Positions 1 through 64,000 of a DNA stretch of 64,000 nt are shown here, one piece after another; positions within the stretch are counted from its first letter, which is position 1; every line of letters begins with the position of its first letter. Source of the stretch: Rikenellaceae bacterium (GTDB lineage: Bacteria > Bacteroidota > Bacteroidia > Bacteroidales > Rikenellaceae); contig SUZF01000006.1 in the NCBI GenBank assembly GCA_015060065.1, positions 30,207-94,206 on the forward strand. Reading direction: 5' to 3'. The translations under genes were made by a program, and so were the position numbers. A model generated the notes under the pieces. That model searched no databases. It saw nothing but the letters and a program-made list of their open reading frames with translations, and had not been told where the DNA came from.

Positions 1-437
1 GCCTTGCAGTGGTCGATAATAACTCTATTTTTGGCTATGCAAACTACGCCATCGACCCTCTCTTTCTCGAAATTGGCAGTTGTTGCTATCTGATTTCCGT
101 TGATGCGGAGAAATGTTGAAGGAATGGAATTTTTGACGTTCCAATAGCCTGCATTTACGCCGAAATCGGCTCCGTTTGCAGTCGCGGTTTGCGAGAGCGG
201 AGAGAGCTTTTCGGGGAGAACAATTGCCGTCGTAAAATGCTTGGGCGAGTAGCGGATTACCGAAATCGTTTGCGCTGAATTAAAGATATTTACGCGCTCG
301 ATGCGGTATCCCTCGACTCCGTTGGGGAGGTTGAGATTTTGACGTTTTGCAGCAGCGAAATTCTCCTGGTCGTAACTCTGTGCCAGTGACGAAAATGACA
401 GCACAATAGTGGCTGTAAGAAGTAGTAGTTTTTTCAT
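1..437 (-). CDS. Secreted phosphodiester glycosidase-like (NAGPA/DUF2233-type) protein, 3' truncated by window edge
   Basis: Manual reverse translation from ATG at 437: MKKLLLLTATIVLSFSSLAQSYDQENF...ADFGVNAGYWNVKNSIPSTFLRINGNQIATTANFEKERVDG; signal peptide and NAGPA-like motif; runs off the left edge. Confidence 0.65.
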   Translation of the reverse strand, partial: MKKLLLLTATIVLSFSSLAQSYDQENFAAAKRQNLNLPNGVEGYRIERVNIFNSAQTISVIRYSPKHFTTAIVLPEKLSPLSQTATANGADFGVNAGYWNVKNSIPSTFLRINGNQIATTANFEKERVDGVVCIAKNRVIIDHCK

Positions 438-616
438 CTGTTTTGGTCGTTTTATGTGATTTTTACAAGCCAAAGATATCGATTTCCTTGCGAAAATGCA
501 AATCGAAAAAATGGCGTTCAGACTCCCTTGGATTTATTAAATTGCTTAAATATGTACTTGTGTGTTTCTAAAAATATTTATTATGCTGATAAAATGTTAA
601 AAATTAACGAAAAATT

Positions 617-648
617 CTTGGTGGTAACACAATAATTTGCTACCTTTG
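617..648 (+). promoter_or_regulatory. Bacteroidetes sigma-ABfr promoter (TTG-N20-TACCTTTG) for the Sus-like locus
   Basis: TTG at 618-620 and TACCTTTG at 641-648 match the TTTG/TAnnTTTG consensus; long leader before ATG 834. Confidence 0.6.
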
Positions 649-833
649 TTTAGAATATGGGCAGGTGTGAATGTCCGAATGTTATTTTATTAAAATAAAG
701 GGTTGCCAAGAAGCGTAGAAAACCGACTATAAAACAGACGAAACAAAGGATTGAAAGTTAAAAACAAATAACGAAAAGTTAAACAAATAATTAACCAAAT
801 TAAAAACCTAACAAATTACCAAAACAAAACGCT

Positions 834-3800
834 ATGAAAAAAATCTCCTATTTATTGGGTTGCGCTCTGGTGGCATTTGTCTTCGTATCTTGTACGGATG
901 ATAGCAACACAGAGCCAGGTTCCGGTGCTGGAGCAAGCGGTTCGACGGTGCTTACTGCCTCGATTGAGGATTTGGTTTTGACATCGTTAGAGGTTACACC
1001 TCCCCAAGAGGGTGAGGGTGAAGGTGCGATGGCGCAAGATGTCGCTCCCGAATCGCCCGCTCACGTCTGGGCAAAGACCGACAAACTTGGTGTCTTTGGC
1101 TCGGAAAGCGGAATCAATGCAAAGTACACACTCTACAACGAGAGCGTTGATAAGAGTGAGGGTAAGTTCTACGGACCAGAGGTCGTGGGCGAGGTCTATG
1201 CCTACTTCCCTTGGCAGGAGAATGTGACTGCTTCCGGTTCGCAACTTAATCTGCCGTTCCCCTCGGAGCAGATTTACAATGCCGATGTTAAGACGCAATT
1301 TGCGCAGAATACTTCGGTATATGTAGCCAAGGCTTCGGAGGGCGTTGTTGAGTTGCTCCACCCGATGGGCTGCATCGGTATCGCCATCAAGGGCGATGTG
1401 GATATCTACTCGGTTTCCTTGTCGAGTAAGTCGAAGCCCCTCTCCGGAACGATTGCTCTCGATTATGAGAACAACTTTGCAGTATCGACGGTCAATAACT
1501 CGTCGCGCAGTGTGAAACTGACGTTGGAGACTCCGGTTCACGTGGATATGTTTGAGCCGACGGTATTCTATCTGATGTTGCCTCCTGCAACTTATGACGA
1601 CCTCGCAATCGCAATTGATACCAACGAGGGTTCGTTTGGTAAGGATTTGGCGGGCGAGTATCAGGTTGAGCGTATCTCGCTGACCAATTTCGAAGGCTCG
1701 GTGGGTAATGCAACCATTGTTGCCGATTTCGAGATGCTTACGCTTGACGGCACGACCGACTCCGCAGCAAAGGCATGGAGCGAAGGCTCGGTTATGGGTA
1801 TCTTCGCAGGCGATGCAGTCAATTCGAAATATTCGCTTTTGGCTGGCGAGGCAGGAAAGACCGAGGCTACATTCAAAGGCATCGAGGCAAAGGGAGATGT
1901 GGTTGCATATTATCCCTATTCGGCAGATGCAAAACTCGATGGCTCGAAACTTACTATTTCTGTTCCCGCTACGCAGGAGTACTACGCTGACCTCTTCACT
2001 CACTTCAAGGAGAATACTCCCTTTGTTGTGGCAAAGGCTGCCGAGGGCGAGAAACTTACCTTCGAGTATGTTACGGGTGTTATCGCTATCAAAGTTAAGG
2101 CAGAGTGTACGGTTAAGAGCATCGCTGTTTCCAGCCCCAATAAGGGTATAGCCGGAAATATGGTTGTCGATTTGGATAACAACTACGCTATCACTCCCGC
2201 AGCGAGCGGAAGCCGTAGCCTCGTTTCGTTGAACTGTGGCGAAGGTGTTGTATCAACCAACGCCGACCCGACGACATTCTACGTATTGCTTCCTCCCGCA
2301 ACCTACAATGGTTTGGCGGTGCGTGTAACCACCACTGATGGCGATACGCTCATTGCAAATCTCGATAATAATGTGGAGATTCAGCCTTTGACAACTACGG
2401 CATTTGATAAGGATGTGTCGTACATTACTGTTACGGTATCGAAGGATGCGTCGTTGCTCGCTAACAAGAGTAATAAGCAGATTTGGACAGCTGACGATGT
2501 TTTGTCGGTTTTCGATGCGACTTCGCAGACCATCAAGCAGGGTATCCTCATTTCCGGTGAGAACACTGCAACCGGTGAGTTTAAGGTTGCCGGTGCTACC
2601 GAGGCAGACGTTTATGAGTGGGTTGCTTGGGGTCCGTCAATGGCAATGTTGCAGGGCAGCTTGACCTTTAACTACCGAAATACGGCTTCGTTGGTTGGTG
2701 CCGATAAGGCGTATGGTACCGCTTTGGGTGCAATGTTCGGTCGTAATAACGGCGGCAAGTTTGCGTTGAAGAGCCTTATGGGTTGTATGGCAATCCGTGT
2801 TAAGGGTTCGGGTACGCTTAAAGCCCTCACGATTAAGAATGGCTCGCAGGTTATCTCGACTGACTCGAAGATGTCGATAGATCCGGCTACCGCAACACAA
2901 GCAGTTCCTTCGTGGTCATTCATCAAGAGTTCTGCGGAGCCTACCTATATATATATAAATACAGACATGGAGATTGCGCTCTCGTCGAGCGAATATACTA
3001 CTTTGTATGTTGATGTTCCCGCAGGTATTGATTGGAATGCACTGCAAATCGGTGTTGTTACCAGTGAGTGCTCGTATGTGAAGAGCGTTGCAGCTCCTAC
3101 CGTAAATGCAAATGCGGCTCCCGTGAATGTTCTTGACGTGGATCTTACTGCTGTTGCCAATAAGGCTTCGGGCGCGACGGCTCTCGATGAGGGTGGTAAG
3201 CATGCTAACTGCTATATCGTGGCTCCTAATGGTGGCGAGAACTACTACTCGTTTGAGTTGAAGCATGTTAATGGCGTTGCTCTTGCTAACGACCAGATGG
3301 TTGGTGCCGAGTGGACATATGCACAGACGGCTTGGGCTACATCTTACAACCTTGTGGATGAGGTCTATTTGAGCCGTGCAACTGGAAAGGTAGCGTTCCG
3401 TCACGACGGTATCCAAAAGGGTAATGCGAAGTTGGCTATTACCAACGATGCTTACAAGATCGGCTGGGTATATCACATCTGGTGTACCGACACTCCGCAG
3501 GATGTCTATATGGAGGGTACTGCGGATAAGACATTGAGCATTACTCAATATCGCTGGTTGGACCGCAACCTCGGTGCTACGTACGCTCCTCACACTGTTG
3601 CCGAGTGTAAGAATATCTCTGCCGAGAACGCGGCTGCGGCTTGTGGTTTTATCTTCCAGTATGGTAATCCTAATGGATATCCGGGTGCCGAGGTAATGAC
3701 CGTCGAGACCAAGAATGAGACGAGTAATTTTGCACATCGTAAGAATTATGTAATCTATGGTTTTGATTCGTATGTTCAAGGTTCGTTCAAGACTTCGAAT

Positions 3801-4421
3801 TCGTTGAAGGCAAGTGCTGATGGTGCTATCTCGTATCCCAATTATATTTATTCGAAGGCAAATCATGCAGGTACCAGCCAATGGTTCAATGGCGATATCG
3901 AGTGCTACGGAACTCAAACAACATTATCTACTTGTTTGTGGTGGACAGTTAGTAGCACTCCTAGTTCGATCGCTATAAAAGATAAATCAAAGTATGATCC
4001 GTGTCCGTATGGATATTGCATTCCTAACCAGGGTATGATTTATCGTGCTTTGCAGTGCAAGGGCGAACTCAATACTTCCAATAATGCGGCAAGACGTTAC
4101 TATACCGCAGTTTATGACGGAGAGGTTGCGTACGGCTCGTATTGTATCAGCGATGATGATGCTAATGTATATTGGTTCCCGAATGGAGGTTATGGAGTGG
4201 CGAGCAACAAGAATGTCGGTGTTGCTAGTTATATCTATGCTTCGCGAAATTCAGCAAGTAATACGCAGCCTACATTGAATGGTCCGGCGTATATGGTATG
4301 TACTTCCAAGGTGGGTGATAATGCAACTACGGCAGGTTTTAGTGCTTCATATAGTGGTGGCGGATCCGTATCTCTGACTACCGGATATCAGATTCGTTGT
4401 GTCCGTCAAATGAAGCAATAA
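834..4421 (+). CDS. Fimbrillin-like repeat lipoprotein with C-terminal FISUMP-like domain
   Basis: 1195 aa; lipobox ...FVFVSC; repeated FY(L/V)(M/L)LPPATY modules; C-terminal WLDRNLGAT...KYDPCPYGYCIP. Confidence 0.7.
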   Translation: MKKISYLLGCALVAFVFVSCTDDSNTEPGSGAGASGSTVLTASIEDLVLTSLEVTPPQEGEGEGAMAQDVAPESPAHVWAKTDKLGVFGSESGINAKYTLYNESVDKSEGKFYGPEVVGEVYAYFPWQENVTASGSQLNLPFPSEQIYNADVKTQFAQNTSVYVAKASEGVVELLHPMGCIGIAIKGDVDIYSVSLSSKSKPLSGTIALDYENNFAVSTVNNSSRSVKLTLETPVHVDMFEPTVFYLMLPPATYDDLAIAIDTNEGSFGKDLAGEYQVERISLTNFEGSVGNATIVADFEMLTLDGTTDSAAKAWSEGSVMGIFAGDAVNSKYSLLAGEAGKTEATFKGIEAKGDVVAYYPYSADAKLDGSKLTISVPATQEYYADLFTHFKENTPFVVAKAAEGEKLTFEYVTGVIAIKVKAECTVKSIAVSSPNKGIAGNMVVDLDNNYAITPAASGSRSLVSLNCGEGVVSTNADPTTFYVLLPPATYNGLAVRVTTTDGDTLIANLDNNVEIQPLTTTAFDKDVSYITVTVSKDASLLANKSNKQIWTADDVLSVFDATSQTIKQGILISGENTATGEFKVAGATEADVYEWVAWGPSMAMLQGSLTFNYRNTASLVGADKAYGTALGAMFGRNNGGKFALKSLMGCMAIRVKGSGTLKALTIKNGSQVISTDSKMSIDPATATQAVPSWSFIKSSAEPTYIYINTDMEIALSSSEYTTLYVDVPAGIDWNALQIGVVTSECSYVKSVAAPTVNANAAPVNVLDVDLTAVANKASGATALDEGGKHANCYIVAPNGGENYYSFELKHVNGVALANDQMVGAEWTYAQTAWATSYNLVDEVYLSRATGKVAFRHDGIQKGNAKLAITNDAYKIGWVYHIWCTDTPQDVYMEGTADKTLSITQYRWLDRNLGATYAPHTVAECKNISAENAAAACGFIFQYGNPNGYPGAEVMTVETKNETSNFAHRKNYVIYGFDSYVQGSFKTSNSLKASADGAISYPNYIYSKANHAGTSQWFNGDIECYGTQTTLSTCLWWTVSSTPSSIAIKDKSKYDPCPYGYCIPNQGMIYRALQCKGELNTSNNAARRYYTAVYDGEVAYGSYCISDDDANVYWFPNGGYGVASNKNVGVASYIYASRNSASNTQPTLNGPAYMVCTSKVGDNATTAGFSASYSGGGSVSLTTGYQIRCVRQMKQ

Positions 4422-4446
4422 TAGGAAATTCTAAAAAGTAAAAGAT

Positions 4447-7400
4447 ATGAAAAAAATATTCAGTCTATTCGCAATCGCGATTCTCGGATTGGCAGCCACA
4501 GGCTGTACCGAGGATGCTGTCGAGGAGGTAAAGGAAGTTCCTACCGTCGATGGAGTGACGATGCTCGTGGCACAGCCGGAGGAGTTCGCCATTCGCAAGG
4601 GTAGTGACACCTTGACAGCGACAGAGTCGCGTACATGGAGTGCTGATGCGAAGGTCGGTGTCTATGGTACGACGATGGGTAGCAATGTCGAGTATAAACT
4701 GTTCAGCAGTTATGAGGGTGCCGTTGAAGGTGCTTTCTATGGCAAGGAGGTGCAGGGCGAACTCTACATCTACTATCCTTACTATGCGGGCAGTAGCCGT
4801 GACGGCTCGAAGGTAACGCTTCCGTTGCCCGAAACTCAAACCTACAATGCAGACTTCGGTCAGCAGATGGCAGATTACAATCCTACGCTTGTGGCAAAGG
4901 CTGCGACGAGCGAGGTTACATTCAACTATCTGGCAGGTGCGCTTGGCGTACAGGTGCAGGGTGGTGCAATGGTCAAGAAGATTGTTGTCAGCAGCGAGAA
5001 TAGCGCGCTGGCAGGTCTTGTGGCTGTTGATTTTGCCCGTGACTTTGAGGTTAGTGCAGTTGAAGGCTCGAAGAAGTCTATCACGCTCGATTGTGGCGAG
5101 GGTGTCTTGACTTCGCTCGATGCTCCGACTACGTTCTACGTGCTGGTACCCCCCGCAACCTACGATGACTTGACGGTTACGATTACTATCGACGGTGGCG
5201 AGTTCTCGAAGAGTGTCGAAGGGGCTTATACTATCACTCGTCTGAATGCGGTTGATACAACAACTCCTGCGGCCAATGCAACTATCGTGGCTACGTTTGA
5301 TACACTGCAAATCGGTGATGAGAGTGATGATTCGCGCGTTTGGGCAGAGAATGCAGCATTCGGTGTATTTGCCGAGGGCGTGGAGAATACAAAGTATGTT
5401 ATCGCTCCGAATGAGGCCGGTAAAGGCGAGGCAATCTTCGCCGGTGGCGATGTTACGGGCAACTTCTTGGCATACTATCCGTGGTCGAATGTGACGACCA
5501 AGTCGGAGGATGTGCTGAAAGTCTATATGAATCCCGTTCAGACCTATAACGCTAACCGCCTGACTCAATTTGCGGAGAATGCTCCCTATATGATTGCAAA
5601 TGGCGTAGTTGGCGAGCCTGTCAAATTCCAATATGTGAATGGTGCGCTCGGTCTGCGTTGCAAGGTTGATGGAAATATCCAGAAAGTTGAGCTTCTTGGC
5701 GAAAATGGAGCAGCGTTCTCCGGCTCGGTTAATGTAAATCTGGCAGAGAACTACGCTGTTTCGGCAACAGCCGACTCCAAGAACTTCCTGACTCTCGATT
5801 GTGGCGAGGAGGGTGTTGCTTCGACGTATGACAATCCTACTACGCTCTTCGTTTGTCTGCCTGCGGCAACCTACAATAACTTTGAGGTTACGCTTACGAT
5901 GGCCGATGGCTCTTTCGTGAAGAGTTTTATCAAGACTCCTGTCGAGGTTAAACCTTTGGAAATCAATGTTTCGGAGAAGGAGGTGACCTACTCGATTCTC
6001 GATATCGAGTTGGAGCAGTCAGATGTTAATTGCAAGAAAGTTTGGGATGCAGATGACCTCGTGTCGATTTTCGATATCGATAATAATCGCCTTTCGACCG
6101 GTGCGATATTCCGTGGTACAGGTGTAGGTACTGCAAAGGCAACCTTTACCGTGCCGAGCGAGAATCTCGCAGTAATCTACCCGGCACAGGATATGGCAAA
6201 TCTGGGTCTTGAAGGCACCGTTGCATCGTTCCTCCTTCCGGAGGTTCAGAAATTTGACGCTTCGGGCGTTATTCCTGACGACACAATGCCGTTTGCCGGT
6301 CTGGTAAATCCCACTACGGGCAAGTTGTTCAACTTGCTGTCGGTACTCGAAGTGAAACTTACTGGTGACTTGACGGTTAATAAGATTGTGGTTAAGAGTG
6401 CATCGAGAAAGTTGTCGGGTAAGGCAACCATTGATGCAAACTATACAGATGCCCCTGTTGTTCGTATGACCGCAGAGTCGTCGAATAGTGTGACAATCGA
6501 CTGTGGTGAGGGTATCAAGTTGAGCTCGACTGCAACGATTGTCAATGTGGTAATCCCCGCTGCTGCTTATCCCGAAGGCGACATCTCGATTGATGTACAT
6601 ACCGACCTCGGTGTTTATGGCAATATGCCGACTGCATGTACGCTTACCCGTGCCGCAGTTACGCAGAAGAGCGTGGAAGTACCCATGCCGACAAGCCTTA
6701 CTCCGACCGATGCAGATTTTGCAAACTGCTTTGTTCTGAATAAGGCCGGTTGGTATTGCTTCACTCCCAAGACTCGCGGAGGATATGACCGCGTGGCAAA
6801 CGAGGATATCGTGAAGGAGAATACCGCAGCGTATGTTCTCTACGAGAGTTCGGAGTCGATGCTGACCAATGCAACTTATGTGGCTGCGAAGAATATGATT
6901 ACCTTCATGTATGACGGTACGGCAGGTAATGGCGGTATCTGCGTAGCAGATGCTCCCGATAATATCTGCTGGACTTGGCATATCTGGTGTCCAGGCGAGA
7001 CCATGAAGGATATTACTCTTGGAACCATTACTGTTATGGACCGCAATATCGGTGCTCGTAAGATTCCGGGAATGCTTTCGGCTGCGAAGAGATTGACGTT
7101 GGAGGAGAAGTTGCAGTCGGCTGGTTTGTTCTATCAGATGGGTCGTCCTACTCCATTCCCTGGTGCAAAAGCTTGGGCAAATGAGGAATGGGCAACTCGT
7201 CTGGGCTTGGATAATAATACTATTTCAGAGGTATTCTACTATCCGAGTGCTTCTCTTCTTGAAAATGGACAGATGTTTAAGTGTGGTGTGGGTGTAACAA
7301 CCGAGACTGCACCTATGGGAGTTAAGAATCCGATGCACTACTTTATCCTCGAAAACAAGGGTGATAATAAGTATTGGAGCGAAGACTTTAAGTTGGATAC

Positions 7401-7800
7401 CAATAGTGAGAGTTATCCTTGGAACTATTCGGTAGCCGCAAACATTCAGTTTGATCCGTGTCCGGCAGGTTATCAGTTGCCTACTTATGCCGAGTTGTCG
7501 GCTGCTTTGAAGGCGGTGACTTGGACTAGTATCGGAAAGACGGATATGTCGGTACCTGATGGTCTGTTTACAACAACAAAACGCGCCTATATTGCCAACG
7601 GCGGATACCGCTCGTCTTATGGTTTGTTCAATGCAACAGGTTCGGAATCTGCACACTTCCTTATTGCTACGGGTGCTGCGGATGCCGAGGATAATGCGAC
7701 AACGTATAACCGAGTTTATCTTGGAATTGAGAACAAGAATATTGGCGGTTCGAAGTGGGTTCCCGGTAATGGCGCACCTGTTCGTTGTATCAAGAAATAA
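4447..7800 (+). CDS. Fimbrillin-like repeat lipoprotein with C-terminal FISUMP-like domain (paralogue of preceding gene)
   Basis: 1117 aa; lipobox LAATGC; three LPPATY-like modules; C-terminal MDRNIGA...FDPCPAGYQLPT. Confidence 0.7.
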   Translation: MKKIFSLFAIAILGLAATGCTEDAVEEVKEVPTVDGVTMLVAQPEEFAIRKGSDTLTATESRTWSADAKVGVYGTTMGSNVEYKLFSSYEGAVEGAFYGKEVQGELYIYYPYYAGSSRDGSKVTLPLPETQTYNADFGQQMADYNPTLVAKAATSEVTFNYLAGALGVQVQGGAMVKKIVVSSENSALAGLVAVDFARDFEVSAVEGSKKSITLDCGEGVLTSLDAPTTFYVLVPPATYDDLTVTITIDGGEFSKSVEGAYTITRLNAVDTTTPAANATIVATFDTLQIGDESDDSRVWAENAAFGVFAEGVENTKYVIAPNEAGKGEAIFAGGDVTGNFLAYYPWSNVTTKSEDVLKVYMNPVQTYNANRLTQFAENAPYMIANGVVGEPVKFQYVNGALGLRCKVDGNIQKVELLGENGAAFSGSVNVNLAENYAVSATADSKNFLTLDCGEEGVASTYDNPTTLFVCLPAATYNNFEVTLTMADGSFVKSFIKTPVEVKPLEINVSEKEVTYSILDIELEQSDVNCKKVWDADDLVSIFDIDNNRLSTGAIFRGTGVGTAKATFTVPSENLAVIYPAQDMANLGLEGTVASFLLPEVQKFDASGVIPDDTMPFAGLVNPTTGKLFNLLSVLEVKLTGDLTVNKIVVKSASRKLSGKATIDANYTDAPVVRMTAESSNSVTIDCGEGIKLSSTATIVNVVIPAAAYPEGDISIDVHTDLGVYGNMPTACTLTRAAVTQKSVEVPMPTSLTPTDADFANCFVLNKAGWYCFTPKTRGGYDRVANEDIVKENTAAYVLYESSESMLTNATYVAAKNMITFMYDGTAGNGGICVADAPDNICWTWHIWCPGETMKDITLGTITVMDRNIGARKIPGMLSAAKRLTLEEKLQSAGLFYQMGRPTPFPGAKAWANEEWATRLGLDNNTISEVFYYPSASLLENGQMFKCGVGVTTETAPMGVKNPMHYFILENKGDNKYWSEDFKLDTNSESYPWNYSVAANIQFDPCPAGYQLPTYAELSAALKAVTWTSIGKTDMSVPDGLFTTTKRAYIANGGYRSSYGLFNATGSESAHFLIATGAADAEDNATTYNRVYLGIENKNIGGSKWVPGNGAPVRCIKK

Positions 7801-7829
7801 TTTGTAATGAAGAAAAACACAATAAAACT

Positions 7830-8552
7830 ATGAAAAAGATTATCAATTTTATTCTCGTGGCTGTGGCTGCGGTAGGTTTCTCTTCTTGCAAAGATGAGGT
7901 GACTATCGTAGATACCCAAAACAGCTTTACCGAGATTATCGTAACGCCCGATGCCGGTCAGAAGTCGGTGTTGGTGCGTACCGAGGGCAAATGGAGCGTC
8001 TCGGTCGATGAGGCAGGTGCAGAGTGGGTCGAGTTCGTAGGCGCAACTTCGGGTAAGGGCGAGGGAGCCTTTACGTTCAAGTATGCCGAGAACCGTCCGA
8101 CCGAAATCTCGCGTGGTCTGCGTCGTAAGGCTTCGATTGTAGTCTTGACGGGCGACCAATTTACCTCTAAAACTATTGAACTTAAACAGTGCGGTGTGGC
8201 ACCGACCCTGATGTTCCGCTCGGAGGCTATCGAGATTTCGAGCGAGGCGCAGGAGGTATGCCGTGTGAGCCTTGATTCTAACTTGTCGGTTGCCGATACC
8301 GAGTCGTTCCGCTTCGGAGTCGTGTCACCGCAGGGTACGGATTGGCTCTCGAACTTCGGTGTAAGCCAAGACTGCTCGTCAATCACATTCTCTTGCACCG
8401 AGAATACTTCGGGCGCACCTCGCGTTGCCGTTGTGTCGGTAAATTATGTGGATCCGTGGGGTGAGACCTTCGTTTCGACCTGCGGTGTTCAGCAGAATGT
8501 TCCGGTTGTCGAGGAACCCGAAGATCCGGAGAATGCCGGCAGTGAAGAATAA
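7830..8552 (+). CDS. BACON-domain lipoprotein
   Basis: Start moved to ATG 7830 (MKKIINFILVAVAAVGFSSCKDE); VRTEGKWSVSVDEAGAEWVEF typical of BACON. Confidence 0.65.
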   Translation: MKKIINFILVAVAAVGFSSCKDEVTIVDTQNSFTEIIVTPDAGQKSVLVRTEGKWSVSVDEAGAEWVEFVGATSGKGEGAFTFKYAENRPTEISRGLRRKASIVVLTGDQFTSKTIELKQCGVAPTLMFRSEAIEISSEAQEVCRVSLDSNLSVADTESFRFGVVSPQGTDWLSNFGVSQDCSSITFSCTENTSGAPRVAVVSVNYVDPWGETFVSTCGVQQNVPVVEEPEDPENAGSEE

Positions 8553-8579
8553 CCCGAATAACCGAAAAACGAATTAGTT

Positions 8580-9569
8580 ATGAAAAAATATTCATTTATA
8601 AAGGCTCTTCTTCTGCCGGTTGTAGTGTTGCTGTGTGCTACGGGTTGCGAAACCGAGTACAAGCACGTTTCCGGCGATACGGAGCTCGATGTAGAGTTTG
8701 ATAACAACATTACATCGGATGAGTTCCGCCTTATCTGCTTCAATATCCAGAATGGTATGTGGTGGGATCAGGCAAATAATTATGATAACTTTGTAGCGTG
8801 GGTTCAGAAGTACAATCCCGATATTATGTGTATTCAGGAGGCTTCGACCATCTATAAGAATGGAACAAACTCTTCGCAATCTTACGCTAAACGATATCTG
8901 CCCTACGGATATCAAAATTATACCCCGTCATCGACGCTCGATATGGAGCCGAAGGGATGGAAAGAGTTGGCAAAGCGTTGGGGTCACGACTACGTGGTTA
9001 TCGGTGCGCATCAGGACAACTTCCCCGTTGTCTTTACCTCGCGCTTCCCGATTCAGCGCATAGCGCAACTTGGCGGACCGCTGCTTTCTCATGGCGGTTG
9101 TCACGTTATCATCAACGGAATCCACATGGTAGGCCTTCACACTTGGCCCCAAGCGTATGCCAAGGGTGATTCGGACACCAATCCTTCGAATCGTACTCGC
9201 GGAAATCAGTATCGTCTGCAAGAGGTGCAGGACATTCTCTCGCGCACGATTAACAGCGACGAATACTATGACGAGAAGAATTGGATCATCATGGGCGACT
9301 TCAACTCGAAGTTCAATGAGCCTGCAATCTTGGAGATGCAGAATAACTCGCTCACCGATATCTTGACTTATAACCACAACTACGTATCGCGTACCGGTCG
9401 CGTGGATTATATCTTCGCAACGGATAATATGCTTCGCAGTGTGGTTCAGTCGGTGGATATTCAGGACGGCTTTGCTCGTTCCGAGAAGCATGAAGCAACC
9501 GGCTTCTGGAAGTATTCGGACCATTATCCTCTGATGGTCGATTTCAAAATTTATGATGAGGAGGAGTAG
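8580..9569 (+). CDS. Endonuclease/exonuclease/phosphatase (EEP) family lipoprotein
   Basis: Lipobox LLCATGC; EEP motifs NIQNG, CIQEA, GLHTWP, MGDFNS, DYIFAT, SDHYPL. Confidence 0.85.
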   Translation: MKKYSFIKALLLPVVVLLCATGCETEYKHVSGDTELDVEFDNNITSDEFRLICFNIQNGMWWDQANNYDNFVAWVQKYNPDIMCIQEASTIYKNGTNSSQSYAKRYLPYGYQNYTPSSTLDMEPKGWKELAKRWGHDYVVIGAHQDNFPVVFTSRFPIQRIAQLGGPLLSHGGCHVIINGIHMVGLHTWPQAYAKGDSDTNPSNRTRGNQYRLQEVQDILSRTINSDEYYDEKNWIIMGDFNSKFNEPAILEMQNNSLTDILTYNHNYVSRTGRVDYIFATDNMLRSVVQSVDIQDGFARSEKHEATGFWKYSDHYPLMVDFKIYDEEE

Positions 9570-9591
9570 GTAACGCTAAAATCTTACGTAA

Positions 9592-12500
9592 ATGAAAGAG
9601 AATATAAAATATGGTTTGGCTTCGTTGAAGGCGCTCTTCTCGGTTAAGACGCTTTTAGCGACGGTGATGGCGATAGTGCTGTCATCGGCAGCCTATGCGC
9701 AAGGCACCATTACCGTCACAGGTACGGTAAAGGATGCAGCAGGTCAGCCAATGATTGGTGCTACGGTATTCGTAGTAAACGGTCAGGCGGGTACCACAAC
9801 CGACGCAAAGGGTCACTATTCTATCAAGGCTCCCGCAAACGGAACTTTGGAGTATCAGTTCCTTGGTTACACGTCGCAACAATTGAAAGTTAATAATCGC
9901 ACGACCATCAACGTAACCCTTAAAGAGGATACCGTTGCAATTGAGGAGGTCGTAGCCGTTGGTTATTCGACAATGGCAAAGACCGACCTTACGGGTTCGA
10001 TTACCAACGTGCGTATGTCGGATGTCGAGGATGCTCCGGTAACCTCTATCGACCAAGCATTGCAGGGTCGTGTTGCAGGTGCGGATATTATGTCCACCAC
10101 CGGTGAGCCGGGAGCAACGACTTCGATTCGTATTCGTGGTACTCGTTCAATTACGGCATCAAATGAGCCGTTGATTGTGGTCGATGATGTGATTGACGCA
10201 GTGAGCGACCTCGGTGATATCAACCCCGCCGACGTTAAGTCGATTTCGGTGTTGAAGGATGCCTCTTCGACGGCAATCTACGGTGCGCGAGGTTCGAATG
10301 GTGTTATCATCGTGACTACGAACAAGGGACAGCAGGGTAAGCCTTCGATTAAGTTCAAGGCTGACGTCGGCTTCTCGCAGTTGCCTCGTGCGCTGGATAT
10401 CATGGATGCTTCGGAGTTCGCGCGTTATCGTAACGATGTCTATTACTTCCAGCGTGGTAGCAGTAAATACAACCAGTCGGAGGAAAACTATCGCTATCCC
10501 AACCCCGAAGCTTTGGGTAAGGGTACCGATTGGGTGAAGGCTATTACCCGTACAGGTCTTTATCAGAACTACAACCTTTCGATTTCGGGTGGTGATAAGA
10601 AGAGCAAGTATTTTGCATCATTCGGTTACCACAACAATCAGGGTATTGTGATTTGTTCGGGTGTTCAGCGTTTTACGGGTCGTTTGAATATTGATCGTCA
10701 ATTCTTCAAGTGGTTGAAGATTGGTGCCAATTTGAGTTACGACTATCGTGATAACGATAACAACAAGACATATATCGGTGGTACTCGTTACTACGATGCA
10801 GCAATCTACCTGAACCCGTTGCTCGAACCGACAGATACGGTCAATGACTTGTACGGTACCGGTTTCGATGGTGGTCAGCCGTTTAACTCGCCTTATCTGC
10901 GAGCACACCTCGTGTCTAATAACACCATCCGTAAATCGACTAACATTACTCCGTTTGTTGAGATTAAGTTCAAACCGTACTTGACCTTCAAGTCGCGTTT
11001 CAGCTACTTTGCATTCCACCGTCACATGTATCAGTACACCCCCGGAACAATTCCTACTTATGCAGCAATTGCACAGGGAGGTGTGGCTTATCGTGCAGAG
11101 AACAGCCAAATTAAACTTACCAACGAGAACACCCTCTCGTTGCGTAAGATGTTCCGTAAGGTACACTGGGTAGAGGCTATGCTCGGTTTCACGATGGAGA
11201 AATATACCGAGAACAACCTGACTATGCAGGGTACGGGTTATCTCGATGACAATGTGAGATGGGATAATATGGGTGCAATTCCCGACAAGAAGAACTTGTC
11301 TGTTTCGACAACGCTGAACGAGCGTACTCGTATGTCGGGTCTTATGCGTCTGTATTATAACTACAAGCGTCGTCTCTACTTCACATTCACGGCACGTGCC
11401 GATGGTTCTTCGACCTTTGCGAAGAATAATAAGTGGGGTTTCTTCCCCTCTGGTGCGTTCAAGTGGATGATTAACAAGGAGCGTTTCATGGTTAATACCT
11501 CTAACTGGCTCGATGAGTTCGCATTGCGTTTGAGTGCCGGTCTTTCGGGTAACGATGCAATCTCGTACTACCGTTCGCTTGCAGCGTTGAGTAACACAAC
11601 CGGAGGATGGCTCTTTGGCGAAAATCAGCCCGTAGCGTTCTATCCCTCGCGTCTGGCGTCGGAGGACCTTACTTGGGAGAAGACCGCGATGTACAATGCC
11701 GCTATCGACTTTGCGGTATTTAACCGTCGCTTGGAGTTCACTCTCGAAGGCTACTATGCTCGCACAACAGACCTTCTCTTGTCGGTACAGTTGGCATCGC
11801 AGACCGGTTTTACGTCGCGTTACGCTAACCTCGGTACTACGCAAAATGCCGGTGTCGAGTTGAGCATTACCAGCCGTAATATCATGAAGCCGAAGTTCAC
11901 TTGGACTACTACCTTCACGATTTCGCATAATAAGCAGAAGGTGCTTGATATCGGTACCGATGAGTATGTATCGGCATACAACTCGCCCGGTAACAACTCC
12001 TATATGATGTATGGTTACGTTAAGGGTTATCCTCTTGCAGCACTCTGGGGCTTCAAGTATCAGGGTGTATGGCACAATCAGGACGAGATTGATCGTAACA
12101 AGCATACAAAAGCGTACTGCTCGCCTGCTATCAATCCGAACCTCGGTGCCCCGAAATATACCGATGTTAATCACGATGGTTTGCTCAATGTCGATGACCT
12201 CGTGTTCCTCGGTTCGGCTGACCCGATTGTACAGGGAGGTTTGCAGAATACGTTCAATATCGGCAAGTTGAAGATTGGTGTTTACTTCACTTATTCGGTA
12301 GGTGGTAAGATTTACAACCTTACGGAGTTCTATATGGCAGGTTCGTCATATACCAACCAGTATCGCTATATGCTTAATGCATGGCATCCGGAGCGTAATC
12401 CTCAATCGAATATCCCTGCTGCATACCGTGGTCAGGACGATATCGCCAGCTCGCGAATGTTGCACGATGCTTCGTTCATCCGTTTGAAGAACGTATCGAT

Positions 12501-12711
12501 TGGTTACACCTTCGACCTGCGTAAATACACGAAGGTTCTTCGCGATATTACGATTAGCGCAAGTGGCGAAAACCTCTATTTGTGGAAGAACTACAATGGT
12601 TTCGACCCGGACGTTTCGACGGAGAGCAGTGGCTCGACAATTCGTCGTATGGACAATGGTGCATACCCGAAACCTCGTACCATTATATTCAGTGTTCAAC
12701 TCCGCTACTAA
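9592..12711 (+). CDS. SusC/RagA family TonB-linked outer membrane protein
   Basis: 1039 aa; carboxypeptidase-like N-domain, VAVGYSTMAKTDLTGSI, plug SIRIRGTRSI...YGARGSNGVIIVTT, C-terminal beta barrel. Confidence 0.95.
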   Translation: MKENIKYGLASLKALFSVKTLLATVMAIVLSSAAYAQGTITVTGTVKDAAGQPMIGATVFVVNGQAGTTTDAKGHYSIKAPANGTLEYQFLGYTSQQLKVNNRTTINVTLKEDTVAIEEVVAVGYSTMAKTDLTGSITNVRMSDVEDAPVTSIDQALQGRVAGADIMSTTGEPGATTSIRIRGTRSITASNEPLIVVDDVIDAVSDLGDINPADVKSISVLKDASSTAIYGARGSNGVIIVTTNKGQQGKPSIKFKADVGFSQLPRALDIMDASEFARYRNDVYYFQRGSSKYNQSEENYRYPNPEALGKGTDWVKAITRTGLYQNYNLSISGGDKKSKYFASFGYHNNQGIVICSGVQRFTGRLNIDRQFFKWLKIGANLSYDYRDNDNNKTYIGGTRYYDAAIYLNPLLEPTDTVNDLYGTGFDGGQPFNSPYLRAHLVSNNTIRKSTNITPFVEIKFKPYLTFKSRFSYFAFHRHMYQYTPGTIPTYAAIAQGGVAYRAENSQIKLTNENTLSLRKMFRKVHWVEAMLGFTMEKYTENNLTMQGTGYLDDNVRWDNMGAIPDKKNLSVSTTLNERTRMSGLMRLYYNYKRRLYFTFTARADGSSTFAKNNKWGFFPSGAFKWMINKERFMVNTSNWLDEFALRLSAGLSGNDAISYYRSLAALSNTTGGWLFGENQPVAFYPSRLASEDLTWEKTAMYNAAIDFAVFNRRLEFTLEGYYARTTDLLLSVQLASQTGFTSRYANLGTTQNAGVELSITSRNIMKPKFTWTTTFTISHNKQKVLDIGTDEYVSAYNSPGNNSYMMYGYVKGYPLAALWGFKYQGVWHNQDEIDRNKHTKAYCSPAINPNLGAPKYTDVNHDGLLNVDDLVFLGSADPIVQGGLQNTFNIGKLKIGVYFTYSVGGKIYNLTEFYMAGSSYTNQYRYMLNAWHPERNPQSNIPAAYRGQDDIASSRMLHDASFIRLKNVSIGYTFDLRKYTKVLRDITISASGENLYLWKNYNGFDPDVSTESSGSTIRRMDNGAYPKPRTIIFSVQLRY

Positions 12712-12714
12712 AAT

Positions 12715-14445
12715 ATGATGACAACTATGAAAACAACAATATTCAATATCAAACGTCTCTTCACTGCGGTAGTAGCCGTAGCAGCTGTAACGATGAGTTC
12801 GTGCAGCCTCGAAGAGAATATGAAATCGAATTATTCGCCGGCTAATTTCTATCGCACGGCGGCGGAGTGTGAGGCTGGTCTTAACGGCTGCTATATTCCG
12901 GCTCGTTCGATTTTCAACGGAACTTATATGCTTGCTACCGAGTCAGTATCGGATATTATGTACTGTAACTCCGGTACCAAGGACGCATTGCTTGATATCT
13001 CACCCGCTAACCCGCGTTTTGGTAACAATATGTGGAACAACGGCTATTCGGGTGTTATGCGTGCTAACAATGTCTTGGCTGCGATTGATCGTTGTGAGGC
13101 TCTCACCGAGGAGGAGCGCGCAAGACTGCATGCCGAGGGAGTTGTCCTTCGTGCATTCTACTATTGGATTCTGACCAATAACTTCAATGATGTTCCCTTC
13201 TATACCGACGAGATTCGTGTTACGGAGGACCAGTTGCGTATTGCGAAGTATCCGCGTATGTCTGCTGTCGATACCCGTCGCTTCCTCATCGACGAAATCG
13301 AGGAGGTGCTGTCGAGTCCTTATGTTAAGCAGGAGCGCACCTTCGAAAATGGCGGAAAGAAAGCCCGTATGGGTGCAGCTGTGGGTTGGATGCTTGCTGC
13401 GAAGATGGCTATGTGGAACGCATGTGCCGAGGATAAGAATCCCGACTTGCAGGTCTTCAAGATGGAGCATCCTTACCACAAACCTTACGAGGGCGCTGCC
13501 TATTGGTGGAGGCGAGCTCTTACAATGCTCGACCATTTGGAGGAGATTTATGGTGACTTGTCGCAGTATCCTATCGAGGATAATGTATTCAGCAAGAAAT
13601 TTACGCTCGAATCTATCTGGGAGAACTCGAACACCTACGATGAGCAGGGTTTGAAGGTTACTATCAATGTTGCAGGTTTCTTTATGCCCAACCGATCAAG
13701 CGCGGATGGTGGAGATGCCGGTTATGGTACCGATGCTATCTATGGTGGTATCAGTATTCCCGAATTGGGTGGTTATGCACGTACTTACACTGCATTCCGT
13801 CCTAATGCATATTTCTACCAGCAGTTGCAGAATTTCGAGAACTTCAACCGCATGGAGCGTGGCGAGAACTACGACAAGCGTATTCTTATCAACTTGGCTT
13901 GGGGATGGAACGTGGATGAGTCGAACTCAAATCCGAAATCGGATGGCTTCAAGTGGTTTAAGAACTTTACACAAGCAAGCCGTCCTTGGATGGGTTACAA
14001 ATTCTGGTGTCCCGGTATGCGCAATACTGCCGATAGCAATAACCACCGCATTCTTCGCTATGCAGGTGCGCTGCTTATGCAGGCCGAGTGTCACTTAATG
14101 TTGGGCGACAGAGCTCGTTCTGCGGAGTACTTGAATAAGGTACGCTCGCGCGCAGGCTTGGGTCCTGTTGTTCCGGAGAACTATCGTAACACGGCAGCAT
14201 TCCTTGTCGAGATTCAGAAGGAGCATGCTCGTGAGTTGATTGGCGAGTTCCAGCGCAAGCACGAGTTGGTACGATGGGGTATCTGGTACACCAGCGTATT
14301 GGACTACAACCAGAATACCGCTAATGGAAAGGTTCTTTTCGAAAATATTGCTCCTTGCCACGAGTATTATCCTATTCCCGATAAGCAGTGTTCGTATTCG
14401 GGTGGTGCGCTTGATAATAAGGAGTATAACAAGTACGGTTTGTAA
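12715..14445 (+). CDS. RagB/SusD family nutrient-uptake lipoprotein
   Basis: 576 aa, directly downstream of SusC; lipobox VTMSSC; RYAGALLMQAECHLMLGD, YLNKVRSRAGL, C-terminal YYPIPDKQ. Confidence 0.93.
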   Translation: MMTTMKTTIFNIKRLFTAVVAVAAVTMSSCSLEENMKSNYSPANFYRTAAECEAGLNGCYIPARSIFNGTYMLATESVSDIMYCNSGTKDALLDISPANPRFGNNMWNNGYSGVMRANNVLAAIDRCEALTEEERARLHAEGVVLRAFYYWILTNNFNDVPFYTDEIRVTEDQLRIAKYPRMSAVDTRRFLIDEIEEVLSSPYVKQERTFENGGKKARMGAAVGWMLAAKMAMWNACAEDKNPDLQVFKMEHPYHKPYEGAAYWWRRALTMLDHLEEIYGDLSQYPIEDNVFSKKFTLESIWENSNTYDEQGLKVTINVAGFFMPNRSSADGGDAGYGTDAIYGGISIPELGGYARTYTAFRPNAYFYQQLQNFENFNRMERGENYDKRILINLAWGWNVDESNSNPKSDGFKWFKNFTQASRPWMGYKFWCPGMRNTADSNNHRILRYAGALLMQAECHLMLGDRARSAEYLNKVRSRAGLGPVVPENYRNTAAFLVEIQKEHARELIGEFQRKHELVRWGIWYTSVLDYNQNTANGKVLFENIAPCHEYYPIPDKQCSYSGGALDNKEYNKYGL

Positions 14446-14452
14446 AATGTGA

Positions 14453-16660
14453 ATGGTTATGAAAACTATTGTAAATAATATTATTAAACATTTGACTCGT
14501 GCGGCAGCAGTCGTAGCATTGGCGGTATCGCCCGTGCTGACTGCGTGCGAGGACAGATTATTCGAGGAGAATATTCCGCTGGGAACCAATTACTCGAAAA
14601 TAGCACTTGAAAACATGTCAAGTACGACGCCTATCTCGGTTGTTTCAACCGGAAATTGGACTGCTCGCCTTGAACCTACCGTTACGTGGGCAACTATTGA
14701 CCGCACATCGGGTAGCGGCAATGAGCAGATTCAATTGACCTATTCGGCAAACCCGGAGGCTATTCGTCGCGTTACGCTTGTCTTGAAGATGGGTCATCAC
14801 ACACGTCGCATTCTTATCGAGCAGGCTGGTGATGCAACTCACTTCCGTTTCAAGTTGGATGGTCGTGAGATTACCATCGAGAAGCCGCAGGCAACTCGTT
14901 ACCTTACTTTCGATTCGAACCTTCCGGCGGATCAGTATGCGAATGTCGAGGTTCGCGATTTGAAGTTCCTCGATGCAAACAATGCTGACTGGATTTCGAA
15001 CCCCCGTATGAATGGTAAGGTGTTGGCTTTCGATGTGGAGGCTAATGATGGAGATGTTAATCGTTCGGCACAGATTACGGTTGCCTATGTGGATCCGTAT
15101 AGCGAGACTGTCGAGGAGTATGAGACCACTGCAACGGTTACTCAATCGACCGAAGAGTCGCAGGGTATCACTGTCGATGAACTTATCACCAACTACGAAA
15201 ATGCCAAGGTTGCCGGTGAGGTAAATGCCAAAGGCGAGTGGGTGGTAACATCGCCCTTTACGACCGGTGTTAAGGTTGTTGGTGTTTCGGTAAGTAACTC
15301 TGACGGTTTGAATACTGCATCGAATGCTGTGAATAATCCTACGGAGGGTAGTAACGGAAATGCCGCTTATGCTGCAATCAGCCATGAGGAGAATGGCCGT
15401 ACCGCTTATATCCAGAATGAGACGGCTACCAAGGCTATTCGAGTTTTGACCCAGACTGCTGCGGATAACTTCGTTTCTCCGTTTGCCGAGGCACAGATTC
15501 GCGTTGATGGTCTTACGATGGTTCGCGAGGAGAATCCGACCCGCTACACCATTAAGAATGTACCTATTTACCACATCGTAGGCGTGGGTGAAGCAAATAC
15601 GAAAACTGTTCCGGTTAAGGAGAAGTATATCAGCGAATTGACCGACGAAGACGTATATACTTACGTTACGCTCAAAGATGTCGAGTTTACCTTCAAGCAA
15701 GGCTCGTTCTTCAATACTAACAATGGTTACTATAGCCGTTGTGACTACTATCCAGTGAATGTTCGTGATATTCAGGGTAGTAAAATCTATATGTTCGTGA
15801 ATCACTCGGTAGATTTCGCTCGTAATGGCAATCCTATTCCGCAGGGTTCGGGTAATCTGCGCGGTGTAATTACCTACGAGACTTCGCACGGCTACGGTAT
15901 CCGTGACGGATATATGGGTCGCTACTCGATTCGTCCTTATAACGCTGACGACCTGATGGTTGCTGCCGAGCCTGACAGCCGCTATAAGACTATCGTTGAG
16001 TGGGATTGGGATAATAAGGTGCTGGATATGACATCCGATAACAAGGTTAAGTCTATTGTCGGAAGTGGTTATATCTATCACGACAATGGAACGGCTCCCA
16101 AGTTGGCTAACGACTTTAACTACTTGAAGGTTGAATTTAATGATAAAAATGAGGAAATAAAGCAAAATCCTAGCTCGGCAATTCGTTACACTACCAAGTG
16201 GATGGATTCTGCCGGAGAGTTTATCGGTTTGAACTTCGAGTTCTCGACTTTGGGCGAGGCCGGTAACAACCCCGTGATGACCTTCTGCGGTTACGGTGGT
16301 AGTTCGCAGAGTGCTGATGGTTCGGGTAGCCTTGTGGTTTCGTACTGGACTCTGTACTACTCGATAGATGGAGGTGTAACCTTTACGCAGGTGCCTGATT
16401 GTGAGTTTACTCTTCGTCCCTTCGTATATTGGAGTGCGAAGTGTCCTTACTATGCTACGATGGGTGTTCAGGAGTACTCTTACAACTTGCCCGCAGAGGT
16501 TCTCGGTCAGGAGAAGGTAATTATACGTATGGTGCCGGCAGTCAATAAGCGCTCGTCGATGTATGGTGTGGCAAATCCGGCTTTGGATGGTGTAACACTT
16601 GACTCGTCGCACTCGGTCGGTATGGTTATCTGTAATGCTACCGTTAAGTATAACAAGTAA
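14453..16660 (+). CDS. BACON + DUF5689-type lipoprotein
   Basis: 735 aa; NWTARLEPTVTWATIDRTSGSGNEQIQLTY (BACON); YISELTDEDVYTYVTLKDVEF...PQGSGNLRGVITYE (DUF5689-like). Confidence 0.7.
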   Translation: MVMKTIVNNIIKHLTRAAAVVALAVSPVLTACEDRLFEENIPLGTNYSKIALENMSSTTPISVVSTGNWTARLEPTVTWATIDRTSGSGNEQIQLTYSANPEAIRRVTLVLKMGHHTRRILIEQAGDATHFRFKLDGREITIEKPQATRYLTFDSNLPADQYANVEVRDLKFLDANNADWISNPRMNGKVLAFDVEANDGDVNRSAQITVAYVDPYSETVEEYETTATVTQSTEESQGITVDELITNYENAKVAGEVNAKGEWVVTSPFTTGVKVVGVSVSNSDGLNTASNAVNNPTEGSNGNAAYAAISHEENGRTAYIQNETATKAIRVLTQTAADNFVSPFAEAQIRVDGLTMVREENPTRYTIKNVPIYHIVGVGEANTKTVPVKEKYISELTDEDVYTYVTLKDVEFTFKQGSFFNTNNGYYSRCDYYPVNVRDIQGSKIYMFVNHSVDFARNGNPIPQGSGNLRGVITYETSHGYGIRDGYMGRYSIRPYNADDLMVAAEPDSRYKTIVEWDWDNKVLDMTSDNKVKSIVGSGYIYHDNGTAPKLANDFNYLKVEFNDKNEEIKQNPSSAIRYTTKWMDSAGEFIGLNFEFSTLGEAGNNPVMTFCGYGGSSQSADGSGSLVVSYWTLYYSIDGGVTFTQVPDCEFTLRPFVYWSAKCPYYATMGVQEYSYNLPAEVLGQEKVIIRMVPAVNKRSSMYGVANPALDGVTLDSSHSVGMVICNATVKYNK

Positions 16661-16673
16661 AAGTTGATACGTT

Positions 16674-18968
16674 ATGAAATTCAATAATATGAAAACAATT
16701 ATTAAGAGCCTGATGTTGGCAATGACGGCGTGCTTTGCAGTGTCGTGCGTTGTCGAAGAGATGGACTACACCTCCGACGTGGATCTTGGAGCCAAGGTCG
16801 ATGGTAAGATTATCGAGGTAACAGCAGATGCCGGAACTCTTGATATCGAGGTATTCTCCAATAAGACCTATAAGGCAGAGGTCGTTTCGGGTGAAGATTG
16901 GGTGTCGTTGAAGAAGTTGGCTTCATCGGAGGCTACTTCTGAAATCTCACTTACGGGCGATAGCAAGTTTGTTGTTGACTACGACCGCAATGCCCGCTTC
17001 CGCCGTATGGCTAAAATCGTTCTTTCGGCAGACAACCGCAAGGATACGTTGAGTATTAAGCAGGTTGGACCTGTGGAGGCAACAATTGAACTTCCTGATA
17101 ACCGCCTCTTCTTGGAGCAGGAGGGTGGAGAGATGCGTACTCGTTTTATCTCGAAGATTGATTTTGCCGAGATTGACATCAATGTCGAGTATGCTGATCC
17201 CAACGATACCGGTTGGCTTTCGGAGTTTGAGCGAGTGAATAACTACCTCTGCTTCCGTGTTGGTGAGAAATTAAGTGAATCTCCTTCACGTAAGGCTGTG
17301 GTAACATTCTCTTACACCGATGGTTGGGGCGAAGTTGTGAGCGACAAGATGTCGATTATGCAGAATGGCGCCAATAACGACATAGGCGAGACCATCTCGT
17401 TTGAGGAGTTGCGCCAGATTGATGGTCGTATCTCGGAGCCTATCTGTATCGAGGGCTATATCGTCAGCGACATAACTAACGGAAACGCTGCCGATAACCC
17501 GCACACCTCGAAGACCTCTATTGACTATACCCATACCAATATGTGTGGTTACCTCGAAAGTCTCGATGGTAGATATGGTGTTCGTTTGGAGTTCGATACT
17601 CCCGATGATTATGTATTCCGTCGCTACGACAAGGTTAAACTTAACTTGAAGGGTGCTGTTGTAACTCGCGAGGGTAGCACAGTTGTTGCCGATAACAACC
17701 CGATTCGTTATGCTATCAGTGACTTGACCGAGGATAACGTGATGACTGTTGAGGGTGGTAGCGCAGCGCAGATTCCGGAGAAGATTAAGTACTTCAAGGA
17801 TTTGACTGACGATGATATGTACACCTACGTACAACTCCGCGATTGTGAGTTCCCGGTTCGTAAGGGTCCGCTTACCCCGATTAACGAGGGTTATGCTAAA
17901 CTGTTTAGTTCGAATCGTATCTCGAAGTATCCGATGCTTGTGCGCGATATCAACGGAAGTTCTTTCTACACCTATACCAACACGACTTGTGACTATCGCC
18001 GTACCGGTGAGATGATGCCGCAGGGTTCGGGTACTTTGGCCGGTGTTATCGTCTATGAGGCATATGACCGCTTTGAGTGGGATGTCGAGAAGTGTGCCGA
18101 GTATCAGGCTATGGGCTTCGACGAGGACCAGATTCTCGAACTCGGAAATATCGGTCGCTACCAGATTCGTCACCAGTCGCGCGACGATATCCAGTTGGCA
18201 GAGTCGTTTAGCAATGGCTTCTCGGCGTTGGTTTGTGAGTTTGCATACTTCAATGCAACACGTACCGATGTCGTTAAGACTGTCGATGAGTATGGCGTTC
18301 TGCATGCTTCTTATGGCTCTGGTACGTTGACCCATTCGAGTGCAACCGAGACCAAGACAGGTATTTCAGCGAAGGATTCATATTGCTACCTTGGCCCTTG
18401 TGGTGCCTATAAGAACAATGATAATGGTACGGGCGTCTTTGACAAAGATGGCAAGAGAGTAAGTGTTGCACATGGTGACGGAAGTAGCAATGTTGTGCGT
18501 AAGGGTTCAGTTGCCACTTCGGATGGTATGGCTTGGCGTCACAGCACTTGGCTCAATGGCGAGACAGACTTCCACTATTGGTTGGTTTCGTTCTCGACAA
18601 GCAATGTGCCTCGTGGTCGCCACATGTCGCTCCAAATTGCAACTGCAAACCATGGTCCCGGTGGCACTCCTCGCTATTGGAGTGTCGATTGGTCGTCAGA
18701 TGGAACGGCTTGGACAAATATCTCGTCTTACACAGTGCCTGACTTCGTGTTTAACGACTATACGACGTACTTCCAGACCGGTGGTGCCAAGTATATCAAC
18801 GTGGCATTGCCCGATGAGATGGCAGGACTCTCGACGGTCTATATCCGTATGAAGCCGATGGATAGCCGCGCAGGTAATACCGCTTCGCCTTATGGTTATG
18901 CCGATAGCAAGATTGTGAATGGTAAGTACAACTCGTTGGAGTACGTTGCAGTCCGCTACAACAAATAG
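16674..18968 (+). CDS. BACON + DUF5689-type lipoprotein (paralogue of preceding gene)
   Basis: 764 aa; lipobox FAVSC; ICIEGYIVSDITNGN, YFKDLTDDDMYTYVQLRDCEFPV...PQGSGTLAGVIVYE. Confidence 0.72.
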   Translation: MKFNNMKTIIKSLMLAMTACFAVSCVVEEMDYTSDVDLGAKVDGKIIEVTADAGTLDIEVFSNKTYKAEVVSGEDWVSLKKLASSEATSEISLTGDSKFVVDYDRNARFRRMAKIVLSADNRKDTLSIKQVGPVEATIELPDNRLFLEQEGGEMRTRFISKIDFAEIDINVEYADPNDTGWLSEFERVNNYLCFRVGEKLSESPSRKAVVTFSYTDGWGEVVSDKMSIMQNGANNDIGETISFEELRQIDGRISEPICIEGYIVSDITNGNAADNPHTSKTSIDYTHTNMCGYLESLDGRYGVRLEFDTPDDYVFRRYDKVKLNLKGAVVTREGSTVVADNNPIRYAISDLTEDNVMTVEGGSAAQIPEKIKYFKDLTDDDMYTYVQLRDCEFPVRKGPLTPINEGYAKLFSSNRISKYPMLVRDINGSSFYTYTNTTCDYRRTGEMMPQGSGTLAGVIVYEAYDRFEWDVEKCAEYQAMGFDEDQILELGNIGRYQIRHQSRDDIQLAESFSNGFSALVCEFAYFNATRTDVVKTVDEYGVLHASYGSGTLTHSSATETKTGISAKDSYCYLGPCGAYKNNDNGTGVFDKDGKRVSVAHGDGSSNVVRKGSVATSDGMAWRHSTWLNGETDFHYWLVSFSTSNVPRGRHMSLQIATANHGPGGTPRYWSVDWSSDGTAWTNISSYTVPDFVFNDYTTYFQTGGAKYINVALPDEMAGLSTVYIRMKPMDSRAGNTASPYGYADSKIVNGKYNSLEYVAVRYNK

Positions 18969-18983
18969 TAAATAACCGACACG

Positions 18984-19012
18984 GAGGGGCTGAACTAATC
19001 GGACAGCCCCTC
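18984..19012. terminator. Stem-loop between DUF5689 gene and MBL gene
   Basis: GAGGGGCTG-aactaatcgga-CAGCCCCTC. Confidence 0.5.
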
Positions 19013-19041
19013 TGTTCGAAACTTTAATAAAACCAGAACTG

Positions 19042-20037
19042 ATGAAAAAATTATTTATGTCATTGGTGGCGTTGATGATGACTACCGTAGTCAGCGCCCA
19101 GATTGTGAGAGAGGCTCCAAAACCCTCGGAGGGAGAGTTCCGTAAGGCCGTTAAGACCCTTCTTTACAAATCGTCTTGCACCAATCTGACGCCGGAGCGT
19201 TTGAAGGCTATGGAGATTACGCAGGATATGATTAACCACTTCACAACGACCGAGTTTAAGGCTTTTTGGAGTTTGAATGACTGGTACGAGATTGAGAATC
19301 AGGAGCGTTTCGGTGTTCCCTATTTCCTTCGTGCTTCTATCGACAAGATTCTCAAAGAGGTGCGCTCGACCAAGTTGAAGGATGGTCAGGTGGCAGTGTG
19401 GTTACTCTATAATATGGCTTATGTTATCAAGACCCCGACTCACACCTTCGGTATCGACCTTCGCGCAAAGCGTCTGGACGAACTTATGAAGTATATCGAG
19501 TTCTCGATGATTACCCACGCACACGGTGACCACTGGGCGTATGCTTGCGTTACTCCGTCGAAGAAGCAGGGTAAACCGCTCTATGCGAATTTTAATATCA
19601 AGGGTGGTGCTGTTACCCGCGTAAAGCATGGTGACGTGATTAAGTTTGACGATATCACGATTCGTTGTACCGTGGGCGACCACAACTCAAAACTCAAAAA
19701 CTTCGTGGTAGCATACGAGATTGACTGCGGACCGCGCACTAATCACACGATTATCTACCACACGGGCGATTCGAACAACTACACACAACTCAATCCTCAA
19801 AGTTCTGTGGATATCTTTATCCCGCATATGGCTGTGGGCTTGAATATGCAGGCTGCTATCGACAATATTCAGCCTAACTATGTGTTGCTTTCGCACATTC
19901 AGGAGTTGGGTCACTCGATTGATAAGTGGCGTTGGACATTCGATGATGCTTTGAAGTTGAAGAATAAGCTTGTTCACGACAAGGTTTATATTCCTTGTTG
20001 GGGAGAGCGTATTATTTATACGAAGAAAGCCGAATAA
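19042..20037 (+). CDS. Secreted MBL-fold metallo-hydrolase
   Basis: Signal peptide; metal-binding THAHGDHW, HTGDSNN, LLSHIQELGHS. Confidence 0.85.
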   Translation: MKKLFMSLVALMMTTVVSAQIVREAPKPSEGEFRKAVKTLLYKSSCTNLTPERLKAMEITQDMINHFTTTEFKAFWSLNDWYEIENQERFGVPYFLRASIDKILKEVRSTKLKDGQVAVWLLYNMAYVIKTPTHTFGIDLRAKRLDELMKYIEFSMITHAHGDHWAYACVTPSKKQGKPLYANFNIKGGAVTRVKHGDVIKFDDITIRCTVGDHNSKLKNFVVAYEIDCGPRTNHTIIYHTGDSNNYTQLNPQSSVDIFIPHMAVGLNMQAAIDNIQPNYVLLSHIQELGHSIDKWRWTFDDALKLKNKLVHDKVYIPCWGERIIYTKKAE

Positions 20038-20074
20038 AAAAACGCAGATATCGGCGCTTTTGGCGTCATTGCTT

Positions 20075-20121
20075 GCCCCCGAAATCCTCACATACGTTCA
20101 GTATGCTCCGGATTCGGGGGC
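20075..20121. repeat. Compound two-stem hairpin, possible REP-like element
   Basis: GCCCCCGAAaTCC-tca-CATAC-gttca-GTATG-ctcc-GGATTCGGGGGC. Confidence 0.6.
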
Positions 20122-20175
20122 TTACTATTTTCGGGGAGATTCATCGACCTTGCAACCTTTGCACCTTTAACGAAA

Positions 20176-20204
20176 CAGCCCGACTTCGTAATGAAGTCGG
20201 GCTG
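20176..20204. terminator. Intergenic stem-loop between convergent MBL and GH3 genes
   Basis: CAGCCCGACTTC-gtaat-GAAGTCGGGCTG perfect 12-bp stem. Confidence 0.7.
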
Positions 20205-20227
20205 CTGCTATTAGGTGTTAAGCAATG

Positions 20228-22333
20228 CTATTTCACAGCGATATTTACCTGTGCATCAATATCTGCTGACGAGGTGCCGAGCGAGATGATGTACTCACCC
20301 GGATTAACCTGCCACTTGTGCGACTTCTCGTTCCAGAAGGCGAGGTCCTTGTGATGTACGTCAAACGAAACAACTGCACTTGCTCCCGGAGCCAACGAAA
20401 CCTTCTTGAAGGCTTTCAGTTCCTTCTTGGGACGAGCCACAGTCGGGTTCTTCTCGGTAACATAGAGTTGAACAACCTCTGCACCCTCACGCTTGCCGGT
20501 GTTGGTCAGTGTGATGCTTACGGTTGCAGGCTTCTTGGGGCTTACCAAGCCATTCTCGACCTTCGCGTTGTTGAGTACAAATGAGGTATATGACAGACCA
20601 AAACCGAAGGGGTAGAGCGGCTTGATACCCTTTGACTCATACCAACGATAGCCAACGAAGATACCTTCGCTGTAATTAACGTCGTAAGTTGCAGGGTGGA
20701 ACATCTTCTCGTTGGGGTTGCCCTTTGCCTTGCTCAAACTTGCATTCTTGGGAACAAGATTTGCTGCGGGCGAATCCTTGAACGAGCGCTCGATAGTCAT
20801 CGGCAACTTACCCGAAGGATTCACATTACCAACGATAATGTCGGCAATAGCCTCAAATCCGTTCTGACCGGGGTACCAGCCATAGATTACGGCAGCGGCC
20901 TTCTCGTTCCACGCACTCATATCGATACCCGAACCGCTATTCACGAGAACGATAGTGTTGGGATTGAGTTCCACAGCCAAGCGAATCAACTCTTCATCCG
21001 CAGTGCCGAGAGCGAAGGGACGCTCTGTACCCTCGCTGTCAATTGTGCCGGTAGCGCAGACGATAACATCTGCCTTGCGAATCTCGGCAATCGAGGGATG
21101 CTCGCGCACCGTAACCTTTGTGCGGGTTACCGAGCGGATAGCATCTGCCGGAGTTACGTGGTTGTAACCCTCCACACGCGACGAGCCACCGCCCTGCGGC
21201 AACTTGTTCGCCCAGCGACCGATAAGCAGAATCTGACGCTCCTCGCCAAGGGGCAGAATGCCGTTATTTTTGAGCAAGACGGTACCCTCGGCAGCCGTCT
21301 GATACGATACTTTCAGGTGGTCGGGCATCTTTGCTACGAGGTGGTCCTCATTGGGCTGTCCATTCTTGAAACGCTCGTAAAGGCCATAGCGTATGCAGGT
21401 GGCAATCATCGGTTTGAGCATCTTGTCGAGGTCTTTCTCGGTCAGTTCCTTGCGAGCAACGAGTTCGCGAACACTTGCCGGAAAGTCGAACTGCATATCG
21501 CCAGGCATCTCGACATTCTGACCCGAAAGGACAATCTTCTTCCAATCGTAAACCGAGTGCCAGTCAGTCATTACCAGACCTTTGAATCCGAGTTCGCCAC
21601 GCAGCAGGTCGGTAATTACATACTTGCTCTGTCCGCACCACTCGCCATTCAAGAGGTTGTAAGCAGTCATAACCGAAGCCGCACCTGCATCAATACCCGC
21701 CTTGAATGCGGGAGTGTAAATCTCCATAATCGCACGCTCATCAACGATAGAGTTTGAGTTGCGACGATAGAACTCGGTGTTGTTGCAGAGGAAGTGTTTG
21801 AGACACGAGAGAGTACCGGTTGATTGCATTCCTGTAACGTAACTTTCGACCATACGCGAAGCCAACACAGGGTCCTCACCGAGGTACTCGAAGTTACGAC
21901 CACACTGTGACGAACGGTAGATATTCATACCCGGTCCGAGCAGAATGCCTGCACCCGACATACGGGTCTCCTCACCGACTGCCTTACCAAACTCGCCTGC
22001 CAATTCGGGATTGAACGTAGCCGCGATGGTAATTGTCGAGGGGAACTGTGTAGTGCGAAGCGGATGACGTACCTCCTTCTGGTTGGGAATGGAGTAGTTG
22101 ATACGCACGCCCGACGAAGCATCGACCATAAATACGTAGGGCAGACCCTTTTCGGGAACACCCGGCAGGAAGAACTTGTTGTGACCGTGGGTCATCTCGA
22201 TTTTTTCGTCGAGAGTGAGGGTTTTGAGCAAGGCATCAGCCTTGCGATTTGCCTCATCCCACTTCATCTGCGGTTGAGCCACAGCCGTAACTGCGAGAGC
22301 AACTGCAAATACCGAAATTAAGATTTTCTTCAT
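20228..22333 (-). CDS. Glycoside hydrolase family 3 protein (beta-glucosidase-like)
   Basis: 701 aa; GVRINYSIPNQKEVRHPLRTTQFPSTITIAATFNPELAGEFGKAVGEE, KGLVMTDWHSVYDW, C-terminal fibronectin III-like domain. Confidence 0.9.
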   Translation of the reverse strand: MKKILISVFAVALAVTAVAQPQMKWDEANRKADALLKTLTLDEKIEMTHGHNKFFLPGVPEKGLPYVFMVDASSGVRINYSIPNQKEVRHPLRTTQFPSTITIAATFNPELAGEFGKAVGEETRMSGAGILLGPGMNIYRSSQCGRNFEYLGEDPVLASRMVESYVTGMQSTGTLSCLKHFLCNNTEFYRRNSNSIVDERAIMEIYTPAFKAGIDAGAASVMTAYNLLNGEWCGQSKYVITDLLRGELGFKGLVMTDWHSVYDWKKIVLSGQNVEMPGDMQFDFPASVRELVARKELTEKDLDKMLKPMIATCIRYGLYERFKNGQPNEDHLVAKMPDHLKVSYQTAAEGTVLLKNNGILPLGEERQILLIGRWANKLPQGGGSSRVEGYNHVTPADAIRSVTRTKVTVREHPSIAEIRKADVIVCATGTIDSEGTERPFALGTADEELIRLAVELNPNTIVLVNSGSGIDMSAWNEKAAAVIYGWYPGQNGFEAIADIIVGNVNPSGKLPMTIERSFKDSPAANLVPKNASLSKAKGNPNEKMFHPATYDVNYSEGIFVGYRWYESKGIKPLYPFGFGLSYTSFVLNNAKVENGLVSPKKPATVSITLTNTGKREGAEVVQLYVTEKNPTVARPKKELKAFKKVSLAPGASAVVSFDVHHKDLAFWNEKSHKWQVNPGEYIISLGTSSADIDAQVNIAVK

Positions 22334-22365
22334 AGTTTATAGGTTTTTGTTAAAAGGTGTTTAGT

Positions 22366-22410
22366 AAAAAAAGAGAGATTCGACAATCTGTGCATTGTCC
22401 AAATCTCTCT
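22366..22410 (-). terminator. Intrinsic terminator downstream of yajC
   Basis: AGAGAGATT-c-GACAAT-ctgtgc-ATTGTC-ca-AATCTCTCT followed on - by a T-run. Confidence 0.7.
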
Positions 22411-22426
22411 GAATCTTGTCGGCAGA

Positions 22427-22762
22427 CTATTTCTGTGCGGGCTGCTGTGCCGAAGCATCGGCAACAACCATATTCTTATCTACGCGAAGAGTTACGTTGC
22501 TATCAACCTCAATCAGGAGAGAGTTCTCCTTAATCTCCTTAACAACGCCGTAAATACCTCCGGCAGTAATAATCTTATCGCCCTTTTTGAGTCCGTCACG
22601 GAACTTCTGCATCTCCTTGCGACGCTTCGATTCAGGACGCCACATAAAAAAGTACATTACGGCAATCATTGCCACAATCATTACCCAGAATGTCCACGAC
22701 GACTGCTGCGGAGCCTCCGGTGCTGCTACAACCTCGGCAGCGGCTTGAAGTAAGTTAATCAT
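22427..22762 (-). CDS. yajC: Preprotein translocase subunit YajC
   Basis: 111 aa; single TM, MYFFMWRPESKRRKEMQKFRDGLKKGDKIITAGGIYGVV. Confidence 0.95.
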   Translation of the reverse strand: MINLLQAAAEVVAAPEAPQQSSWTFWVMIVAMIAVMYFFMWRPESKRRKEMQKFRDGLKKGDKIITAGGIYGVVKEIKENSLLIEVDSNVTLRVDKNMVVADASAQQPAQK

Positions 22763-22936
22763 AATCTATTATTTGTTAAATGTTAGTGATTGCACTATTG
22801 CATAATCCCCACAAAGATAAAAAATAATTCAAAATTCAGTGACCAAAATTGGGAATTATTTCGCTTTGAGGATATAAAAATGCCTTTTTGAAGACACAAG
22901 TTGGGATTTAGCCCGATTCTACTCTGAATAATTGGA

Positions 22937-23359
22937 TTATTCAATCTCTGCCTCGATAAAGACACGCAGAGGTCGCTCGGCTCCTGCGATGTAGAAATTG
23001 GCGAGTTTCATCTGCCAGCCGTGTTCGCCACGCGAGTCAAACTCGAATCGAATCTCGCTGCGACTGCCCGGCATCAATGGCTGCTTTGTATAGGTTATTG
23101 TGGCGCAGTGGCAGGTCGTTTCGTGGCGCAGAATTACCAACGGCTCCGAAGTTGAGTTCTCCAAAGCGAGTGTCTTGACGGCAATCTCTCCGGAGTGCAT
23201 ACGTCCGAAGTGGAGCGTGTCAGTCACGCCCGAAGTCAGTAGCGAGTCTGTGAAAGTTACCACCTGACCTGCATACTCGACTCTCTTTTGAGTGCCGCCA
23301 CAGGCAATGGCAAGCGTAGCAACTGCCACGACTATAATTATATGTGCAACAGATTTCAT
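22937..23359 (-). CDS. DUF1573 domain lipoprotein
   Basis: 140 aa; lipobox; HETTCHCATITYTKQPLMPGSRSEIRFEFDSR; sits between nusB and yajC. Confidence 0.8.
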   Translation of the reverse strand: MKSVAHIIIVVAVATLAIACGGTQKRVEYAGQVVTFTDSLLTSGVTDTLHFGRMHSGEIAVKTLALENSTSEPLVILRHETTCHCATITYTKQPLMPGSRSEIRFEFDSRGEHGWQMKLANFYIAGAERPLRVFIEAEIE

Positions 23360-23366
23360 CCTGCTT

Positions 23367-24305
23367 CTATAACAGACCGCGACCGCTCTTATTGATACGA
23401 CCCTCCTCGGTCAGCGACTCCACGACCTTGTCAAGCACTCCGTTGATGAAGGTGCTGCTGGTGGGCGAAGAGTAGTACTTCGAGAGTTCGATATACTCGT
23501 CGAGCGTAACCTTGACGGGAATCGATGCAAAGGTTACCAACTCGGTCATTGCTACCGACATAATCAACTTATCCATAAATGCCAGACGCTCCACATCCCA
23601 ATTGTGGGTAAAGCGGTCAAGGTAGAGTTGGTTCTGTGCGAATTGCAGTGCCGACTTGGCGAACAACTCCTTGGCAAAGAGAAGGTCCTCTTCGCTCTTG
23701 AATTTGGGTTGCAAGCGCAACTCTTGGTGCGACTCGCGCATATTCGACAACGTGCGTACAACCATCGTGAGGGCAAAGCCAAGGTCGTCAGACCAATATA
23801 TAGACTGCTCCTCCAAAGCCTCCTCCAAAGCCTCGTTGTCTTCAAGGCAATTGACGTAGAAGTCGGTTACCAGCAGCGCATCCTCCTTGAACGAGCGACT
23901 CGCTGCAAGCATATACTTGTTGTAGAATGGAGTCTGCGTGAGGTTGTTGTAAATGTTCTTGATAAGTTCGGGATACTTCGCCCAGCCGAGCGAGTGCTTC
24001 GAGAGGAATGACTGCACCGCCTCGCTTTCAGCAATACGTGCAATTACAACATTCTCGACAAACTTGCGATTGGGGTTCAGGTCCTCGTATGTCGGCAGTT
24101 TTTTCTGACGTGCAATCTCCTGACGCTCTTCGGCATAGCGTGCAACATCGACAATGAGTCCCAGCATCTGGATATAGAGTTCGTAGGTCTTGTCAATCGA
24201 CAGGACAAGGCTCTTCTCCGAAGCCTGCAAGTTGTCGGACTCCGACTTGATGTGTGCATAAAGGCTCTTAACAACCTTCAATCTCAACAATCTTCTGCTC
24301 AACAT
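23367..24305 (-). CDS. nusB: Transcription antitermination factor NusB (long Bacteroidetes form)
   Basis: 312 aa; MLSRRLLRLKVVKSLYAH; C-terminal VTLDEYIELSKYYSSPTSSTFINGVLDKV. Confidence 0.9.
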   Translation of the reverse strand: MLSRRLLRLKVVKSLYAHIKSESDNLQASEKSLVLSIDKTYELYIQMLGLIVDVARYAEERQEIARQKKLPTYEDLNPNRKFVENVVIARIAESEAVQSFLSKHSLGWAKYPELIKNIYNNLTQTPFYNKYMLAASRSFKEDALLVTDFYVNCLEDNEALEEALEEQSIYWSDDLGFALTMVVRTLSNMRESHQELRLQPKFKSEEDLLFAKELFAKSALQFAQNQLYLDRFTHNWDVERLAFMDKLIMSVAMTELVTFASIPVKVTLDEYIELSKYYSSPTSSTFINGVLDKVVESLTEEGRINKSGRGLL

Positions 24306-24468
24306 ATATAGAACGATTTAGAACGTGTATATCTCTCTTTCGAGTTATTTCGAGCGCAAAAGTACAAAATAAAGTCGAAATAAAAAACCGGTCAGCGAAA
24401 AAATATGTAGCAATAAACTGCGCTGATTCTTCCGTTTGCAGATAGTTTTTAGTAACTTTGTCGCCAAT

Positions 24469-25728
24469 ATGGAACAGAAGGAGTACGACGTAATCGTTAT
24501 AGGTGGTGGTGCCGCAGGTTTGATGGCGGCAGGAACTGCTGCGCGCTTGGGCAATCGTGTATTGTTGCTCGAAAAGATGGAGAAACCGGCTCGCAAGGTG
24601 CGAATCACGGGCAAGGGTCGCTGTAACCTTACAAATGCCCGCCCTCCGGAAGAGTTTGCCGAACAGGTGCGAACCAATGCCGAATTTTTCTCGGTGGCAT
24701 TTGCCGAGTTCAATAATAAATCGACAATCCGCTTCTTTGAGCGTAATGGCGTGAAACTCGACATCGAGCGTGGCGAACGTGTCTTTCCGCGCACGGGTAA
24801 GGCTTCGGATGTAGCGAATGCTTTGGAGTGGTACTGCCGCGATAATGAGGTTGATATCGAGTGTAATGCTCGTGTTACGGAGATTCTCTCGGTCGCAGGT
24901 AAGGTCTATGGTGTGAACTATATGAACAAACGAGGCTATGTGCGCAAGGTCGAGGCTCCCAATGTGATTGTCGCTACGGGTGGCGTGTCATACCCGGCAA
25001 CAGGCTCCACGGGCGATGGTTATCTCTTCGCTGATGCGGCAGGTCACACCATCGAGTCGGTGCGCCCCTCACTTACACCTCTTGTGACGTCACATCCCCA
25101 AAAATCCTATATGAATGGTCTGTTGCTGCGCAATGTGGCGGCAAAACTCTATATTGATAATGAACTCGCGCGCGAAGAGTTTGGCGAGATTGGCTTCTCG
25201 GAGCGTGGGGTAGAGGGTGCAGTGGCTCTGCGATTGAGTCGCGATGCGGTGGATGCTCTGATTGATGAGCGAAGGGTTAAGATTGTTCTCGACCTGAAAC
25301 CCGCCCTTACCGAGGATATTCTGCGAGAAAGACTCAAACGCGAAATTGCCGAGATGCAACCCGAAGAGTTCTTCTCGGAGTTGCTGCGTAAGTTGGTACC
25401 CAAGCAGTTGGTTGTGCCGATGGCGAAGGAGTTGGATGTACATTCGAAACTCTACATCTCGAAGGTTACCGAGCCGGAGTTGGAGCGTCTTATTAAGGTC
25501 TTGAAGGGTTTTGTCTTGCCGATTACGGATTATGCACCCTTTGAGTATGCAGTGGTTACGGCTGGTGGTGTGTCATGCGACGAGGTTAATAAATACACCA
25601 TGGAGTCGTTGAAGGTCAGTGGCTTGTACTTTGCAGGCGAGGTGCTTGATATCGACGCCAACACGGGTGGATATAACCTTCAAATAGCCTTCTCGACAGG
25701 TCATCTGGCTGGTCTGCTCAAAAAGTAA
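24469..25728 (+). CDS. NAD(P)/FAD-dependent oxidoreductase, HI0933/BaiN family
   Basis: Start chosen at MEQKEYDVIVIGGGAAGLMAAGTAARLG; KVRITGKGRCNLTNA; C-terminal GEVLDIDANTGGYNLQIAFSTGHLAG. Confidence 0.9.
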   Translation: MEQKEYDVIVIGGGAAGLMAAGTAARLGNRVLLLEKMEKPARKVRITGKGRCNLTNARPPEEFAEQVRTNAEFFSVAFAEFNNKSTIRFFERNGVKLDIERGERVFPRTGKASDVANALEWYCRDNEVDIECNARVTEILSVAGKVYGVNYMNKRGYVRKVEAPNVIVATGGVSYPATGSTGDGYLFADAAGHTIESVRPSLTPLVTSHPQKSYMNGLLLRNVAAKLYIDNELAREEFGEIGFSERGVEGAVALRLSRDAVDALIDERRVKIVLDLKPALTEDILRERLKREIAEMQPEEFFSELLRKLVPKQLVVPMAKELDVHSKLYISKVTEPELERLIKVLKGFVLPITDYAPFEYAVVTAGGVSCDEVNKYTMESLKVSGLYFAGEVLDIDANTGGYNLQIAFSTGHLAGLLKK

Positions 25729-25784
25729 TGACTACTTCAACGCGAAGACGTGAATCGAGAAAATATTGAGAAAATATCGACAAA

Positions 25785-26300
25785 ATGAAAATTAGCGGAC
25801 GTACAATACTACAACGCCTATATGGCTTTACGCGATGGGGCAATCGATTGTCGCGAGTTCGCTATTTCCGTGGTCACGGAGTTCATTCGCCATTCGTCTA
25901 TTCGATTGTACGCAAGGTCTTTATGCGCTCGGATTTGATGCGAAAGAGTGACCTTTTCGACCGATTGCTTTTGGCGGGCGATATTCCCTATAAGCGAGTT
26001 GTGGAGTTGTGTAATCTTGCCGAGCATTGCTCCTACCAGACCGTAGGGCTTGATTACGAGCGTGAAGGTTGTGACTTTGTGGTACTCTCTGCCAAATTCC
26101 CGACCGAGGAACTCGAAGCGGTGGCAGAGGCGGCTCGAATAAGCGGCATAACCCTTGCAATTGTTGCTCCGTATGCCAATCGAGAGCGCAATGAAGCGTG
26201 TCGTCGAATTGTGGCGGCTCATCACTCGACTACGGTCGATAATCGGGGCTACCTGCTCGTTTTTAATAACCATTTACCGAAACAACACTTTAAGTTATGA
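25785..26300 (+). CDS. Hypothetical protein, possibly a reduced methyltransferase-like protein
   Basis: 171 aa; GHGVHSPFVYSIVRKVF motif common at the N-terminus of Bacteroidetes class I methyltransferase-like proteins; SAM motif not evident. Confidence 0.5.
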   Translation: MKISGRTILQRLYGFTRWGNRLSRVRYFRGHGVHSPFVYSIVRKVFMRSDLMRKSDLFDRLLLAGDIPYKRVVELCNLAEHCSYQTVGLDYEREGCDFVVLSAKFPTEELEAVAEAARISGITLAIVAPYANRERNEACRRIVAAHHSTTVDNRGYLLVFNNHLPKQHFKL

Positions 26301-26848
26301 AGATATATACCAAACGCGGAGATGACGGCACAACATCGCTTATCGGTGGTGAGCGAGTGCCGAAGTATGACCCAAGGGTCGAGGCTTACGGCTCGGTAGA
26401 TGAACTTATGGCATTTACGGCTCTGTTGGGCGATATGATGCGTGGAGAGGTTAAACTCACGAAGTATGTCGAGTCGATTGACCGTATAAATTGTGCGTTG
26501 ATGAGTGTTGCATCACTATTGGCGGTGGGCGAGGGTGGAGCCGATAAGGTTGCTCCGCTCGACGAGGCAAAGTGCGCTGCGCTCGAATCCGAGATTGACC
26601 AGATGCAGTCGCTGGTGCAACCTATCACGAAATTTACAATCCCCGGAGGCTGTCGAGTGGTGTCGCAGTGTCACGTATGTCGCACAGTCTGCCGTCGTGC
26701 CGAGAGAGCGGTGTTACGTGCCGGAGCAGAATTTGGAGTCGATAGAGGTGTGCAGACATATTTGAATCGTCTGTCGGATTGGTTCTACCTTCTGGGACGT
26801 GTTCTGACCGAGCATTTTGCTGTCTGCGAACGTCTTTGGATTCCGTAA
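26297..26848 (+). CDS. Cob(I)yrinic acid a,c-diamide adenosyltransferase (PduO type)
   Basis: 183 aa; KIYTKRGDDGTTSLIGGERVPKYDPRVEAYGSVDEL...YLNRLSDWFYLLGR. Confidence 0.95.
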   Translation: MKIYTKRGDDGTTSLIGGERVPKYDPRVEAYGSVDELMAFTALLGDMMRGEVKLTKYVESIDRINCALMSVASLLAVGEGGADKVAPLDEAKCAALESEIDQMQSLVQPITKFTIPGGCRVVSQCHVCRTVCRRAERAVLRAGAEFGVDRGVQTYLNRLSDWFYLLGRVLTEHFAVCERLWIP

Positions 26849-26872
26849 AGTAAATATTTGTTGCACAAAGAG

Positions 26873-26902
26873 TTGTTAGTTTGATTTTTTTATATATTTT
26901 TG
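26873..26902 (+). promoter_or_regulatory. Bacteroidetes promoter (TTG-N19-TATTTTTG)
   Basis: TTG 26873-26875; TATTTTTG 26895-26902 upstream of the DUF2795 gene. Confidence 0.5.
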
Positions 26903-26987
26903 CGCCCGAATTGGGCCGGAATACCTCGCCGGGTAGTGGCTCCGATTGACGAGAATGAATTATTAAAACTTTAAGACATTTAAGATT

Positions 26988-27209
26988 ATGTACTGGACAC
27001 TTGAACTTGCATCAAAATTGGAGGATGCTCCATGGCCCGCAACCAAAGAGGAGTTGATTGACTACGCTATCCGCTCCGGTTCGCCACTCGAAGTATTGGA
27101 GAATCTTCAAGAGATAGAGGATGAGGGCGAAATCTACGAATCAATCGAAGATATCTGGCCCGACTATCCCTCGAAAGATGACTTCTTCTTTAACGAGGAG
27201 GAGTATTAG
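26988..27209 (+). CDS. DUF2795 domain-containing protein
   Basis: 73 aa; MYWTLELASKLEDAPWPATKEELIDYAIRSGSPLEVLENLQEIEDEGEIYESIEDIWPDYPS...FFFNEEEY. Confidence 0.85.
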   Translation: MYWTLELASKLEDAPWPATKEELIDYAIRSGSPLEVLENLQEIEDEGEIYESIEDIWPDYPSKDDFFFNEEEY

Positions 27210-27250
27210 ACAAAATTGTCTAAAACGCTAATTTAGGTACATTAAATATC

Positions 27251-27298
27251 AATGAGGAGTTCCGTAGCATACTTGATGTATGCGAGGAGCTCCTCATT
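27251..27298. repeat. Compound hairpin between convergent small genes (terminator/REP-like)
   Basis: AATGAGGAGTTCC-gta-GCATAC-ttgat-GTATGC-ga-GGAGCTCCTCATT. Confidence 0.6.
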
Positions 27299-27329
27299 GT
27301 TGTTTTCCGGGGCAGTGATACCCCAAAAT

Positions 27330-27470
27330 CTACTTAACCTTAAATTTAAGAGTCCAAGCGTAGGCACAAGGACGATTGTCGAATTTTCGTACTTTCTTCT
27401 GTGCAAAAATGGTAGTGGCAGAAACAGTCAGTGCTACGACAAGTCCGAGTAGTAGGGTTGTTTTGTTCAT
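27330..27470 (-). CDS. Small secreted protein (46 aa), not in the ORF track
   Basis: Manual translation: MNKTTLLLGLVVALTVSATTIFAQKKVRKFDNRPCAYAWTLKFKVK*; clear signal peptide. Confidence 0.55.
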   Translation of the reverse strand: MNKTTLLLGLVVALTVSATTIFAQKKVRKFDNRPCAYAWTLKFKVK

Positions 27471-27582
27471 TGAAATATTAGTTTTATATAGGTTCAAAGA
27501 TAGTGTTTTTTGTGAAAATTGACATTTTTTTTTATTTTTGTTACTCGAATGGTGAAAAATCGAAAATCTAAAACGGACAAAG

Positions 27583-30099
27583 ATGAAAACCTATCAAAAA
27601 AAATTGACAAACATCGTTGTTTGTGCTGCGCTGATGCTCTCGGCCGTAGCGTGCGGTGGAGAAGATGTGTCAGCTCCAAAGGTTGAGGAGTCGCTGACGC
27701 AAATTCCGTTCCAAGAGGTAACGCTCAACGATTACTTTTGGCTACCACGCCTGCAAAACCTCAAAGAGGTGCTGGTGCCATTCTCTCTCGATAAGACCGA
27801 GTATGCTGTCGATAACTTGCGTAAGGTTGGTGCTTACCTGCGGGGTGAGTGTGTAACCAAACCCTTGGAGGGTCGCTTCTATGTGTCGTCAGATTTATTC
27901 AAGGTTATGGAGGGTGCTGCCTGCCTGCTCACTTTGGAGCGTGATGCTGAACTCGAAGCCAAGATGGACGAGATTATCGACGTTATTGCTGCTGCGCAAA
28001 AGAGCGATGGCTATCTCTACGAACACCATATAATGCCCAAGCATCTGCGTAATCCGAGAAATAATCGCTCGGCAGGTAATAGGCCATATTCGTATGTGGC
28101 ACACAGCCACGAACTTTATAATATGGGACACATGTACGAAGGAGCAATTGCATACTATCGTGCTACCGGCAAGCGCAAGTGGCTCGATGTTGCCGAGAAG
28201 AGTGCTCAACATATCAATCGCGTATTTTTCGAGGGCGACCCCAACTACAATGGAGGTAAACCTGTAATGCAGGCTCCGGGGCATCAGGAGATTGAGTTGG
28301 CTCTGGTTAAGATGTACCAGGTTACGGGTAATAAACTCTATCTTGATATGGCACAGAAGTTTGTCGATATTCGTGGCGTTTCGTGGAAACCGAATGGCGA
28401 GGGTGTGAATAGCGCCAGTTACGCCCAGCATCATCTTCCCGTGCGTGAGCAACGCGAGGCCGTGGGTCACGCGGTGCGAGCAACATACCTCTACTCCGGT
28501 ATGGCGGACTTGGTAGCAATCAATGGTGATACGACTCTTATGCCGGCTCTCGATGCCGTGTGGCACGATATTGTCGATAGGAAGATGCACATCACCGGTG
28601 GTCTGGGTGCTGTGGCAACTATCGAGGGCTTTGGACCTGCATACGAACTGCCTAATAATCACACCTATAATGAAACCTGCTCGGCACTGGGTAATGTGCT
28701 GTTTAACTATCGTATGTACTTGATGTCAGGCGATGCAAAGTATGTCGATGTGGCGGAGGTATCGCTCTACAATAATGTCTTGGCGGGTGTTAATTTTGAG
28801 GGCAATCGTTTCTTCTATGTCAATCCTCTCGAATCGGATGGACGTCGTGCCTTTAACCATGGCAGGTCGGGACGCTCTCCGTGGTTCTCGACGGCTTGTT
28901 GTCCTTCGAACTTGGCTCGCTTGATTCCGCAAATTTCGGGTATGGTCTATTCGCATACCGATGATGATATCTTCTGCTCGTTCTATGTGGGTAGTTCGGT
29001 TGATGTACCTCTGGCTGCGGGGAGTGTTAAATTGCACCAGCAGACCCGATACCCATTTGAGGGAGAGGTTGTAATAGAGGTTGAGCCTGCATTTGACGGC
29101 GAGGAGTTTACCCTCTGGTTGCGTATTCCTTCATGGCTTAACGACCGCTTTGTGCCGGGCGATCTCTACGCGTATGCCGATGGAGTGCGCTCGAAGTTCT
29201 CGGTCGAGGTTAATGGCCGTAGGGTGCGCAGTGAGATTGTGGATGGATTTTTACCACTGCGTCGTAAGTGGAGTGCGGGCGATAAGGTTTGCCTATCGCT
29301 TCCGATGAAGGTGCGCTATTCGGTGGCTAATGAACGTGTGAAGGCCGACAGTAACCGACTCTGTGTTACACGAGGTCCGTTGGTGTTCTGTGCCGAGGAA
29401 CCGGATAATGAGGCACCTGTATCGAGGTGCTATATCTCGTCGCTAAACTCTGCGCGTGGCAAGGTTAGTCACTTCGAGGAGGGAGTATTGAGTGGCATCC
29501 CGACAATTACGGTTGCTGCCGATGTGGCGTATGATGAGGAGTGCGCTCCGACAACTCTCAAACTGATACCTTACTATGCGTGGAATAACCGAGGCGACAA
29601 TAAGCAGATGAATGTATGGTTTGGTCGTGATGCAGCAACGGCTCTGGCTGGGGTCTTCCGTCTGCCCAAGAATATTGCCGAAGTGAAAGCCTCCTATACC
29701 AATAGCCGAGGGGATGATGTTCTGGCGGTAGTGGATGGTAAGGTGCCAACTAATTCGCACGATAAGAGCATTCAGCGTTGGACATCGTGGCGTCAGCAGG
29801 GTAAGGAGCAAAATATCGAGATAACCTTCAAAAAGGCACAGCCGGTTGAGTGCGTGTCGGTATATTGGTACGATGATAATAATGGAGTGCAGATTCCGAA
29901 GACGTGGAGTATCGATTACTTTGCAGATGGCGAGTGGCACGAGTTTAAGCCCTACATCACCGACCATTTCGCTACTGCTCTCGACCAATTCAATATGGTA
30001 CATCCCGACGAGCCGATAACGGCAGAGGCTCTGCGTTTGAATATGACTCCAAAGGATAAGGATACCGCAGTTGGAATCCTCGAATTAACAATAGAATAA
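27583..30099 (+). CDS. Glycoside hydrolase family 127-like protein (beta-L-arabinofuranosidase/DUF1680)
   Basis: 838 aa; lipobox; VTLNDYFWLPRLQNLKEV, GLGAVATIEGFGPAYELPNNHTYNETCSALGNVLFNYRM, ACCPSNLARLIPQI. Confidence 0.9.
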   Translation: MKTYQKKLTNIVVCAALMLSAVACGGEDVSAPKVEESLTQIPFQEVTLNDYFWLPRLQNLKEVLVPFSLDKTEYAVDNLRKVGAYLRGECVTKPLEGRFYVSSDLFKVMEGAACLLTLERDAELEAKMDEIIDVIAAAQKSDGYLYEHHIMPKHLRNPRNNRSAGNRPYSYVAHSHELYNMGHMYEGAIAYYRATGKRKWLDVAEKSAQHINRVFFEGDPNYNGGKPVMQAPGHQEIELALVKMYQVTGNKLYLDMAQKFVDIRGVSWKPNGEGVNSASYAQHHLPVREQREAVGHAVRATYLYSGMADLVAINGDTTLMPALDAVWHDIVDRKMHITGGLGAVATIEGFGPAYELPNNHTYNETCSALGNVLFNYRMYLMSGDAKYVDVAEVSLYNNVLAGVNFEGNRFFYVNPLESDGRRAFNHGRSGRSPWFSTACCPSNLARLIPQISGMVYSHTDDDIFCSFYVGSSVDVPLAAGSVKLHQQTRYPFEGEVVIEVEPAFDGEEFTLWLRIPSWLNDRFVPGDLYAYADGVRSKFSVEVNGRRVRSEIVDGFLPLRRKWSAGDKVCLSLPMKVRYSVANERVKADSNRLCVTRGPLVFCAEEPDNEAPVSRCYISSLNSARGKVSHFEEGVLSGIPTITVAADVAYDEECAPTTLKLIPYYAWNNRGDNKQMNVWFGRDAATALAGVFRLPKNIAEVKASYTNSRGDDVLAVVDGKVPTNSHDKSIQRWTSWRQQGKEQNIEITFKKAQPVECVSVYWYDDNNGVQIPKTWSIDYFADGEWHEFKPYITDHFATALDQFNMVHPDEPITAEALRLNMTPKDKDTAVGILELTIE

Positions 30100-30105
30100 A
30101 CCTGT

Positions 30106-31293
30106 ATGTATAAACCTTCTACATTGCCCAATACCCGAATTGACGTGGCAGATGTGCTGCGAGGCATCGCCATTGGAGGTATTGTCTTGATTCACTTTAT
30201 CGAGCAACTCAACTTTTACCAATTCCGTGAGCCTTCAACACCCTTTATGGGGTGGCTGAATCAGGCAGTATGGGATACAACATTCTTCCTGCTGGCGGGT
30301 AAGATGTATGCCATCTTCTCGCTTCTGTTCGGTTTGAGTTTCTTTATCCAGCACGACAATCAGGCGCAACGAGGTGTCGATTTTCGCCTACGATTTGTGT
30401 GGCGTATGGTCTTGCTGTTCCTCTTTGGATTATTCGACCTTTTGTTCTATAATGGCGATATTTTGACGGTCTATGCAGTTTGCGGAGTGTTGGTCCTTCC
30501 ATTTATCCGAGCGAGCGATAAGGTACTGATTACGGCTGCCGTTATACTGCTGCTGCATCCCATAGAGTTGGTCTATATCGTTTTGGGATTGATTAACCCC
30601 GAAACTCCGCCTCTGTATCTTGGCTCAAAAGAGTTGTTTGCCAACGTATTGCCGGCACAATCGGGTGGCTCGTGGCTGGATGTGGCAATTGAGGGTATCC
30701 GCAGCGGTTTCCCCGTGAATTTTACATGGTCAATCGAGCATGGTCGTATGACACAGACCCCGTTCTTGTTCTTGCTGGGTATCTATTTGGGTCGCAAGCG
30801 TCTGTTCTATAACGAGGGCAATAACCTCCGAATCTGGATAAAGGTGCTTATCTGGTCGCTTGTCGCATTTGTGGTGCTGGCTCCCGCATTTGAGTTTATT
30901 CCCGATATGGTCGATACCCCATGCATCCGTCGAAGCCTCGGCACTATGCTGAAAATGTGGAGGAATATAGCCTCGATGCTCGCTATCGTTAGTGGAGTTG
31001 TGATTCTCTTCTACACGCGTCCCAAAGTGCATGATGCGCTGATGAAGATTGCTCCCTATGGTAAGATGAGCCTGACGAACTACCTCGGACAGTCGATTAT
31101 CGGTGGCTTTATCTTCTATAATTGGGGTTTGGGTCTTTACCGCTATACGGGTCATGCGGTGGCTCTGCTTATCGGTGCCGTAGTAGTCGTTGCACAGTGC
31201 TACTTCTGCCGTTGGTGGCTCCAAAGCCACTCGCACGGACCATTCGAGTCGCTGTGGCGCAAACTGACATGGATTAACAGCAAGAAAGAGTAA
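30106..31293 (+). CDS. DUF418 domain-containing membrane protein
   Basis: 395 aa multi-TM; RIDVADVLRGIAIGGIVLIHF; APYGKMSLTNYLGQSIIGGFIFYNWGLGLYRY. Confidence 0.85.
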   Translation: MYKPSTLPNTRIDVADVLRGIAIGGIVLIHFIEQLNFYQFREPSTPFMGWLNQAVWDTTFFLLAGKMYAIFSLLFGLSFFIQHDNQAQRGVDFRLRFVWRMVLLFLFGLFDLLFYNGDILTVYAVCGVLVLPFIRASDKVLITAAVILLLHPIELVYIVLGLINPETPPLYLGSKELFANVLPAQSGGSWLDVAIEGIRSGFPVNFTWSIEHGRMTQTPFLFLLGIYLGRKRLFYNEGNNLRIWIKVLIWSLVAFVVLAPAFEFIPDMVDTPCIRRSLGTMLKMWRNIASMLAIVSGVVILFYTRPKVHDALMKIAPYGKMSLTNYLGQSIIGGFIFYNWGLGLYRYTGHAVALLIGAVVVVAQCYFCRWWLQSHSHGPFESLWRKLTWINSKKE

Positions 31294-31304
31294 TCGAGGG
31301 AGAT

Positions 31305-31901
31305 ATGACACAATTCAAAAATATAGTTTTCGACCTTGGCGGTGTGGTGGTGGCTCGTGACCCTCGAAAGGTTTCGGCAGAGTTTCAGGAGTTCTTCTCG
31401 TTTATCTACCAGATACCTATGCCGCACTTTTGGGAGGAGTACGACCGCGGTACATCGTCGTTGGAGGAGGTGAAAGATTATATTTGTGAGCATAATAACT
31501 GCTCGCGCGAGTTGTGTAGTGAGTATATTGCAACGGCTATTGACCTGCAAGAGGAGATTGCTCCCACGAAGGCTCTTATTGAGCAGTTGAAGGCAGAGGG
31601 ATATCGACTCTATGTCTTGTCTAATATGTCGCGTGAGTTTATCGATTTTATTCGTCGCCTGCCGGTATATGCTAATTTCGATGGCGAGGTCGTATCGTGT
31701 GAGGAGCATGTTGTGAAGCCCGAATCGGAGATTTTTAGGCTGTTGCTCGACCGCTACACACTCGACCCTGCGGAGTGCATCTTTATAGATGACCGTATAG
31801 ATAATATCGAGGCTGCGGAGCGGGAGGGATTCTGCGGTTTTCACTTCGACCGTCGCAATCCGCAGGCGAGTTGCGAACTGTTAAAAACGATGCTTTTATA
31901 A
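31305..31901 (+). CDS. HAD family hydrolase
   Basis: 198 aa; VFDLGGVVV, YVLSNMS, KPESEIFRLLLDRYTLDPAECIFIDDRIDNIEAAEREGFCG. Confidence 0.88.
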   Translation: MTQFKNIVFDLGGVVVARDPRKVSAEFQEFFSFIYQIPMPHFWEEYDRGTSSLEEVKDYICEHNNCSRELCSEYIATAIDLQEEIAPTKALIEQLKAEGYRLYVLSNMSREFIDFIRRLPVYANFDGEVVSCEEHVVKPESEIFRLLLDRYTLDPAECIFIDDRIDNIEAAEREGFCGFHFDRRNPQASCELLKTMLL

Positions 31902-31908
31902 TTTGACG

Positions 31909-31954
31909 TTTTAACAATAGGGGGAGATTTGCAAATCTCCCCCTATTGTTAAAA
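31909..31954. terminator. 46-bp perfect palindrome; bidirectional terminator
   Basis: TTTTAACAATAGGGGGAGATTT-GC-AAATCTCCCCCTATTGTTAAAA between convergent HAD and TonB-receptor genes; overlaps the receptor stop codon. Confidence 0.8.
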
Positions 31955-34900
31955 TACTACCCTCACACCCAACTGCATGTGCCAGCGCGAAAGGATGTCG
32001 TCTTTGGCGATTGAGGTGCCTGTGAATTGATATACCGGAGTCTTGTTGCCATTGCCGTCATCCGTGAGCGAGACGATGCGCACGGGTTGCAGACGGGCAT
32101 TCTTGACCGAGAGATATGCTCCCCAATCACGGCAGAGCAGATTGCCGAAATTGACCACATCGAGCGATAACTGCAACTTGCGGCCACTCTTGGCTCCGAA
32201 GTAGAAATCCTGCGCAATATGGAGGTCCAAGCGATGCTCCATGGGCGTTTGCAGGGCGTTACGCTCCGAGAACTCGCCACGATGTGCGCGAAGATAGGGG
32301 TCGCTCTCGATAAACTCGTTCCAACGCTCGGCAGAGGTGGCATCGGCAAAGGTCATCTGTGTCAAATCCTGCTTGGTGGGTATATAGACGAGCGTGTTGC
32401 CGGTCATAAGGTCGCCATTGAGGTCGGCACTCTCGCCATAGCAGAGCGAGTACCGCTGACCTGAATACATCTGATAAACCAGCGATACGGTCGTGCCGAA
32501 AAGACGCGCATAGCGACGGGAGTAACTGACTTGTGCCGTCAGTCGATGAGGTACATCGTAAATCGACCACGATAGCAGGGGCGAGTTGGAATCTACCGAA
32601 TATGTACGGCTCCAATTGTTCGCTTGCGATGATGATGCAGCATCGTAGAGCGAGCGTGTCTGCGAGTATGTGTAGGCCGCGTAGATATCCAGGCCAAAGC
32701 GGAACGAGCGACGCACCGAGGCGGTTGCCGACCACGAGTGACCCTTCGAGGTGTTGGTAGTGTAGTATATTGCCGAGTATTTCGGATCCACCGAGTAGTA
32801 GGTCGATGTGTTCGATGCGTTGGCTGCTGCCGGAGATACGGCATATATCTTATTGCCACTCTCGGTAAGACTTAAATTGCTGAATGATACATTGTTTATG
32901 GTCTTTGTGTAGAGGGCTTCGAGGGTCAGATGCCATCCCTCTCCGAGACTCTGCTCGATGGCGAGGTTTGCGCGTAGTACCTGTGGATAGCGGAACTTTC
33001 GGTCGAGAGCCTGAATTGAGGGGTTGAGGGTCGAGAGCGAGGTCGCCGCCGGGTATTTCGAGAAGGATTGAGCCGACTCGATGATGTTGCCTGCGCTGTC
33101 GCTTGTGCCTTTGAGGGTTACACCCTTCTGCTCGATGCCTGTGTTGGAGTAGTTATTTACAATCCAGACAAACGGCACACGCCCCGTGAAGAGACCTGCA
33201 CCTCCGCGAATAAGGGTGCGGTGTTGTGAATCCACCCACCAGCGGAAGCCCACGCGAGGCGAGAAGAGAATCTGCGCACGAGGGTAGTCGCCGATGCGAA
33301 CATTGTGGCGGGTAGCGATTGAGCCTGCGTTGAACTCCTCATTTACACTCGGTCCTCCGAAAATCAGCGGAATATCGGCACGCAAACCATACGTCAGCGA
33401 GAAGTGCTCCGAAGGCTTCCATTGGTCCTGAATGTAGAATCCGAGTTGCAGAGCGTTGAACTTGGGTCCCCACGTTTTGGTACCCGTGACGTTCTGGTCG
33501 GTGTAGTTGTACTGATACTTTGCCGCCATATCGCGCTCGAAGTCCGAAATGGAGTTGTAGGTGTAGGCACCGAGCGAGTTGGCAACATAGACCACGTGCG
33601 AGTGGTAAAACTCGTTGTGTGTGCCGAAGGTAAGCGTATGGCGACCCTTGTACCAAGTGAGATTGTCGGTAAGTGTCAGAGTGTGCTGGTCGAGTGAGTT
33701 GGCATTGGCGAAGCGATCAGTGCCGATATATGCCGTGCCTCCGCCATTTGCACCTACACCCTGCACCTCGACGTAGGGTAGATTCTCCTCTGTGTCACGC
33801 CCATCCACAACAAATGTGTAACCCACACGCAACTCGTTGTGCAGCATATCGTTTATGCGCGAGTTTAACTCTGCACTAACAGCATGTGAACGACTGACCG
33901 AGGTGTAGCCTGCTCCCTCGAAGAGGAATTCGGTGGGGGAGTTGGTGTATTCGTCCATTCTGCCATCGATAAAGTTATAGCGAGCCGAGAGTGTGTTGCG
34001 ACTATCTATATTCCAATCGAGGCGTGCTATGAGCGAACCGGAGGTGCGGTTGATGTCGCGCTTGCCGTAGCCACCACCATCATAGCCGGTCAGAGCCTTG
34101 TATCGTGCCGCTATGCGCTTCGCCTCGTCGGCAGTGAGGGCGGCACCTGCGTAGCCGGGGTAGTAGGTCGAAGGGTAACTATCAAGCCCGAACTCGCCAT
34201 TCACGAAGAAGAAGAGTTTATCCTTAACAATTGCTCCTCCGAGCGTTGCACCATAGATTTGTGTCGATTGGCGCGATAGTTTTGTGCGGTTGGCGATATC
34301 CTTGCCGGGGGTTGTGCCGTAGAAGTTGTGGTCGTTGTAGTAGGCGTAAGCCGAGCCTGCGAAGGTGTTTGTTCCCGACTTGGTCACGGCATTGATGCCT
34401 CCGCCCGTGAATCCGCCCTGACGAACATCAAACGGAGCCACTACAACCTGTATCTGCTCGATGGCATCGAGCGGAATGGGGTTTGCATTAGTAAGACCTG
34501 CGTTTGTGCCGTTTGATGTGAGTCCATACATATCGTTGTTCGCCACGCCATCAATGAGGAATGTGTTGTAGCGTGTGTTGGCTCCGGCAAATGACATACC
34601 TCCCGACTTTGAAGCGAGGGCTACGGGCGAGAGTTTGGCGACGTCGTAGATGCTACGGCTGACCGTCGGCAGCGAGGCTATATCCTCTGCCGTGAAGTTG
34701 TCGGCAGCACCCGTCTTTGCGGCATTGAATCGGTCGGCAGCATTGCTTGTGACGGTTACGGCATCGAGCGCGAGGTCGCTTGTGAGAGTGAATTTCATCT
34801 CGGAAGTGTTACCGAGGGAGAGGTGGATATCCTCGACCTTTGCGGAGCGATAGCCAATGAACGACACCTCGATAGTGTAGGGACCTCCGGTGCGCATGCC

Positions 34901-35104
34901 TTGGATGCGAAAGGCTCCGTGTCGGTCGCTGGCAACGCCATATTCGCTACCGGATGGGGTATGTCGCGCGATGATGGTTGCACATTGCAGGGGCTTGCCC
35001 TCCGAGTCGGTCACCGTGCCGTCGATTGCCGATGTGGTAATCTGTGCCATTGCAGCAAGTGCGGTGCTTACTGCCAAAATCAGAGATAAAATTAACTTTC
35101 TCAT
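31949..35104 (-). CDS. TonB-dependent receptor, Oar-like, under an FMN riboswitch
   Basis: Start moved to MRKLILSLILAVSTALAAMAQ; carboxypeptidase-like domain, plug ...YNTFLIDGVANNDMYGL...APFDVRQGGFTGGGINAVTKSGTN, long barrel. Confidence 0.9.
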   Translation of the reverse strand: MRKLILSLILAVSTALAAMAQITTSAIDGTVTDSEGKPLQCATIIARHTPSGSEYGVASDRHGAFRIQGMRTGGPYTIEVSFIGYRSAKVEDIHLSLGNTSEMKFTLTSDLALDAVTVTSNAADRFNAAKTGAADNFTAEDIASLPTVSRSIYDVAKLSPVALASKSGGMSFAGANTRYNTFLIDGVANNDMYGLTSNGTNAGLTNANPIPLDAIEQIQVVVAPFDVRQGGFTGGGINAVTKSGTNTFAGSAYAYYNDHNFYGTTPGKDIANRTKLSRQSTQIYGATLGGAIVKDKLFFFVNGEFGLDSYPSTYYPGYAGAALTADEAKRIAARYKALTGYDGGGYGKRDINRTSGSLIARLDWNIDSRNTLSARYNFIDGRMDEYTNSPTEFLFEGAGYTSVSRSHAVSAELNSRINDMLHNELRVGYTFVVDGRDTEENLPYVEVQGVGANGGGTAYIGTDRFANANSLDQHTLTLTDNLTWYKGRHTLTFGTHNEFYHSHVVYVANSLGAYTYNSISDFERDMAAKYQYNYTDQNVTGTKTWGPKFNALQLGFYIQDQWKPSEHFSLTYGLRADIPLIFGGPSVNEEFNAGSIATRHNVRIGDYPRAQILFSPRVGFRWWVDSQHRTLIRGGAGLFTGRVPFVWIVNNYSNTGIEQKGVTLKGTSDSAGNIIESAQSFSKYPAATSLSTLNPSIQALDRKFRYPQVLRANLAIEQSLGEGWHLTLEALYTKTINNVSFSNLSLTESGNKIYAVSPAAANASNTSTYYSVDPKYSAIYYTTNTSKGHSWSATASVRRSFRFGLDIYAAYTYSQTRSLYDAASSSQANNWSRTYSVDSNSPLLSWSIYDVPHRLTAQVSYSRRYARLFGTTVSLVYQMYSGQRYSLCYGESADLNGDLMTGNTLVYIPTKQDLTQMTFADATSAERWNEFIESDPYLRAHRGEFSERNALQTPMEHRLDLHIAQDFYFGAKSGRKLQLSLDVVNFGNLLCRDWGAYLSVKNARLQPVRIVSLTDDGNGNKTPVYQFTGTSIAKDDILSRWHMQLGVRVVF

Positions 35105-35106
35105 AC

Positions 35107-35143
35107 AAAAAAAATTAAGCCTCGTGAAGATTTTCACGGGCTT
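35107..35143 (-). terminator. Intrinsic terminator directly upstream of the TonB receptor start (riboswitch expression platform)
   Basis: On -: AAGCCCGTGAAAATCTTCACGAGGCTT then AATTTTTTTTG, about 2 nt before the ATG. Confidence 0.75.
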
Positions 35144-35337
35144 TCAACACAGAACCGATGCGGAACAACCATCTGCTTTGCGGTTGTAACCATCTGCACG
35201 AATCGAGCATCTGCAAGATTGTGGAGTTGTCATTTGTATCATCCACTGCACCAACCATATCGCCATAGTTGCTTGCCACGTGCCAATACACCTTTCACTC
35301 CTCTCGCCTCTCTCGCTCCTCGATAAGGCAATATCTA

Positions 35338-35566
35338 TGAATCTTCTTCCATCCGGACTTTGACCGTCGGTATCGGAATTTCACCGATTCAGTCCCTCTC
35401 GATTGCTTTCATCAGCGCGGCAGAAAATCCTGCATCGAATCTCTGCTTGCTCTGCACCTCTCTGCGCCCTTTGCACCCTTTTGCGCCTCTCTGTGCCTCT
35501 TTGCGCCTCTCGATTGGGAGTCGTGGACTATCACCACCGGTGGGGAATTTCGCCCCGCCCTGAAAA
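35338..35566 (-). ncRNA. FMN riboswitch (RFN element) with enlarged variable arm
   Basis: On -: TTTTCAGGGCGGGGCGAAATTCCCCACCGGTGGTGATAGTCCACGA ... GGTGAAATTCCGATACCGACGGTCAAAGTCCGGATGGAAGAAGATTC matches the RFN consensus. Confidence 0.93.
35395..35516. repeat. Repeat-filled insertion inside the FMN riboswitch variable arm
   Basis: 11-bp direct repeat CCTCTCGATTG at 35395-35405 and 35506-35516, bounding degenerate ~10-bp repeats (TTGCGCCTCT, CTGTGCCTCT, TCTGCGCCCT, TTGCACCCTT). Confidence 0.7.
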
Positions 35567-35639
35567 TCGATGCAAATATAGTGAAAAATTTCGTATGTGC
35601 GACAAAAATTGTATATTTGTTATGTTGTTTATATCCGAT

Positions 35640-37892
35640 ATGAAAACCAAGATACGCAAAATTACCGAAAGCGGGGCTGTAAGTAGCCGGGTGTTTGGCT
35701 CGACAGCATTTACTGATTCTATATTTAAGCGTGTATGCACGCGCGCGGAAGGAGCGAAGAGTGGGAGTAGGAAGTGTGCCTCGAAACCCTCTGCCGGCGA
35801 GATTATGTTCGAAGTTTACGCTGCCGATGTGCGCCCCGATGAGGTGTTGTGTCTGGTGGGAGAGTGCGAGAGCCTCGGTGCGTGGTCACCGGAGCGCAGT
35901 TTGCCGATGTGTGATAGTGATTTCCCGATGTGGCGCATATCCTTGCCCGCGAGCGACCTGCCCGCGAGGTTTGAATATAAATTTATTGTTCGCAAGCGCG
36001 AGGATGATGGCTCGACTATCTGGGAGGAGGGCTACAACCGTCAATTTGACTACTTCAAACCCTCCGCAGGCGAGGCGTTGCAGGTCGAGGTGCGTTCATT
36101 TGTGAATCCCGACCGTTGGCGTGGCGCTGGCGTGGCTGTGCCGGTCTTCTCGTTGCGCTCGGAGCGCAGTTGCGGTGTGGGCGACTTCTCGGACTTGAAA
36201 CTTATGGCCGATTGGGCTGCCGCTACGGGGCAGTGCGTGATTCAGATACTGCCGATTAACGATACGACCGATGATGGCTCGTGGGGCGATTCGTATCCCT
36301 ATCGTGCCAACTCGATATTTGCTCTCAACCCGATATATCTCGACCTGCGCAAGGTGGGTGAGTTGAGCAATGCTCGCGAACAGAGCCGCTTTGAGCAACT
36401 CGGATGCGAACTCAATGCCCTTGCCGAGGTGGATTATCCGCGTGTGGCGGCCGTCAAGCACGACTACCTGCGTAAAATCTACAAACAACAAGGTGCTGCC
36501 GACCTCTCCTCGAAGGAGTTTGCACTATTCTTCGAGCAGAATCGCGAGTGGTTGATGCCGTATGCTGTGTTCAGCGTTCTGCGCGAGAAATTTGCCACGA
36601 GTAACTTCAACGAGTGGGGCGAGTGGGCAGTGTTCGATGCCAAGAGGGTAGAGGCATTTGCTCGCAAGAGTGTAAAAGCGGTCGGATATTGGTATTTTTT
36701 GCAGTTCCACCTCGACCGACAACTGCGCGAGGTGCGCGACTATGCCCACGCGCGAGGCGTGATTCTCAAAGGCGACATTCCGATTGGTATCGGTCGCCAT
36801 AGTGTCGATGCGTGGTGTGCGCCCGAACTCTTTCACATGGACTCCTCGGCAGGCGCTCCGCCCGATGACTTCTCGGTCAAGGGTCAGAATTGGGGCTTCC
36901 CGACCTACAATTGGGAGCGTATGGCGCAGGATGGCTATGCGTGGTGGAGGGCTCGTTTTGCGAAGATGGCTGATTATTTCGATGCTTATCGTATAGACCA
37001 TATTCTCGGTTTCTTCCGCATCTGGGAGATTCCGCTCAATGCCGTAAGTGCGCTGCTTGGGCACTTCTCGCCGGCAAAACCCCTCGATGTGGCGGAGATT
37101 GCCGAGTATGGATTCCGATTTGATGTTGCGCTGCATACTGCGCCTGTGAGCGAGAGCGAGGATGTTCTCTTTGTCGAAGACCCGGTGCGTGAGGGGCTGT
37201 TTCATCCGCGTATCTCGGCTCAATCAACAGAGATTTATGCCTCGCTGTCGGAGAGTCAGAAACACGCCTACAATTGCCTCTATGACGACTTCTTCTATCG
37301 TCGCCACAACGACTTCTGGCGTGCAGAGGCTATGCGTAAGTTGTTGCCACTCATAGATAGTACGCGGATGCTGGTCTGTGGCGAAGACTTGGGAATGATT
37401 CCCGACTGTGTGCCGGATGTTATGCGCGAGTTGGAGATTCTTTCGCTCGAAGTGGAGCGTATGCCGAAGGCGTATGGCGTGGAGTTCGGCTCGCCTGCGG
37501 AGTACCCATATCTCTCGGTGGCGACTCCCTCGACACACGATATGTCGAATATCCGCCTATGGTGGCGCGAAGATAGAGAACGCACACAACGCTACTATAA
37601 CGACATCCTCGGCTTGGAGGGCGTGGCCCCTGTGGAGTGCAGTGCCGAGTTGTGCGAGCAGATTTTGCGCCGACAACTCTCGGCTCGCTCGATGTTGATG
37701 ATTGCCCCCTTGCAGGATTGGCTCTCGGTGGATGGTTCTATTCGTCGTGAGGATGCTGCTGCGGAGCGTATTAACGACCCCTCGAATCCCAACCAACATT
37801 GGTGCTACCGTATGCATCTATCGCTCGAAGAGTTGCTTGCATCAGAGGTGTTTAATGCCAAGATTCGGAGGTTAATAGGTGTTAGTCATTAG
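35640..37892 (+). CDS. malQ: 4-alpha-glucanotransferase (GH77) with N-terminal CBM20-like domain
   Basis: Start moved to ATG 35640 because the ORF-track start lies in the riboswitch; EVYAADVRPDEVLCLVGECESLGAW; DSYPYRANSIFALNPIYLDL; YRIDHILGFFRIWEIP; CGEDLGMIPDCV. Confidence 0.9.
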   Translation: MKTKIRKITESGAVSSRVFGSTAFTDSIFKRVCTRAEGAKSGSRKCASKPSAGEIMFEVYAADVRPDEVLCLVGECESLGAWSPERSLPMCDSDFPMWRISLPASDLPARFEYKFIVRKREDDGSTIWEEGYNRQFDYFKPSAGEALQVEVRSFVNPDRWRGAGVAVPVFSLRSERSCGVGDFSDLKLMADWAAATGQCVIQILPINDTTDDGSWGDSYPYRANSIFALNPIYLDLRKVGELSNAREQSRFEQLGCELNALAEVDYPRVAAVKHDYLRKIYKQQGAADLSSKEFALFFEQNREWLMPYAVFSVLREKFATSNFNEWGEWAVFDAKRVEAFARKSVKAVGYWYFLQFHLDRQLREVRDYAHARGVILKGDIPIGIGRHSVDAWCAPELFHMDSSAGAPPDDFSVKGQNWGFPTYNWERMAQDGYAWWRARFAKMADYFDAYRIDHILGFFRIWEIPLNAVSALLGHFSPAKPLDVAEIAEYGFRFDVALHTAPVSESEDVLFVEDPVREGLFHPRISAQSTEIYASLSESQKHAYNCLYDDFFYRRHNDFWRAEAMRKLLPLIDSTRMLVCGEDLGMIPDCVPDVMRELEILSLEVERMPKAYGVEFGSPAEYPYLSVATPSTHDMSNIRLWWREDRERTQRYYNDILGLEGVAPVECSAELCEQILRRQLSARSMLMIAPLQDWLSVDGSIRREDAAAERINDPSNPNQHWCYRMHLSLEELLASEVFNAKIRRLIGVSH

Positions 37893-37992
37893 AGAGTTTA
37901 AGAAACGTCGAGAGACTTACCTGCGCCTCGCTTGGTGAGCCTCTGCCTCCTGAAACAGCCCAAAGATTTAAGAGTCCAATGCTTCGCATCTA

Positions 37993-38050
37993 TTTTTGTT
38001 TTATAGCGTGTGTCTGCAAATGAATTTGCACCACCACTATAAAACAAAAA
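37993..38050. repeat. Nested inverted repeat
   Basis: TTTTTGTTTTATAG ... CTATAAAACAAAAA (14-bp perfect arms) with inner TGCAAAT-ga-ATTTGCA. Confidence 0.7.
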
Positions 38051-38070
38051 GACACCGATGAATCGGTGTC
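38043..38070 (-). terminator. Terminator for the tRNA gene
   Basis: GACACCGAT-ga-ATCGGTGTC followed on - by TTTTTGTTTT. Confidence 0.7.
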
Positions 38071-38084
38071 CTCTTTAATCTTTG

Positions 38085-38158
38085 TAGCGGGAGAGAGACT
38101 TGAACTCTCGACCTCATGATTATGAATCATGCGCTCTAACCAGCTGAGCTATCCCGCC
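38085..38158 (-). tRNA. tRNA with CAT anticodon (tRNA-Met; Ile2 not excluded)
   Basis: On -: GGCGGGATAGCTCAGCTGGTTAGAGCGCATGATTCATAATCATGAGGTCGAGAGTTCAAGTCTCTCTCCCGCTA; cloverleaf by eye, CAT in the anticodon loop. Confidence 0.92.
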
Positions 38159-38282
38159 ATGCCTTGAAAGCGAGTGCAAAGATAAGCGAAAAATTCTATC
38201 GTGCAAAATCTTTTTGACTTTTTTTCAAAATTATTGTGCCACATCTCATGTTAAGACCTCTTAATGGCACTGCTTTTGACCT

Positions 38283-38973
38283 TTGAAATCTCAAAAAGTG
38301 CCAATGGAACAGCATCCTGCAATAAACCGATTCGTTACCACCTTTGTCGGCACGGCAACACTCATTGCCGCTGTGGCTCTGCTTGTTGCACTATCTTATG
38401 AAATCTTGTGGGGTAATCACGCACGCTTCTCGCAGGGATATATGAACCTCCAACTCGCAGTTTGTGCCATCTTTCTGCTCGACTTTGCGGTGCGTATCTC
38501 TGCCGAGGAGCGTAAGTGGCATTTCCTGCAACGAAATGTGCTATTCCTGTTACTATCGGTGCCTTATCTCAACATTGTCGAGTGGCTCGGAGTGCCACCT
38601 CCGCGCGAGTGGTCGATAGTGCTGACGACGATACCTATTCTGCGTATGTTGCTGGCTGTCTATCTTGTGGCGCAGTGGGTTGTTAAAGATGGAATAAAAC
38701 GACTTTTTGCGGCATACGCCTTTACGTTACTGCTCTTTACCTACCTTTCGGCTCTGATATTCTACGATTTTGAACAGCGGACTGCACAACTTCGGAGATG
38801 CGCTCTGGTGGGCATTTATGAATATGACAACCGTAGGCTCTGCGGTGATACCCATTACCGCCATAGGCAAGATACTCGCGGTACTGTTGCCACTATTCGG
38901 AATGTTGGTGTTACCTCTCTTTACGGTCTATATCTCCAATATATTTATGACAGCAAAAAAGAGCGATGCCTGA
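38283..38973 (+). pseudogene. Potassium/ion channel family protein disrupted by a 1-nt frameshift
   Basis: First frame gives TM segments to ...LSALIFYDF; pore helix and filter NFGDALWWAFMNMTTVGSAVIPITAIGKI...YISNIF continues in the +1 frame from about 38770, at GATTTTGAAC. Confidence 0.75.
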
Positions 38974-39010
38974 ATCCAAGCATCGCCCTTTTCTGGGAGA
39001 TAGTATCCGA

Positions 39011-39496
39011 CTACTTCTTCTCTTTGAGCAGGTCGCGGATTTCGGTCAGCAGGACCTCCTCCTTCGAGGGTGCCGGCTCCGGAGCGGGTGCTGCGGGCTT
39101 TGCCTCCTCTTTCTTCATCAACTTGTTCATCATCTTGACCATCAGGAAGACACAGAAAGCCAAGATAACGAAGTCGATACACTGCTGAATAAATGCGCCA
39201 TAGTTCCAATAAATCGGAGCCACCTCCGCAGCCTTCTCGACTACGCCATCAGCACCGGTTACGGTATTGACCACAGCATCTCCTGCCGTAGAGACAGCGT
39301 TGCGGATAGCCGACAAATCGACTTTGAGGTCCGAGAAATCGGTGTTGCCCATAAGTGCGCTGATAGGGGGCATCAGGATATCATTCACGAGTGAAGTTAC
39401 AATCTTGCCGAATGCACCACCGATGATAACACCGACAGCCATATCCATTACATTACCCTTGATGGCAAACGCCTTAAATTCTTTAATAAATCCCAT
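39011..39496 (-). CDS. mscL: Large-conductance mechanosensitive channel MscL
   Basis: 161 aa; [45 protein letters not shown]. Confidence 0.95.
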
Positions 39497-39544
39497 AATT
39501 ACGTTCTCCTTAATATTTAAGTTCTTGTTTTGATAATTAGTCGA

Positions 39545-41686
39545 TTACTGAATCATGATCATTGCTGCATCACTCTGCACATTGTCGCCCTCGGCTACGA
39601 GAACTTCGACAACCGTGCCGGCATAGTCCGTGCTGATGGAGTTCTCCATCTTCATTGCTTCGAGTATAACTACCTCGTCGCCTGCCGATACCTTATCGCC
39701 AACCTTAACCTTAATCGAGATTACGCGACCCGGCAGCGGAGCGGTTACGGCATTCTTGGGGCCTGATGCTGCGGGAGCCGCAGCCTCGGCTGCTTTGGGA
39801 GCCGCCTGCGGAGCGTCAGCCTCGGCAACAATCTCAATCATTGCGGTATCGCTCTGAACATTGTCACCCTCCTTAACCAGAATCTGCTTAACGACACCGG
39901 AGAAGTCGGAGGTAATCGAGTTTTCCATCTTCATTGCTTCGAGAATCATAACCTCGTCGCCTGCCGATACCTTATCGCCAACCTTAACCTTAATCGAGAT
40001 TACACGACCCGGCAGCGGAGCGTTGATAGTATTGCCCGTAACAGCAACCTTCTCCTCGGCTTTTACCTCTGCCTTCGGAGCCTCGGTTGCGGGAGCCTCG
40101 GCGGGCTTCTGTGCCTCGTAAGCCTTGACCTTCGAGTTGGTCAGGTAGGTCTTGGCAACCATTGGGAAGAGTTCGAGCAACAGCACCTCCTTCTCGTTGG
40201 CAGCAAGTTTTACACCACCAGCCTCCGGAAGTTCGGGATTGGGCTGCATCTGGTATTTCGAGGTGTCGTAGGGAGTCTCCTCGCGCACACCGCAAATCTT
40301 GAAGCGGAATTCGGGGTCAATCTTGACCGGAGTATGTCCGTATTCGCCCTTCACAAGGCTCACGAACTGCGCGCTCTTGGTTGTGTACATTGCGCGACCA
40401 GCCTTCTCATCCATAGCGCAACTTACCGCCTGCGCACCTACAATCTGCGAGGTGGGAGTTACCAACGGAGGCAGACCGGCACTCAAACGTACCGAAGGAA
40501 TGAGTTCCATAGCGCGGGGCAGGATATCCTCGGCTTTGAGTTGTTGAAGTTGGGCAACCATATTCGAGTACATACCACCCGGAATCTCTGCCTTCTGAAC
40601 AAGTTCATTCGGAGCGGGGAAGCCGAAGTATGCCTCAATCTTCTGTGCTGCATCGAGCAGAGTCGCGAAATCATCCTTCGCTGCGGCAGCAACTGCACGG
40701 TCGAGTTGAGCCTCAACCTCGGCAGGAGTTGCATCTGTTACGGGGTTGAAGGGCTTCGGAGCGGGTTTGTCGGCACCAAATACCGAGACGTTGAGTTCGG
40801 TGCGGATGCTCTTCAACTGCTCGTTAATCTTTGCCACAGCCTCCATATTGACACCGAGGTCGATGCCGAGTTTCTGGCAGAAGAGATATACAAGTTCCAA
40901 TGCAGGTGCGCCCGTGCCACCACCAAACCACCAGCAGTTGGTATCGACAACATCAACACCGGCAGCGATAGCCGCATATACCGAAGCCAGACCATAACCC
41001 GGAGTACAGTGGGTGTGGAAATCTACGGGGATGCCCGTGGCAGCCTTTAATTTCTTAACGAGTGCGCTCACTCGCTGGGGAGGGATAAGTCCCGACATAT
41101 CCTTGATGGTAATCATATCCGCACCAAGCGCCGCAAGTTGTTTTGCCTTATCGACAAAATATTCGTCAGTAAATACGGGTGCAGGGTTTTTCTTGCCTGT
41201 AAGTTTATCCCACAATGAGAGTTTCGGATATTTCGGATCCACGGTGTAGCAGACTGCGCAGTCTGCAATACCGCCATATTTCTTTACATATTTAATGGTC
41301 GATTTTACATTATCGACATCATTCAAGCAGTCGAAGATACGCATAATTCCCAGACCGCTCTCGATAGAGTTGCGGCAGAAACCATCGATAATCTCGTCAG
41401 TGTAGGGTGCATAACCGAAGAGGTTACGACCACGTGAGAGAGCCGTCAGTTTCGAAACATCACCCACAGCCTTGTGGATGGTTTCAAGACGTGTCCAAGG
41501 ATTCTCGCCAAGGTAACGCATTACCGAGTCGGGTACGGCACCGCCCCAGACCTCCATTGCGAAGAAGCCTGCATCTTTGTAGTAGGGCAGACACTTGTCA
41601 ATCTGCGCCTGATTCATACGGGTTGCAAACGAGGACTGCTGTCCGTCGCGCAAGGTAAGATCTCTAATTTTAAGAACTTTTGCCAT
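39545..41686 (-). CDS. Pyruvate carboxylase subunit B / oxaloacetate decarboxylase alpha subunit with two biotinyl domains
   Basis: 713 aa; LRDGQQSSFATRM carboxyltransferase domain; two AMKMEN biotinylation motifs in tandem C-terminal domains. Confidence 0.9.
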   Translation of the reverse strand: MAKVLKIRDLTLRDGQQSSFATRMNQAQIDKCLPYYKDAGFFAMEVWGGAVPDSVMRYLGENPWTRLETIHKAVGDVSKLTALSRGRNLFGYAPYTDEIIDGFCRNSIESGLGIMRIFDCLNDVDNVKSTIKYVKKYGGIADCAVCYTVDPKYPKLSLWDKLTGKKNPAPVFTDEYFVDKAKQLAALGADMITIKDMSGLIPPQRVSALVKKLKAATGIPVDFHTHCTPGYGLASVYAAIAAGVDVVDTNCWWFGGGTGAPALELVYLFCQKLGIDLGVNMEAVAKINEQLKSIRTELNVSVFGADKPAPKPFNPVTDATPAEVEAQLDRAVAAAAKDDFATLLDAAQKIEAYFGFPAPNELVQKAEIPGGMYSNMVAQLQQLKAEDILPRAMELIPSVRLSAGLPPLVTPTSQIVGAQAVSCAMDEKAGRAMYTTKSAQFVSLVKGEYGHTPVKIDPEFRFKICGVREETPYDTSKYQMQPNPELPEAGGVKLAANEKEVLLLELFPMVAKTYLTNSKVKAYEAQKPAEAPATEAPKAEVKAEEKVAVTGNTINAPLPGRVISIKVKVGDKVSAGDEVMILEAMKMENSITSDFSGVVKQILVKEGDNVQSDTAMIEIVAEADAPQAAPKAAEAAAPAASGPKNAVTAPLPGRVISIKVKVGDKVSAGDEVVILEAMKMENSISTDYAGTVVEVLVAEGDNVQSDAAMIMIQ

Positions 41687-41916
41687 ATTTCAAAATTTTT
41701 AAGGTATTTGCATATATCATAAACGTAATAACAAATATAGTAAATAAAATTGAATAACTATCCTTTTAGGCGACTTTTTTTATATCTTTGTCCAAAGGTT
41801 GGCAGTTTTTAGGTAATGAAAGGTAATAAACGCTGCCCGATTGGAGGTTTTTGAAAAGATGCAGGATGCAAAAATCCTGCACGCTTGACCACTTTAACTA
41901 TCATTGAATTTGCAAT

Positions 41917-42807
41917 ATGGCTCATAATATGCGCACTGTGGCAATGCCCCTCGGAATGGTTGTCGGGGCGTTGTTCTGCCGACAGATAACCTTGCTCGAA
42001 GAGTGGTCGCACGGAATGATTACCCCCGTGCTTATCTTTATGATGCTATTTCTCACCTATTGTAACGTGGATATCCGACGTGTGCGTTTGTCGTGGATGC
42101 ACCTATGGCTGCTGCTTATCCAATTTGTGGGGAGTGTCGGCATATATTGTCTGCTTTTGCCATTGGGCGAGGTCGTGGCGCAGGGTGCGATGATGTGCGT
42201 CTTGGCTCCAATCGCTATGGCTGCCGTGGTTATCGGAGGGATGCTCGGTGCCGACACCGAGTCGATGGCGGCATTCTCGCTACTCTGTAACCTCACGACG
42301 GCTCTGGTTGCACCGGTGATACTGCACTTTGCCGGTGGCGAGGGTTGCACCTTTGTCGAGATTATGTCGAGGGTAGCCCCGCTGCTGATTCTGCCCTTTG
42401 TTGTGGGGCAGTTGTGTCGATATGTGGTCAAACCTGTGGCACGCTGGGCGGAGCAGCACAAGAACGCAACATTCTACATTTGGCTTATCTCGCTGATAAT
42501 CATTATTGGCCGTACAACCTCGTTTGTCATTGACCAGACGGCAGAGAATGGCGAACTCGAAATCATTATGGCTGTCGTGTCGGCTGTGATTTGCGTGTGT
42601 CAGTTCGCCATAGGCAAATGGTTGGGCAGAAAGTATGGCGATAGCGCGGCAGGAGGGCAGTCCCTTGGTCAGAAGAATACGGTGCTGGCGATATGGATGG
42701 CGCAGTCGTTCCTCAATCCGCTCTCATCGGTTGCCCCGACGGCTTATATTGTCTGGCAGAATGCCGTCAATTCGTGGCAACTATACAAAAAATCAATCGA
42801 TAATTGA
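41917..42807 (+). CDS. Bile acid:sodium symporter (BASS/SBF-like) family transporter
   Basis: 296 aa multi-TM; LAPIAMAAVVIGGMLGADTESMAAFSLLCNLTTALVAPVI; GQKNTVLAIWMAQSFLNPLSSVAPTAYIVWQN. Confidence 0.7.
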   Translation: MAHNMRTVAMPLGMVVGALFCRQITLLEEWSHGMITPVLIFMMLFLTYCNVDIRRVRLSWMHLWLLLIQFVGSVGIYCLLLPLGEVVAQGAMMCVLAPIAMAAVVIGGMLGADTESMAAFSLLCNLTTALVAPVILHFAGGEGCTFVEIMSRVAPLLILPFVVGQLCRYVVKPVARWAEQHKNATFYIWLISLIIIIGRTTSFVIDQTAENGELEIIMAVVSAVICVCQFAIGKWLGRKYGDSAAGGQSLGQKNTVLAIWMAQSFLNPLSSVAPTAYIVWQNAVNSWQLYKKSIDN

Positions 42808-42810
42808 CAA

Positions 42811-43179
42811 TTACTTCTTAAAGATAAAGAAGACCGCCAAGACAAGGCAGATAAAGCCTGCGAGATGATTCCAACGCAGCGGCTCGCTCTTCATAAAGAG
42901 CGTCACCAGGACCGTAAAGACGAGTAACGACACAACCTCCTGAATAACTTTCAGTTTCCAGATGTTGAAGGGGCCTCCGAAATTGACACTTCCGAGTCGG
43001 TTGGCGGGGACTTGCAGACAGTACTCAAAGAAGGCAATCAGCCAACTAAAAACCACGATAGCATAGACTCCGAAGCGCTCCAAACGCGATTTGAACATTA
43101 TCTGACCATACCACGCCAAGGTCATAAAGGCATTCGAGCAGACCAACAGCAACACCGAGCCGATTCCGCGTAACATCAT
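42811..43179 (-). CDS. DMT family protein (DUF486)
   Basis: Start at MMLRGIGSVLLLVCSNAFMTLAWYGQI; VPANRLGSVNFGGPFNIWKLKVIQEVVSLLVF. Confidence 0.85.
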   Translation of the reverse strand: MMLRGIGSVLLLVCSNAFMTLAWYGQIMFKSRLERFGVYAIVVFSWLIAFFEYCLQVPANRLGSVNFGGPFNIWKLKVIQEVVSLLVFTVLVTLFMKSEPLRWNHLAGFICLVLAVFFIFKK

Positions 43180-43297
43180 AATTGTCGTTTTTTGAGTCGT
43201 TTCAGACCATTTGTTTTCAATTCGGCCGCAAAAATAATCATATTTTGCTGTTGTTGGTACCCGAAAACAGAAAATTTCGAAAGAGTGCAGACAAATA

Positions 43298-43340
43298 AAC
43301 TCCGCCCCTGTATTAGGGGAGGTGCCCGCAGGGCGGAGGG
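43298..43340 (+). repeat. Dispersed hairpin repeat family 2, copy 1
   Basis: AACTCCGCCCCTGTATTAGGGGAGGTGCCCGCAGGGCGGAGGG; homologous to 51017-51061 with compensatory stem differences. Confidence 0.75.
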
Positions 43341-43349
43341 TGCTATTTG

Positions 43350-45638
43350 TCAATATCCCGGATTTTGTGAAATGTATTTATTTGTATTGAGTTCATCCTG
43401 CGGTATCGGGAATAGTAGTTGATACTCCTCGATTTGACATTCACTTATAGCCAACCCGCTTCGTTTTAGGAATGCAAAGAAAGTTCCGCCGTGAAGTAAC
43501 AAACTTTCTCGCAACTCTTTTATCTTCATGAGCGTTTTACTCTCGTTTAATGTTATGTTTTTTGCTTCTACGACATCTGTAATATATTGCTCGGCATCGC
43601 TCTCTTTACCTGCTTTGTACAAGCACTCCGCAATAGAGAGATAAACATCGCTCAATGTAATATATGGCATTACGTCTGGTTGTGTTATCCTAACGCTATT
43701 GCGTGTGCCGGCATTATAAATCAGTGCAAATATAACCTCTGAACTCTCGGTAATATCTATGATATCGGTATTTATGGAGGGCTTGAAATTGGTTGATGCA
43801 ACCAAATTATAGAAGCCATTTTCAATAACCTTCTGCAACAATGGCAGAGCCAAATTATAATTACCCTCGTACATGTGAATATTCGCCAATAGTACTCTGG
43901 CTACATCTTTCGAAGCAAAGAAAAACCCATTTGCATCTTTTATTGATTCGTTCCGTTTCTCTGGTAGATTTGCTATCGCTACCGTAAGATTTGCTTTTAA
44001 GTTGTCAAACACCTTTTGGGGCGAACTACTCGGTATGCCACCTTGGCTATACAGATTCTCAAACATCTCATAATCTGTAATATATGGAATATTGCCCCAA
44101 GCATATACCAAATTTGAATAGTATATTGCGCTCAAAACATTGCAATAATCGGCATACACATTGAGTCGGGTGCTATCTAATTGTTTGAGTAGCAGAAGAT
44201 CCCTATTGGCTGTGTAAAAATGCCCCCATGCCTTGCTAATCATGCTATGACTCGGATATATGTCATCTTCGACCAAGTTTGTCGATTTGTTGTGGCAGTA
44301 ATATTGTTCGATTATGTTATAACAACTTAATCCATACGCCATTGTATTTGCAATGCCTTCCACGATAGTTGTCGCATCATTTCCAAGTAGGGGTGTTTCG
44401 GATATCGGAATGTTCAACGCGCCACCACTTTGATTTAATGTTAAGGATGCAACGATATTGCCGATGTAGTCATATAGCAATATATCCTTGTGCTGATTAT
44501 TGCGTGATGTCAATTTCGATACAGATATACGCAGGGTATTCTCTTCGATTTGACACTCACATTCAATAGGTTTATCCATGAAAAAGGACTCGTCGTACCC
44601 TTCATACATACTAATATTGATAACTTGGTCGGGCAGAGTTGGATTTGTCGAGATTTCATAATCTACTTGTGGCTCCAAAAATAGAGGAATCGGGGAGTCT
44701 ATTCGTATAGTGTAAGAGCCACCTTCGTTGGGAATATCGATACTCTGTTTATCTAACCTGACAGACTCTCCATCTCCAAGAATCTCATTGCCGGCCAAAC
44801 CATCGCTATTCCAGTCGATGTAACGAGATAAATCTTTAACATTGACTGAAATACCAAGTTCTGTATATCTGGACGTGATGTTTTCCCTAATACTCGGCAA
44901 TATGGCTGCTAACTTTCGCTTATCGTCGTTTATTTGCGACTGATTTGTTCCCGAAAAAAGACCATCATCCCCGAAATCACGGCTCAATTTTGCTAAATAT
45001 TCTGTTAGTGCCGCCTCGCTTCTGTCCATCAATAGCAGGGATGATATTGCTATCAATACCGCAGAGTTGTCATTGCCCTCCATTATGGAGAAGGTGGAGG
45101 TATCCTCGTTTGTAAAATCCCCTAATCCGAATGCCTCAAATAGTTCTTTTTGCGCTTGCTTATTGGCGTCAGGAAAACTAATACCGGAATCGACAAGGGT
45201 CTGTATTCGTGCATATTTTAGGTGGGTTAAGATATTTACATTAACGGACTCGCAATCTCTTAAATCTGCAAAACCTCTCAATGTCAGTGTGCCGATAGAC
45301 AATTCTCCTTTTACCTCATTGAAGAAGTAACCATTTGCCATTAAATCGGCATAGGGAGTCAAAAACTCCCTTTTACCTAAAACAAAATTGCCGAGGTTGT
45401 CTGTGATGGTGGTATTGTACATACTACCCAATACCTGCAACTGTTCGTCTAATGGTTGGATTGTAATTGTCGAGCCACTGATATATGGACCTTTTTCGAC
45501 CTTTCCGCAGATATCGTATGTTTGCGGGCGTGTATGCTCGGTGATATTTTCGCAAGATGATACAGTTAAACCTGCAAGTAATAGCGTAAGAGAAACTATG
45601 ATATATCTCATAAGTCTATGTATTAGCGTGATTCGCAA
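43350..45638 (-). CDS. Large lipoprotein with SusD/RagB-like C-terminal half and unrelated N-terminal region
   Basis: 762 aa; lipobox VSSC; VLSAIYYSNLVYAWGNIPYIT..., YITLSDVYLSIAECLYKAGKESDAEQYI, LFPIPQDELNTNKYISQNPGY; N-terminal YDICGKVEKGPYISGSTITIQPLD. Confidence 0.7.
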   Translation of the reverse strand: MRITLIHRLMRYIIVSLTLLLAGLTVSSCENITEHTRPQTYDICGKVEKGPYISGSTITIQPLDEQLQVLGSMYNTTITDNLGNFVLGKREFLTPYADLMANGYFFNEVKGELSIGTLTLRGFADLRDCESVNVNILTHLKYARIQTLVDSGISFPDANKQAQKELFEAFGLGDFTNEDTSTFSIMEGNDNSAVLIAISSLLLMDRSEAALTEYLAKLSRDFGDDGLFSGTNQSQINDDKRKLAAILPSIRENITSRYTELGISVNVKDLSRYIDWNSDGLAGNEILGDGESVRLDKQSIDIPNEGGSYTIRIDSPIPLFLEPQVDYEISTNPTLPDQVINISMYEGYDESFFMDKPIECECQIEENTLRISVSKLTSRNNQHKDILLYDYIGNIVASLTLNQSGGALNIPISETPLLGNDATTIVEGIANTMAYGLSCYNIIEQYYCHNKSTNLVEDDIYPSHSMISKAWGHFYTANRDLLLLKQLDSTRLNVYADYCNVLSAIYYSNLVYAWGNIPYITDYEMFENLYSQGGIPSSSPQKVFDNLKANLTVAIANLPEKRNESIKDANGFFFASKDVARVLLANIHMYEGNYNLALPLLQKVIENGFYNLVASTNFKPSINTDIIDITESSEVIFALIYNAGTRNSVRITQPDVMPYITLSDVYLSIAECLYKAGKESDAEQYITDVVEAKNITLNESKTLMKIKELRESLLLHGGTFFAFLKRSGLAISECQIEEYQLLFPIPQDELNTNKYISQNPGY

Positions 45639-45667
45639 AATTATAAAATTTTTCGTAATATTGCACT

Positions 45668-46459
45668 ATGAATTACGCATTGATTACAGGTGCATCGTCG
45701 GGCATTGGGCTTGAATATGCACGCCAACTTGCCTCCAAGGGGCATAATCTTGTTATCGTCAGCAATCAAGACGAGGCGAATCGACGTGTTGCTACGGAAC
45801 TATCGAAACAATACGGGGTTGAGGCTCTGCCGCTCTATGCCGACCTCTCGCAAGTCGATTCGGCACAAATGGTCTATGATTGGTGTCACGAAAACGGCAT
45901 CGAGGTCGATATTCTGATTAACAATGCCGGAATGTTGCTCTTCTCGACCCTCGAACATACCGACCCTGCGCGAATCAACACCTTGCTAAATCTACACTGC
46001 ACCACACCGACACACCTCTGCCGCTTGTTCGGTGCGGATATGAAGGCTCGTGGCAGGGGGCATATTCTGATTATGTCATCAATCGCTGCGTGGCTGCCCT
46101 TCCCGACAATCTCGCTCTATGCAGCATCGAAGACCTACCTGCGCAGTTTTGCACAGTCGCTATGGTACGAGTTGCGCGACTATGGTGTAAGTGTGACGGT
46201 AGTATTCCCCTCGGCAGTAGATACTCCGCTCTATGATTTGGGCGAGAAGCCACGACGCTGGCTGTTGCGTTTCGGGGTTATGACAACGGCAGAATCACTT
46301 GCACGAAAGGGTTTGCGTGCAATGTTCCGCCGCAGAAGAAGATCTATTCCGGGATTTCTGCCCAAGGTGGAGTACGCTATCTGCGCCATACTGCCGGCAC
46401 ATGCGCTGATACCTATCTTGAAATTGCCAATTGTCAAACGACTGCTGGCAAAATTATAG
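45668..46459 (+). CDS. SDR family NAD(P)-dependent oxidoreductase
   Basis: 263 aa; TGASSGIGLEYA, LINNAGM, SLYAASKTYLRSF. Confidence 0.88.
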   Translation: MNYALITGASSGIGLEYARQLASKGHNLVIVSNQDEANRRVATELSKQYGVEALPLYADLSQVDSAQMVYDWCHENGIEVDILINNAGMLLFSTLEHTDPARINTLLNLHCTTPTHLCRLFGADMKARGRGHILIMSSIAAWLPFPTISLYAASKTYLRSFAQSLWYELRDYGVSVTVVFPSAVDTPLYDLGEKPRRWLLRFGVMTTAESLARKGLRAMFRRRRRSIPGFLPKVEYAICAILPAHALIPILKLPIVKRLLAKL

Positions 46460-46467
46460 GAATCGTA

Positions 46468-47118
46468 TTACAAATTGCTTAAAACCTCGTAATTAACTTC
46501 GCCAAAAGAGTCGATTATAAGGTCTGCACCTGCCGCTTCGAGTCGCTCGCGAGGCAGGGTAGTGGTTATGGTTACGACCTTCATACCGGCAGCCTTTGCC
46601 GCCTCGACTCCCGACACGGCATCCTCAAAAACGATACACTCCTCCGGTTGCAGGCCAAGCCTCTTGGCTGCGGTGAGGAATATTTCGGGCGAGGGCTTGC
46701 AGTGGGTGACATCGTTGGCACAGACCGACGCCTCAAACCAACGCTCCAAGCCGCACTTCTCCCACGTCAGCGAAACATTCTCGATACAGCCTGACGAGCC
46801 GATCGAACACTTTATGCCGTGTGTCTTTATGCCATCGAGGAACTCTGCCAATCCGGGCATAAGTTCTGCTTTCGGGGCATACAACTCGCGAAAAATAGCC
46901 TCCGCCTCATCATTCAGCGACTCTGCGCCTCTCTCGGCAAGTTGTTCGGGGAGTAGCACTGCAAAGACCTGATCAGGTCCCAAACCGGCAAATTGACTCA
47001 CATCGCCTCCCCAATGAGTTGAGTTGTAACGCTCACACATCACATTCAACGCCTCGGTGTGCGACGGCATACTATCAATCAGCACACCATCCATATCGAA
47101 AATTAGACCTTTGAACAT
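46468..47118 (-). CDS. HAD family phosphatase (beta-phosphoglucomutase-like)
   Basis: 216 aa; GLIFDMDGVLIDSMPSH, KPSPEIFLTAAKRLGLQPEECIVFEDAVSGVEAAKAAGM. Confidence 0.9.
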   Translation of the reverse strand: MFKGLIFDMDGVLIDSMPSHTEALNVMCERYNSTHWGGDVSQFAGLGPDQVFAVLLPEQLAERGAESLNDEAEAIFRELYAPKAELMPGLAEFLDGIKTHGIKCSIGSSGCIENVSLTWEKCGLERWFEASVCANDVTHCKPSPEIFLTAAKRLGLQPEECIVFEDAVSGVEAAKAAGMKVVTITTTLPRERLEAAGADLIIDSFGEVNYEVLSNL

Positions 47119-47127
47119 ATCGTTGAT

Positions 47128-48186
47128 TTATCTTTTGTCGTACATTTCGTCGTAATACTTCATATAGTCGCCCGACGTAACCCCATCGAGCCACTCCTCG
47201 TTATCCAAATACCAGCGCACCGTCTTCTCGATGCCCTCCTCGAACTGTACCTCCGTCTTCCAGCCGAGTTCTTGCTCTAATTTGGATGAGTCTATGGCGT
47301 AACGAAGGTCGTGACCTGCTCGATCTGTAACGAAGGTTATCAACTCCTCGGAATAGCCGTCGGGATTGCCCAAAAGTCGGTCGGCAACACCGATAATCAC
47401 ACGTACGAGGTCTATGTTCCGCCACTCGTTACCGCCTCCGATATTGTAGGTGTCGGCAACCTTGCCCTTATGGAAAATGAGGTCTATGGCGCGGGCATGT
47501 TCCTCGACGTAGAGCCAGTCGCGCACATTCTCGCCCTTGCCGTAGATGGGTAGCGGTTTGCGATGGCGGATGTTGTTTATCACAAGTGGAATCAACTTCT
47601 CCGGGAACTGATAGGGGCCATAGTTATTCGAGCAGTTGGTAATGATTGTCGGTAGCCCATACGTATCATGGAAGGCGCGGACAAAGTGGTCTGACGAGGC
47701 CTTCGAAGCCGAGTATGGCGAGTGCGGGTCGTAGCCGGTCGCCTCGGTAAAGGGGGTATCTTCCGAGCCTAACGCTCCATAGACCTCGTCGGTCGAGATG
47801 TGGTAGAAGAGTTTCCCCTCCCATGCCCCGTTCCACGCCTCGCGTGCCGCCTGCAACAGCGTGAGCGTACCCATGATGTTCGTGCGGGCAAAGGCGAATG
47901 GCTCTTTGATACTTCTATCGACGTGGCTCTCGGCAGCGAGATGAATCACGCCATCGATATCGTACTTGCGGAAAATCTCGCGCACGGCATCTGTGTCGCA
48001 GATGTCGCCACGCTCGAAGATGTAGTTCGGCTCACTCTCGATATCTCGCAGGTTGGCAAGGTTGCCGGCATAGGTCAGCGCATCGAGATTGACTATGCGG
48101 TATTCGGGATACTTGCGCACGAAGAGTCGTACCACGTGCGAGCCGATAAATCCCGCACCTCCGGTTATGAGGATGTTTCGTTTCAT
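47128..48186 (-). CDS. rfbB: dTDP-glucose 4,6-dehydratase
   Basis: 352 aa; ITGGAGFIGSHVVRLF, STDEVYGALG, YSASKASSDHFVRA. Confidence 0.95.
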   Translation of the reverse strand: MKRNILITGGAGFIGSHVVRLFVRKYPEYRIVNLDALTYAGNLANLRDIESEPNYIFERGDICDTDAVREIFRKYDIDGVIHLAAESHVDRSIKEPFAFARTNIMGTLTLLQAAREAWNGAWEGKLFYHISTDEVYGALGSEDTPFTEATGYDPHSPYSASKASSDHFVRAFHDTYGLPTIITNCSNNYGPYQFPEKLIPLVINNIRHRKPLPIYGKGENVRDWLYVEEHARAIDLIFHKGKVADTYNIGGGNEWRNIDLVRVIIGVADRLLGNPDGYSEELITFVTDRAGHDLRYAIDSSKLEQELGWKTEVQFEEGIEKTVRWYLDNEEWLDGVTSGDYMKYYDEMYDKR

Positions 48187-49070
48187 AATCTCGCGTTTTT
48201 AAGTGCGCCCATACGACGCAGACAGTAGAGCATCGACTCGCGCCAGTGGGGGATATCGATGCCGAATGTGGCTTTGAACTTGCTCTTGTCGAGTACCGAG
48301 TAGGGAGGTCGAGCAACCTTCGACGGGAATTCCGAAGAGTGGCAGGGTATGATTTTACACTCGTGACCTGCCGTAGCGGCAATCTCGCATGCGAAGTCGT
48401 ACCACGAGCATACCCCCTCATTTGCGAAGTGATATAATCCCTCGCGACCCTCATAGAGGTTGCCGTCGATTATCGAAAATATCGCCAACGCGAGGTCGCC
48501 GGCATAGGTGGGTGTGCCTACTTGGTCAAATACCACCTGCAAAGCCTTGTTCTCGGCAGTCAGTCGTAACATTGTTTTCAGGAAGTTGCCGCCAAATTCG
48601 GAGTATAACCACGCTGTACGCAGAATTATCGCCTTGCATCCCGCTTCGGCAATAGCCTGCTCTCCTGCAAGTTTCGTGCGCCCATAGACTCCGAGTGGTG
48701 CGGTCGCCATCTCCTCCGTGCGGGGCGTGTTGCCCTCGACACCGAAGACGTAGTCGGTGGATATGTGGATGAGCGTGGCTCCTGCTGTCTTGGCTGCCGC
48801 AGCGAGATTTGCCACAGCATCACAATTTATGCGCATCGCTGTCGCCTCATCCTCCTCGGCTCGCTCGACATTGGTGTAGGCGGCACAATTCACAATAACA
48901 TCGATAGTATTCTCGGCAAAGAATCGCTCCACAGCACCCCTGTCCGTAATATCCAACTCTGCCACATCGGTCGGGATATACTCATTGGGCGAGACTGCTC
49001 CCAATCGGCTCAACTCGCGACCCAACTGCCCGTTGGCACCTGTTATAAGTATGCGTTTGCGTTGCATCAT
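48183..49070 (-). CDS. rfbD: dTDP-4-dehydrorhamnose reductase
   Basis: Start at MMQRKRILITGANGQLGRELSRLG; NCAAYTNVERAEEDE, STDYVFG, YGRTKLAGEQ. Confidence 0.94.
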   Translation of the reverse strand: MMQRKRILITGANGQLGRELSRLGAVSPNEYIPTDVAELDITDRGAVERFFAENTIDVIVNCAAYTNVERAEEDEATAMRINCDAVANLAAAAKTAGATLIHISTDYVFGVEGNTPRTEEMATAPLGVYGRTKLAGEQAIAEAGCKAIILRTAWLYSEFGGNFLKTMLRLTAENKALQVVFDQVGTPTYAGDLALAIFSIIDGNLYEGREGLYHFANEGVCSWYDFACEIAATAGHECKIIPCHSSEFPSKVARPPYSVLDKSKFKATFGIDIPHWRESMLYCLRRMGALKNARL

Positions 49071-49077
49071 TATCACT

Positions 49078-49632
49078 CTATAATTCGAATAAATCCTCCA
49101 CGTCGGCAAGCAGCGGATTCTTCGCATCTTTTGCCGAGAGAATCACATCCTCTTCCGGAATACCCCAATCGATACCTATCGCAGGGTCGTTCCACGCTAT
49201 GCCGCGCTCCTCGGTCGGGGCGTAGGGGTTGTCGCATCGGTACTGAAACATAGCCTCCTCGCTCAATACCGCAAATCCGTGGGCGAATCCGCGCGGGATA
49301 AAGACTTGTCGCTTATTCTCTGCCGATAACTCCACGGCTACGTGCTTTCCGAATGTGGGCGACCCCTTGCGGATATCGACCGCCACGTCTAACACGCGAC
49401 CGGCAAGCACGCTTACCAACTTCGCCTGCGCAGCCTCGCCACGCTGGTAGTGCAGTCCGCGCACCACGCCATAGCGCGACTTCGAGAGATTCTCCTGCAC
49501 AAACCGCACGGGTGCAACCTCCTCGTCGAAGCGTCGCTGCGAGTATGCCTCACAGAACCATCCTCGCTCGTCGCCGTAAATCTCCGGGTCGATAATTACC
49601 ACACCCTCTATTTCGCTCTTCGTCACTCTCAT
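49078..49632 (-). CDS. rfbC: dTDP-4-dehydrorhamnose 3,5-epimerase
   Basis: 184 aa; GWFCEAYSQRRF, VRGLHYQRGEAAQAKLVSVLAGRVLDVAVDIRKGSPTFGKHV, IPRGFAHGFAVLS. Confidence 0.95.
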   Translation of the reverse strand: MRVTKSEIEGVVIIDPEIYGDERGWFCEAYSQRRFDEEVAPVRFVQENLSKSRYGVVRGLHYQRGEAAQAKLVSVLAGRVLDVAVDIRKGSPTFGKHVAVELSAENKRQVFIPRGFAHGFAVLSEEAMFQYRCDNPYAPTEERGIAWNDPAIGIDWGIPEEDVILSAKDAKNPLLADVEDLFEL

Positions 49633-49634
49633 CG

Positions 49635-50516
49635 CTAACCTCTTTTCTCGGCAAGTTTCAGAAGATAGGTTCCATACTGGTTTTTAACCATCGGAGCCGC
49701 CACCTCACGCAACTTCTCTGCGGAAATCCACCCCTGCTCGAAGGCTATACCCTCCAAGCAGGCAATCTTCACTCCCTGACGCTTCTCGATGACCTCGACA
49801 AATATCGAAGCCTCCGCCAACGACTCGAAAGTCCCCGTATCGAGCCACGCAAAGCCCTCTTCAAGACGCTGAACGTGCAACCTTCCCTCGTTAAGAAAGT
49901 GCTGATTGACATCCGAAATCTCCAACTCTCCACGCGCGGAGGGCGTAATTCCTTTTGCAACCTCGACGACATCGTTAGGGAAGAAGTAAAGCCCCACCAC
50001 CGCATAGTCCGACTTGGGCTGTGCCGGCTTCTCCTCGATGGCGAGACACCTGCCCTCGCTGTCGAACTCTGCCACGCCATAACGCTCCGGATCATCCACG
50101 CGATAGCCGAATACCGTCGCCACACCTTCTCTCTCGGCTCGCGATACCGCCTCGGAGAGTCGTCTGTCTAAACCGGCACCATGGAAGATGTTGTCGCCCA
50201 AGACCAAACATACCGAATCATCTCCGATAAACTCCTCGCCAATGATAAAAGCCTGCGCCAATCCGTCGGGCGAGGGTTGCACGGCATACTTAAACCTCAC
50301 ACCGAAAGCCGAGCCGTCGCCAAGCAGTCGCTGAAAGAGGGGTAGGTCTTCGGGAGTCGAGATGATGAGGATTTCGCGTATCCCCGCCATCATCAGCACC
50401 GAAATCGGATAATAGACCATCGGTTTGTCGTGTATGGGCAAGAGTTGCTTGCTCACTCCCTTCGTTATGGGATAGAGTCGTGTGCCGCTGCCTCCTGCCA
50501 GAACAATGCCTTTCAT
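49635..50516 (-). CDS. rfbA: Glucose-1-phosphate thymidylyltransferase
   Basis: Start at [46 protein letters not shown]. Confidence 0.96.
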
Positions 50517-50589
50517 ATCGAGTAATGTCAATGTTTATTTTCTAAACCGCTAATGTAGTCAAAATATTGCGGAACGCCAAACTTAATGT

Positions 50590-50990
50590 GGTTTTTTGTG
50601 AATTTTGTGTTTTTTGGGGAGGGCTGGAACGCCGAGGAGAATGGGGAAAATGAGGAGAATGAGGAGAATGGGGATAGTGGGGATAGTGGGGGCGCGGTCT
50701 GCGACCGCTTATGGGGAATTGATAATTGATAATTGACAATTGATAATTGACAATTGATAATTGATAATTAAGCGGCTGATGGCTAATTTAGTAGAGTATA
50801 GAGAGTTTAAGGAGTTGGGGGTCGATTCCCTAAATTCCCCAGTGTCCCCAGTGTCCCCAGTTTCCCCAGTGTCCCCATAAGCGACCTTGGTCGCGCTCCC
50901 CATATCCCCCATAAGCGGTCGCAGACCGCGTCCCCAGCGTCCCCAGTTTCCCCATAAGCAATCTTTGATTGCGCCCCCATTCTCCCTATT
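50590..50990. repeat. REP-like hairpin cluster A (family 1, 4 hairpins)
   Basis: Hairpin cores: 50688-50715 (-, GCGGTC/GACCGC), 50873-50901 (+, GCGACC/GGTCGC), 50907-50935 (+, GCGGTC/GACCGC), 50950-50978 (+, GCAATC/GATTGC), embedded in CCCCAGTGT/GGGGAGAAT minisatellite. Confidence 0.85.
50716..50772. repeat. AT-rich minisatellite
   Basis: Tandem (G)AATTGATAATTGACAATTGATAATT units. Confidence 0.75.
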
Positions 50991-51016
50991 CTCCCCATCC
51001 TCTCTTATAGCCATTG

Positions 51017-51061
51017 ACCCCTCCGGTCTTCGACCACCTCCCCTAAAACAGGGGAGGAGTT
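51017..51061 (-). repeat. Dispersed hairpin repeat family 2, copy 2
   Basis: On -: AACTCCTCCCCTGTTTTAGGGGAGGTGGTCGAAGACCGGAGGGGT. Confidence 0.75.
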
Positions 51062-51258
51062 TTTACCCTTCCCCCAAAAGCCAATTGGCTAACATCCAAT
51101 AAAAAAAAACGGGGCAGTAGAGTAGAAAAATTTTGATAATTCAAAAAAAAATCCTACCTTTCGGGCTGAAATAGAGATAAACAGAGTTTTTTGCAAACCA
51201 ATTTATTCGATTTTCGACAATACTTTTTACTTTAATATTTCACTTAAATTTCAACACT

Positions 51259-53169
51259 ATGAAAAAATTCAGACTTTTGCTGATGATGTTGTTGGCTGCT
51301 GCTGTATCGTTCACAGCCTGCAACAATGGCGGTGAGGAAGTTACTCCCACCGATCCGAATGATCCTACCGTTGTCGTAACTCTTGACGAGGAGGAACTCT
51401 ATCCCGACGCATTTATGGCGAAGGTGGTTACCACCAATGCCGAGAAGGCTGCTTGGACGGTTGTTGCTCACGATGAGCCTGTTGTTGTTGCCAATGTTTT
51501 GGCAGAGGGTGTTCAGATTCCCGCAGGCGAACTTAACAATGCCGAGGTTCCCGCATTGGTTCTCGCCGAGGATTTGACGCCCGCTACTGCTTATGACCTC
51601 TACGTTGCTGTTGAGGGTAATGGCAAGCAGGTATTGAGCGCACCTCTCTGCGTTACCACTGCCGAGGCAGAGGCTCTTGGCTCGGTTGTCGAGTTCTATG
51701 TTGATAACTCTATGGGCGGAGGTAACGTAACCGTTGGAGGTATGTCGATGATGGATTATGGCAGTAAACCCGGTCAATACATCATGATCGATGCCTATGG
51801 AGAAGATGGTGAGACCCTTGAATATTCTGCCAAGTTGATAATGTTTGACTATGATTATGCGGACTTTGGATGCACGAGTTATTCGTATCTGACTGGTCAC
51901 CACTATCCCGTTGTTGCAGGAAGCCTTGATATGGGTCCGCTCCCGACTACAAGTGCATTGATGGCAGATCCGGGTTATACCAACTTTACCGTTAAGGGCA
52001 AGACTTATTTCCCCGTAGTTCCCACAGCCGAGGCTGATGCAGAGGGTAATCCTTACGGCGTTACCGTGACAACCATGGTTCCTTATGGTCAGGATTTGAA
52101 TATGCTCGAATTCAACCTGCCGGTTATCGATGAAGATAATAACGAGTATGTTCTCGTTGGTTCATATATAGGTCCTGTGGGCTATCAGTTGTCGAAACCG
52201 AAATATCCGTTTGACCTCGAAGAGTGGGGCTATACCGAGTACGTGGCAACACAGGAGGGTAGCATCATCACTCTTACATGCGATACTTACCAGGGTAAGT
52301 TTGAGATGGCATTCGATATCTCGCACAATGATAACGTATTTGCAGCCGAGGCTGATGCAGAGCAAGGTGTTACTTATATTGCCGGCGAGGATTGCAACTG
52401 GTCTGGTTACTACTTTATACCCGGATTGGACGAGGCTACTTATTACTTCAATGAGGGTAGCCGTATTGCACTGTTCAAGACCGAGACAGAAGGTGAGTAT
52501 CGTATCTCTGTGGGTCGTACCTTGGAGGGTACTGGCTCTTCTTGGACTATGTCGTCAGAGTCTTCGTCCTATGATTATGAGGTGCCTCTTGGTGACTACA
52601 CTATCAAAGTAACCGGACTGGGGGGGGGCTCTGATACTCCCGCAACAGAGGCTTACTCGCTTATCAGCACCGTAGAGAATCTTACCGCAGGTACCTATTA
52701 TATGGCTGCGTATGCGGCTGCTAAGAACGACGGAACTTCGTTGGAGCCTTATGTATATCAAGTGTTTAGTGGCAATGCTGGTACTAGTAGCGGTAAAACA
52801 GATCTTTATACTTCGGGCTATGAGTATGCTAATGGCGATTTGACTCTTGACCCTTCTAGCTCCAACTATCCCGCAGTCGATGTGGTGCTCGAAGCAGTTG
52901 AAGGTCAGGCTAACCAATACTATGTGAAGAATACCAAAGATAACAAATATCTTGCATCGTCTTCGACTGCTAATCGACAGTTGGCATTGCAAGACGAGCC
53001 GTTTGCTTGGACCGTATCTAACCACGCTAATGGAGGTGTAGCTTTGGTAGGCGGAGGCGTAATGTGCGGATCTGCAAGCGCTTCTTCAAAGTTTATTCGT
53101 TCATATGTAAATGATGAGAATAATGTTGCTAATGTTAAGTTCGGTCTGTACTTCTTCAAGAAGAACTAA
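51259..53169 (+). CDS. Hypothetical surface lipoprotein with internal poly-G tract
   Basis: 636 aa; lipobox SFTAC; Fn3-like LTPATAYDLYVAVEGNGKQV; G9 tract at 52620-52628 encodes the GLGGGS linker. Confidence 0.75.
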   Translation: MKKFRLLLMMLLAAAVSFTACNNGGEEVTPTDPNDPTVVVTLDEEELYPDAFMAKVVTTNAEKAAWTVVAHDEPVVVANVLAEGVQIPAGELNNAEVPALVLAEDLTPATAYDLYVAVEGNGKQVLSAPLCVTTAEAEALGSVVEFYVDNSMGGGNVTVGGMSMMDYGSKPGQYIMIDAYGEDGETLEYSAKLIMFDYDYADFGCTSYSYLTGHHYPVVAGSLDMGPLPTTSALMADPGYTNFTVKGKTYFPVVPTAEADAEGNPYGVTVTTMVPYGQDLNMLEFNLPVIDEDNNEYVLVGSYIGPVGYQLSKPKYPFDLEEWGYTEYVATQEGSIITLTCDTYQGKFEMAFDISHNDNVFAAEADAEQGVTYIAGEDCNWSGYYFIPGLDEATYYFNEGSRIALFKTETEGEYRISVGRTLEGTGSSWTMSSESSSYDYEVPLGDYTIKVTGLGGGSDTPATEAYSLISTVENLTAGTYYMAAYAAAKNDGTSLEPYVYQVFSGNAGTSSGKTDLYTSGYEYANGDLTLDPSSSNYPAVDVVLEAVEGQANQYYVKNTKDNKYLASSSTANRQLALQDEPFAWTVSNHANGGVALVGGGVMCGSASASSKFIRSYVNDENNVANVKFGLYFFKKN

Positions 53170-53194
53170 TCGAATCTTGATTTAGCGATTTTTT

Positions 53195-53226
53195 GGCGCA
53201 GACTTTTCGGTCTGCGCCTTTTTTTT
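53195..53226 (+). terminator. Intrinsic terminator
   Basis: GGCGCAGAC-ttttcg-GTCTGCGCC followed by T8. Confidence 0.88.
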
Positions 53227-53370
53227 GGCAGATGGGTTGGATGGGTTGGATGGAGATTGTGGGGGCGCGGTCTGCGACCGCTTATGGGAAGAGTGGGGAG
53301 CGCGACCAAGGTCGCTTATGGGGATTTTTTTGAGCATAGTCATTCTCCCCAATATTCCTAGCGTCCCCGG
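53225..53370. repeat. REP-like hairpin cluster B (family 1, 2 hairpins)
   Basis: 53261-53288 (-, GCGGTC/GACCGC) and 53295-53323 (-, GCGACC/GGTCGC); starts with GATGGGTTG repeats. Confidence 0.85.
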
Positions 53371-53378
53371 TCTAAAAA

Positions 53379-53927
53379 CTAATGCTTATTGCGAAAATCA
53401 AGGCGTGCCTTGGTAAGACTCTCACGAAAACCGCCATTCTTGACGAAGATATTATACTGATATTGGATATATCGAGAAAGCAACATATCTGCTTGATGTA
53501 TCAATACAATCGCCATATTGGATATTACCTCGTCACTACGGCTCTGCGCAAGGGCAAGGAAATATTCACTATCATCGTGTTCCCGACCAAGTTTGCGCAT
53601 TGCTTTAACCTCGGCAGAGTCATTTGCCCACATCCGCAAATTGCGCACTCGCAGATAGTCTTCGTAATCAGCCAGTAACTCGTGTAAACTCGCTCGTGCC
53701 ACATTCAATAGTTTTAGAAGCGTTTCGGAAGAGGTTGCGGCAGCTTCGGTTGCCTCGATGATATTCTGCTTACCCGACCGTGCGGCTTGTACCATTTGGT
53801 CTATGGTACGGTCACCGCGTTTGAGATATTTCTCACAAAAATAGTATGTAATGTCGTAGATTATCTCGGCCTTGCGATAAGCAATCAATGAGCGATAACC
53901 ACCGGTGTATGAAACCAAATCTTTCAT
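53379..53927 (-). CDS. Four helix bundle protein (23S rRNA IVS/S23-like) with suffix domain
   Basis: Start at MKDLVSYTGGYRSLIAYRKAEIIYDITYYFCEKYLKRGDRTIDQMVQAARSGKQNIIEATEA; C-terminal FVKNGGFRESLTKARLDFRNK. Confidence 0.85.
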   Translation of the reverse strand: MKDLVSYTGGYRSLIAYRKAEIIYDITYYFCEKYLKRGDRTIDQMVQAARSGKQNIIEATEAAATSSETLLKLLNVARASLHELLADYEDYLRVRNLRMWANDSAEVKAMRKLGREHDDSEYFLALAQSRSDEVISNMAIVLIHQADMLLSRYIQYQYNIFVKNGGFRESLTKARLDFRNKH

Positions 53928-53969
53928 ATTAGCAAATTTAGCACAAAATTTCTCATTACACAACTTTGG

Positions 53970-54237
53970 GAGAAGTTTTTTGGGTGAATTTTATGGGTTT
54001 TGGGGAGAATGGGGAGAATGGGGGCGCAATCAGAGATTGCTTATGGGGGATATGGGGAGCGCTCCCTGTGGGAGCTTATGGGGATTTTGTTAAAAATGGT
54101 CATTTTCCCCAATGTCCCCAATGTCCCCAGTCTCCCCAGTTTCCCCAGTTTCCCCAGTCTTCCCCATAAGCGGTCGCAGACCGCGTCCCCACTATCCCCA
54201 TTCTCCCCACTATCCCCATTCTCCCTAACCGCCACCT
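53970..54237. repeat. REP-like hairpin cluster C (family 1, 3 hairpins)
   Basis: 54020-54048 (-, GCAATC/GATTGC), 54054-54083 (-, GCTCCC/GGGAGC), 54162-54190 (+, GCGGTC/GACCGC). Confidence 0.85.
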
Positions 54238-54243
54238 GCCCAC

Positions 54244-54275
54244 AAAAAAAAGGAGTCTTCTTGCGAAAACTCCTT
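54244..54275 (-). terminator. Terminator downstream of fabG
   Basis: AAGGAGT-cttcttgcgaaa-ACTCCTT with a T-run on -. Confidence 0.6.
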
Positions 54276-54296
54276 CGATTTTGAATGTTGGAGGTT

Positions 54297-55043
54297 TTAG
54301 CAGTTCATACCGCCACAGCAGTTGATGACCTGACCACTCACATACGATGCAAGGTCGCTGGCGAGGAATAATGCCACCTTGGCAACCTCCTCTGTTGTGC
54401 CACCGCGACGCAACGGAATCTTCGTATTCCACTCCTCGCGCACGCTTTCGGGGAGTTTGTCCGTCATCTCGGTAATGATAAAGCCCGGAGCGATGCAGTT
54501 GGCACGGATGCCGCGTGAGCCCATCTCCTTGGCGATAGATTTTGCCAGACCAATCATGCCGGCCTTCGATGCCGAGTAGTTGCACTGACCTGCATTGCCA
54601 CTCACGCCAACAACCGACGATATGTTGATAATCGAGCCTCCGCGCTGACGTGCCATTGAGGGTACGCAGGCGTGGATAAAGTTGAATGCCGATTTGAGAT
54701 TGACGGTAAGCACCGCATCCCACTGCTCCTCGCTCATACGCATCATAAGACCATCCTTCGTGATACCGGCATTATTGACCAGTACGTCAATCTTGCCGAA
54801 GTCAGCCAAAATCTGCTCAACAACAGCGTGTGTCTGCGCAAAATCGGCAGCATTGGATGCGTAGCCTTTGCACTTAACACCGAGTGCTGCAATCTCTGCC
54901 TCGGTGGTCTCCATAACCTCATTGCGATTCAAATCCGTGAAAGCGATGTCGGCTCCATTCTTTGCCAATTCGAGGGCAATGGCCTTGCCTATACCTCGTG
55001 CCGCACCCGTTACGAGTGCAACCTTATTTTCCAAAAGTTTCAT
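54297..55043 (-). CDS. fabG: 3-oxoacyl-[acyl-carrier-protein] reductase
   Basis: 248 aa; VTGAARGIGKAIALELAKNGADI, NNAGITKDGLMMRM, YSASKAGMIGLAKSIAKE. Confidence 0.93.
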   Translation of the reverse strand: MKLLENKVALVTGAARGIGKAIALELAKNGADIAFTDLNRNEVMETTEAEIAALGVKCKGYASNAADFAQTHAVVEQILADFGKIDVLVNNAGITKDGLMMRMSEEQWDAVLTVNLKSAFNFIHACVPSMARQRGGSIINISSVVGVSGNAGQCNYSASKAGMIGLAKSIAKEMGSRGIRANCIAPGFIITEMTDKLPESVREEWNTKIPLRRGGTTEEVAKVALFLASDLASYVSGQVINCCGGMNC

Positions 55044-55126
55044 ACTGATAGTTGTTATTTAACAGCCCAAAGATAAAAAAATTCATTGAAAGTATGTATA
55101 TTTGCAACCTGAAATTTATCGAAACA

Positions 55127-56104
55127 ATGGGTAAAGAAGTCTCAAAATACCTTTTTCGTTTGGACTTTATGGTCTCGTCGGTACTGTTTATTGCCGTCTT
55201 CTCCATATTGTTTATGGCGATTTATACCCCTTTTTCGATGGCGGCTTGGTTTGATGTGACCGAAGAGCATTCGATGATTGTTACCATCGCTTTCTATATT
55301 GTTGCGGTTGCGACTATGCTAATCAGTAAAATTGCTATGCGTTGGATGCAGCGCAAAGTATGTATATCAACACCCATATATCTATTATGGTTGCTGGTCG
55401 AGGCAGTTGTGATTGCGTGGCTCTATATCGGTTTTACGCGCGTGATTATGCCGGAGACGATATGTACTCCTGAATATACACTGCGTGTATTCTGTTGTGT
55501 GGTGGCGATTCTTGCCATACCTTATACAATAGTGTCACTATATGCCGCCTATCGCTCACAGAAGGAGGAGAATGAGATTATCCGCTACCGCGAGCGACTG
55601 CTCGGTAGTAATGAAACGTCATCGAATCTAATAAACCTCTCGGATGAGAATGGGGTAGTGAAACTTACCATCGATATCGATTCGCTCTACTATATGGAGT
55701 CGCAGGATAACTATGTTAAGATTTACTACGAGAACGACGGCTCACTTCATAGTTATATGTTGCGCAGTCGCACCAAGAGTATCGAGACCTCGCTGGCAAA
55801 TACCACAATGTTGCGTTGCCATCGCTCGTATATTATCAATACAGCGAAGATTAACATCGTGCGTAACGACAAGTCCAATCCGGTTGTTATTCTAAAACAC
55901 CCCGATATCAAGCCAATTCCCGTATCGAAGAGTTACTACGACCGCCTCATTTCGCTGGTGAATGCTTCGCAACCGGGTGATGCAGGTATTGAGGCTGTCG
56001 CCGAGCAGATGTCTGCAGAAAAGGGTCGTGATGCCGTGTCGATGAGCAATGAATTGCTCGATGATTTGAAAGCGTTGATAAATAAGTATTTCAAGCAGAA
56101 ATAG
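55127..56104 (+). CDS. LytTR-family DNA-binding membrane protein
   Basis: Start at MGKEVSKYLFRLDFM; N-terminal TM segments; LYYMESQDNYVKIYYENDG...MLRCHRSYIINTAKI (LytTR). Confidence 0.88.
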   Translation: MGKEVSKYLFRLDFMVSSVLFIAVFSILFMAIYTPFSMAAWFDVTEEHSMIVTIAFYIVAVATMLISKIAMRWMQRKVCISTPIYLLWLLVEAVVIAWLYIGFTRVIMPETICTPEYTLRVFCCVVAILAIPYTIVSLYAAYRSQKEENEIIRYRERLLGSNETSSNLINLSDENGVVKLTIDIDSLYYMESQDNYVKIYYENDGSLHSYMLRSRTKSIETSLANTTMLRCHRSYIINTAKINIVRNDKSNPVVILKHPDIKPIPVSKSYYDRLISLVNASQPGDAGIEAVAEQMSAEKGRDAVSMSNELLDDLKALINKYFKQK

Positions 56105-56131
56105 GTGCGAAAACCGCATCTGGAATACAAT

Positions 56132-56165
56132 AAGGGGCTGTCCTGATAATCTCGGACAGCCCCTT
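56132..56165. terminator. Bidirectional terminator between convergent genes
   Basis: AAGGGGCTGTCC-tgataatct-CGGACAGCCCCTT. Confidence 0.8.
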
Positions 56166-56191
56166 GTTTTGGGTTGAGTGTGTCGTGACTT

Positions 56192-56998
56192 TTACTTCTG
56201 CCACTTGGCGGTGAAGCCTCGCAACCAATTCATCGCAAATCTCGGTAGCAGTAAGCAGAAGGGGATAAATAACCGCATCCACCAGTCGGGAACGATGCAC
56301 TTGCGCTTGCGCCACAATGAGTTCAGACCTCTGCGAGCGCAGAACTTCGGAGTCGAGAGGGCGTGTAATTTTAAGCCAATGCCCTGCCAATGCTTTGTCA
56401 GACCATAGAGGTCGGTTGCAATACCTCCCGGACAGACTGCCGTGACATAGACCTTCTTGTCGCGCATCTCTTTGGCATAGGCAACCGAGAAACTCTTCAA
56501 ATACGCCTTGCTTGCGCTGTAAAGCGACAGACCGGGGAAGGGCATCCAAATCGAGAATGACGACATATTGAGAATATAACCTCCGCCACGCTCCGCCATA
56601 TCATTTCCATAGAGTTGGCAGAGTAGGGTATTGGTTACGTCGTGCAATGTAATCGTTCGCTTGATTCGCTCGGCAGGGGTGTTGGCGATATCGCAGAACG
56701 AGAACATGCCCGCGTTGTTAATCAATACATCGACCTTCATTCCCTCCTGCTCCGTCCATGCGAACAACTCCTCGGCAGCGGTCATCGTTGCCAAGTCCTT
56801 AACATGAACAACGACCTCCACGCCATACCTTTCGCGCAACTCCGCAGCCAATTCTTCGAGTAAAGATTCCGTGCGGCAGACAACGATAAGGTTGTAGCCC
56901 AACGCTGCAAGTTGCTCGGCATACTGACGACCAATGCCGGTCGAGGCACCCGTTACGAGCGCGCGTTTCGAACCCTTTAAGACCTCTCCTCTTCGCAT
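56192..56998 (-). CDS. SDR family oxidoreductase (candidate hydroxysteroid dehydrogenase)
   Basis: 268 aa; VTGASTGIGRQYAEQLAALG, LINNAGMFSF, SLYSASKAYLKSFSVAYAKEM. Confidence 0.85.
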   Translation of the reverse strand: MRRGEVLKGSKRALVTGASTGIGRQYAEQLAALGYNLIVVCRTESLLEELAAELRERYGVEVVVHVKDLATMTAAEELFAWTEQEGMKVDVLINNAGMFSFCDIANTPAERIKRTITLHDVTNTLLCQLYGNDMAERGGGYILNMSSFSIWMPFPGLSLYSASKAYLKSFSVAYAKEMRDKKVYVTAVCPGGIATDLYGLTKHWQGIGLKLHALSTPKFCARRGLNSLWRKRKCIVPDWWMRLFIPFCLLLPRFAMNWLRGFTAKWQK

Positions 56999-57000
56999 TG

Positions 57001-58242
57001 TTATTCAATTTTGGCAAGTTCCTTCCAAACCTTGTCTGGAATAGGCTCTTTGCAGTTATGGCAACACTGCATATCCTTCGAATACATACGGGCAATGCAG
57101 TAGTCGCGGTGGTCGCAACCGGAGCGGGTCGTGATGTCACCCTCCTTCATCTTATTGACAAAGGCGGGGTCGTTGATAAGGCAACGAGCCATCTGTACCA
57201 TCTCGAAACCTGCATCCAGTACCTTCTCGATGCCTTCGCGCGATACGATACCACCTACATAGACGAGCGGACCCGACAGGGCCTCGCGGAACTTCTTGGC
57301 ATTTTCGAGGAAGAAGCACTCCTCGAACTTGTAGTCCGTAATCATCCACTTTCCGAACAAATCGACTACAATCTTCTGCAACCACTCGTTCCAAGTCATG
57401 TAATAACTCATCGTCTTGGTCGGGATACGTCCGCGCATAACCGCCATCGGAGCGCGCGACACGAAACCAGACGAGAGAACAATACCATTTACCCCGAACT
57501 TCTCAATCTCCTTTGCAATCTCGATGCTTTCGGGAATCTGAATACCGCCCTTGAAACCATCCTCCATATTGTGCTTTACAAGTACAGCGGTGTTTGTCTT
57601 GGCAGCAGCCTCCATAACCTCCGTAAGGCACATCTTCATAAAGCGCATACGGTTTTCGAGTGAGCCGCCAAACTCGTCACGACGACGGTTTGTCCAAGGA
57701 GAGAGGAACTGTGAAATCAGATATCCGTGACCTGCATGAATCTCGACACTGTCGAAACCTGCCTCGTGTGCTGTCAGCACAGCCTTGCCGAAGTCCTTTG
57801 CAGTCTCGGCAATCTCCGCCTTTGACATGCGTCGGTGGAACGTGGGCGAGTAGAGGTTAAATCCATTCGATGCCGATACCGGAAAACTTCCTGCTGTGGA
57901 CCAGTGGGTCATATTTCCGCAGTGTCCGAGTTGGATACCTGCGGCAGCACCTTCGGCGTGAATGGCGTCGGTAATATCTTTGAGTTGTGGAACAATCTCG
58001 TCGCGCATCCAGAGTTGTGAGTTGAACGACACTCCGCTACGATTGATTGAGGCGTAGGCGAGAGTGGTCATTCCGACACCACCGCGAGCAACGCTGACGT
58101 GATAATCCTTCAATGCCTGTGTAGGTCCGAAATCCTTACCCATCGACTCGAATGCCGCCGAGCGAATCGTGCGGTTACGAAGAGTTACGGGACCCATTTG
58201 ATATGGGGTAAAAAGTTTCGATTCGTCAAGATTCTGTGCCAT
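57001..58242 (-). CDS. OYE-family NADH:flavin oxidoreductase, single TIM barrel with C-terminal Cys cluster (candidate steroid 5-beta-reductase)
   Basis: 413 aa; LFTPYQMGPVTLRNRTIRSAAFE, GFDSVEIHAGHGYLISQFLSPWTNRRRDEFGGSLENRMRF, CDHRDYCIARMYSKDMQCCHNC. Confidence 0.88.
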   Translation of the reverse strand: MAQNLDESKLFTPYQMGPVTLRNRTIRSAAFESMGKDFGPTQALKDYHVSVARGGVGMTTLAYASINRSGVSFNSQLWMRDEIVPQLKDITDAIHAEGAAAGIQLGHCGNMTHWSTAGSFPVSASNGFNLYSPTFHRRMSKAEIAETAKDFGKAVLTAHEAGFDSVEIHAGHGYLISQFLSPWTNRRRDEFGGSLENRMRFMKMCLTEVMEAAAKTNTAVLVKHNMEDGFKGGIQIPESIEIAKEIEKFGVNGIVLSSGFVSRAPMAVMRGRIPTKTMSYYMTWNEWLQKIVVDLFGKWMITDYKFEECFFLENAKKFREALSGPLVYVGGIVSREGIEKVLDAGFEMVQMARCLINDPAFVNKMKEGDITTRSGCDHRDYCIARMYSKDMQCCHNCKEPIPDKVWKELAKIE

Positions 58243-58281
58243 TGTGTGAAACTTTTGTGGGTTTTAGTTTACTTATGTAGT

Positions 58282-59064
58282 TTAGTAGATAAACGGAATT
58301 ATACGCTTGCGTTTGAGTGAGATAAACTCCTCGCCAAACTCCTTTTCGTAGCGGTTGTATAGCGAGCGGGCGCGAGGTGCAAGATTTGCAAATGTCCACC
58401 ATGCAAAGACAACTCCCGACCACGACCACGAGGCGATAGCAAAGCCGACCCACTCCATAAATTCACCGAAGTAGTTTGCTGACGAAACGTAACGGAACAT
58501 TCCGCCTTGGGGGATATAGTGTTTCGTGTCGCCCGGCTTACGCAAGTGACGGATGATGTAATCCGATTGCAGATTTACAAAGAATCCGAAGAGGAATACA
58601 GCCAAGCCGATGTAGAAATAGGGTTTCGAGAACCAATCGGCATAGTAGTTTTCGGGCGAAACATAGAAGAGCCAACCTCCCTGCATCAGTGCATTGAGTG
58701 TGTTGAAGGTCATGCCCATCAATACAATTCCAATCGGCATCTTCGAGTTGCCACGAATAAGCATCGGGAAGATAAATGAACGCTGAAAGTAATGGGTCTG
58801 GAAAATCAGCAACAACGCTAATAATACGGGGTTACAGACTCTATCCGAGCAGAGCCACAATGCCAGCATTGCGAAGAATACGGGCGACTCCATCAGTACC
58901 CAACCGACTCTGTTAGGCACGGGAAAACCATATTTCGGATTGAAAAGGTAGCCGTAGCCTGCCTCGAAGAAATATAGTGCAATGAAGACGAACAATGCCA
59001 TTGCCGCCATTACTATAAGAAAAATCGTAAAGTTGTTTTCAAGAAAAAGTGTAAAGTCACTCAT
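58282..59064 (-). CDS. 3-oxo-5-alpha-steroid 4-dehydrogenase (5-alpha-reductase) family membrane protein
   Basis: Start at MSDFTLFLENNF; LMESPVFFAMLALW, YIPQGGMFRYVSSANYFGEFMEWVGFAIASWSWSGVVFAWWTFANLAPRARSLYNRYEKEFGEEF. Confidence 0.85.
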   Translation of the reverse strand: MSDFTLFLENNFTIFLIVMAAMALFVFIALYFFEAGYGYLFNPKYGFPVPNRVGWVLMESPVFFAMLALWLCSDRVCNPVLLALLLIFQTHYFQRSFIFPMLIRGNSKMPIGIVLMGMTFNTLNALMQGGWLFYVSPENYYADWFSKPYFYIGLAVFLFGFFVNLQSDYIIRHLRKPGDTKHYIPQGGMFRYVSSANYFGEFMEWVGFAIASWSWSGVVFAWWTFANLAPRARSLYNRYEKEFGEEFISLKRKRIIPFIY

Positions 59065-59174
59065 AAGGTCAATTTTCTGGGTTAATAAACTTTGCAAAGA
59101 TATGTAAAATTTCGGTTAATACATAAAAGGTTTACTATAATTTTGATAGGGCGGACTTTTTAGGATGTGAAATA

Positions 59175-59205
59175 TTGCGATGTTGTCATAATTTTAGTAC
59201 ATTTG
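59175..59205 (+). promoter_or_regulatory. Bacteroidetes promoter (TTG-N20-TACATTTG)
   Basis: TTG 59175-59177; TACATTTG 59198-59205 upstream of ATG 59248. Confidence 0.55.
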
Positions 59206-59247
59206 TAGCATTGTTCAAATTATCGGATTTATTTAATTCAAAGCAGT

Positions 59248-60744
59248 ATGAAGAGAGTATTTTTAATGTTGATTGCGTTGGTAACGGTTGTTGCTGTCTA
59301 TCCCTCCGAGGCGACACCGGCGCTCTGTCCGGAGCCGCAGAAGTATGATATTTCGCGCACGGAATACGTTCCCTACGAGACAGTGTCGATTGTGTGTGCG
59401 GATGTCGCAGCCTCGGATTGGGCAAAGCGTCATCTGAAACAGTGGTACGGGAAGTATGCGCCGAGGGTAAATGTGGCAACCGGAGATGTCGTTGCGATGG
59501 CTGACGAAGAGTATCGAATAGAGGTTGATTCCAAAGGTGCGAAGGTTACTGCAAAGAGCCTTCAAGGTGTTCGCTACGCACTATATACCTTGCGACAATT
59601 GGCTATTCCATCGCGAGGTACGGAGAAGGTCGAAGGATGGATTGTCCCCAAAGCCAAAATTGAGGATAAACCCGAAATGGAGTTCAGAGGGATTCATATC
59701 TGTTGGTTCCGCGAAAATAAAGTATGGGAGATTGAGAGACTTATTCGCCTTGCAGCATACTATAAACTTAATTATGCCGTTGTCGAGACTTGGGGTGCAT
59801 ACCAGAGCAAGGTTGCGCCTTGGTGGGGCTGGGATGAAGGCAAAATGACTATTAAGGAGGTGAAAAGGCTCAAAGCCTTGGCTGATGACCTCGGAATCAC
59901 GCTCATTCCTCAATTAAATGTGTTTGGTCACGCTTCATGTGCCAGAGTGGGAACAGGTAAGCACGCTGCTATTGATGTTCGCCCTGAATATCAGCCCTAT
60001 TTCGAGCCACTTGCAGGATGGAATTGGTGTCTGTCGAATCCTAAAACAAAAGAACTTCAAAAGGCATTGATAAAGGAGATGTACGAGGCATTTGGTTGTC
60101 CTCCATATTTCCATATCGGTTGTGATGAGGCTATTGTTCCGAGTTGCCCCGATTGTGTCGAGCGTTCCTACTCAACACTCTTTGTTGCACATGTGAAGGA
60201 GATTTCGGATTATGTGAAGAGCCTCGGAGCGCAGACTCTGATGTGGCACGATATGCTTATCGAAAGGGGCGACCCGCGATGGGAGGGATTGTATGCAAAA
60301 GGAACCAAGGAGACGGTCGCAATGCTTAACGAGTTGCCACGCGATATCATTATCTGCGATTGGTACTACCGTCAGCCTCGCACGGAGTATCCGAGTTTGG
60401 AGTATTTCAAGAATCTTGGCTTCGAGGTGTTGGCTTGTCCGTGGGATAAAAGGGACGGTACCATCGATTTGATTGCCAATGCACATAAAATCGGCATAAA
60501 GGGTGTTCTTGGTACATTGTGGCAGCACTACTACGGAAAGTGGATGGTTGATATCTACTTCGACGTTGCCAACCTGACTTGGAATCGCGATGCTTCGCTC
60601 AAAGTCTATGGTCGTAGTTCACACCGATTATACACGGTGCATACCCATCTGCGCCATGTCGGCTGGGATATGAAGTTGCGTAATCCGCAACATTTCGGGG
60701 TCTATTACGACGAAGTTCCGGTGGAGCCTTACCAACCATATTAG
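59248..60744 (+). CDS. GH20-like family protein (beta-N-acetylhexosaminidase fold)
   Basis: 498 aa; signal peptide; SLQGVRYALYTLRQL, MEFRGIHICWFREN, LIPQLNVFGHAS, YFHIGCDEA (variant of HxGGDE). Confidence 0.8.
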   Translation: MKRVFLMLIALVTVVAVYPSEATPALCPEPQKYDISRTEYVPYETVSIVCADVAASDWAKRHLKQWYGKYAPRVNVATGDVVAMADEEYRIEVDSKGAKVTAKSLQGVRYALYTLRQLAIPSRGTEKVEGWIVPKAKIEDKPEMEFRGIHICWFRENKVWEIERLIRLAAYYKLNYAVVETWGAYQSKVAPWWGWDEGKMTIKEVKRLKALADDLGITLIPQLNVFGHASCARVGTGKHAAIDVRPEYQPYFEPLAGWNWCLSNPKTKELQKALIKEMYEAFGCPPYFHIGCDEAIVPSCPDCVERSYSTLFVAHVKEISDYVKSLGAQTLMWHDMLIERGDPRWEGLYAKGTKETVAMLNELPRDIIICDWYYRQPRTEYPSLEYFKNLGFEVLACPWDKRDGTIDLIANAHKIGIKGVLGTLWQHYYGKWMVDIYFDVANLTWNRDASLKVYGRSSHRLYTVHTHLRHVGWDMKLRNPQHFGVYYDEVPVEPYQPY

Positions 60745-60868
60745 AGGATAGAAAGTGGTTTAATTAAAATTTTTCATAAATATAACCAATCCGATACTAA
60801 CCTTTGCTAATTTTTGCTATCTTTGTGGCGGAAAATACAATTTTTAACCTATAAAACAGATAAACACA

Positions 60869-62101
60869 ATGAAAGAGGCTATTGCAATTCTTACCGGTGG
60901 CGGTCCGGCTCCGGGTATGAACACAGTTGTCGGCAGCGTTGCCAAGACCTTCCTGGCGAAGGGTTATCGCGTTATCGGTCTTCACCACGGTTATTCGGGT
61001 CTTTTCAACCCGACACCTCGTCACGAAGACCTCGATTTTGAGAAAGCTGACTACATCTTTAATCAGGGTGGTTCGTACCTTACGATGAGCCGTTTTAAGC
61101 CTACCGATAAGGATTTCGAGGAGAACTTCAACCTCTCATTCTTTACCGAGAATAATGTGAAATTGCTCGTAACCGTGGGTGGTGATGATACCGCTTCGAC
61201 TGCAAACCGTATTGCGAAGTTCCTCGAAGCAAAGAAGTATCCTATCGCAAATATCCACGTTCCGAAGACTATCGACAACGACCTTCCGTTGCCCGCGGGT
61301 ACTCCGACCTTCGGTTACCAGTCGGCAAAAGAGGGTGGTACGGTTATCGGTCGTGCCGTTTATAACGACGCACGCACTTCGGCTAACTGGTTTGTCGTAG
61401 CAGCTATGGGTCGCTCGGCAGGTCACCTTGCATTCGGTATCGGCTCGGCTTGCCACTATCCGATGATTGTCATCCCGGAGATGTTCAACAAGGCAGAGAT
61501 TACGGTCGAGAAGATTGTAAATCTTGTAGTGTCGTCGATTATCAAGCGCAAGATTATGGGTATTGACTATGGTGTTGCAATGATTTCGGAGGGTGTATTC
61601 CACGCTTTGAGCGATGAGGAGATTAAGAACTCCGGCATCAACTTCACCTACGATGACCACGGTCACCCCGAACTTGGTAAGGTGTCGAAGGCTCACATCT
61701 TCAATGAGTTGCTCGAAAAGAAACTGAAAACTCTCGGTATTAAGGTTAAGTCGCGTCCCGTAGAGATTGGTTACGAGGTGCGTTGCCAGACCCCGATTGC
61801 ATACGACTTGGTTTATTGCTCGGAACTCGGTATGGGCGTATATAAACTCTTCTCGGAGGGTAAAACCGGCTGCATGGTCTATATCTCGCAGGACGGCTTC
61901 GTATCGCCGCTCTACTTGAAGGACCTCCAAGATCCGACTACCGGCAAGATTCCTCCCCGTTTGGTAAATATCGAGTCGGATAAGATTCAGCAGGTTATCA
62001 ACAACTTGCTCCACTATGTAACCGAGGCTGACTATGAGGCAGCAAAGGCTTATGTGGCTAATCCGGAGGAGTTCGACTTCAAGAAGATTCTCAACTGGTA
62101 A
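60869..62101 (+). CDS. 6-phosphofructokinase family protein
   Basis: 410 aa; AILTGGGPAPGMNTVVGS, VTVGGDDTASTA, VPKTIDNDLP; the GGDD motif favours the PPi-dependent type. Confidence 0.88.
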   Translation: MKEAIAILTGGGPAPGMNTVVGSVAKTFLAKGYRVIGLHHGYSGLFNPTPRHEDLDFEKADYIFNQGGSYLTMSRFKPTDKDFEENFNLSFFTENNVKLLVTVGGDDTASTANRIAKFLEAKKYPIANIHVPKTIDNDLPLPAGTPTFGYQSAKEGGTVIGRAVYNDARTSANWFVVAAMGRSAGHLAFGIGSACHYPMIVIPEMFNKAEITVEKIVNLVVSSIIKRKIMGIDYGVAMISEGVFHALSDEEIKNSGINFTYDDHGHPELGKVSKAHIFNELLEKKLKTLGIKVKSRPVEIGYEVRCQTPIAYDLVYCSELGMGVYKLFSEGKTGCMVYISQDGFVSPLYLKDLQDPTTGKIPPRLVNIESDKIQQVINNLLHYVTEADYEAAKAYVANPEEFDFKKILNW

Positions 62102-62115
62102 TCGATTTGATTCGT

Positions 62116-62157
62116 AAAAAAAAGACGAGGGGTTTTGCTAACCTTTCGTCTTTTTTT
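62116..62157 (+). terminator. Terminator downstream of PFK
   Basis: AAAAAGACGA-ggggttttgctaacctt-TCGTCTTTTTTT. Confidence 0.75.
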
Positions 62158-62166
62158 GTACCTTTG
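62134..62166 (+). promoter_or_regulatory. Bacteroidetes promoter (TTTG-N21-TACCTTTG) overlapping the PFK terminator
   Basis: TTTG 62134-62137 lies in the terminator loop; TACCTTTG 62159-62166. Confidence 0.55.
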
Positions 62167-62199
62167 TTTCATCGAATAACCTAAAACATTATTAGAGAT

Positions 62200-63411
62200 A
62201 TGAAAAAACTTATTTTTACCATTGCCGCATCTATGCTGGCTTTGGGCGTGTCGGCACAGTATTATGTCGATGCAGAGAATCCCGAAATGTTGCATATCGG
62301 TCAGCCACGGACACAGCAGAGAGTTGAGTTTAATGTTCCTCAAATCAATGGCTACAACGTCTATAAGGCGGATTTGCACACGCACTCCATCTTCTCGGAT
62401 GGCGATGTGTCGATTGGCCTGCGTATGAAGGAGGCTTGGGCTGATGGTCTGGATGTCTATGCCGTAACCGAGCATATGGAGTATCGTCCCCACGAGAAGA
62501 CTTTTATCAAGTGGTTGAAGGGTTATGTTCCCGAAGGTACGAAGGCGGTAAATAACAGCCTTGTGAGTAAGCCGGCAACCGAGGAGGGTATTAAGGTCGA
62601 TTTGAACGTGCCTTATCAGGAGGCGGTGAAGTCTGCCAAAAAATATGGATTGACGATTATTCCCGGTATCGAGGTCACTCGTACTCCCGAAACTGTGGGT
62701 CACTTCAACGCCCTCTTTATCAAGGATGCCAACACGATTTACGATGTTGATCCGGAGAAGGCTATTCGCAACGCTCGCAAGCAGGGAGCAATCATTATGC
62801 ACAACCATCCCGGATGGCGTCGTAAGGACCTCAATATGATTGAGTTCGAGCAGAAAGTCTATGATAAGGGACTGATTGACGGTGTCGAGATTATGAATGG
62901 CACGCAGTTCTACCCGAAAGTTATCGACCGCGCGAAGAAATATGGTCTGTTTATGACGGCTACGACCGATATCCACGCAACTACTGCCGAGTTGTATGCT
63001 TTGAATGGTTGCCACCGCAATATGACCTTCATCTTGGCGAAGGATAACTCGTTGGAGTCGTTGCGTGAGGCTATCGAGGCAAAGCGCACGTTGGCATACT
63101 CGTTTGGTACGGTTGCCGGTGACGAGCAGTTGTTGCGCGACCTCTTCGACGCATCGGTTAAGGTGGTAAATGTGTCGGCTTCGTCAAAACCGGGACGCTA
63201 CTATGTGATGTTTGAGAATGTTAGTTCGATTGATTTCTTGCTGCGCGTGGGCGAAACGGGCGAACTCGTAACCTTGAAGGGCGATTCGTCTATCTCGATT
63301 CGCGTGAAGGAGGAGGCGGGCACGATGCTGACCGTTGAGAATCTGTGGTGCGGTGCTGATAAGCATATCACTGTCGATCTCAAACCCGTCTTGAAATCGC
63401 TGAAAAAGTAA
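62200..63411 (+). CDS. PHP-domain phosphoesterase, secreted
   Basis: 403 aa; signal peptide; YKADLHTHSIFSDGDVS, AVTEHMEYRPHEKTF, IMHNHPGW, TTDIHA. Confidence 0.88.
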   Translation: MKKLIFTIAASMLALGVSAQYYVDAENPEMLHIGQPRTQQRVEFNVPQINGYNVYKADLHTHSIFSDGDVSIGLRMKEAWADGLDVYAVTEHMEYRPHEKTFIKWLKGYVPEGTKAVNNSLVSKPATEEGIKVDLNVPYQEAVKSAKKYGLTIIPGIEVTRTPETVGHFNALFIKDANTIYDVDPEKAIRNARKQGAIIMHNHPGWRRKDLNMIEFEQKVYDKGLIDGVEIMNGTQFYPKVIDRAKKYGLFMTATTDIHATTAELYALNGCHRNMTFILAKDNSLESLREAIEAKRTLAYSFGTVAGDEQLLRDLFDASVKVVNVSASSKPGRYYVMFENVSSIDFLLRVGETGELVTLKGDSSISIRVKEEAGTMLTVENLWCGADKHITVDLKPVLKSLKK

Positions 63412-63435
63412 GTGTAGAACACCTGTGATTGTAAT

Positions 63436-63480
63436 AACCGCTTCCCCTTTCGGTAGGGTAGGCGGTTGTTTTTTGTTTTT
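63436..63480 (+). terminator. Terminator downstream of the PHP gene
   Basis: AACCGC-TTCCC...AGGGTAG-GCGGTT then a T-rich tract. Confidence 0.65.
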
Positions 63481-63502
63481 TTAGAAATATTTTCTAATTT
63501 TG
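63472..63502 (+). promoter_or_regulatory. Bacteroidetes promoter (TTTG-N19-TAATTTTG) for a structured RNA
   Basis: TTTTG 63471-63475; TAATTTTG 63495-63502. Confidence 0.55.
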
Positions 63503-63507
63503 TGATG

Positions 63508-63715
63508 TCGAGTGAGTTGTTTCGCCCGGCAGACATATAACACGGAAAGTGTAAGTTTATTTCTTTACTTGTGAACGTAGGAAATTCAAAATGCCGAAGA
63601 GATAAGCCGAAATTTCTCACGTCAGCCCATTGGGTATGGCGTGGGCTGTTCGCTTATTTACGGCAACGGTTTCCTACGACCGACAAGTGTAAAATAAGTT
63701 TTCAGCACCACGCTT
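63508..63715 (+). ncRNA. Structured non-coding RNA, candidate 6S RNA (6S-Flavo-like)
   Basis: Own promoter and no ORF; rod-like pairing ACTTGT..GTAGGAAA / TTTCCTAC..ACAAGT, TGCCG/CGGCA, TAAGC/GCTTA, CAGCCCA/TGGGCTG; family assignment is inference. Confidence 0.5.
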
Positions 63716-63810
63716 TCCTTTTTTTTGTGCAAACATAAAAATACCACTATCGAGGTGCGGATGGTAATAAAATTTGAGAAGTTAATTATCAAACTTAAAT
63801 TTATGTTACT

Positions 63811-64000
63811 ATGAAAAAACTATTTCTTTTATTGGCAGCGGCAGGAATGATTTTTACCGCTTGCGAAAATTTCGGCACGGAGGATTCTCAACAGCCGTAT
63901 CTTGAATTTGACGGTGGCGAGGAGTTACTATCTCTTGATTTTCCGAGCGATGGGATGTCAGGAGAGGTTGTCACATTCAGCGCCAACTACGATTGGAGTG
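63811..64000 (+). CDS. Lipoprotein (BACON-like start), truncated by window edge
   Basis: Manual translation: MKKLFLLLAAAGMIFTACENFGTEDSQQPYLEFDGGEELLSLDFPSDGMSGEVVTFSANYDWS. Confidence 0.6.
   Translation, partial: MKKLFLLLAAAGMIFTACENFGTEDSQQPYLEFDGGEELLSLDFPSDGMSGEVVTFSANYDWS

Follow-up and report, generated by a model that had tools for sequence, protein, structure and literature searches.

What does an FMN riboswitch control when it stands before an outer-membrane receptor and away from any riboflavin biosynthesis gene? The question is raised by a locus within a 64,000-nucleotide stretch of a Rikenellaceae contig (SUZF01000006.1, positions 30,207 to 94,206), referred to here as the window. 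A sequence-only reading of the window had proposed that an aptamer and an intrinsic terminator on its minus strand subject an Oar-like TonB-dependent receptor to flavin repression, and that this receptor is a candidate outer-membrane importer of flavin or a precursor.

An FMN Riboswitch and a Terminator Precede a TonB-Dependent Receptor

The aptamer, which had been placed at 35338-35566 on the minus strand, passed the check with Infernal against Rfam RF00050 (table 1). The match spans the whole model (1-138) with an E-value of 1.3e-20, and its score lies well above the gathering score of 66.2 bits, which served as the cut-off for FMN riboswitch calls. By covariance model this is a bona fide FMN riboswitch aptamer, with FMN binding inferred, and no other FMN riboswitch occurs in the window's assembly. 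It is preceded by the box TATATTTG, which is of the TAnnTTTG type that we take to be the Bacteroidota -7 promoter consensus; given its position, the transcript would begin near the aptamer. A degenerate repeat array enlarges the variable stem-loop, and 117 nt of this loop are left unshown in the cmscan alignment. The window aptamer measures 235 nt, compared with 121-216 nt at the other receptor loci.

The terminator was also described correctly, including its distance from the start codon. A spacer of ~190 nt separates the aptamer from the hairpin AAGCCCGTGAAAATCTTCACGAGGCTT (35143-35117), which is followed by the eight-T run AATTTTTTTT ending at 35107; the receptor ATG occupies 35104-35102. 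Upstream of the hairpin, the segment GCACGTGGCA could pair with the 5' arm of the terminator as an anti-terminator, although its position is not conserved across loci and the assignment is suggestive only.

The receptor has an N-terminus that is signal-peptide-like by inspection, and the CarboxypepD_reg, Plug and OMP_b-brl_4 barrel domains found by Pfam bear out its description as an Oar-like TonB receptor. It meets the criteria for a TonB-dependent transporter (signal peptide, plug and outer-membrane barrel). No NCBIfam equivalog was found that names it. Its AlphaFold model is of low confidence (mean pLDDT 59) and supports only the general TonB-receptor fold; the best Foldseek neighbors of this weak model are TonB-dependent transporters, mostly siderophore and metal receptors. 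The criterion for a SusC-type glycan importer is unmet, since inspection of the list of open reading frames (ORFs) found no SusD-like gene beside the receptor. In the same list it is directly flanked by genes for a HAD phosphatase and a glucanotransferase-like protein, and, as had been noted, no rib gene adjoins it.

Table 1. Features of the receptor locus, in coordinates of the window
Feature	Position	Strand	Basis or remark
Bacteroidota-type -7 promoter box TATATTTG (presumed)	35573..35580	minus	9 nt 5' of aptamer start
FMN riboswitch aptamer (RFN element)	35337..35571	minus	RF00050 full-length match, 95 bits vs 66.2
Degenerate 10/20-nt repeat in enlarged variable stem-loop of aptamer	35450..35511	minus	Tandem Repeats Finder
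Candidate anti-terminator segment GCACGTGGCA, complementary to terminator 5' arm	35274..35283	minus	RNA duplex -11.6 kcal/mol
Intrinsic terminator, 11-bp hairpin and T-run	35107..35143	minus	dG -13.6 kcal/mol; ends 2 nt before ATG
TonB-dependent outer-membrane receptor, 1051 aa, predicted flavin importer	31949..35104	minus	Pfam CarboxypepD_reg, Plug, OMP_b-brl_4; Foldseek; ortholog profile
HAD-IA phosphatase, convergent with receptor	31305..31901	plus	PF00702; neighborhood survey

The Riboswitch–Receptor Unit Recurs across the Family

To place the locus in context, we used 200 genomes sampled from its family (Rikenellaceae), mostly MAGs. All searches over more than 40 genomes ran with strict filters, under which weak matches are lost. 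An FMN riboswitch above the cut-off was detected in 20 of the 200 genomes, the window's included, and one further genome (G102) carries two weak tandem copies. In 18 of the 20 other riboswitch-bearing genomes, the riboswitch lies 85-290 nt upstream of an orthologous TonB receptor of 1021-1051 aa, with 47-93% identity to the window protein. These units sit in several different gene neighborhoods. The two exceptions are the only genomes of this set with RibB, and their riboflavin genes were apparently acquired or re-acquired: in G067 the riboswitch stands upstream of a second ribB that neighbors integrase-like genes (L033), and in G102 the weak tandem aptamers precede a ribD operon (L042). Outside the family, in 396 genomes of the phylum, every FMN riboswitch found with a recognizable gene behind it precedes ribB or ribD.

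The riboswitch–receptor order was also found in four further named genomes (L073, L077, L080 and L081). Elsewhere, a receptor with 5 kb of upstream sequence gave no FMN riboswitch match (L074), and another locus is truncated by a contig end (L076). The named relatives of the receptor are Alistipes and Rikenellaceae MAGs from the ruminant gut. At L077, two equally scoring aptamers (37-189 and 1472-1624), ~1.4 kb apart, lie upstream of one receptor. A HAD-IA phosphatase gene lies beside the receptor at eight of the 19 riboswitch loci (the window, L023, L025, L026, L029, L032, L034 and L041); in six of these it is co-directional and directly downstream, and the window copy is convergent. Its product is a possible accessory that could be co-regulated with the receptor, but the evidence for this is weak.

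All 19 riboswitch–receptor loci share the same order of promoter box, aptamer, terminator and ATG. The TAnnTTTG box is found 9-22 nt 5' of the aptamer at each of the 19 loci examined, and all 19 orthologous leaders have a stable hairpin with a T-rich run between aptamer and ATG, a number that dinucleotide shuffles would put at 0.8. The terminator sequences vary between clades, so it is structure rather than sequence that is kept. At 18 of the 19 loci the hairpin ends only 10-23 nt 5' of the ATG. This proximity, together with the weak anti-terminator pairing, would also fit a leader that controls a flavin importer in response to FMN chiefly by affecting translation, the hairpin blocking the start region. 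We consider this unlikely, because the T-run is retained at every locus, as intrinsic termination would predict. Candidate anti-terminator pairings are inconsistent across loci, and so the exact switching pathway is left open.

Receptor Presence Tracks Loss of the Riboflavin Pathway

A riboflavin auxotroph is expected to lack RibB, RibE and RibH and to retain RibF. The window's assembly (an Alistipes/Rikenellaceae-type MAG, 92% complete) meets all four criteria. RibB, RibE and intact RibH are missing from all 19 riboswitch–receptor genomes, every one of which is predicted from its gene content to be a riboflavin auxotroph. RibF was also found in 12 of 13 receptor genomes tested. Control genomes possess RibH, RibB and RibE, with RibE detected in 11 of the 14 controls.

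We then considered the receptor irrespective of its leader. A close homolog (>1000 bits, or partial) is present in 60 of the 200 family genomes, and its distribution was compared with that of RibH, scored from strong RibH matches. The receptor occurs without RibH in 59 genomes and with it in one; 28 genomes have neither, and 112 have RibH only (Fisher 8e-28, without phylogenetic correction, so that shared ancestry is ignored). Put differently, 112 of the 113 RibH-positive genomes have no receptor, and G128 is the sole receptor genome with a full RibH. RibE follows the same division: apart from G128, none of the 57 receptor genomes tested has it, and it was found in 5/5 RibH-positive genomes, G128 among them. 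In a second genus, taken alone, the corresponding table points the same way, at 8/0/7/7 (p 0.02). Most of these genomes are MAGs, and single absences are therefore weak evidence; the strength lies in the overall pattern. The 28 genomes lacking both imply either that the absence of RibH can be made good by means other than the receptor, or that those assemblies are incomplete. Given its near restriction to species unable to make vitamin B2, the receptor is very probably their route of vitamin import. For this riboswitch target, the putative link to flavin is drawn from the loss of the pathway and from the phylogenetic profile.

Many receptor genomes contain weak PF00885 matches, far below the NCBIfam cut-off, in short ORFs beside a TPR-type gene and often recF. 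Their identification as true RibH was rejected: the matches are short, partial and far below the TIGR00114 cut-off, and the genomes also lack RibB or RibE where tested. They are better explained as putative degenerate ribH remnants, apparently at the former position of the gene. In several genomes without intact RibH, RibH-like ORFs of ~135 aa remain in frame (L169:3015-3446, L171:2845-3261, L168:2812-3210, L172:3027-3431 and L174:3040-3456), and these degenerate ORFs have possibly been repurposed.

The profile also bears on the identity of the cargo. The receptor could be controlled by the FMN riboswitch and yet carry another cargo, such as an iron or haem complex, for which demand varies with flavin status; its Foldseek neighbors, albeit from a weak model, are mostly siderophore and metal receptors, and iron and riboflavin metabolism are reportedly linked. 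We nonetheless regard this as decidedly unlikely, given that receptor presence tracks riboflavin pathway loss almost perfectly and that all other Bacteroidota FMN-riboswitch targets with a recognizable gene are ribB or ribD. Finally, the loss of riboflavin genes and the persistence of ribH remnants in several relatives might suggest that the riboswitch is a non-regulating relic of a lost rib operon, left before the receptor by chance, but this is hardly tenable and is rejected on the conserved platforms: a full-strength aptamer is present and a terminator lies just 5' of the receptor ATG at 19/19 loci in several neighborhoods, and the remnant ribH sits elsewhere.

A Covarying Hairpin Is a Candidate Second Leader

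An FMN riboswitch accompanies 19 of the 60 receptors, and 41 of the 60 receptor genomes have none. In the receptor tree, all 60-genome homologs placed group as a single clade, separate from the family's other receptors (SH-aLRT 100), and riboswitch-bearing and riboswitch-free members interleave within it. The window's own clade (G000, G196 and G148) is sister to 13 riboswitch-free receptors. Among the 39 full-length riboswitch-free receptor genes (L117-L155), 30 feature a short hairpin 14-17 nt before the ATG (e.g. L136:2957-2997). It comprises a 5-bp stem, a conserved seven-base loop, (A/G/U)UAAAUA or in one variant UAGAUA, and a CC(C/U)UAAAU-type tail. Pairing holds in all 145 stem cells, with compensatory changes in four of the five pairs, and the covariation score is 0.859; shuffling gives 0.189, and sliding no more than 0.308.

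A covariance model of the hairpin finds one match per genome, at the receptor, in 30/30 genomes, and none in the tested genomes that have an FMN riboswitch or RibH. Across 393 genomes of the order, searched with strict filters, it finds a single match (E 0.03). One additional borderline match, in G108 (E 0.05) upstream of a serine recombinase, is no more than chance would give with this many genomes. The occurrence of the hairpin once per genome at the receptor and its near absence from the 393 genomes of the order led us to reject a generic leader element. A known Rfam family was also rejected: nothing passed the gathering scores, and matches admitted at E up to 10 were at chance level. Most copies have a promoter box upstream, from which it follows that the hairpin is probably part of a transcribed leader; a second, sequence-variable hairpin is usually found at the leader's 5' end.

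The hairpin is therefore a candidate second cis-regulator of the orthologous receptor in 30 sister auxotrophs, with its ligand unknown. As it replaces the FMN riboswitch before orthologous receptors of other auxotrophs, a flavin-responsive role is reasonable, though unproven. We propose only tentatively, and as an unlikely outcome, that it responds to flavin itself as a second, much smaller class of riboswitch, or is bound by an RNA-binding protein that does so, such that two unrelated RNAs interchangeably control one flavin importer. A lineage- and gene-specific covarying hairpin in the place of a known riboswitch gives a practical starting point in the search for a new flavin-sensing RNA. 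In G038 and G110, cobalamin riboswitches were observed downstream of the receptors that have the hairpin leader (L118:1126-1329 and L119:6326-6531).

A Proposed Model for Flavin-Repressed Flavin Import

Overall, we consider it likely that the FMN riboswitch and terminator repress a TonB receptor through which a riboflavin auxotroph takes up riboflavin or another flavin, with FMN binding, the direction of the switch, the substrate and the transport partner all inferred. The flavin-repressed importer first read from the letters alone gains support from the aptamer, the terminator, their recurrence, the pathway loss with RibF retained and the anti-correlation of receptor and RibH, while repression and substrate remain inferences. 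At high intracellular FMN, made by RibF from imported riboflavin, FMN would bind the nascent leader, the terminator would form, and premature termination of transcription would prevent synthesis of the receptor. When FMN is short, the leader would be read through and the receptor made. The receptor would then use TonB energy to bring flavin across the outer membrane into the periplasm, from where an unidentified inner-membrane transporter would move it onward, and RibF would turn imported riboflavin into FMN and FAD. The substrate may be riboflavin, FMN, FAD or a conjugate, and uptake, as opposed to another role, is itself inferred. The earlier suggestion to look for partner inner-membrane transporters elsewhere identified none: no transporter is consistently adjacent to the receptor across the riboswitch loci, and no ECF-S component (an ECF-type RibU partner) exceeded the cut-off in 22 genomes.

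Comparison with Known Vitamin Transport Systems

BtuB, with its cobalamin riboswitch, is a riboswitch-controlled TonB-dependent vitamin receptor. Its cargo is B12 (PMC11658791) rather than flavin, and no close sequence relation to the window receptor was seen. In Bacteroides thetaiotaomicron, OMthi (BT2390) is a TonB-dependent thiamine importer controlled by a TPP riboswitch, and there too, in a member of the Bacteroidota, a cofactor riboswitch precedes the outer-membrane TonB receptor for the corresponding vitamin (PMC5613172). The two differ in riboswitch class and vitamin; moreover, OMthi has the inner-membrane PnuT, whereas the window receptor has no nearby partner, and B. thetaiotaomicron still makes thiamine, whereas the window bacterium cannot make riboflavin. 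Oar-like/CarboxypepD_reg TonB receptors of Bacteroidota share the domain order of the window receptor, but those of the family fall outside its clade, at ~31-34% identity. PqqU (PDB 9c4o), a Foldseek match with ~9% identity in the structural alignment, is a TonB receptor for the small redox cofactor PQQ.

Flavin uptake is mediated by RibU and RibXY, which are controlled by FMN riboswitches (PMC3766115), and by PnuX, ImpX, RibN, RfnT and RibZ (PMC6593275). Several of these transporters are under FMN riboswitches, but all are inner-membrane proteins. Published FMN-riboswitch regulons comprise synthesis genes and inner-membrane riboflavin transporters, with none found in Bacteroidaceae (PMC3766115). 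A survey of gut vitamin transporters covers only known inner-membrane B2 systems (PMC6593275), and a 2024 review of TonB-dependent transporters mentions neither riboflavin nor flavins (PMC11658791). In the literature searched (open-licence papers only), we found no FMN-riboswitch-controlled TonB receptor and no named outer-membrane riboflavin transporter, for which this receptor family is a concrete candidate. The family offers natural auxotrophs that would depend on the receptor, together with a regulatory signature, and if the model is true, these Alistipes relatives would be consumers of vitamin B2 in the ruminant gut. The logic of a riboswitch before a TonB vitamin receptor is thus known for B12 (BtuB) and thiamine (OMthi), and its proposed flavin version is new in the literature searched.

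Follow-up and report, generated by a model that had tools for sequence, protein, structure and literature searches.

How the two sides of a short hairpin stem come to change together is an old question, and one on which a set of repeats in a 64,000-nucleotide stretch of DNA (the window) from a Rikenellaceae bacterium bears. A preliminary description, made from the sequence alone, had reported nine REP-like hairpins here in three clusters, with inner stem bases that differ and partners that change to match. We argue that these hairpins belong to a family of short, many-hairpin repeats that are scattered between the genes of ruminant-gut Alistipes and are apparently undescribed so far. Their stems correspond to set positions within a composite repeat that is dispersed, not to a random pool of barcodes.

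Nine hairpins and their arrays in the window

A reading of the sequence and extraction both return exactly nine hairpins with the shared frame, carrying the stems and occupying the places first described (Table 1). Chance alone would place CCCCATAAGC 0.09 times in the window, where 8 occurrences are seen, and the ninth copy (53281) has CCC in place of CCCC. The CCCCAGTGT / GGGGAGAAT minisatellite said to join copies is present. Clusters A and C do hold copies in opposite orientations, and both fold well beyond their shuffles (z -9.6 and z -8.8, respectively). They also begin with a common boundary, GTTTTTTG..GTGAATTTT, at 50592 and 53976; it is absent from all other repeat loci of the genome and is therefore a local feature. 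The 7-bp module from the middle of cluster A recurs in many other arrays of the same genome.

Table 1. Positions of the repeat features in the window (the listed position is the one by which a copy is named in the text)
Feature	Positions	Listed at	Strand	Cluster	Sequence or composition
Cluster A	50592..51060			A	G-rich arm (1 minus hairpin), AT-rich 7-bp repeats, C-rich arm (3 plus hairpins), second-family hairpin/terminator
Hairpin, class GGTC	50688..50716	50708	-	A	CCCCATAA-GCGGTC-GCA-GACCGC-GCCCCC
7-bp repeats	50718..50772		+	A	AATTGATAATTGAC, middle of cluster
Hairpin, class GACC	50873..50901	50881	+	A	GCGACC-TT-GGTCGC, first slot
Hairpin, class GGTC	50907..50935	50915	+	A	GCGGTC/GACCGC
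Hairpin, class AATC	50950..50978	50958	+	A	GCAATC-TTT-GATTGC
Second hairpin family	51018..51060		+	A	CCCCTCCG-GTC-TTC-GAC-CACCTCCCCTAAAACAGGGGAGGAG plus T run, terminator-like
Hairpin, class GGTC	53261..53288	53281	-	B	GCGGTC/GACCGC
Hairpin, class GACC	53295..53323	53315	-	B	GCGACC/GGTCGC, first slot in C-strand order
Cluster C	53976..54237			C	G-rich arm (2 minus hairpins) and C-rich arm (1 plus hairpin); folds as a single long imperfect hairpin
Hairpin, class AATC	54020..54048	54040	-	C	GCAATC-TCT-GATTGC
Hairpin, class TCCC	54054..54083	54075	-	C	GCTCCC-ACA-GGGAGC, first slot
Minisatellite	54105..54161		+		CCCC-N5 (9 bp), between hairpins
Hairpin, class GGTC	54162..54190	54170	+	C	GCGGTC/GACCGC

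Stems that vary and keep their pairing

A covariation check of the kind proposed at the outset, run on 31 distinct genome copies, reveals pairing-keeping changes far beyond chance. Fully 98.4% of stem cells are paired, as against 83.4% after the 3' letters were shuffled and 22 to 43% with slid partners; both-sided changes occur at five of six stem pairs; and the covariation score is 0.615, where shuffling gives 0.28 and sliding the partners gives 0.20 at most. When segments were extracted by their linkers, with pairing not required, 244 of 359 contained stems of at least 4 bp where 45 were expected. The motif excess, the covariation, and the linker-anchored stem excess rule out chance repeats. 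The stems vary yet keep their pairing, and structural selection or templated change must act, much as had been proposed. Stem transitions left a G-U pair on the C-rich strand 15 times and broke pairing 6 times (p about 0.04), in a tally of few and partly linked events that was sorted by hand and includes one copy added from a separate extraction.

The term "barcode-like," which the preliminary description applied to these stems, has to be given up. The stems form a limited vocabulary that follows slot position and species, with loops and 3' flanks that differ by stem class among the extracted copies, and are therefore sub-family or slot identities and not free barcodes.

Slot order across the genome

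Pattern and profile searches carry the family well past the nine local copies, to about 70 class-assigned hairpins in the genome (G000; the unfiltered pattern count is 64). These are stem-loops of 14 to 15 nt, each in a frame of about 29 nt, and lie in intergenic inverted arrays with G-rich and C-rich arms. The linker is regular, with CCCC-ATAA ahead of each hairpin and G-Y-CCCC behind it. A GACC or TCCC hairpin stands first of two same-strand neighbors in 13 of 13 adjacent pairs, and minus hairpins precede plus hairpins in all 14 two-sided arrays. Where both neighbors of an array could be called, by a simple ORF scan, it lies between convergent genes in 11 of 22 cases; for gene pairs of the window the figure is 7 of 39. 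All genomes considered here are draft assemblies, and this one is 92% complete. Contig ends often fall in these repeats, and arrays may be partially misassembled.

Stem diversity might have been selected so that opposite copies avoid forming long palindromes cut by SbcCD-like nucleases, a reading that follows the heterodimer proposal of Di Nocera et al. (2013, PMC3733652) and that we regard as improbable. In each of the 14 arrays the innermost opposite pair combines two classes, where 2.9 same-class pairs were expected (p about 0.03), but p becomes about 0.13 once duplicated arrays are collapsed, and a same-class opposite pair remains in cluster A (50708, minus; 50915, plus). Palindrome avoidance, moreover, accounts for the variety of stems, not for the mechanism by which they change.

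Composites in related species

Related species carry composites of about 100 to 150 bp with conserved ends, species-specific stems, and several linker dialects, usually with three same-strand hairpins per unit in fixed order. In G057, G005, G047, G049, and G132 that order is GCGACC..GGGAGC or GCGAAC..GTGAGC, then GGGCG, then AGTC. Several species share the conserved ends AAAGCGCA...TGCGCCTTGAC, whose inverted arms are GCGCA/TGCGC, and the hairpin foot, TTATGGGG/CCCCATAA in G000, takes the forms CCCCCAGTAA, GCCCGATTAA, CCTCCTATCAA, and GCCGTCATAAA in relatives.

The composite profile matches 20 of 180 Alistipes genomes; among other Bacteroidales genomes, profile R1 drew no match in 394 and profile R2 none in 389. 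A broader pattern search, over 101 Alistipes genomes, yielded mostly chance matches, and viral contigs yielded no convincing first-family copy. Occurrence outside the genus was rejected: the pattern matches beyond Rikenellaceae all lie in GC-rich sequence, lack the C-rich frame, and look like chance.

Change at orthologous sites

Comparison of related genomes, akin to the strain comparison that the preliminary description had called for, yielded stem replacement, compensated change, and array gain. At site P1, G005 has GCGAAC-GGA-GTGAGC where G057 has GCGACC-AAC-GGGAGC, the rest of the element being near-identical; the difference is a stem replaced with its pairing preserved. At Q5, GGGTT-AAA-AACCC in one genome faces GGGCT-AAA-AGCCC in another, a compensated C-G/T-A change. 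At P6 the array in G000 has grown, relative to G031, through duplication of roughly 290 bp, and at P3, where G049 was compared with G057, the composite is copied in tandem. Two loci that hold an element in G057 have none in the window, and the same is true of one locus filled in G047 but empty in G070. No clean target-site duplication was seen at the compared loci, because their intergenic flanks are too diverged for one to be read. RmlA was discarded as an anchor for orthologous loci; its best relatives are about 80% identical and are not repeat carriers.

Replication template switching in a quasi-palindrome, which rewrites one arm from the other and needs no function, is documented for RNA hairpins (PMC8794818), and such arm-copying could keep hairpins without selection. 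As the only force maintaining them, we think it rather unlikely. The two first-slot classes of G000, GCGACC-TT-GGTCGC and GCTCCC-ACA-GGGAGC, each retain exactly one arm of the imperfect GCGACC-AAC-GGGAGC that fills the first slot in five relatives, as if the relatives' mismatch had been resolved once per arm, and the block replacement at P1 and the double change at Q5 point the same way. Yet the tandem G.A mismatch GCGA..GAGC, which arm copying would erase, persists in dozens of copies in several genomes. G-U intermediates are found, no loop inversions were noticed, and the block that differs at P1 matches a further word that these genomes already contain, which copy-to-copy conversion fits equally well.

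It is unlikely, too, that the arrays serve the host as RNA, being transcribed and acting as 3'-end stabilizers, bidirectional terminators, or attenuators between genes. Several observations would suit such a role: the arrays are enriched between convergent genes; the folds are very stable; G-U tolerance is strand-biased; and in G057-type genomes several composites precede a start codon by 28 to 45 bp, on the sense strand. However, no T run follows the CCCCATAA hairpins themselves, and the only U tract belongs to the adjoining second-family hairpin (51037-51057); a terminator scan returned a single weak match, overlapping part of the 54075 copy. Neither are locations kept, as the empty loci attest, and the orientation of the C strand relative to genes is mixed.

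A working explanation

The reading that we favor, and to which we give about even credence, is that of an intergenic, non-autonomous repeat; structural constraint would hold its hairpins, as DNA or RNA, and copying from an arm or from a different copy would refresh them. Several short hairpin slots and a repeated linker together constitute one dispersed element. We infer that it is mobile: multi-hairpin composites would spread around the genome by copying, and also by segmental duplication, in a BIME- or REPIN-like manner. They sit mostly downstream of or between genes, with their arm pairs oppositely oriented. The hairpins, acting as single-stranded DNA or RNA, would be what is conserved, and constraint on them is the probable cause of the kept pairing. 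Drifting stems would regain pairing by two-step compensation, for which G-U intermediates are seen; by a second probable route, the hairpin tip would be replaced as a block, with the opposite arm or a different copy as template. Stems would be homogenized within a genome, and between species each slot would acquire its own stem.

A bolder version, doubtful as a whole and offered tentatively, would see RAYT-free modular mobile repeats with a conserved end-to-end scaffold and interchangeable hairpin slots. Their stems would be rewritten blockwise, by arm templating or copy conversion, and homogenized genome-wide, with a vocabulary and linker dialect proper to each species and a putative single-strand DNA process as the driver. 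The second hairpin family, CCCCTCCG-hairpin-CACCTCCCCT, which is much more widespread and follows the same variable-slot logic, would on this view point to a process shared broadly by gut bacteria.

These repeats make available dozens of natural, recent paired changes on stems of 5 to 6 bp, so that two-step selection and one-step templating can be tested against each other directly in close strains. REP-like repeats, furthermore, abound in Alistipes genomes that lack the transposase credited with spreading REPs; therefore another enzyme, or recombination alone, can suffice.

Comparison with known systems

The label "REP-like" holds, and the statement that no named family has this pattern agrees with our searches: Rfam gave no match over the arrays at the gathering score (sub-threshold matches, at E up to 1, were at chance level), and we found no paper on Bacteroidales REPs or these motifs. 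REPIN spacers show paired changes (PMC3116915) and GTAG-REPs have stem "sequence types" (PMC3733652), and the pattern therefore has precedent.

It is very improbable that these are classical REPs moved by RAYT, a Y1 HUH transposase. They resemble REPs in size (extragenic palindromes of 20 to 40 bp in about 70 copies), palindromic form, intergenic sites, inverted pairs, and species-specific sub-families. Y1_Tnp (PF01797), however, the cognate transposase of REPINs, is absent from all 31 genomes searched (G000 and 30 relatives, including every carrier found), while positive control genomes matched as expected, and the hairpin foot lacks the unpaired GT[AG]G or CGTC tag. On both grounds RAYT-driven REP membership was rejected. 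The arrays do form a BIME-like mosaic, with several modules per intergenic array and gain via segmental duplication. For a MITE, which would have terminal inverted repeats and the target-site duplication of a resident transposon, the relevant observations are the conserved ends with inverted arms in several species and the lack of a readable target-site duplication.

Cyanobacterial small dispersed repeats and CCCCAGT-type STRR repeats set a C-rich minisatellite beside small hairpins with pairing-preserving variation, as here; they belong to another phylum, have a unit of 7 versus 9 here, and are likened by description. Our literature search found no paper on them. Neisserial mosaic intergenic elements, similarly likened by description, form arrays that mix several repeat types, as do ours. 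Those elements are mentioned in PMC3733652.

With GTAG/CGTC REPs and BIMEs (PMC3733652) the Alistipes repeats share short (20- to 40-bp) intergenic palindromes, opposite-oriented clusters, stem-defined sub-families, and sites between convergent or unidirectional genes; CGTC-REPs, too, lack a dedicated transposase (Di Nocera et al. 2013, PMC3733652). Unlike them, the Alistipes repeats carry neither tag, conserve the linker (CCCC..ATAA) and not the hairpin, and place their hairpins in fixed slots of a multi-hairpin composite with several coordinated linker dialects. Like REPINs with RAYTs (Bertels and Rainey 2011, PMC3116915; TnpAY1 classes, Quentin et al. 2018, PMC6006769), they are non-autonomous palindromic units whose paired portion shows compensatory changes, whereas their units exceed two hairpins and the Y1 transposase is missing. 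A REPIN joins two inverted REPs into one mobile unit; G000 shows inverted arms in 14 of 14 two-sided arrays, and its relatives show three same-strand hairpins per unit. From hairpins maintained by template switching (PMC8794818) they differ in being dispersed intergenic repeats with lasting tandem G.A mismatches and no noticed loop inversions; what they have in common with them is that blockwise stem changes keep the pairing and that perfect stems can be resolved from one arm.

Hairpin covariation in the window

The preliminary description placed nine copies of one hairpin frame between positions 50590 and 54237. Exactly nine are present there, in the frame CCCCATAA-[GCNNNN]-loop-[N'N'N'N'GC]-GY-CCCC, and the stem classes (the four inner bases of the 5' stem arm) and orientations that it assigned hold for all nine; one copy has CCC in place of CCCC. 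The window contains eight occurrences of the CCCCATAAGC core where 0.09 would be expected. The accompanying claim, that pairing is kept while stem sequence changes, is borne out when 31 distinct copies of the source genome are aligned: 98.4% of stem cells are standard pairs, a value that falls to 83.4% with the 3' letters shuffled and to 22 to 43% with the partner slid one to three columns, and two-sided changes occur in five of the six stem pairs. Outer pairs are compensated in single copies of this genome (ACGGTC/GACCGT and GTTCCC/GGGAAC). We favor a non-autonomous modular repeat in which structural constraint maintains the hairpins, and we infer its mobility and function.

Arrays in the source genome

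The source genome (G000), a 1.86-Mb draft in 37 contigs, holds 64 matches to the pattern CCCATAAGC-N8-16-GCG versus one for the reversed control, and reading the loci gives about 70 hairpins of recognizable class (GGTC, 24; GACC, 15; AATC, 14; a longer GCAGGAGCAGGGCGACTGC form, 7; AGTC, 5; AGCC, 3; TCCC, 2). Arrays lie at or beside the ends of several contigs (C6, C14, C16, C19, C25, and C35), so it is at this family that the draft assembly breaks, and the genome probably holds more copies than counted here. In an all-against-all comparison, repeated DNA fell almost wholly within these intergenic arrays, which span ~80 to 870 bp each. Other array components are a minisatellite of CCCC-N5 units, a second hairpin module, and a 7-bp repeat, AATTGAT(A/C). 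In its 3' part the GCAGGAGCAGGGCGACTGC hairpin still matches the AGTC class, but it has lost the perfect stem; it invariably follows a GACC hairpin (seven copies; L041, L043, L044, L047, and L056).

All 14 two-orientation arrays place minus hairpins first and plus hairpins after, an order that would let the entire array fold back; folding z is −9.6 for cluster A and −8.8 for cluster C. A GACC or TCCC hairpin leads in each of the 13 same-strand pairs spaced within 60 nt. Stem diversity might shield opposite copies from forming long palindromes, as the innermost opposite pairs are of unlike class in 14/14 arrays (p 0.03), but this explanation is weak after duplicates are collapsed (p 0.13). By simple ORF calling, convergent-gene intervals hold 11 of the 22 arrays with two called neighbors versus 7 of 39 window gene pairs.

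Coordinates of the features (window positions unless a locus is named; gene contexts by simple ORF calling)
Feature	Position	Strand	Remarks
Cluster A	50592-51060		divergent genes
Cluster B hairpins	53261-53288; 53295-53323	-	convergent genes
Cluster C	53976-54237		two co-directional genes
Second hairpin family	51018-51060	+	CCCCTCCG-hairpin-CACCTCCCCT...AGGGGAGG, covarying stems
Second hairpin family	~43338	-	same frame
Open reading frame	51259-53169		secreted-looking product, no Pfam match
Run of nine to ten G	~52620-52630		inside the open reading frame; possible slippage site
FMN riboswitch	35337-35571	-	ordinary
tRNA	38085-38158	-	ordinary
~260-bp repeat	L043:4470-4730; L047:3650-3930; L056:3690-3950		also at G148, G146, and G031 loci

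Composites in relatives

A single-hairpin covariance model found the family in 11/180 Alistipes genomes and 0/394 other genomes of the order, and a composite model found it in 20/180 and 0/389, respectively; profile E-values are rough for both. The carriers named in the GTDB scan are metagenome-assembled genomes labeled Rikenellaceae bacterium or Alistipes sp., and isolate names that state a source give the gut of sheep, goat, yak, or water deer.

Arrays in these relatives are composites. Five genomes share a fixed slot order, [GCGACC-AAC-GGGAGC or GCGAAC-NNA-GTGAGC]-[GGGCG-GAA-CGCCC]-[GCAGTC-GCA-GACTGC], joined by GCCCCCATAAA. G070 has [AATC]-[GGGCG]-[AGTC or GCACC] and, in many copies, an additional inverted trio, [TGACC]-[GCGACC..GGGAGC]-[CAAC]; the stems of G138 are AAGC, GGGCT, GTGCC, and GCACC. 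Several species share the composite ends AAAGCGCA...TGCGCC(T/G)TGAC, where GCGCA/TGCGC could close the hairpin group. Newly found carriers have further coordinated linker dialects: GCCCGATTAA (G011), CCTCCTATCAA (G132), GCCGTCATAAA (G132, G134, and G005), and CCCCCAGTAA (G134, G047, and G049). When all 359 segments between two linkers were taken without a pairing requirement, 244 held stems of at least 4 bp versus 45 after shuffling, the remainder being mostly minisatellite or the tandem G.A form. In some composites (G057 copies such as L181, L140, and L212; G134 L472-L477) a hairpin is missing exactly and CCCCCAGTAACCCCC remains, as if the slot had been precisely emptied. At least four genomes carry a ~260-bp repeat adjoining the AGTC hairpin.

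How stems change

Comparison of orthologous elements, all from draft metagenome assemblies, shows array growth through duplication (P3 and P6) and loci at which the element is present in one species and the site empty in another; no clean target-site duplication is readable at the compared loci because the intergenic flanks have diverged. In element P1, slot 1 reads GCGAAC-GGA-GTGAGC in G005 and GCGACC-AAC-GGGAGC in G057: five changes within seven bases, with pairing retained, in an otherwise nearly identical element, and the incoming word is also present elsewhere in G057. Element Q5 holds a compensated pair (GGGTT-AAA-AACCC versus GGGCT-AAA-AGCCC) beside a one-sided break in the adjacent stem. 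The first slot of G000 has two classes, each retaining one arm of the relatives' imperfect GCGACC-AAC-GGGAGC; judged by slot homology, the mismatch looks to have been settled in favor of a different arm in each class.

Pure template switching accounts for the P1 block replacement, the Q5 pair, and these one-arm classes, but it does not explain why the tandem G.A mismatch GCGA..GAGC has persisted so long. Among stem transitions, sorted by hand with one extra copy added, 15 preserve pairing as G-U on the C-rich strand versus 6 that break it (p ~0.04, not all independent). In the structurally constrained repeat that we favor, stems would be renewed by ordinary compensation together with block copying between arms or copies, with homogenization across the whole genome.

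Second hairpin family

Beside cluster A stands a second frame, CCCCTCCG-[hairpin]-CACCTCCCCTAAAACAGGGGAGGAG-T run. In contigs of the viral collection IMG/VR, this frame surrounds a wide variety of perfectly paired stems (GTCAC/GTGAC, GTCAGC/GCTGAC, GCCTGC/GCAGGC, GGCGC/GCGCC, and others), and most matched copies there have paired stems. A fixed C-rich frame around a variable hairpin is thus not confined to Alistipes, and this family looks both widespread and undescribed.

Comparison with REP/RAYT systems

A search for Y1 transposases of the RAYT and IS200 types, validated by matches in control genomes, found none in the source genome and 30 relatives, every carrier found included. Since, in addition, the hairpin foot is neither GTAG nor CGTC, membership in REP/RAYT fails. 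The missing transposase has a precedent: CGTC-REPs have likewise been described without a dedicated one (PMC3733652). In behavior, REP/RAYT systems bear a strong likeness to the Alistipes repeat.

Follow-up and report, generated by a model that had tools for sequence, protein, structure and literature searches.

A four-helix-bundle gene framed by short tandem-repeat arrays and hairpins in a Bacteroidales genome: a probable mobile element, with similarly framed genes in several phyla

The window, i.e. the whole stretch of 64,000 nucleotides that was analysed, lies on contig 9 of a Bacteroidales MAG (1.86 Mb, 92% complete; hereafter the host genome, G000), which was examined by pattern search and in selected stretches. 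The window carries a gene framed by two repeat clusters, B and C (Table 1), and situated between convergent neighbours: a lipoprotein-like gene whose end is at 53169, and fabG (54297-55043, minus strand). The intrinsic terminators of both neighbours border this cassette and the arrays start immediately inside them. The gene matches the TIGR04258 profile (2.2e-18; 65.9 bits for a cut-off of 40) and, with 24.3 bits for a cut-off of 24, TIGR02436; the score of its product against Pfam PF05635 (22.3 bits) is under the cut-off of 33.8. Cluster B ends within 3 nt of the stop codon and cluster C starts some 70 nt from the ATG, which agrees with the earlier note on this DNA, where a four-helix-bundle gene bracketed by hairpin clusters had been described.

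The AF2 model of the protein (pLDDT 91) consists of a four-helix bundle and C-terminal suffix helices. A Foldseek search with this model returned 2GSC and 2RLD as top matches (probability 1.0; TM at most 0.82 by target length), with E-values above 0.05, as is usual with helical bundles, so that the predicted structure meets the criterion of a four-helix bundle like 2GSC and 2RLD. Only the fold search gave matches, for the PDB searched by sequence with the protein returned none, and no recognised recombinase, nuclease or reverse transcriptase (RT) domain was found in it. The protein family is basic (median pI 8.8). The Xanthomonas S23p structure (2GSC) is a toroidal homopentamer, according to PMC4990558, and the element protein is probably pentameric likewise; only the monomer was modelled.

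Table 1. Features of the cassette, its borders and the neighbouring orphan array (window positions)
Feature	Position	Strand	Remarks
Orphan gene-less array, same family as the window cassette	50616..51000		hairpins 50694-50716, 50907-50929 and 50950-50972; nested AATTGATAATTG array
Intrinsic terminator of the upstream lipoprotein gene	53195..53226	+	from sequence; array begins right past the T-run
Cluster B	about 53233..53375	+	G-rich array, two hairpins, central loop, short C-rich arm; cassette 3-prime end
B hairpin 1	53266..53281 (C9:83472-83487)		GCGGTC-TGC-GACCGC type
B hairpin 2	53302..53315	+	GCGACC-AA-GGTCGC then TTATGGGG
TIGR04258 four-helix-bundle suffix protein, element-encoded	53379..53927	-	182 aa, pI 8.85; profile match, AF2 model
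Cluster C	about 53999..54237		palindromic array: G-rich arm, loop, C-rich arm with 9-nt TGGGGNNNN units; cassette 5-prime end
C hairpin 1	54026..54048	+	GCAATC-AGA-GATTGC TTATGGGG
C hairpin 2	54061..54083	+	GCTCCC-TGT-GGGAGC TTATGGGG
C hairpin 3	54162..54184	-	GCGGTC-TGC-GACCGC TTATGGGG
Intrinsic terminator of fabG	54244..54275	-	from sequence and locus L140; abuts the other cassette edge

Both clusters are built of a TGGGG core every 9 nt, with a variable linker of 4 nt. Most cores are spaced by 9 nt (90 cases); in 25 cases the spacing is 25 nt with a hairpin in between, the unit reading TGGGG-GC-stem-loop-stem-TTA-TGGGG. Each cluster comprises a G-rich and a C-rich arm with a loop between them, and is therefore itself palindromic, and the two clusters share direct repeats of 60-62 nt (80% and 71%) together with an inverted repeat of 47 nt (87%). 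Another hairpin element, CCTCCCCTGTTTTAGGGGAGGTGGTCGAAGACCGGAGGGGT, recurs with its reverse complement nested in many TGGGG arrays of the host genome (window 51015-51060; loci L195, L199, L200, L203 and L208).

Using a pattern that combines the hairpin with TTATGGGG without demanding pairing (GCN11GCTTATGGGG), we found 43 matches in the host genome, nearly all forming a stem, versus none with the reversed control pattern. The 40 other congeneric genomes, which are incomplete MAGs, gave two matches in total, both unpaired and ascribed to chance. None came from G031. This genome, the nearest relative that was found (88% identity at fabG), is without the window gene (gene 1), and both of its TIGR04258 matches belong to the type of gene 2, a second paralog in the host genome that has a different motif (ATGGCAT) and hairpins of its own. 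The stems in the host genome vary (GGTC/GACC, AATC/GATT, AGTC/GACT, TCCC/GGGA, AGCC/GGCT) and covary, with 93.8% of the cells paired, 15 compensatory cases and an observed score that was reached in none of 500 shuffles. The arrays and hairpins around the gene are a real pattern, confirmed to lie far beyond chance.

Hairpins as abundant in genomes lacking the gene would have spoken against the earlier note. They are essentially missing in the gene-less congeners, but several genomes that have no TIGR04258 gene contain TTTAGGGA arrays, so that the match between presence and absence is imperfect for some motif families. AATTGATAATTG arrays persist in the host genome, where a visible cognate gene is absent. 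For both families gene loss or some gene-independent maintenance must be assumed, and where no cognate gene is visible in a genome, their arrays are best read, though this is unproven, as relics. AATGGCAT is mostly limited to gene carriers or to genomes with structured relics. In the genome G030 (L210-L229), a second array family, TAAGGTCGGG, alternates with TTTAGGGA arrays; it has a hairpin, GCGCCTTCGGCGGC, and the stretch GGGTTTAGCACAACGGTTGCAAGTGGGGCC, which is conserved.

Three array sites of the host genome could be compared with G031 over both flanks. At one of them (L198/L257) a 180-bp array directly follows a conserved terminator, and its place in G031 is taken by 27 unrelated bases; at the other two (L191/L237 and L200/L236) the TGGGG arrays are missing in G031, and older AATTGTGAATTG or AATTGATAATTG arrays are common to both genomes. 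The AATTGATAATTGACAATT and AATTGTGAATTG arrays, being common to the two genomes, are therefore older; their cognate gene is not visible in the host genome (window 50716-50780; L191, L192, L200). For the window cassette itself no clean empty site was found, because synteny past fabG differs even in G031. The empty sites by which the earlier note had meant its cassette to be judged thus exist for arrays, and at the operon junctions described below, but not in clean form for the whole of B, gene and C.

The gene-2 cassette is one 708-bp unit common to two unrelated loci, located between nadE- and pepT-like genes in the host genome and between ddl- and DUF3109-like genes in G031 (the names of these neighbours were inferred from sequence). 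The 708-bp match is bounded by the outermost motifs, and the flanking DNA is unrelated. At the site where one genome has the intact cassette, the other has a broken copy, and vice versa (L035, L055). Between the two intact copies of gene 2, Ka is 0.033 and Ks 0.675, which indicates selection for a functional protein even as the loci turn over; judged from these substitutions, purifying selection acts on a related member of the family.

Intrinsic terminators pointing inward were found at 19 of 41 and 15 of 44 array edges in the two genomes tested, versus 39 of 664 and 12 of 649 random windows. Inward terminators clearly outnumbered outward ones in the host genome (19 versus 7), and not clearly in G030 (15 versus 12). 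Since the random windows include coding DNA, targeting of terminators cannot be separated from mere tolerance of intergenic sites.

TIGR04258 is patchily distributed (12 of 36 other congeners). In the flanks of the 26 loci that were read, most genes proved to be framed by a short motif of their own, among them CTAAAGGG, TGATGGG, CTATGGG, TTACGGGG, CTTAAGG, GTAACGGC, GGGATAATA and TTAGGGA. When 79 suffix genes (from congener loci and 80 named genome contigs) were compared with 387 other ORFs of those loci, an 8-mer common to both flanks, with at least two copies in each, was found for 24 of the former versus 4 of the latter, and the best 8-mer count reached at least four in 43/79 versus 35/387 (p = 1e-23). 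Suffix-type genes of Planctomycetes, Verrucomicrobia, Chlorobi and other MAGs often have arrays as well. By these exact-k-mer counts, which overlook degenerate arrays, nearly half of the suffix genes have weak arrays or none, and some loci, e.g. L053, L071, L083 and L104, have no array at all. With near-duplicates removed, flank similarity rose from 0.08 at less than 50% protein identity to 0.31 at 70-93% (Mantel p = 0.0002); in a fuller set it was 0.31 at 70-80% protein identity, versus about 0.11 for DNA 1 kb away up to 80%. By this comparison, the flank motif tracks the protein, not the host.

Suffix-less S23 genes (TIGR02436) are also framed by arrays, in which the motif typically reads forward on the upstream side and in reverse on the downstream side. 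Examples of such motifs are AATTCAC, AATTCAAA, GTGAAAAG, AATTAGT and AACAATGTAC in Bacteroidales, an AATTCAC array being seen around an S23 gene in another congener (L280). On named plasmids, S23 arrays occur in Bernardetia (TTAGTGA, 16 copies), Treponema saccharophilum, Planktothrix (CGTAAAT), Nostoc (AATTCGT), N. edaphicum (GGGAGTA), Anabaena sp. 90 (AGGTGAC) and Calothrix brevissima (AGGGTGT). For 14 of the 18 S23 genes of the plasmid set, versus 1 of 48 controls (p = 5e-9), the two flanks had a 7-mer in common in at least two copies, in inverted orientation 13 times versus 4 times direct. The association of repeats with TIGR04258 and TIGR02436 genes elsewhere, on which the earlier note had staked its proposal, is thus strong in both sets, and most of the TIGR04258 and S23/IVP genes examined have 7-10-nt arrays of their own on either side, often in inverted orientation, in Bacteroidota, Cyanobacteria, Spirochaetota and others.

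Three operon junctions were found both occupied, in cyanobacterial plasmids, and empty, in relatives. The cas2/cas1 junction has a gap of 2 bp in Nostoc UHCC 0870; in Anabaena cylindrica PCC 7122 and Nostoc TCL26-01 it is occupied by an S23 cassette whose arrays have the motif GTAAAAA. The nrdB/nrdA junction has a gap of 40 bp in Calothrix NIES-4105, and in N. edaphicum a cassette with the ends GGGAGTA...TACTCCC. The cas6/cas4 junction has a gap of 23 bp in Nostoc UHCC 0302, and in Anabaena sp. 90 the two genes are separated by 777 bp that contain AGGTGAC arrays together with an S23 gene. None of these empty junctions contains arrays, which implies that array and gene arrive together. CRISPR-cas operons on cyanobacterial plasmids are repeatedly broken by S23 cassettes, at cas2/cas1, cas6/cas4 and cas10/cmr3 (L293, L294, L300, L305, L306). 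In different host backgrounds, four-helix genes also have helicase or DUF1156 genes on one side and DNA methylase or HEPN genes on the other (L295, L297, L298), possibly a defence-type operon setting in which the four-helix gene may be resident.

Taken at the level of genome comparison, these data demonstrate a discrete unit with empty and occupied sites, dispersal only in the gene-bearing genome, and co-divergence of protein and motif. We propose, as the probable explanation, that B, the gene and C form an autonomous selfish mobile element, the protein of which recognises its own arrays, and that the orphan arrays are gene-less derivatives. The termini of such elements would be arrays of a family-specific motif of 7-10 nt, here TGGGGNNNN, and in suffix-type elements the hairpins would be interspersed in the arrays and bounded by the identical motif. 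The sole gene would encode a basic four-helix protein of the S23/IVP type, probably pentameric, which we infer, in the absence of binding data, to recognise its cognate motif and hairpins specifically, as nucleic acid. A ring oligomer facing an evenly spaced core with free linkers suggests, again by inference, multivalent recognition of single-stranded or extruded repeats. The protein would be needed for the copying or insertion of the cassette and of orphan arrays into new intergenic sites, a role that is inferred too, and insertion would often occur beside terminators or within short gaps of operons, the orphan arrays being the non-autonomous offspring of the gene-bearing cassette. The chemistry would probably come from host enzymes, in which case the protein may guide those of replication and repair, or else from an activity that the protein itself has and that has gone unrecognised. 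The possible repeat/protein cassette of the earlier note is therefore supported by the repeat enrichment, the near-absence of the hairpins from gene-less congeners, the empty sites and the 708-bp cassette at two loci, but its suggestion that the protein binds or moves the repeats is still an inference: mobility is established by comparison, without any binding or transposition experiment.

The regular 9-nt spacing of the conserved core, with its variable linkers, would equally suit multivalent binding by the oligomer of a sequence-specific RNA- or DNA-binding regulator (a TRAP-like ring), the arrays being its operator or regulon sites and mobility being due to something else. The basic character of the family fits this explanation, as does the translational role proposed for TAACTGA arrays just 5' of start codons (MacGregor 2015, PMC4679880). 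We nevertheless consider it unlikely, because many arrays in the genus adjoin terminators and not start codons, arrays and gene enter operons and unrelated loci as a unit, and the gene comes and goes among the congeners (12/36). It is somewhat less plausible, and in our opinion quite unlikely, that the arrays are ordinary repeats produced by slippage or gene conversion, into which the four-helix gene inserts as a passenger. The highly variable array length, the excess of gene-less over gene-bearing arrays and the nesting of several motif families within one another could be so explained, but a passenger would leave arrays at the empty site and the empty operon junctions have none; moreover, every gene has its own motif, which goes with the protein and not the host, and the pattern is missing in control ORFs.

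Arrays are frequently located 3' of intrinsic terminators, a position that recalls group IIC introns. One RVT_1 gene is present in the host genome, and Avd (4DWL), a protein of diversity-generating retroelements, is homologous to PF05635 proteins of the four-helix fold family such as 2GSC (PMC10053308), so that the protein could be imagined to load, like Avd, array RNA onto a trans-acting reverse transcriptase. This we judge very improbable: the window cassette has no RT, RT is usually missing from the host genome of such genes, and RVT_1 had no match in nine of the twelve TIGR04258-positive congeners, 91-95% complete ones included, on which ground an obligatory RT partner was rejected. As to the earlier note's comparison with RAYT/REP, it stands as an analogy only. 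The cassette does resemble REPtrons in having short palindromes of one family that are dispersed in the genome and flank a partner gene. Mobilisation of the hairpins by a Y1 (HUH) tyrosine transposase, to which the four-helix gene would be incidental, is however practically ruled out, since PF01797 was found in none of 41 genomes, host included, versus 5 of 14 control genomes, the repeats are arrays of 9-nt tandem units, and their invariant 3-prime tag is TTATGGGG, not GTAG or CGTC; membership in the REP/RAYT group was rejected accordingly. With no Y1 transposase in the 41 genomes and RVT_1 missing in 9/12, neither a RAYT nor an obligatory RT accounts for the spread.

The mobile element that we favour, in which the protein reads its own arrays, resembles the intervening sequences (IVSs) of 23S rRNA in having a single S23/IVP-family ORF inside terminal inverted repeats. 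The 428-nt IVS of Coxiella burnetii (PMC4990558) ends in inverted repeats of 28 bp, and three heptamers immediately precede its S23p ORF; this is the same plan as that of the array cassettes, published but, in the accessible part of that paper, not generalised. Terminal inverted repeats around an S23p-family ORF are present in the window (the 47-nt, 87% repeat of B and C), as are inverted arrays in most S23 genes, whereas location in a 23S rRNA gene is not: the IVS sits in helix 45 of 23S rRNA and is cut out by RNase III, and the window cassette is intergenic, between the lipoprotein gene and fabG. The present element differs further by its long arrays, hairpins and many gene-less copies, and by purifying selection on gene 2, in contrast to the ORF of the Coxiella IVS, which is decaying. 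Among array-framed elements, the IVSs of 23S rRNA look like a single specialised case.

Eukaryotic foldback (FB/TU) transposons have long inverted termini of short tandem repeats. Their termini are similar to those of the present element, from which they differ in domain of life and protein, with no sequence relation. Dispersed intergenic heptamer arrays have been reported, with their origin unexplained, in Beggiatoaceae, Cyanobacteria and Bacteroidetes (TAACTGA, PMC4679880), and as GGGAATC or GGGGA(T/C)T in Xanthomonas and Nostoc (PMC4692102). The arrays that surround cyanobacterial S23 genes, such as GGGAGTA and AGGTGAC, look like these and like the cyanobacterial STRR. The terms four helix and S23 are absent from both papers, whereas here the framed gene is identified and empty sites are documented. 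No open-licence paper linking such arrays to four-helix or S23 genes, and none on TIGR02436, was found; subscription papers were outside the search, so that priority is uncertain. We rate the class as a new kind of mobile element, of which the rRNA IVS would be the one described, specialised example.

How the short tandem heptamer arrays of several phyla arose and spread had been left without a mechanism, and the S23/IVP proteins without a known function. Tying each array family to a cognate S23-type gene, with empty sites and co-divergence, turns two puzzles into one testable system. This may be a new class of mobile elements without a recognised transposase, inserting between operon genes, including those for CRISPR adaptation, and array-framed genes in several phyla may explain the source of puzzling bacterial repeats. 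A broader proposal, to which we would give an even chance, is that S23/IVP proteins define a phylum-crossing mobile class with gene-specific array termini, in which the protein would be an unrecognised recombination or transposition factor reading the arrays, and of which the 23S rRNA IVSs and the heptamer and STRR arrays of Cyanobacteria, Bacteroidota, Xanthomonas and Beggiatoaceae would be members or debris. At three loci (L078, L084, L294) the arrays continue into coding sequence, as seen in the tails of suffix-gene proteins (e.g. GTNGTNGT) and in a cas1 3-prime end lengthened by the repeat.
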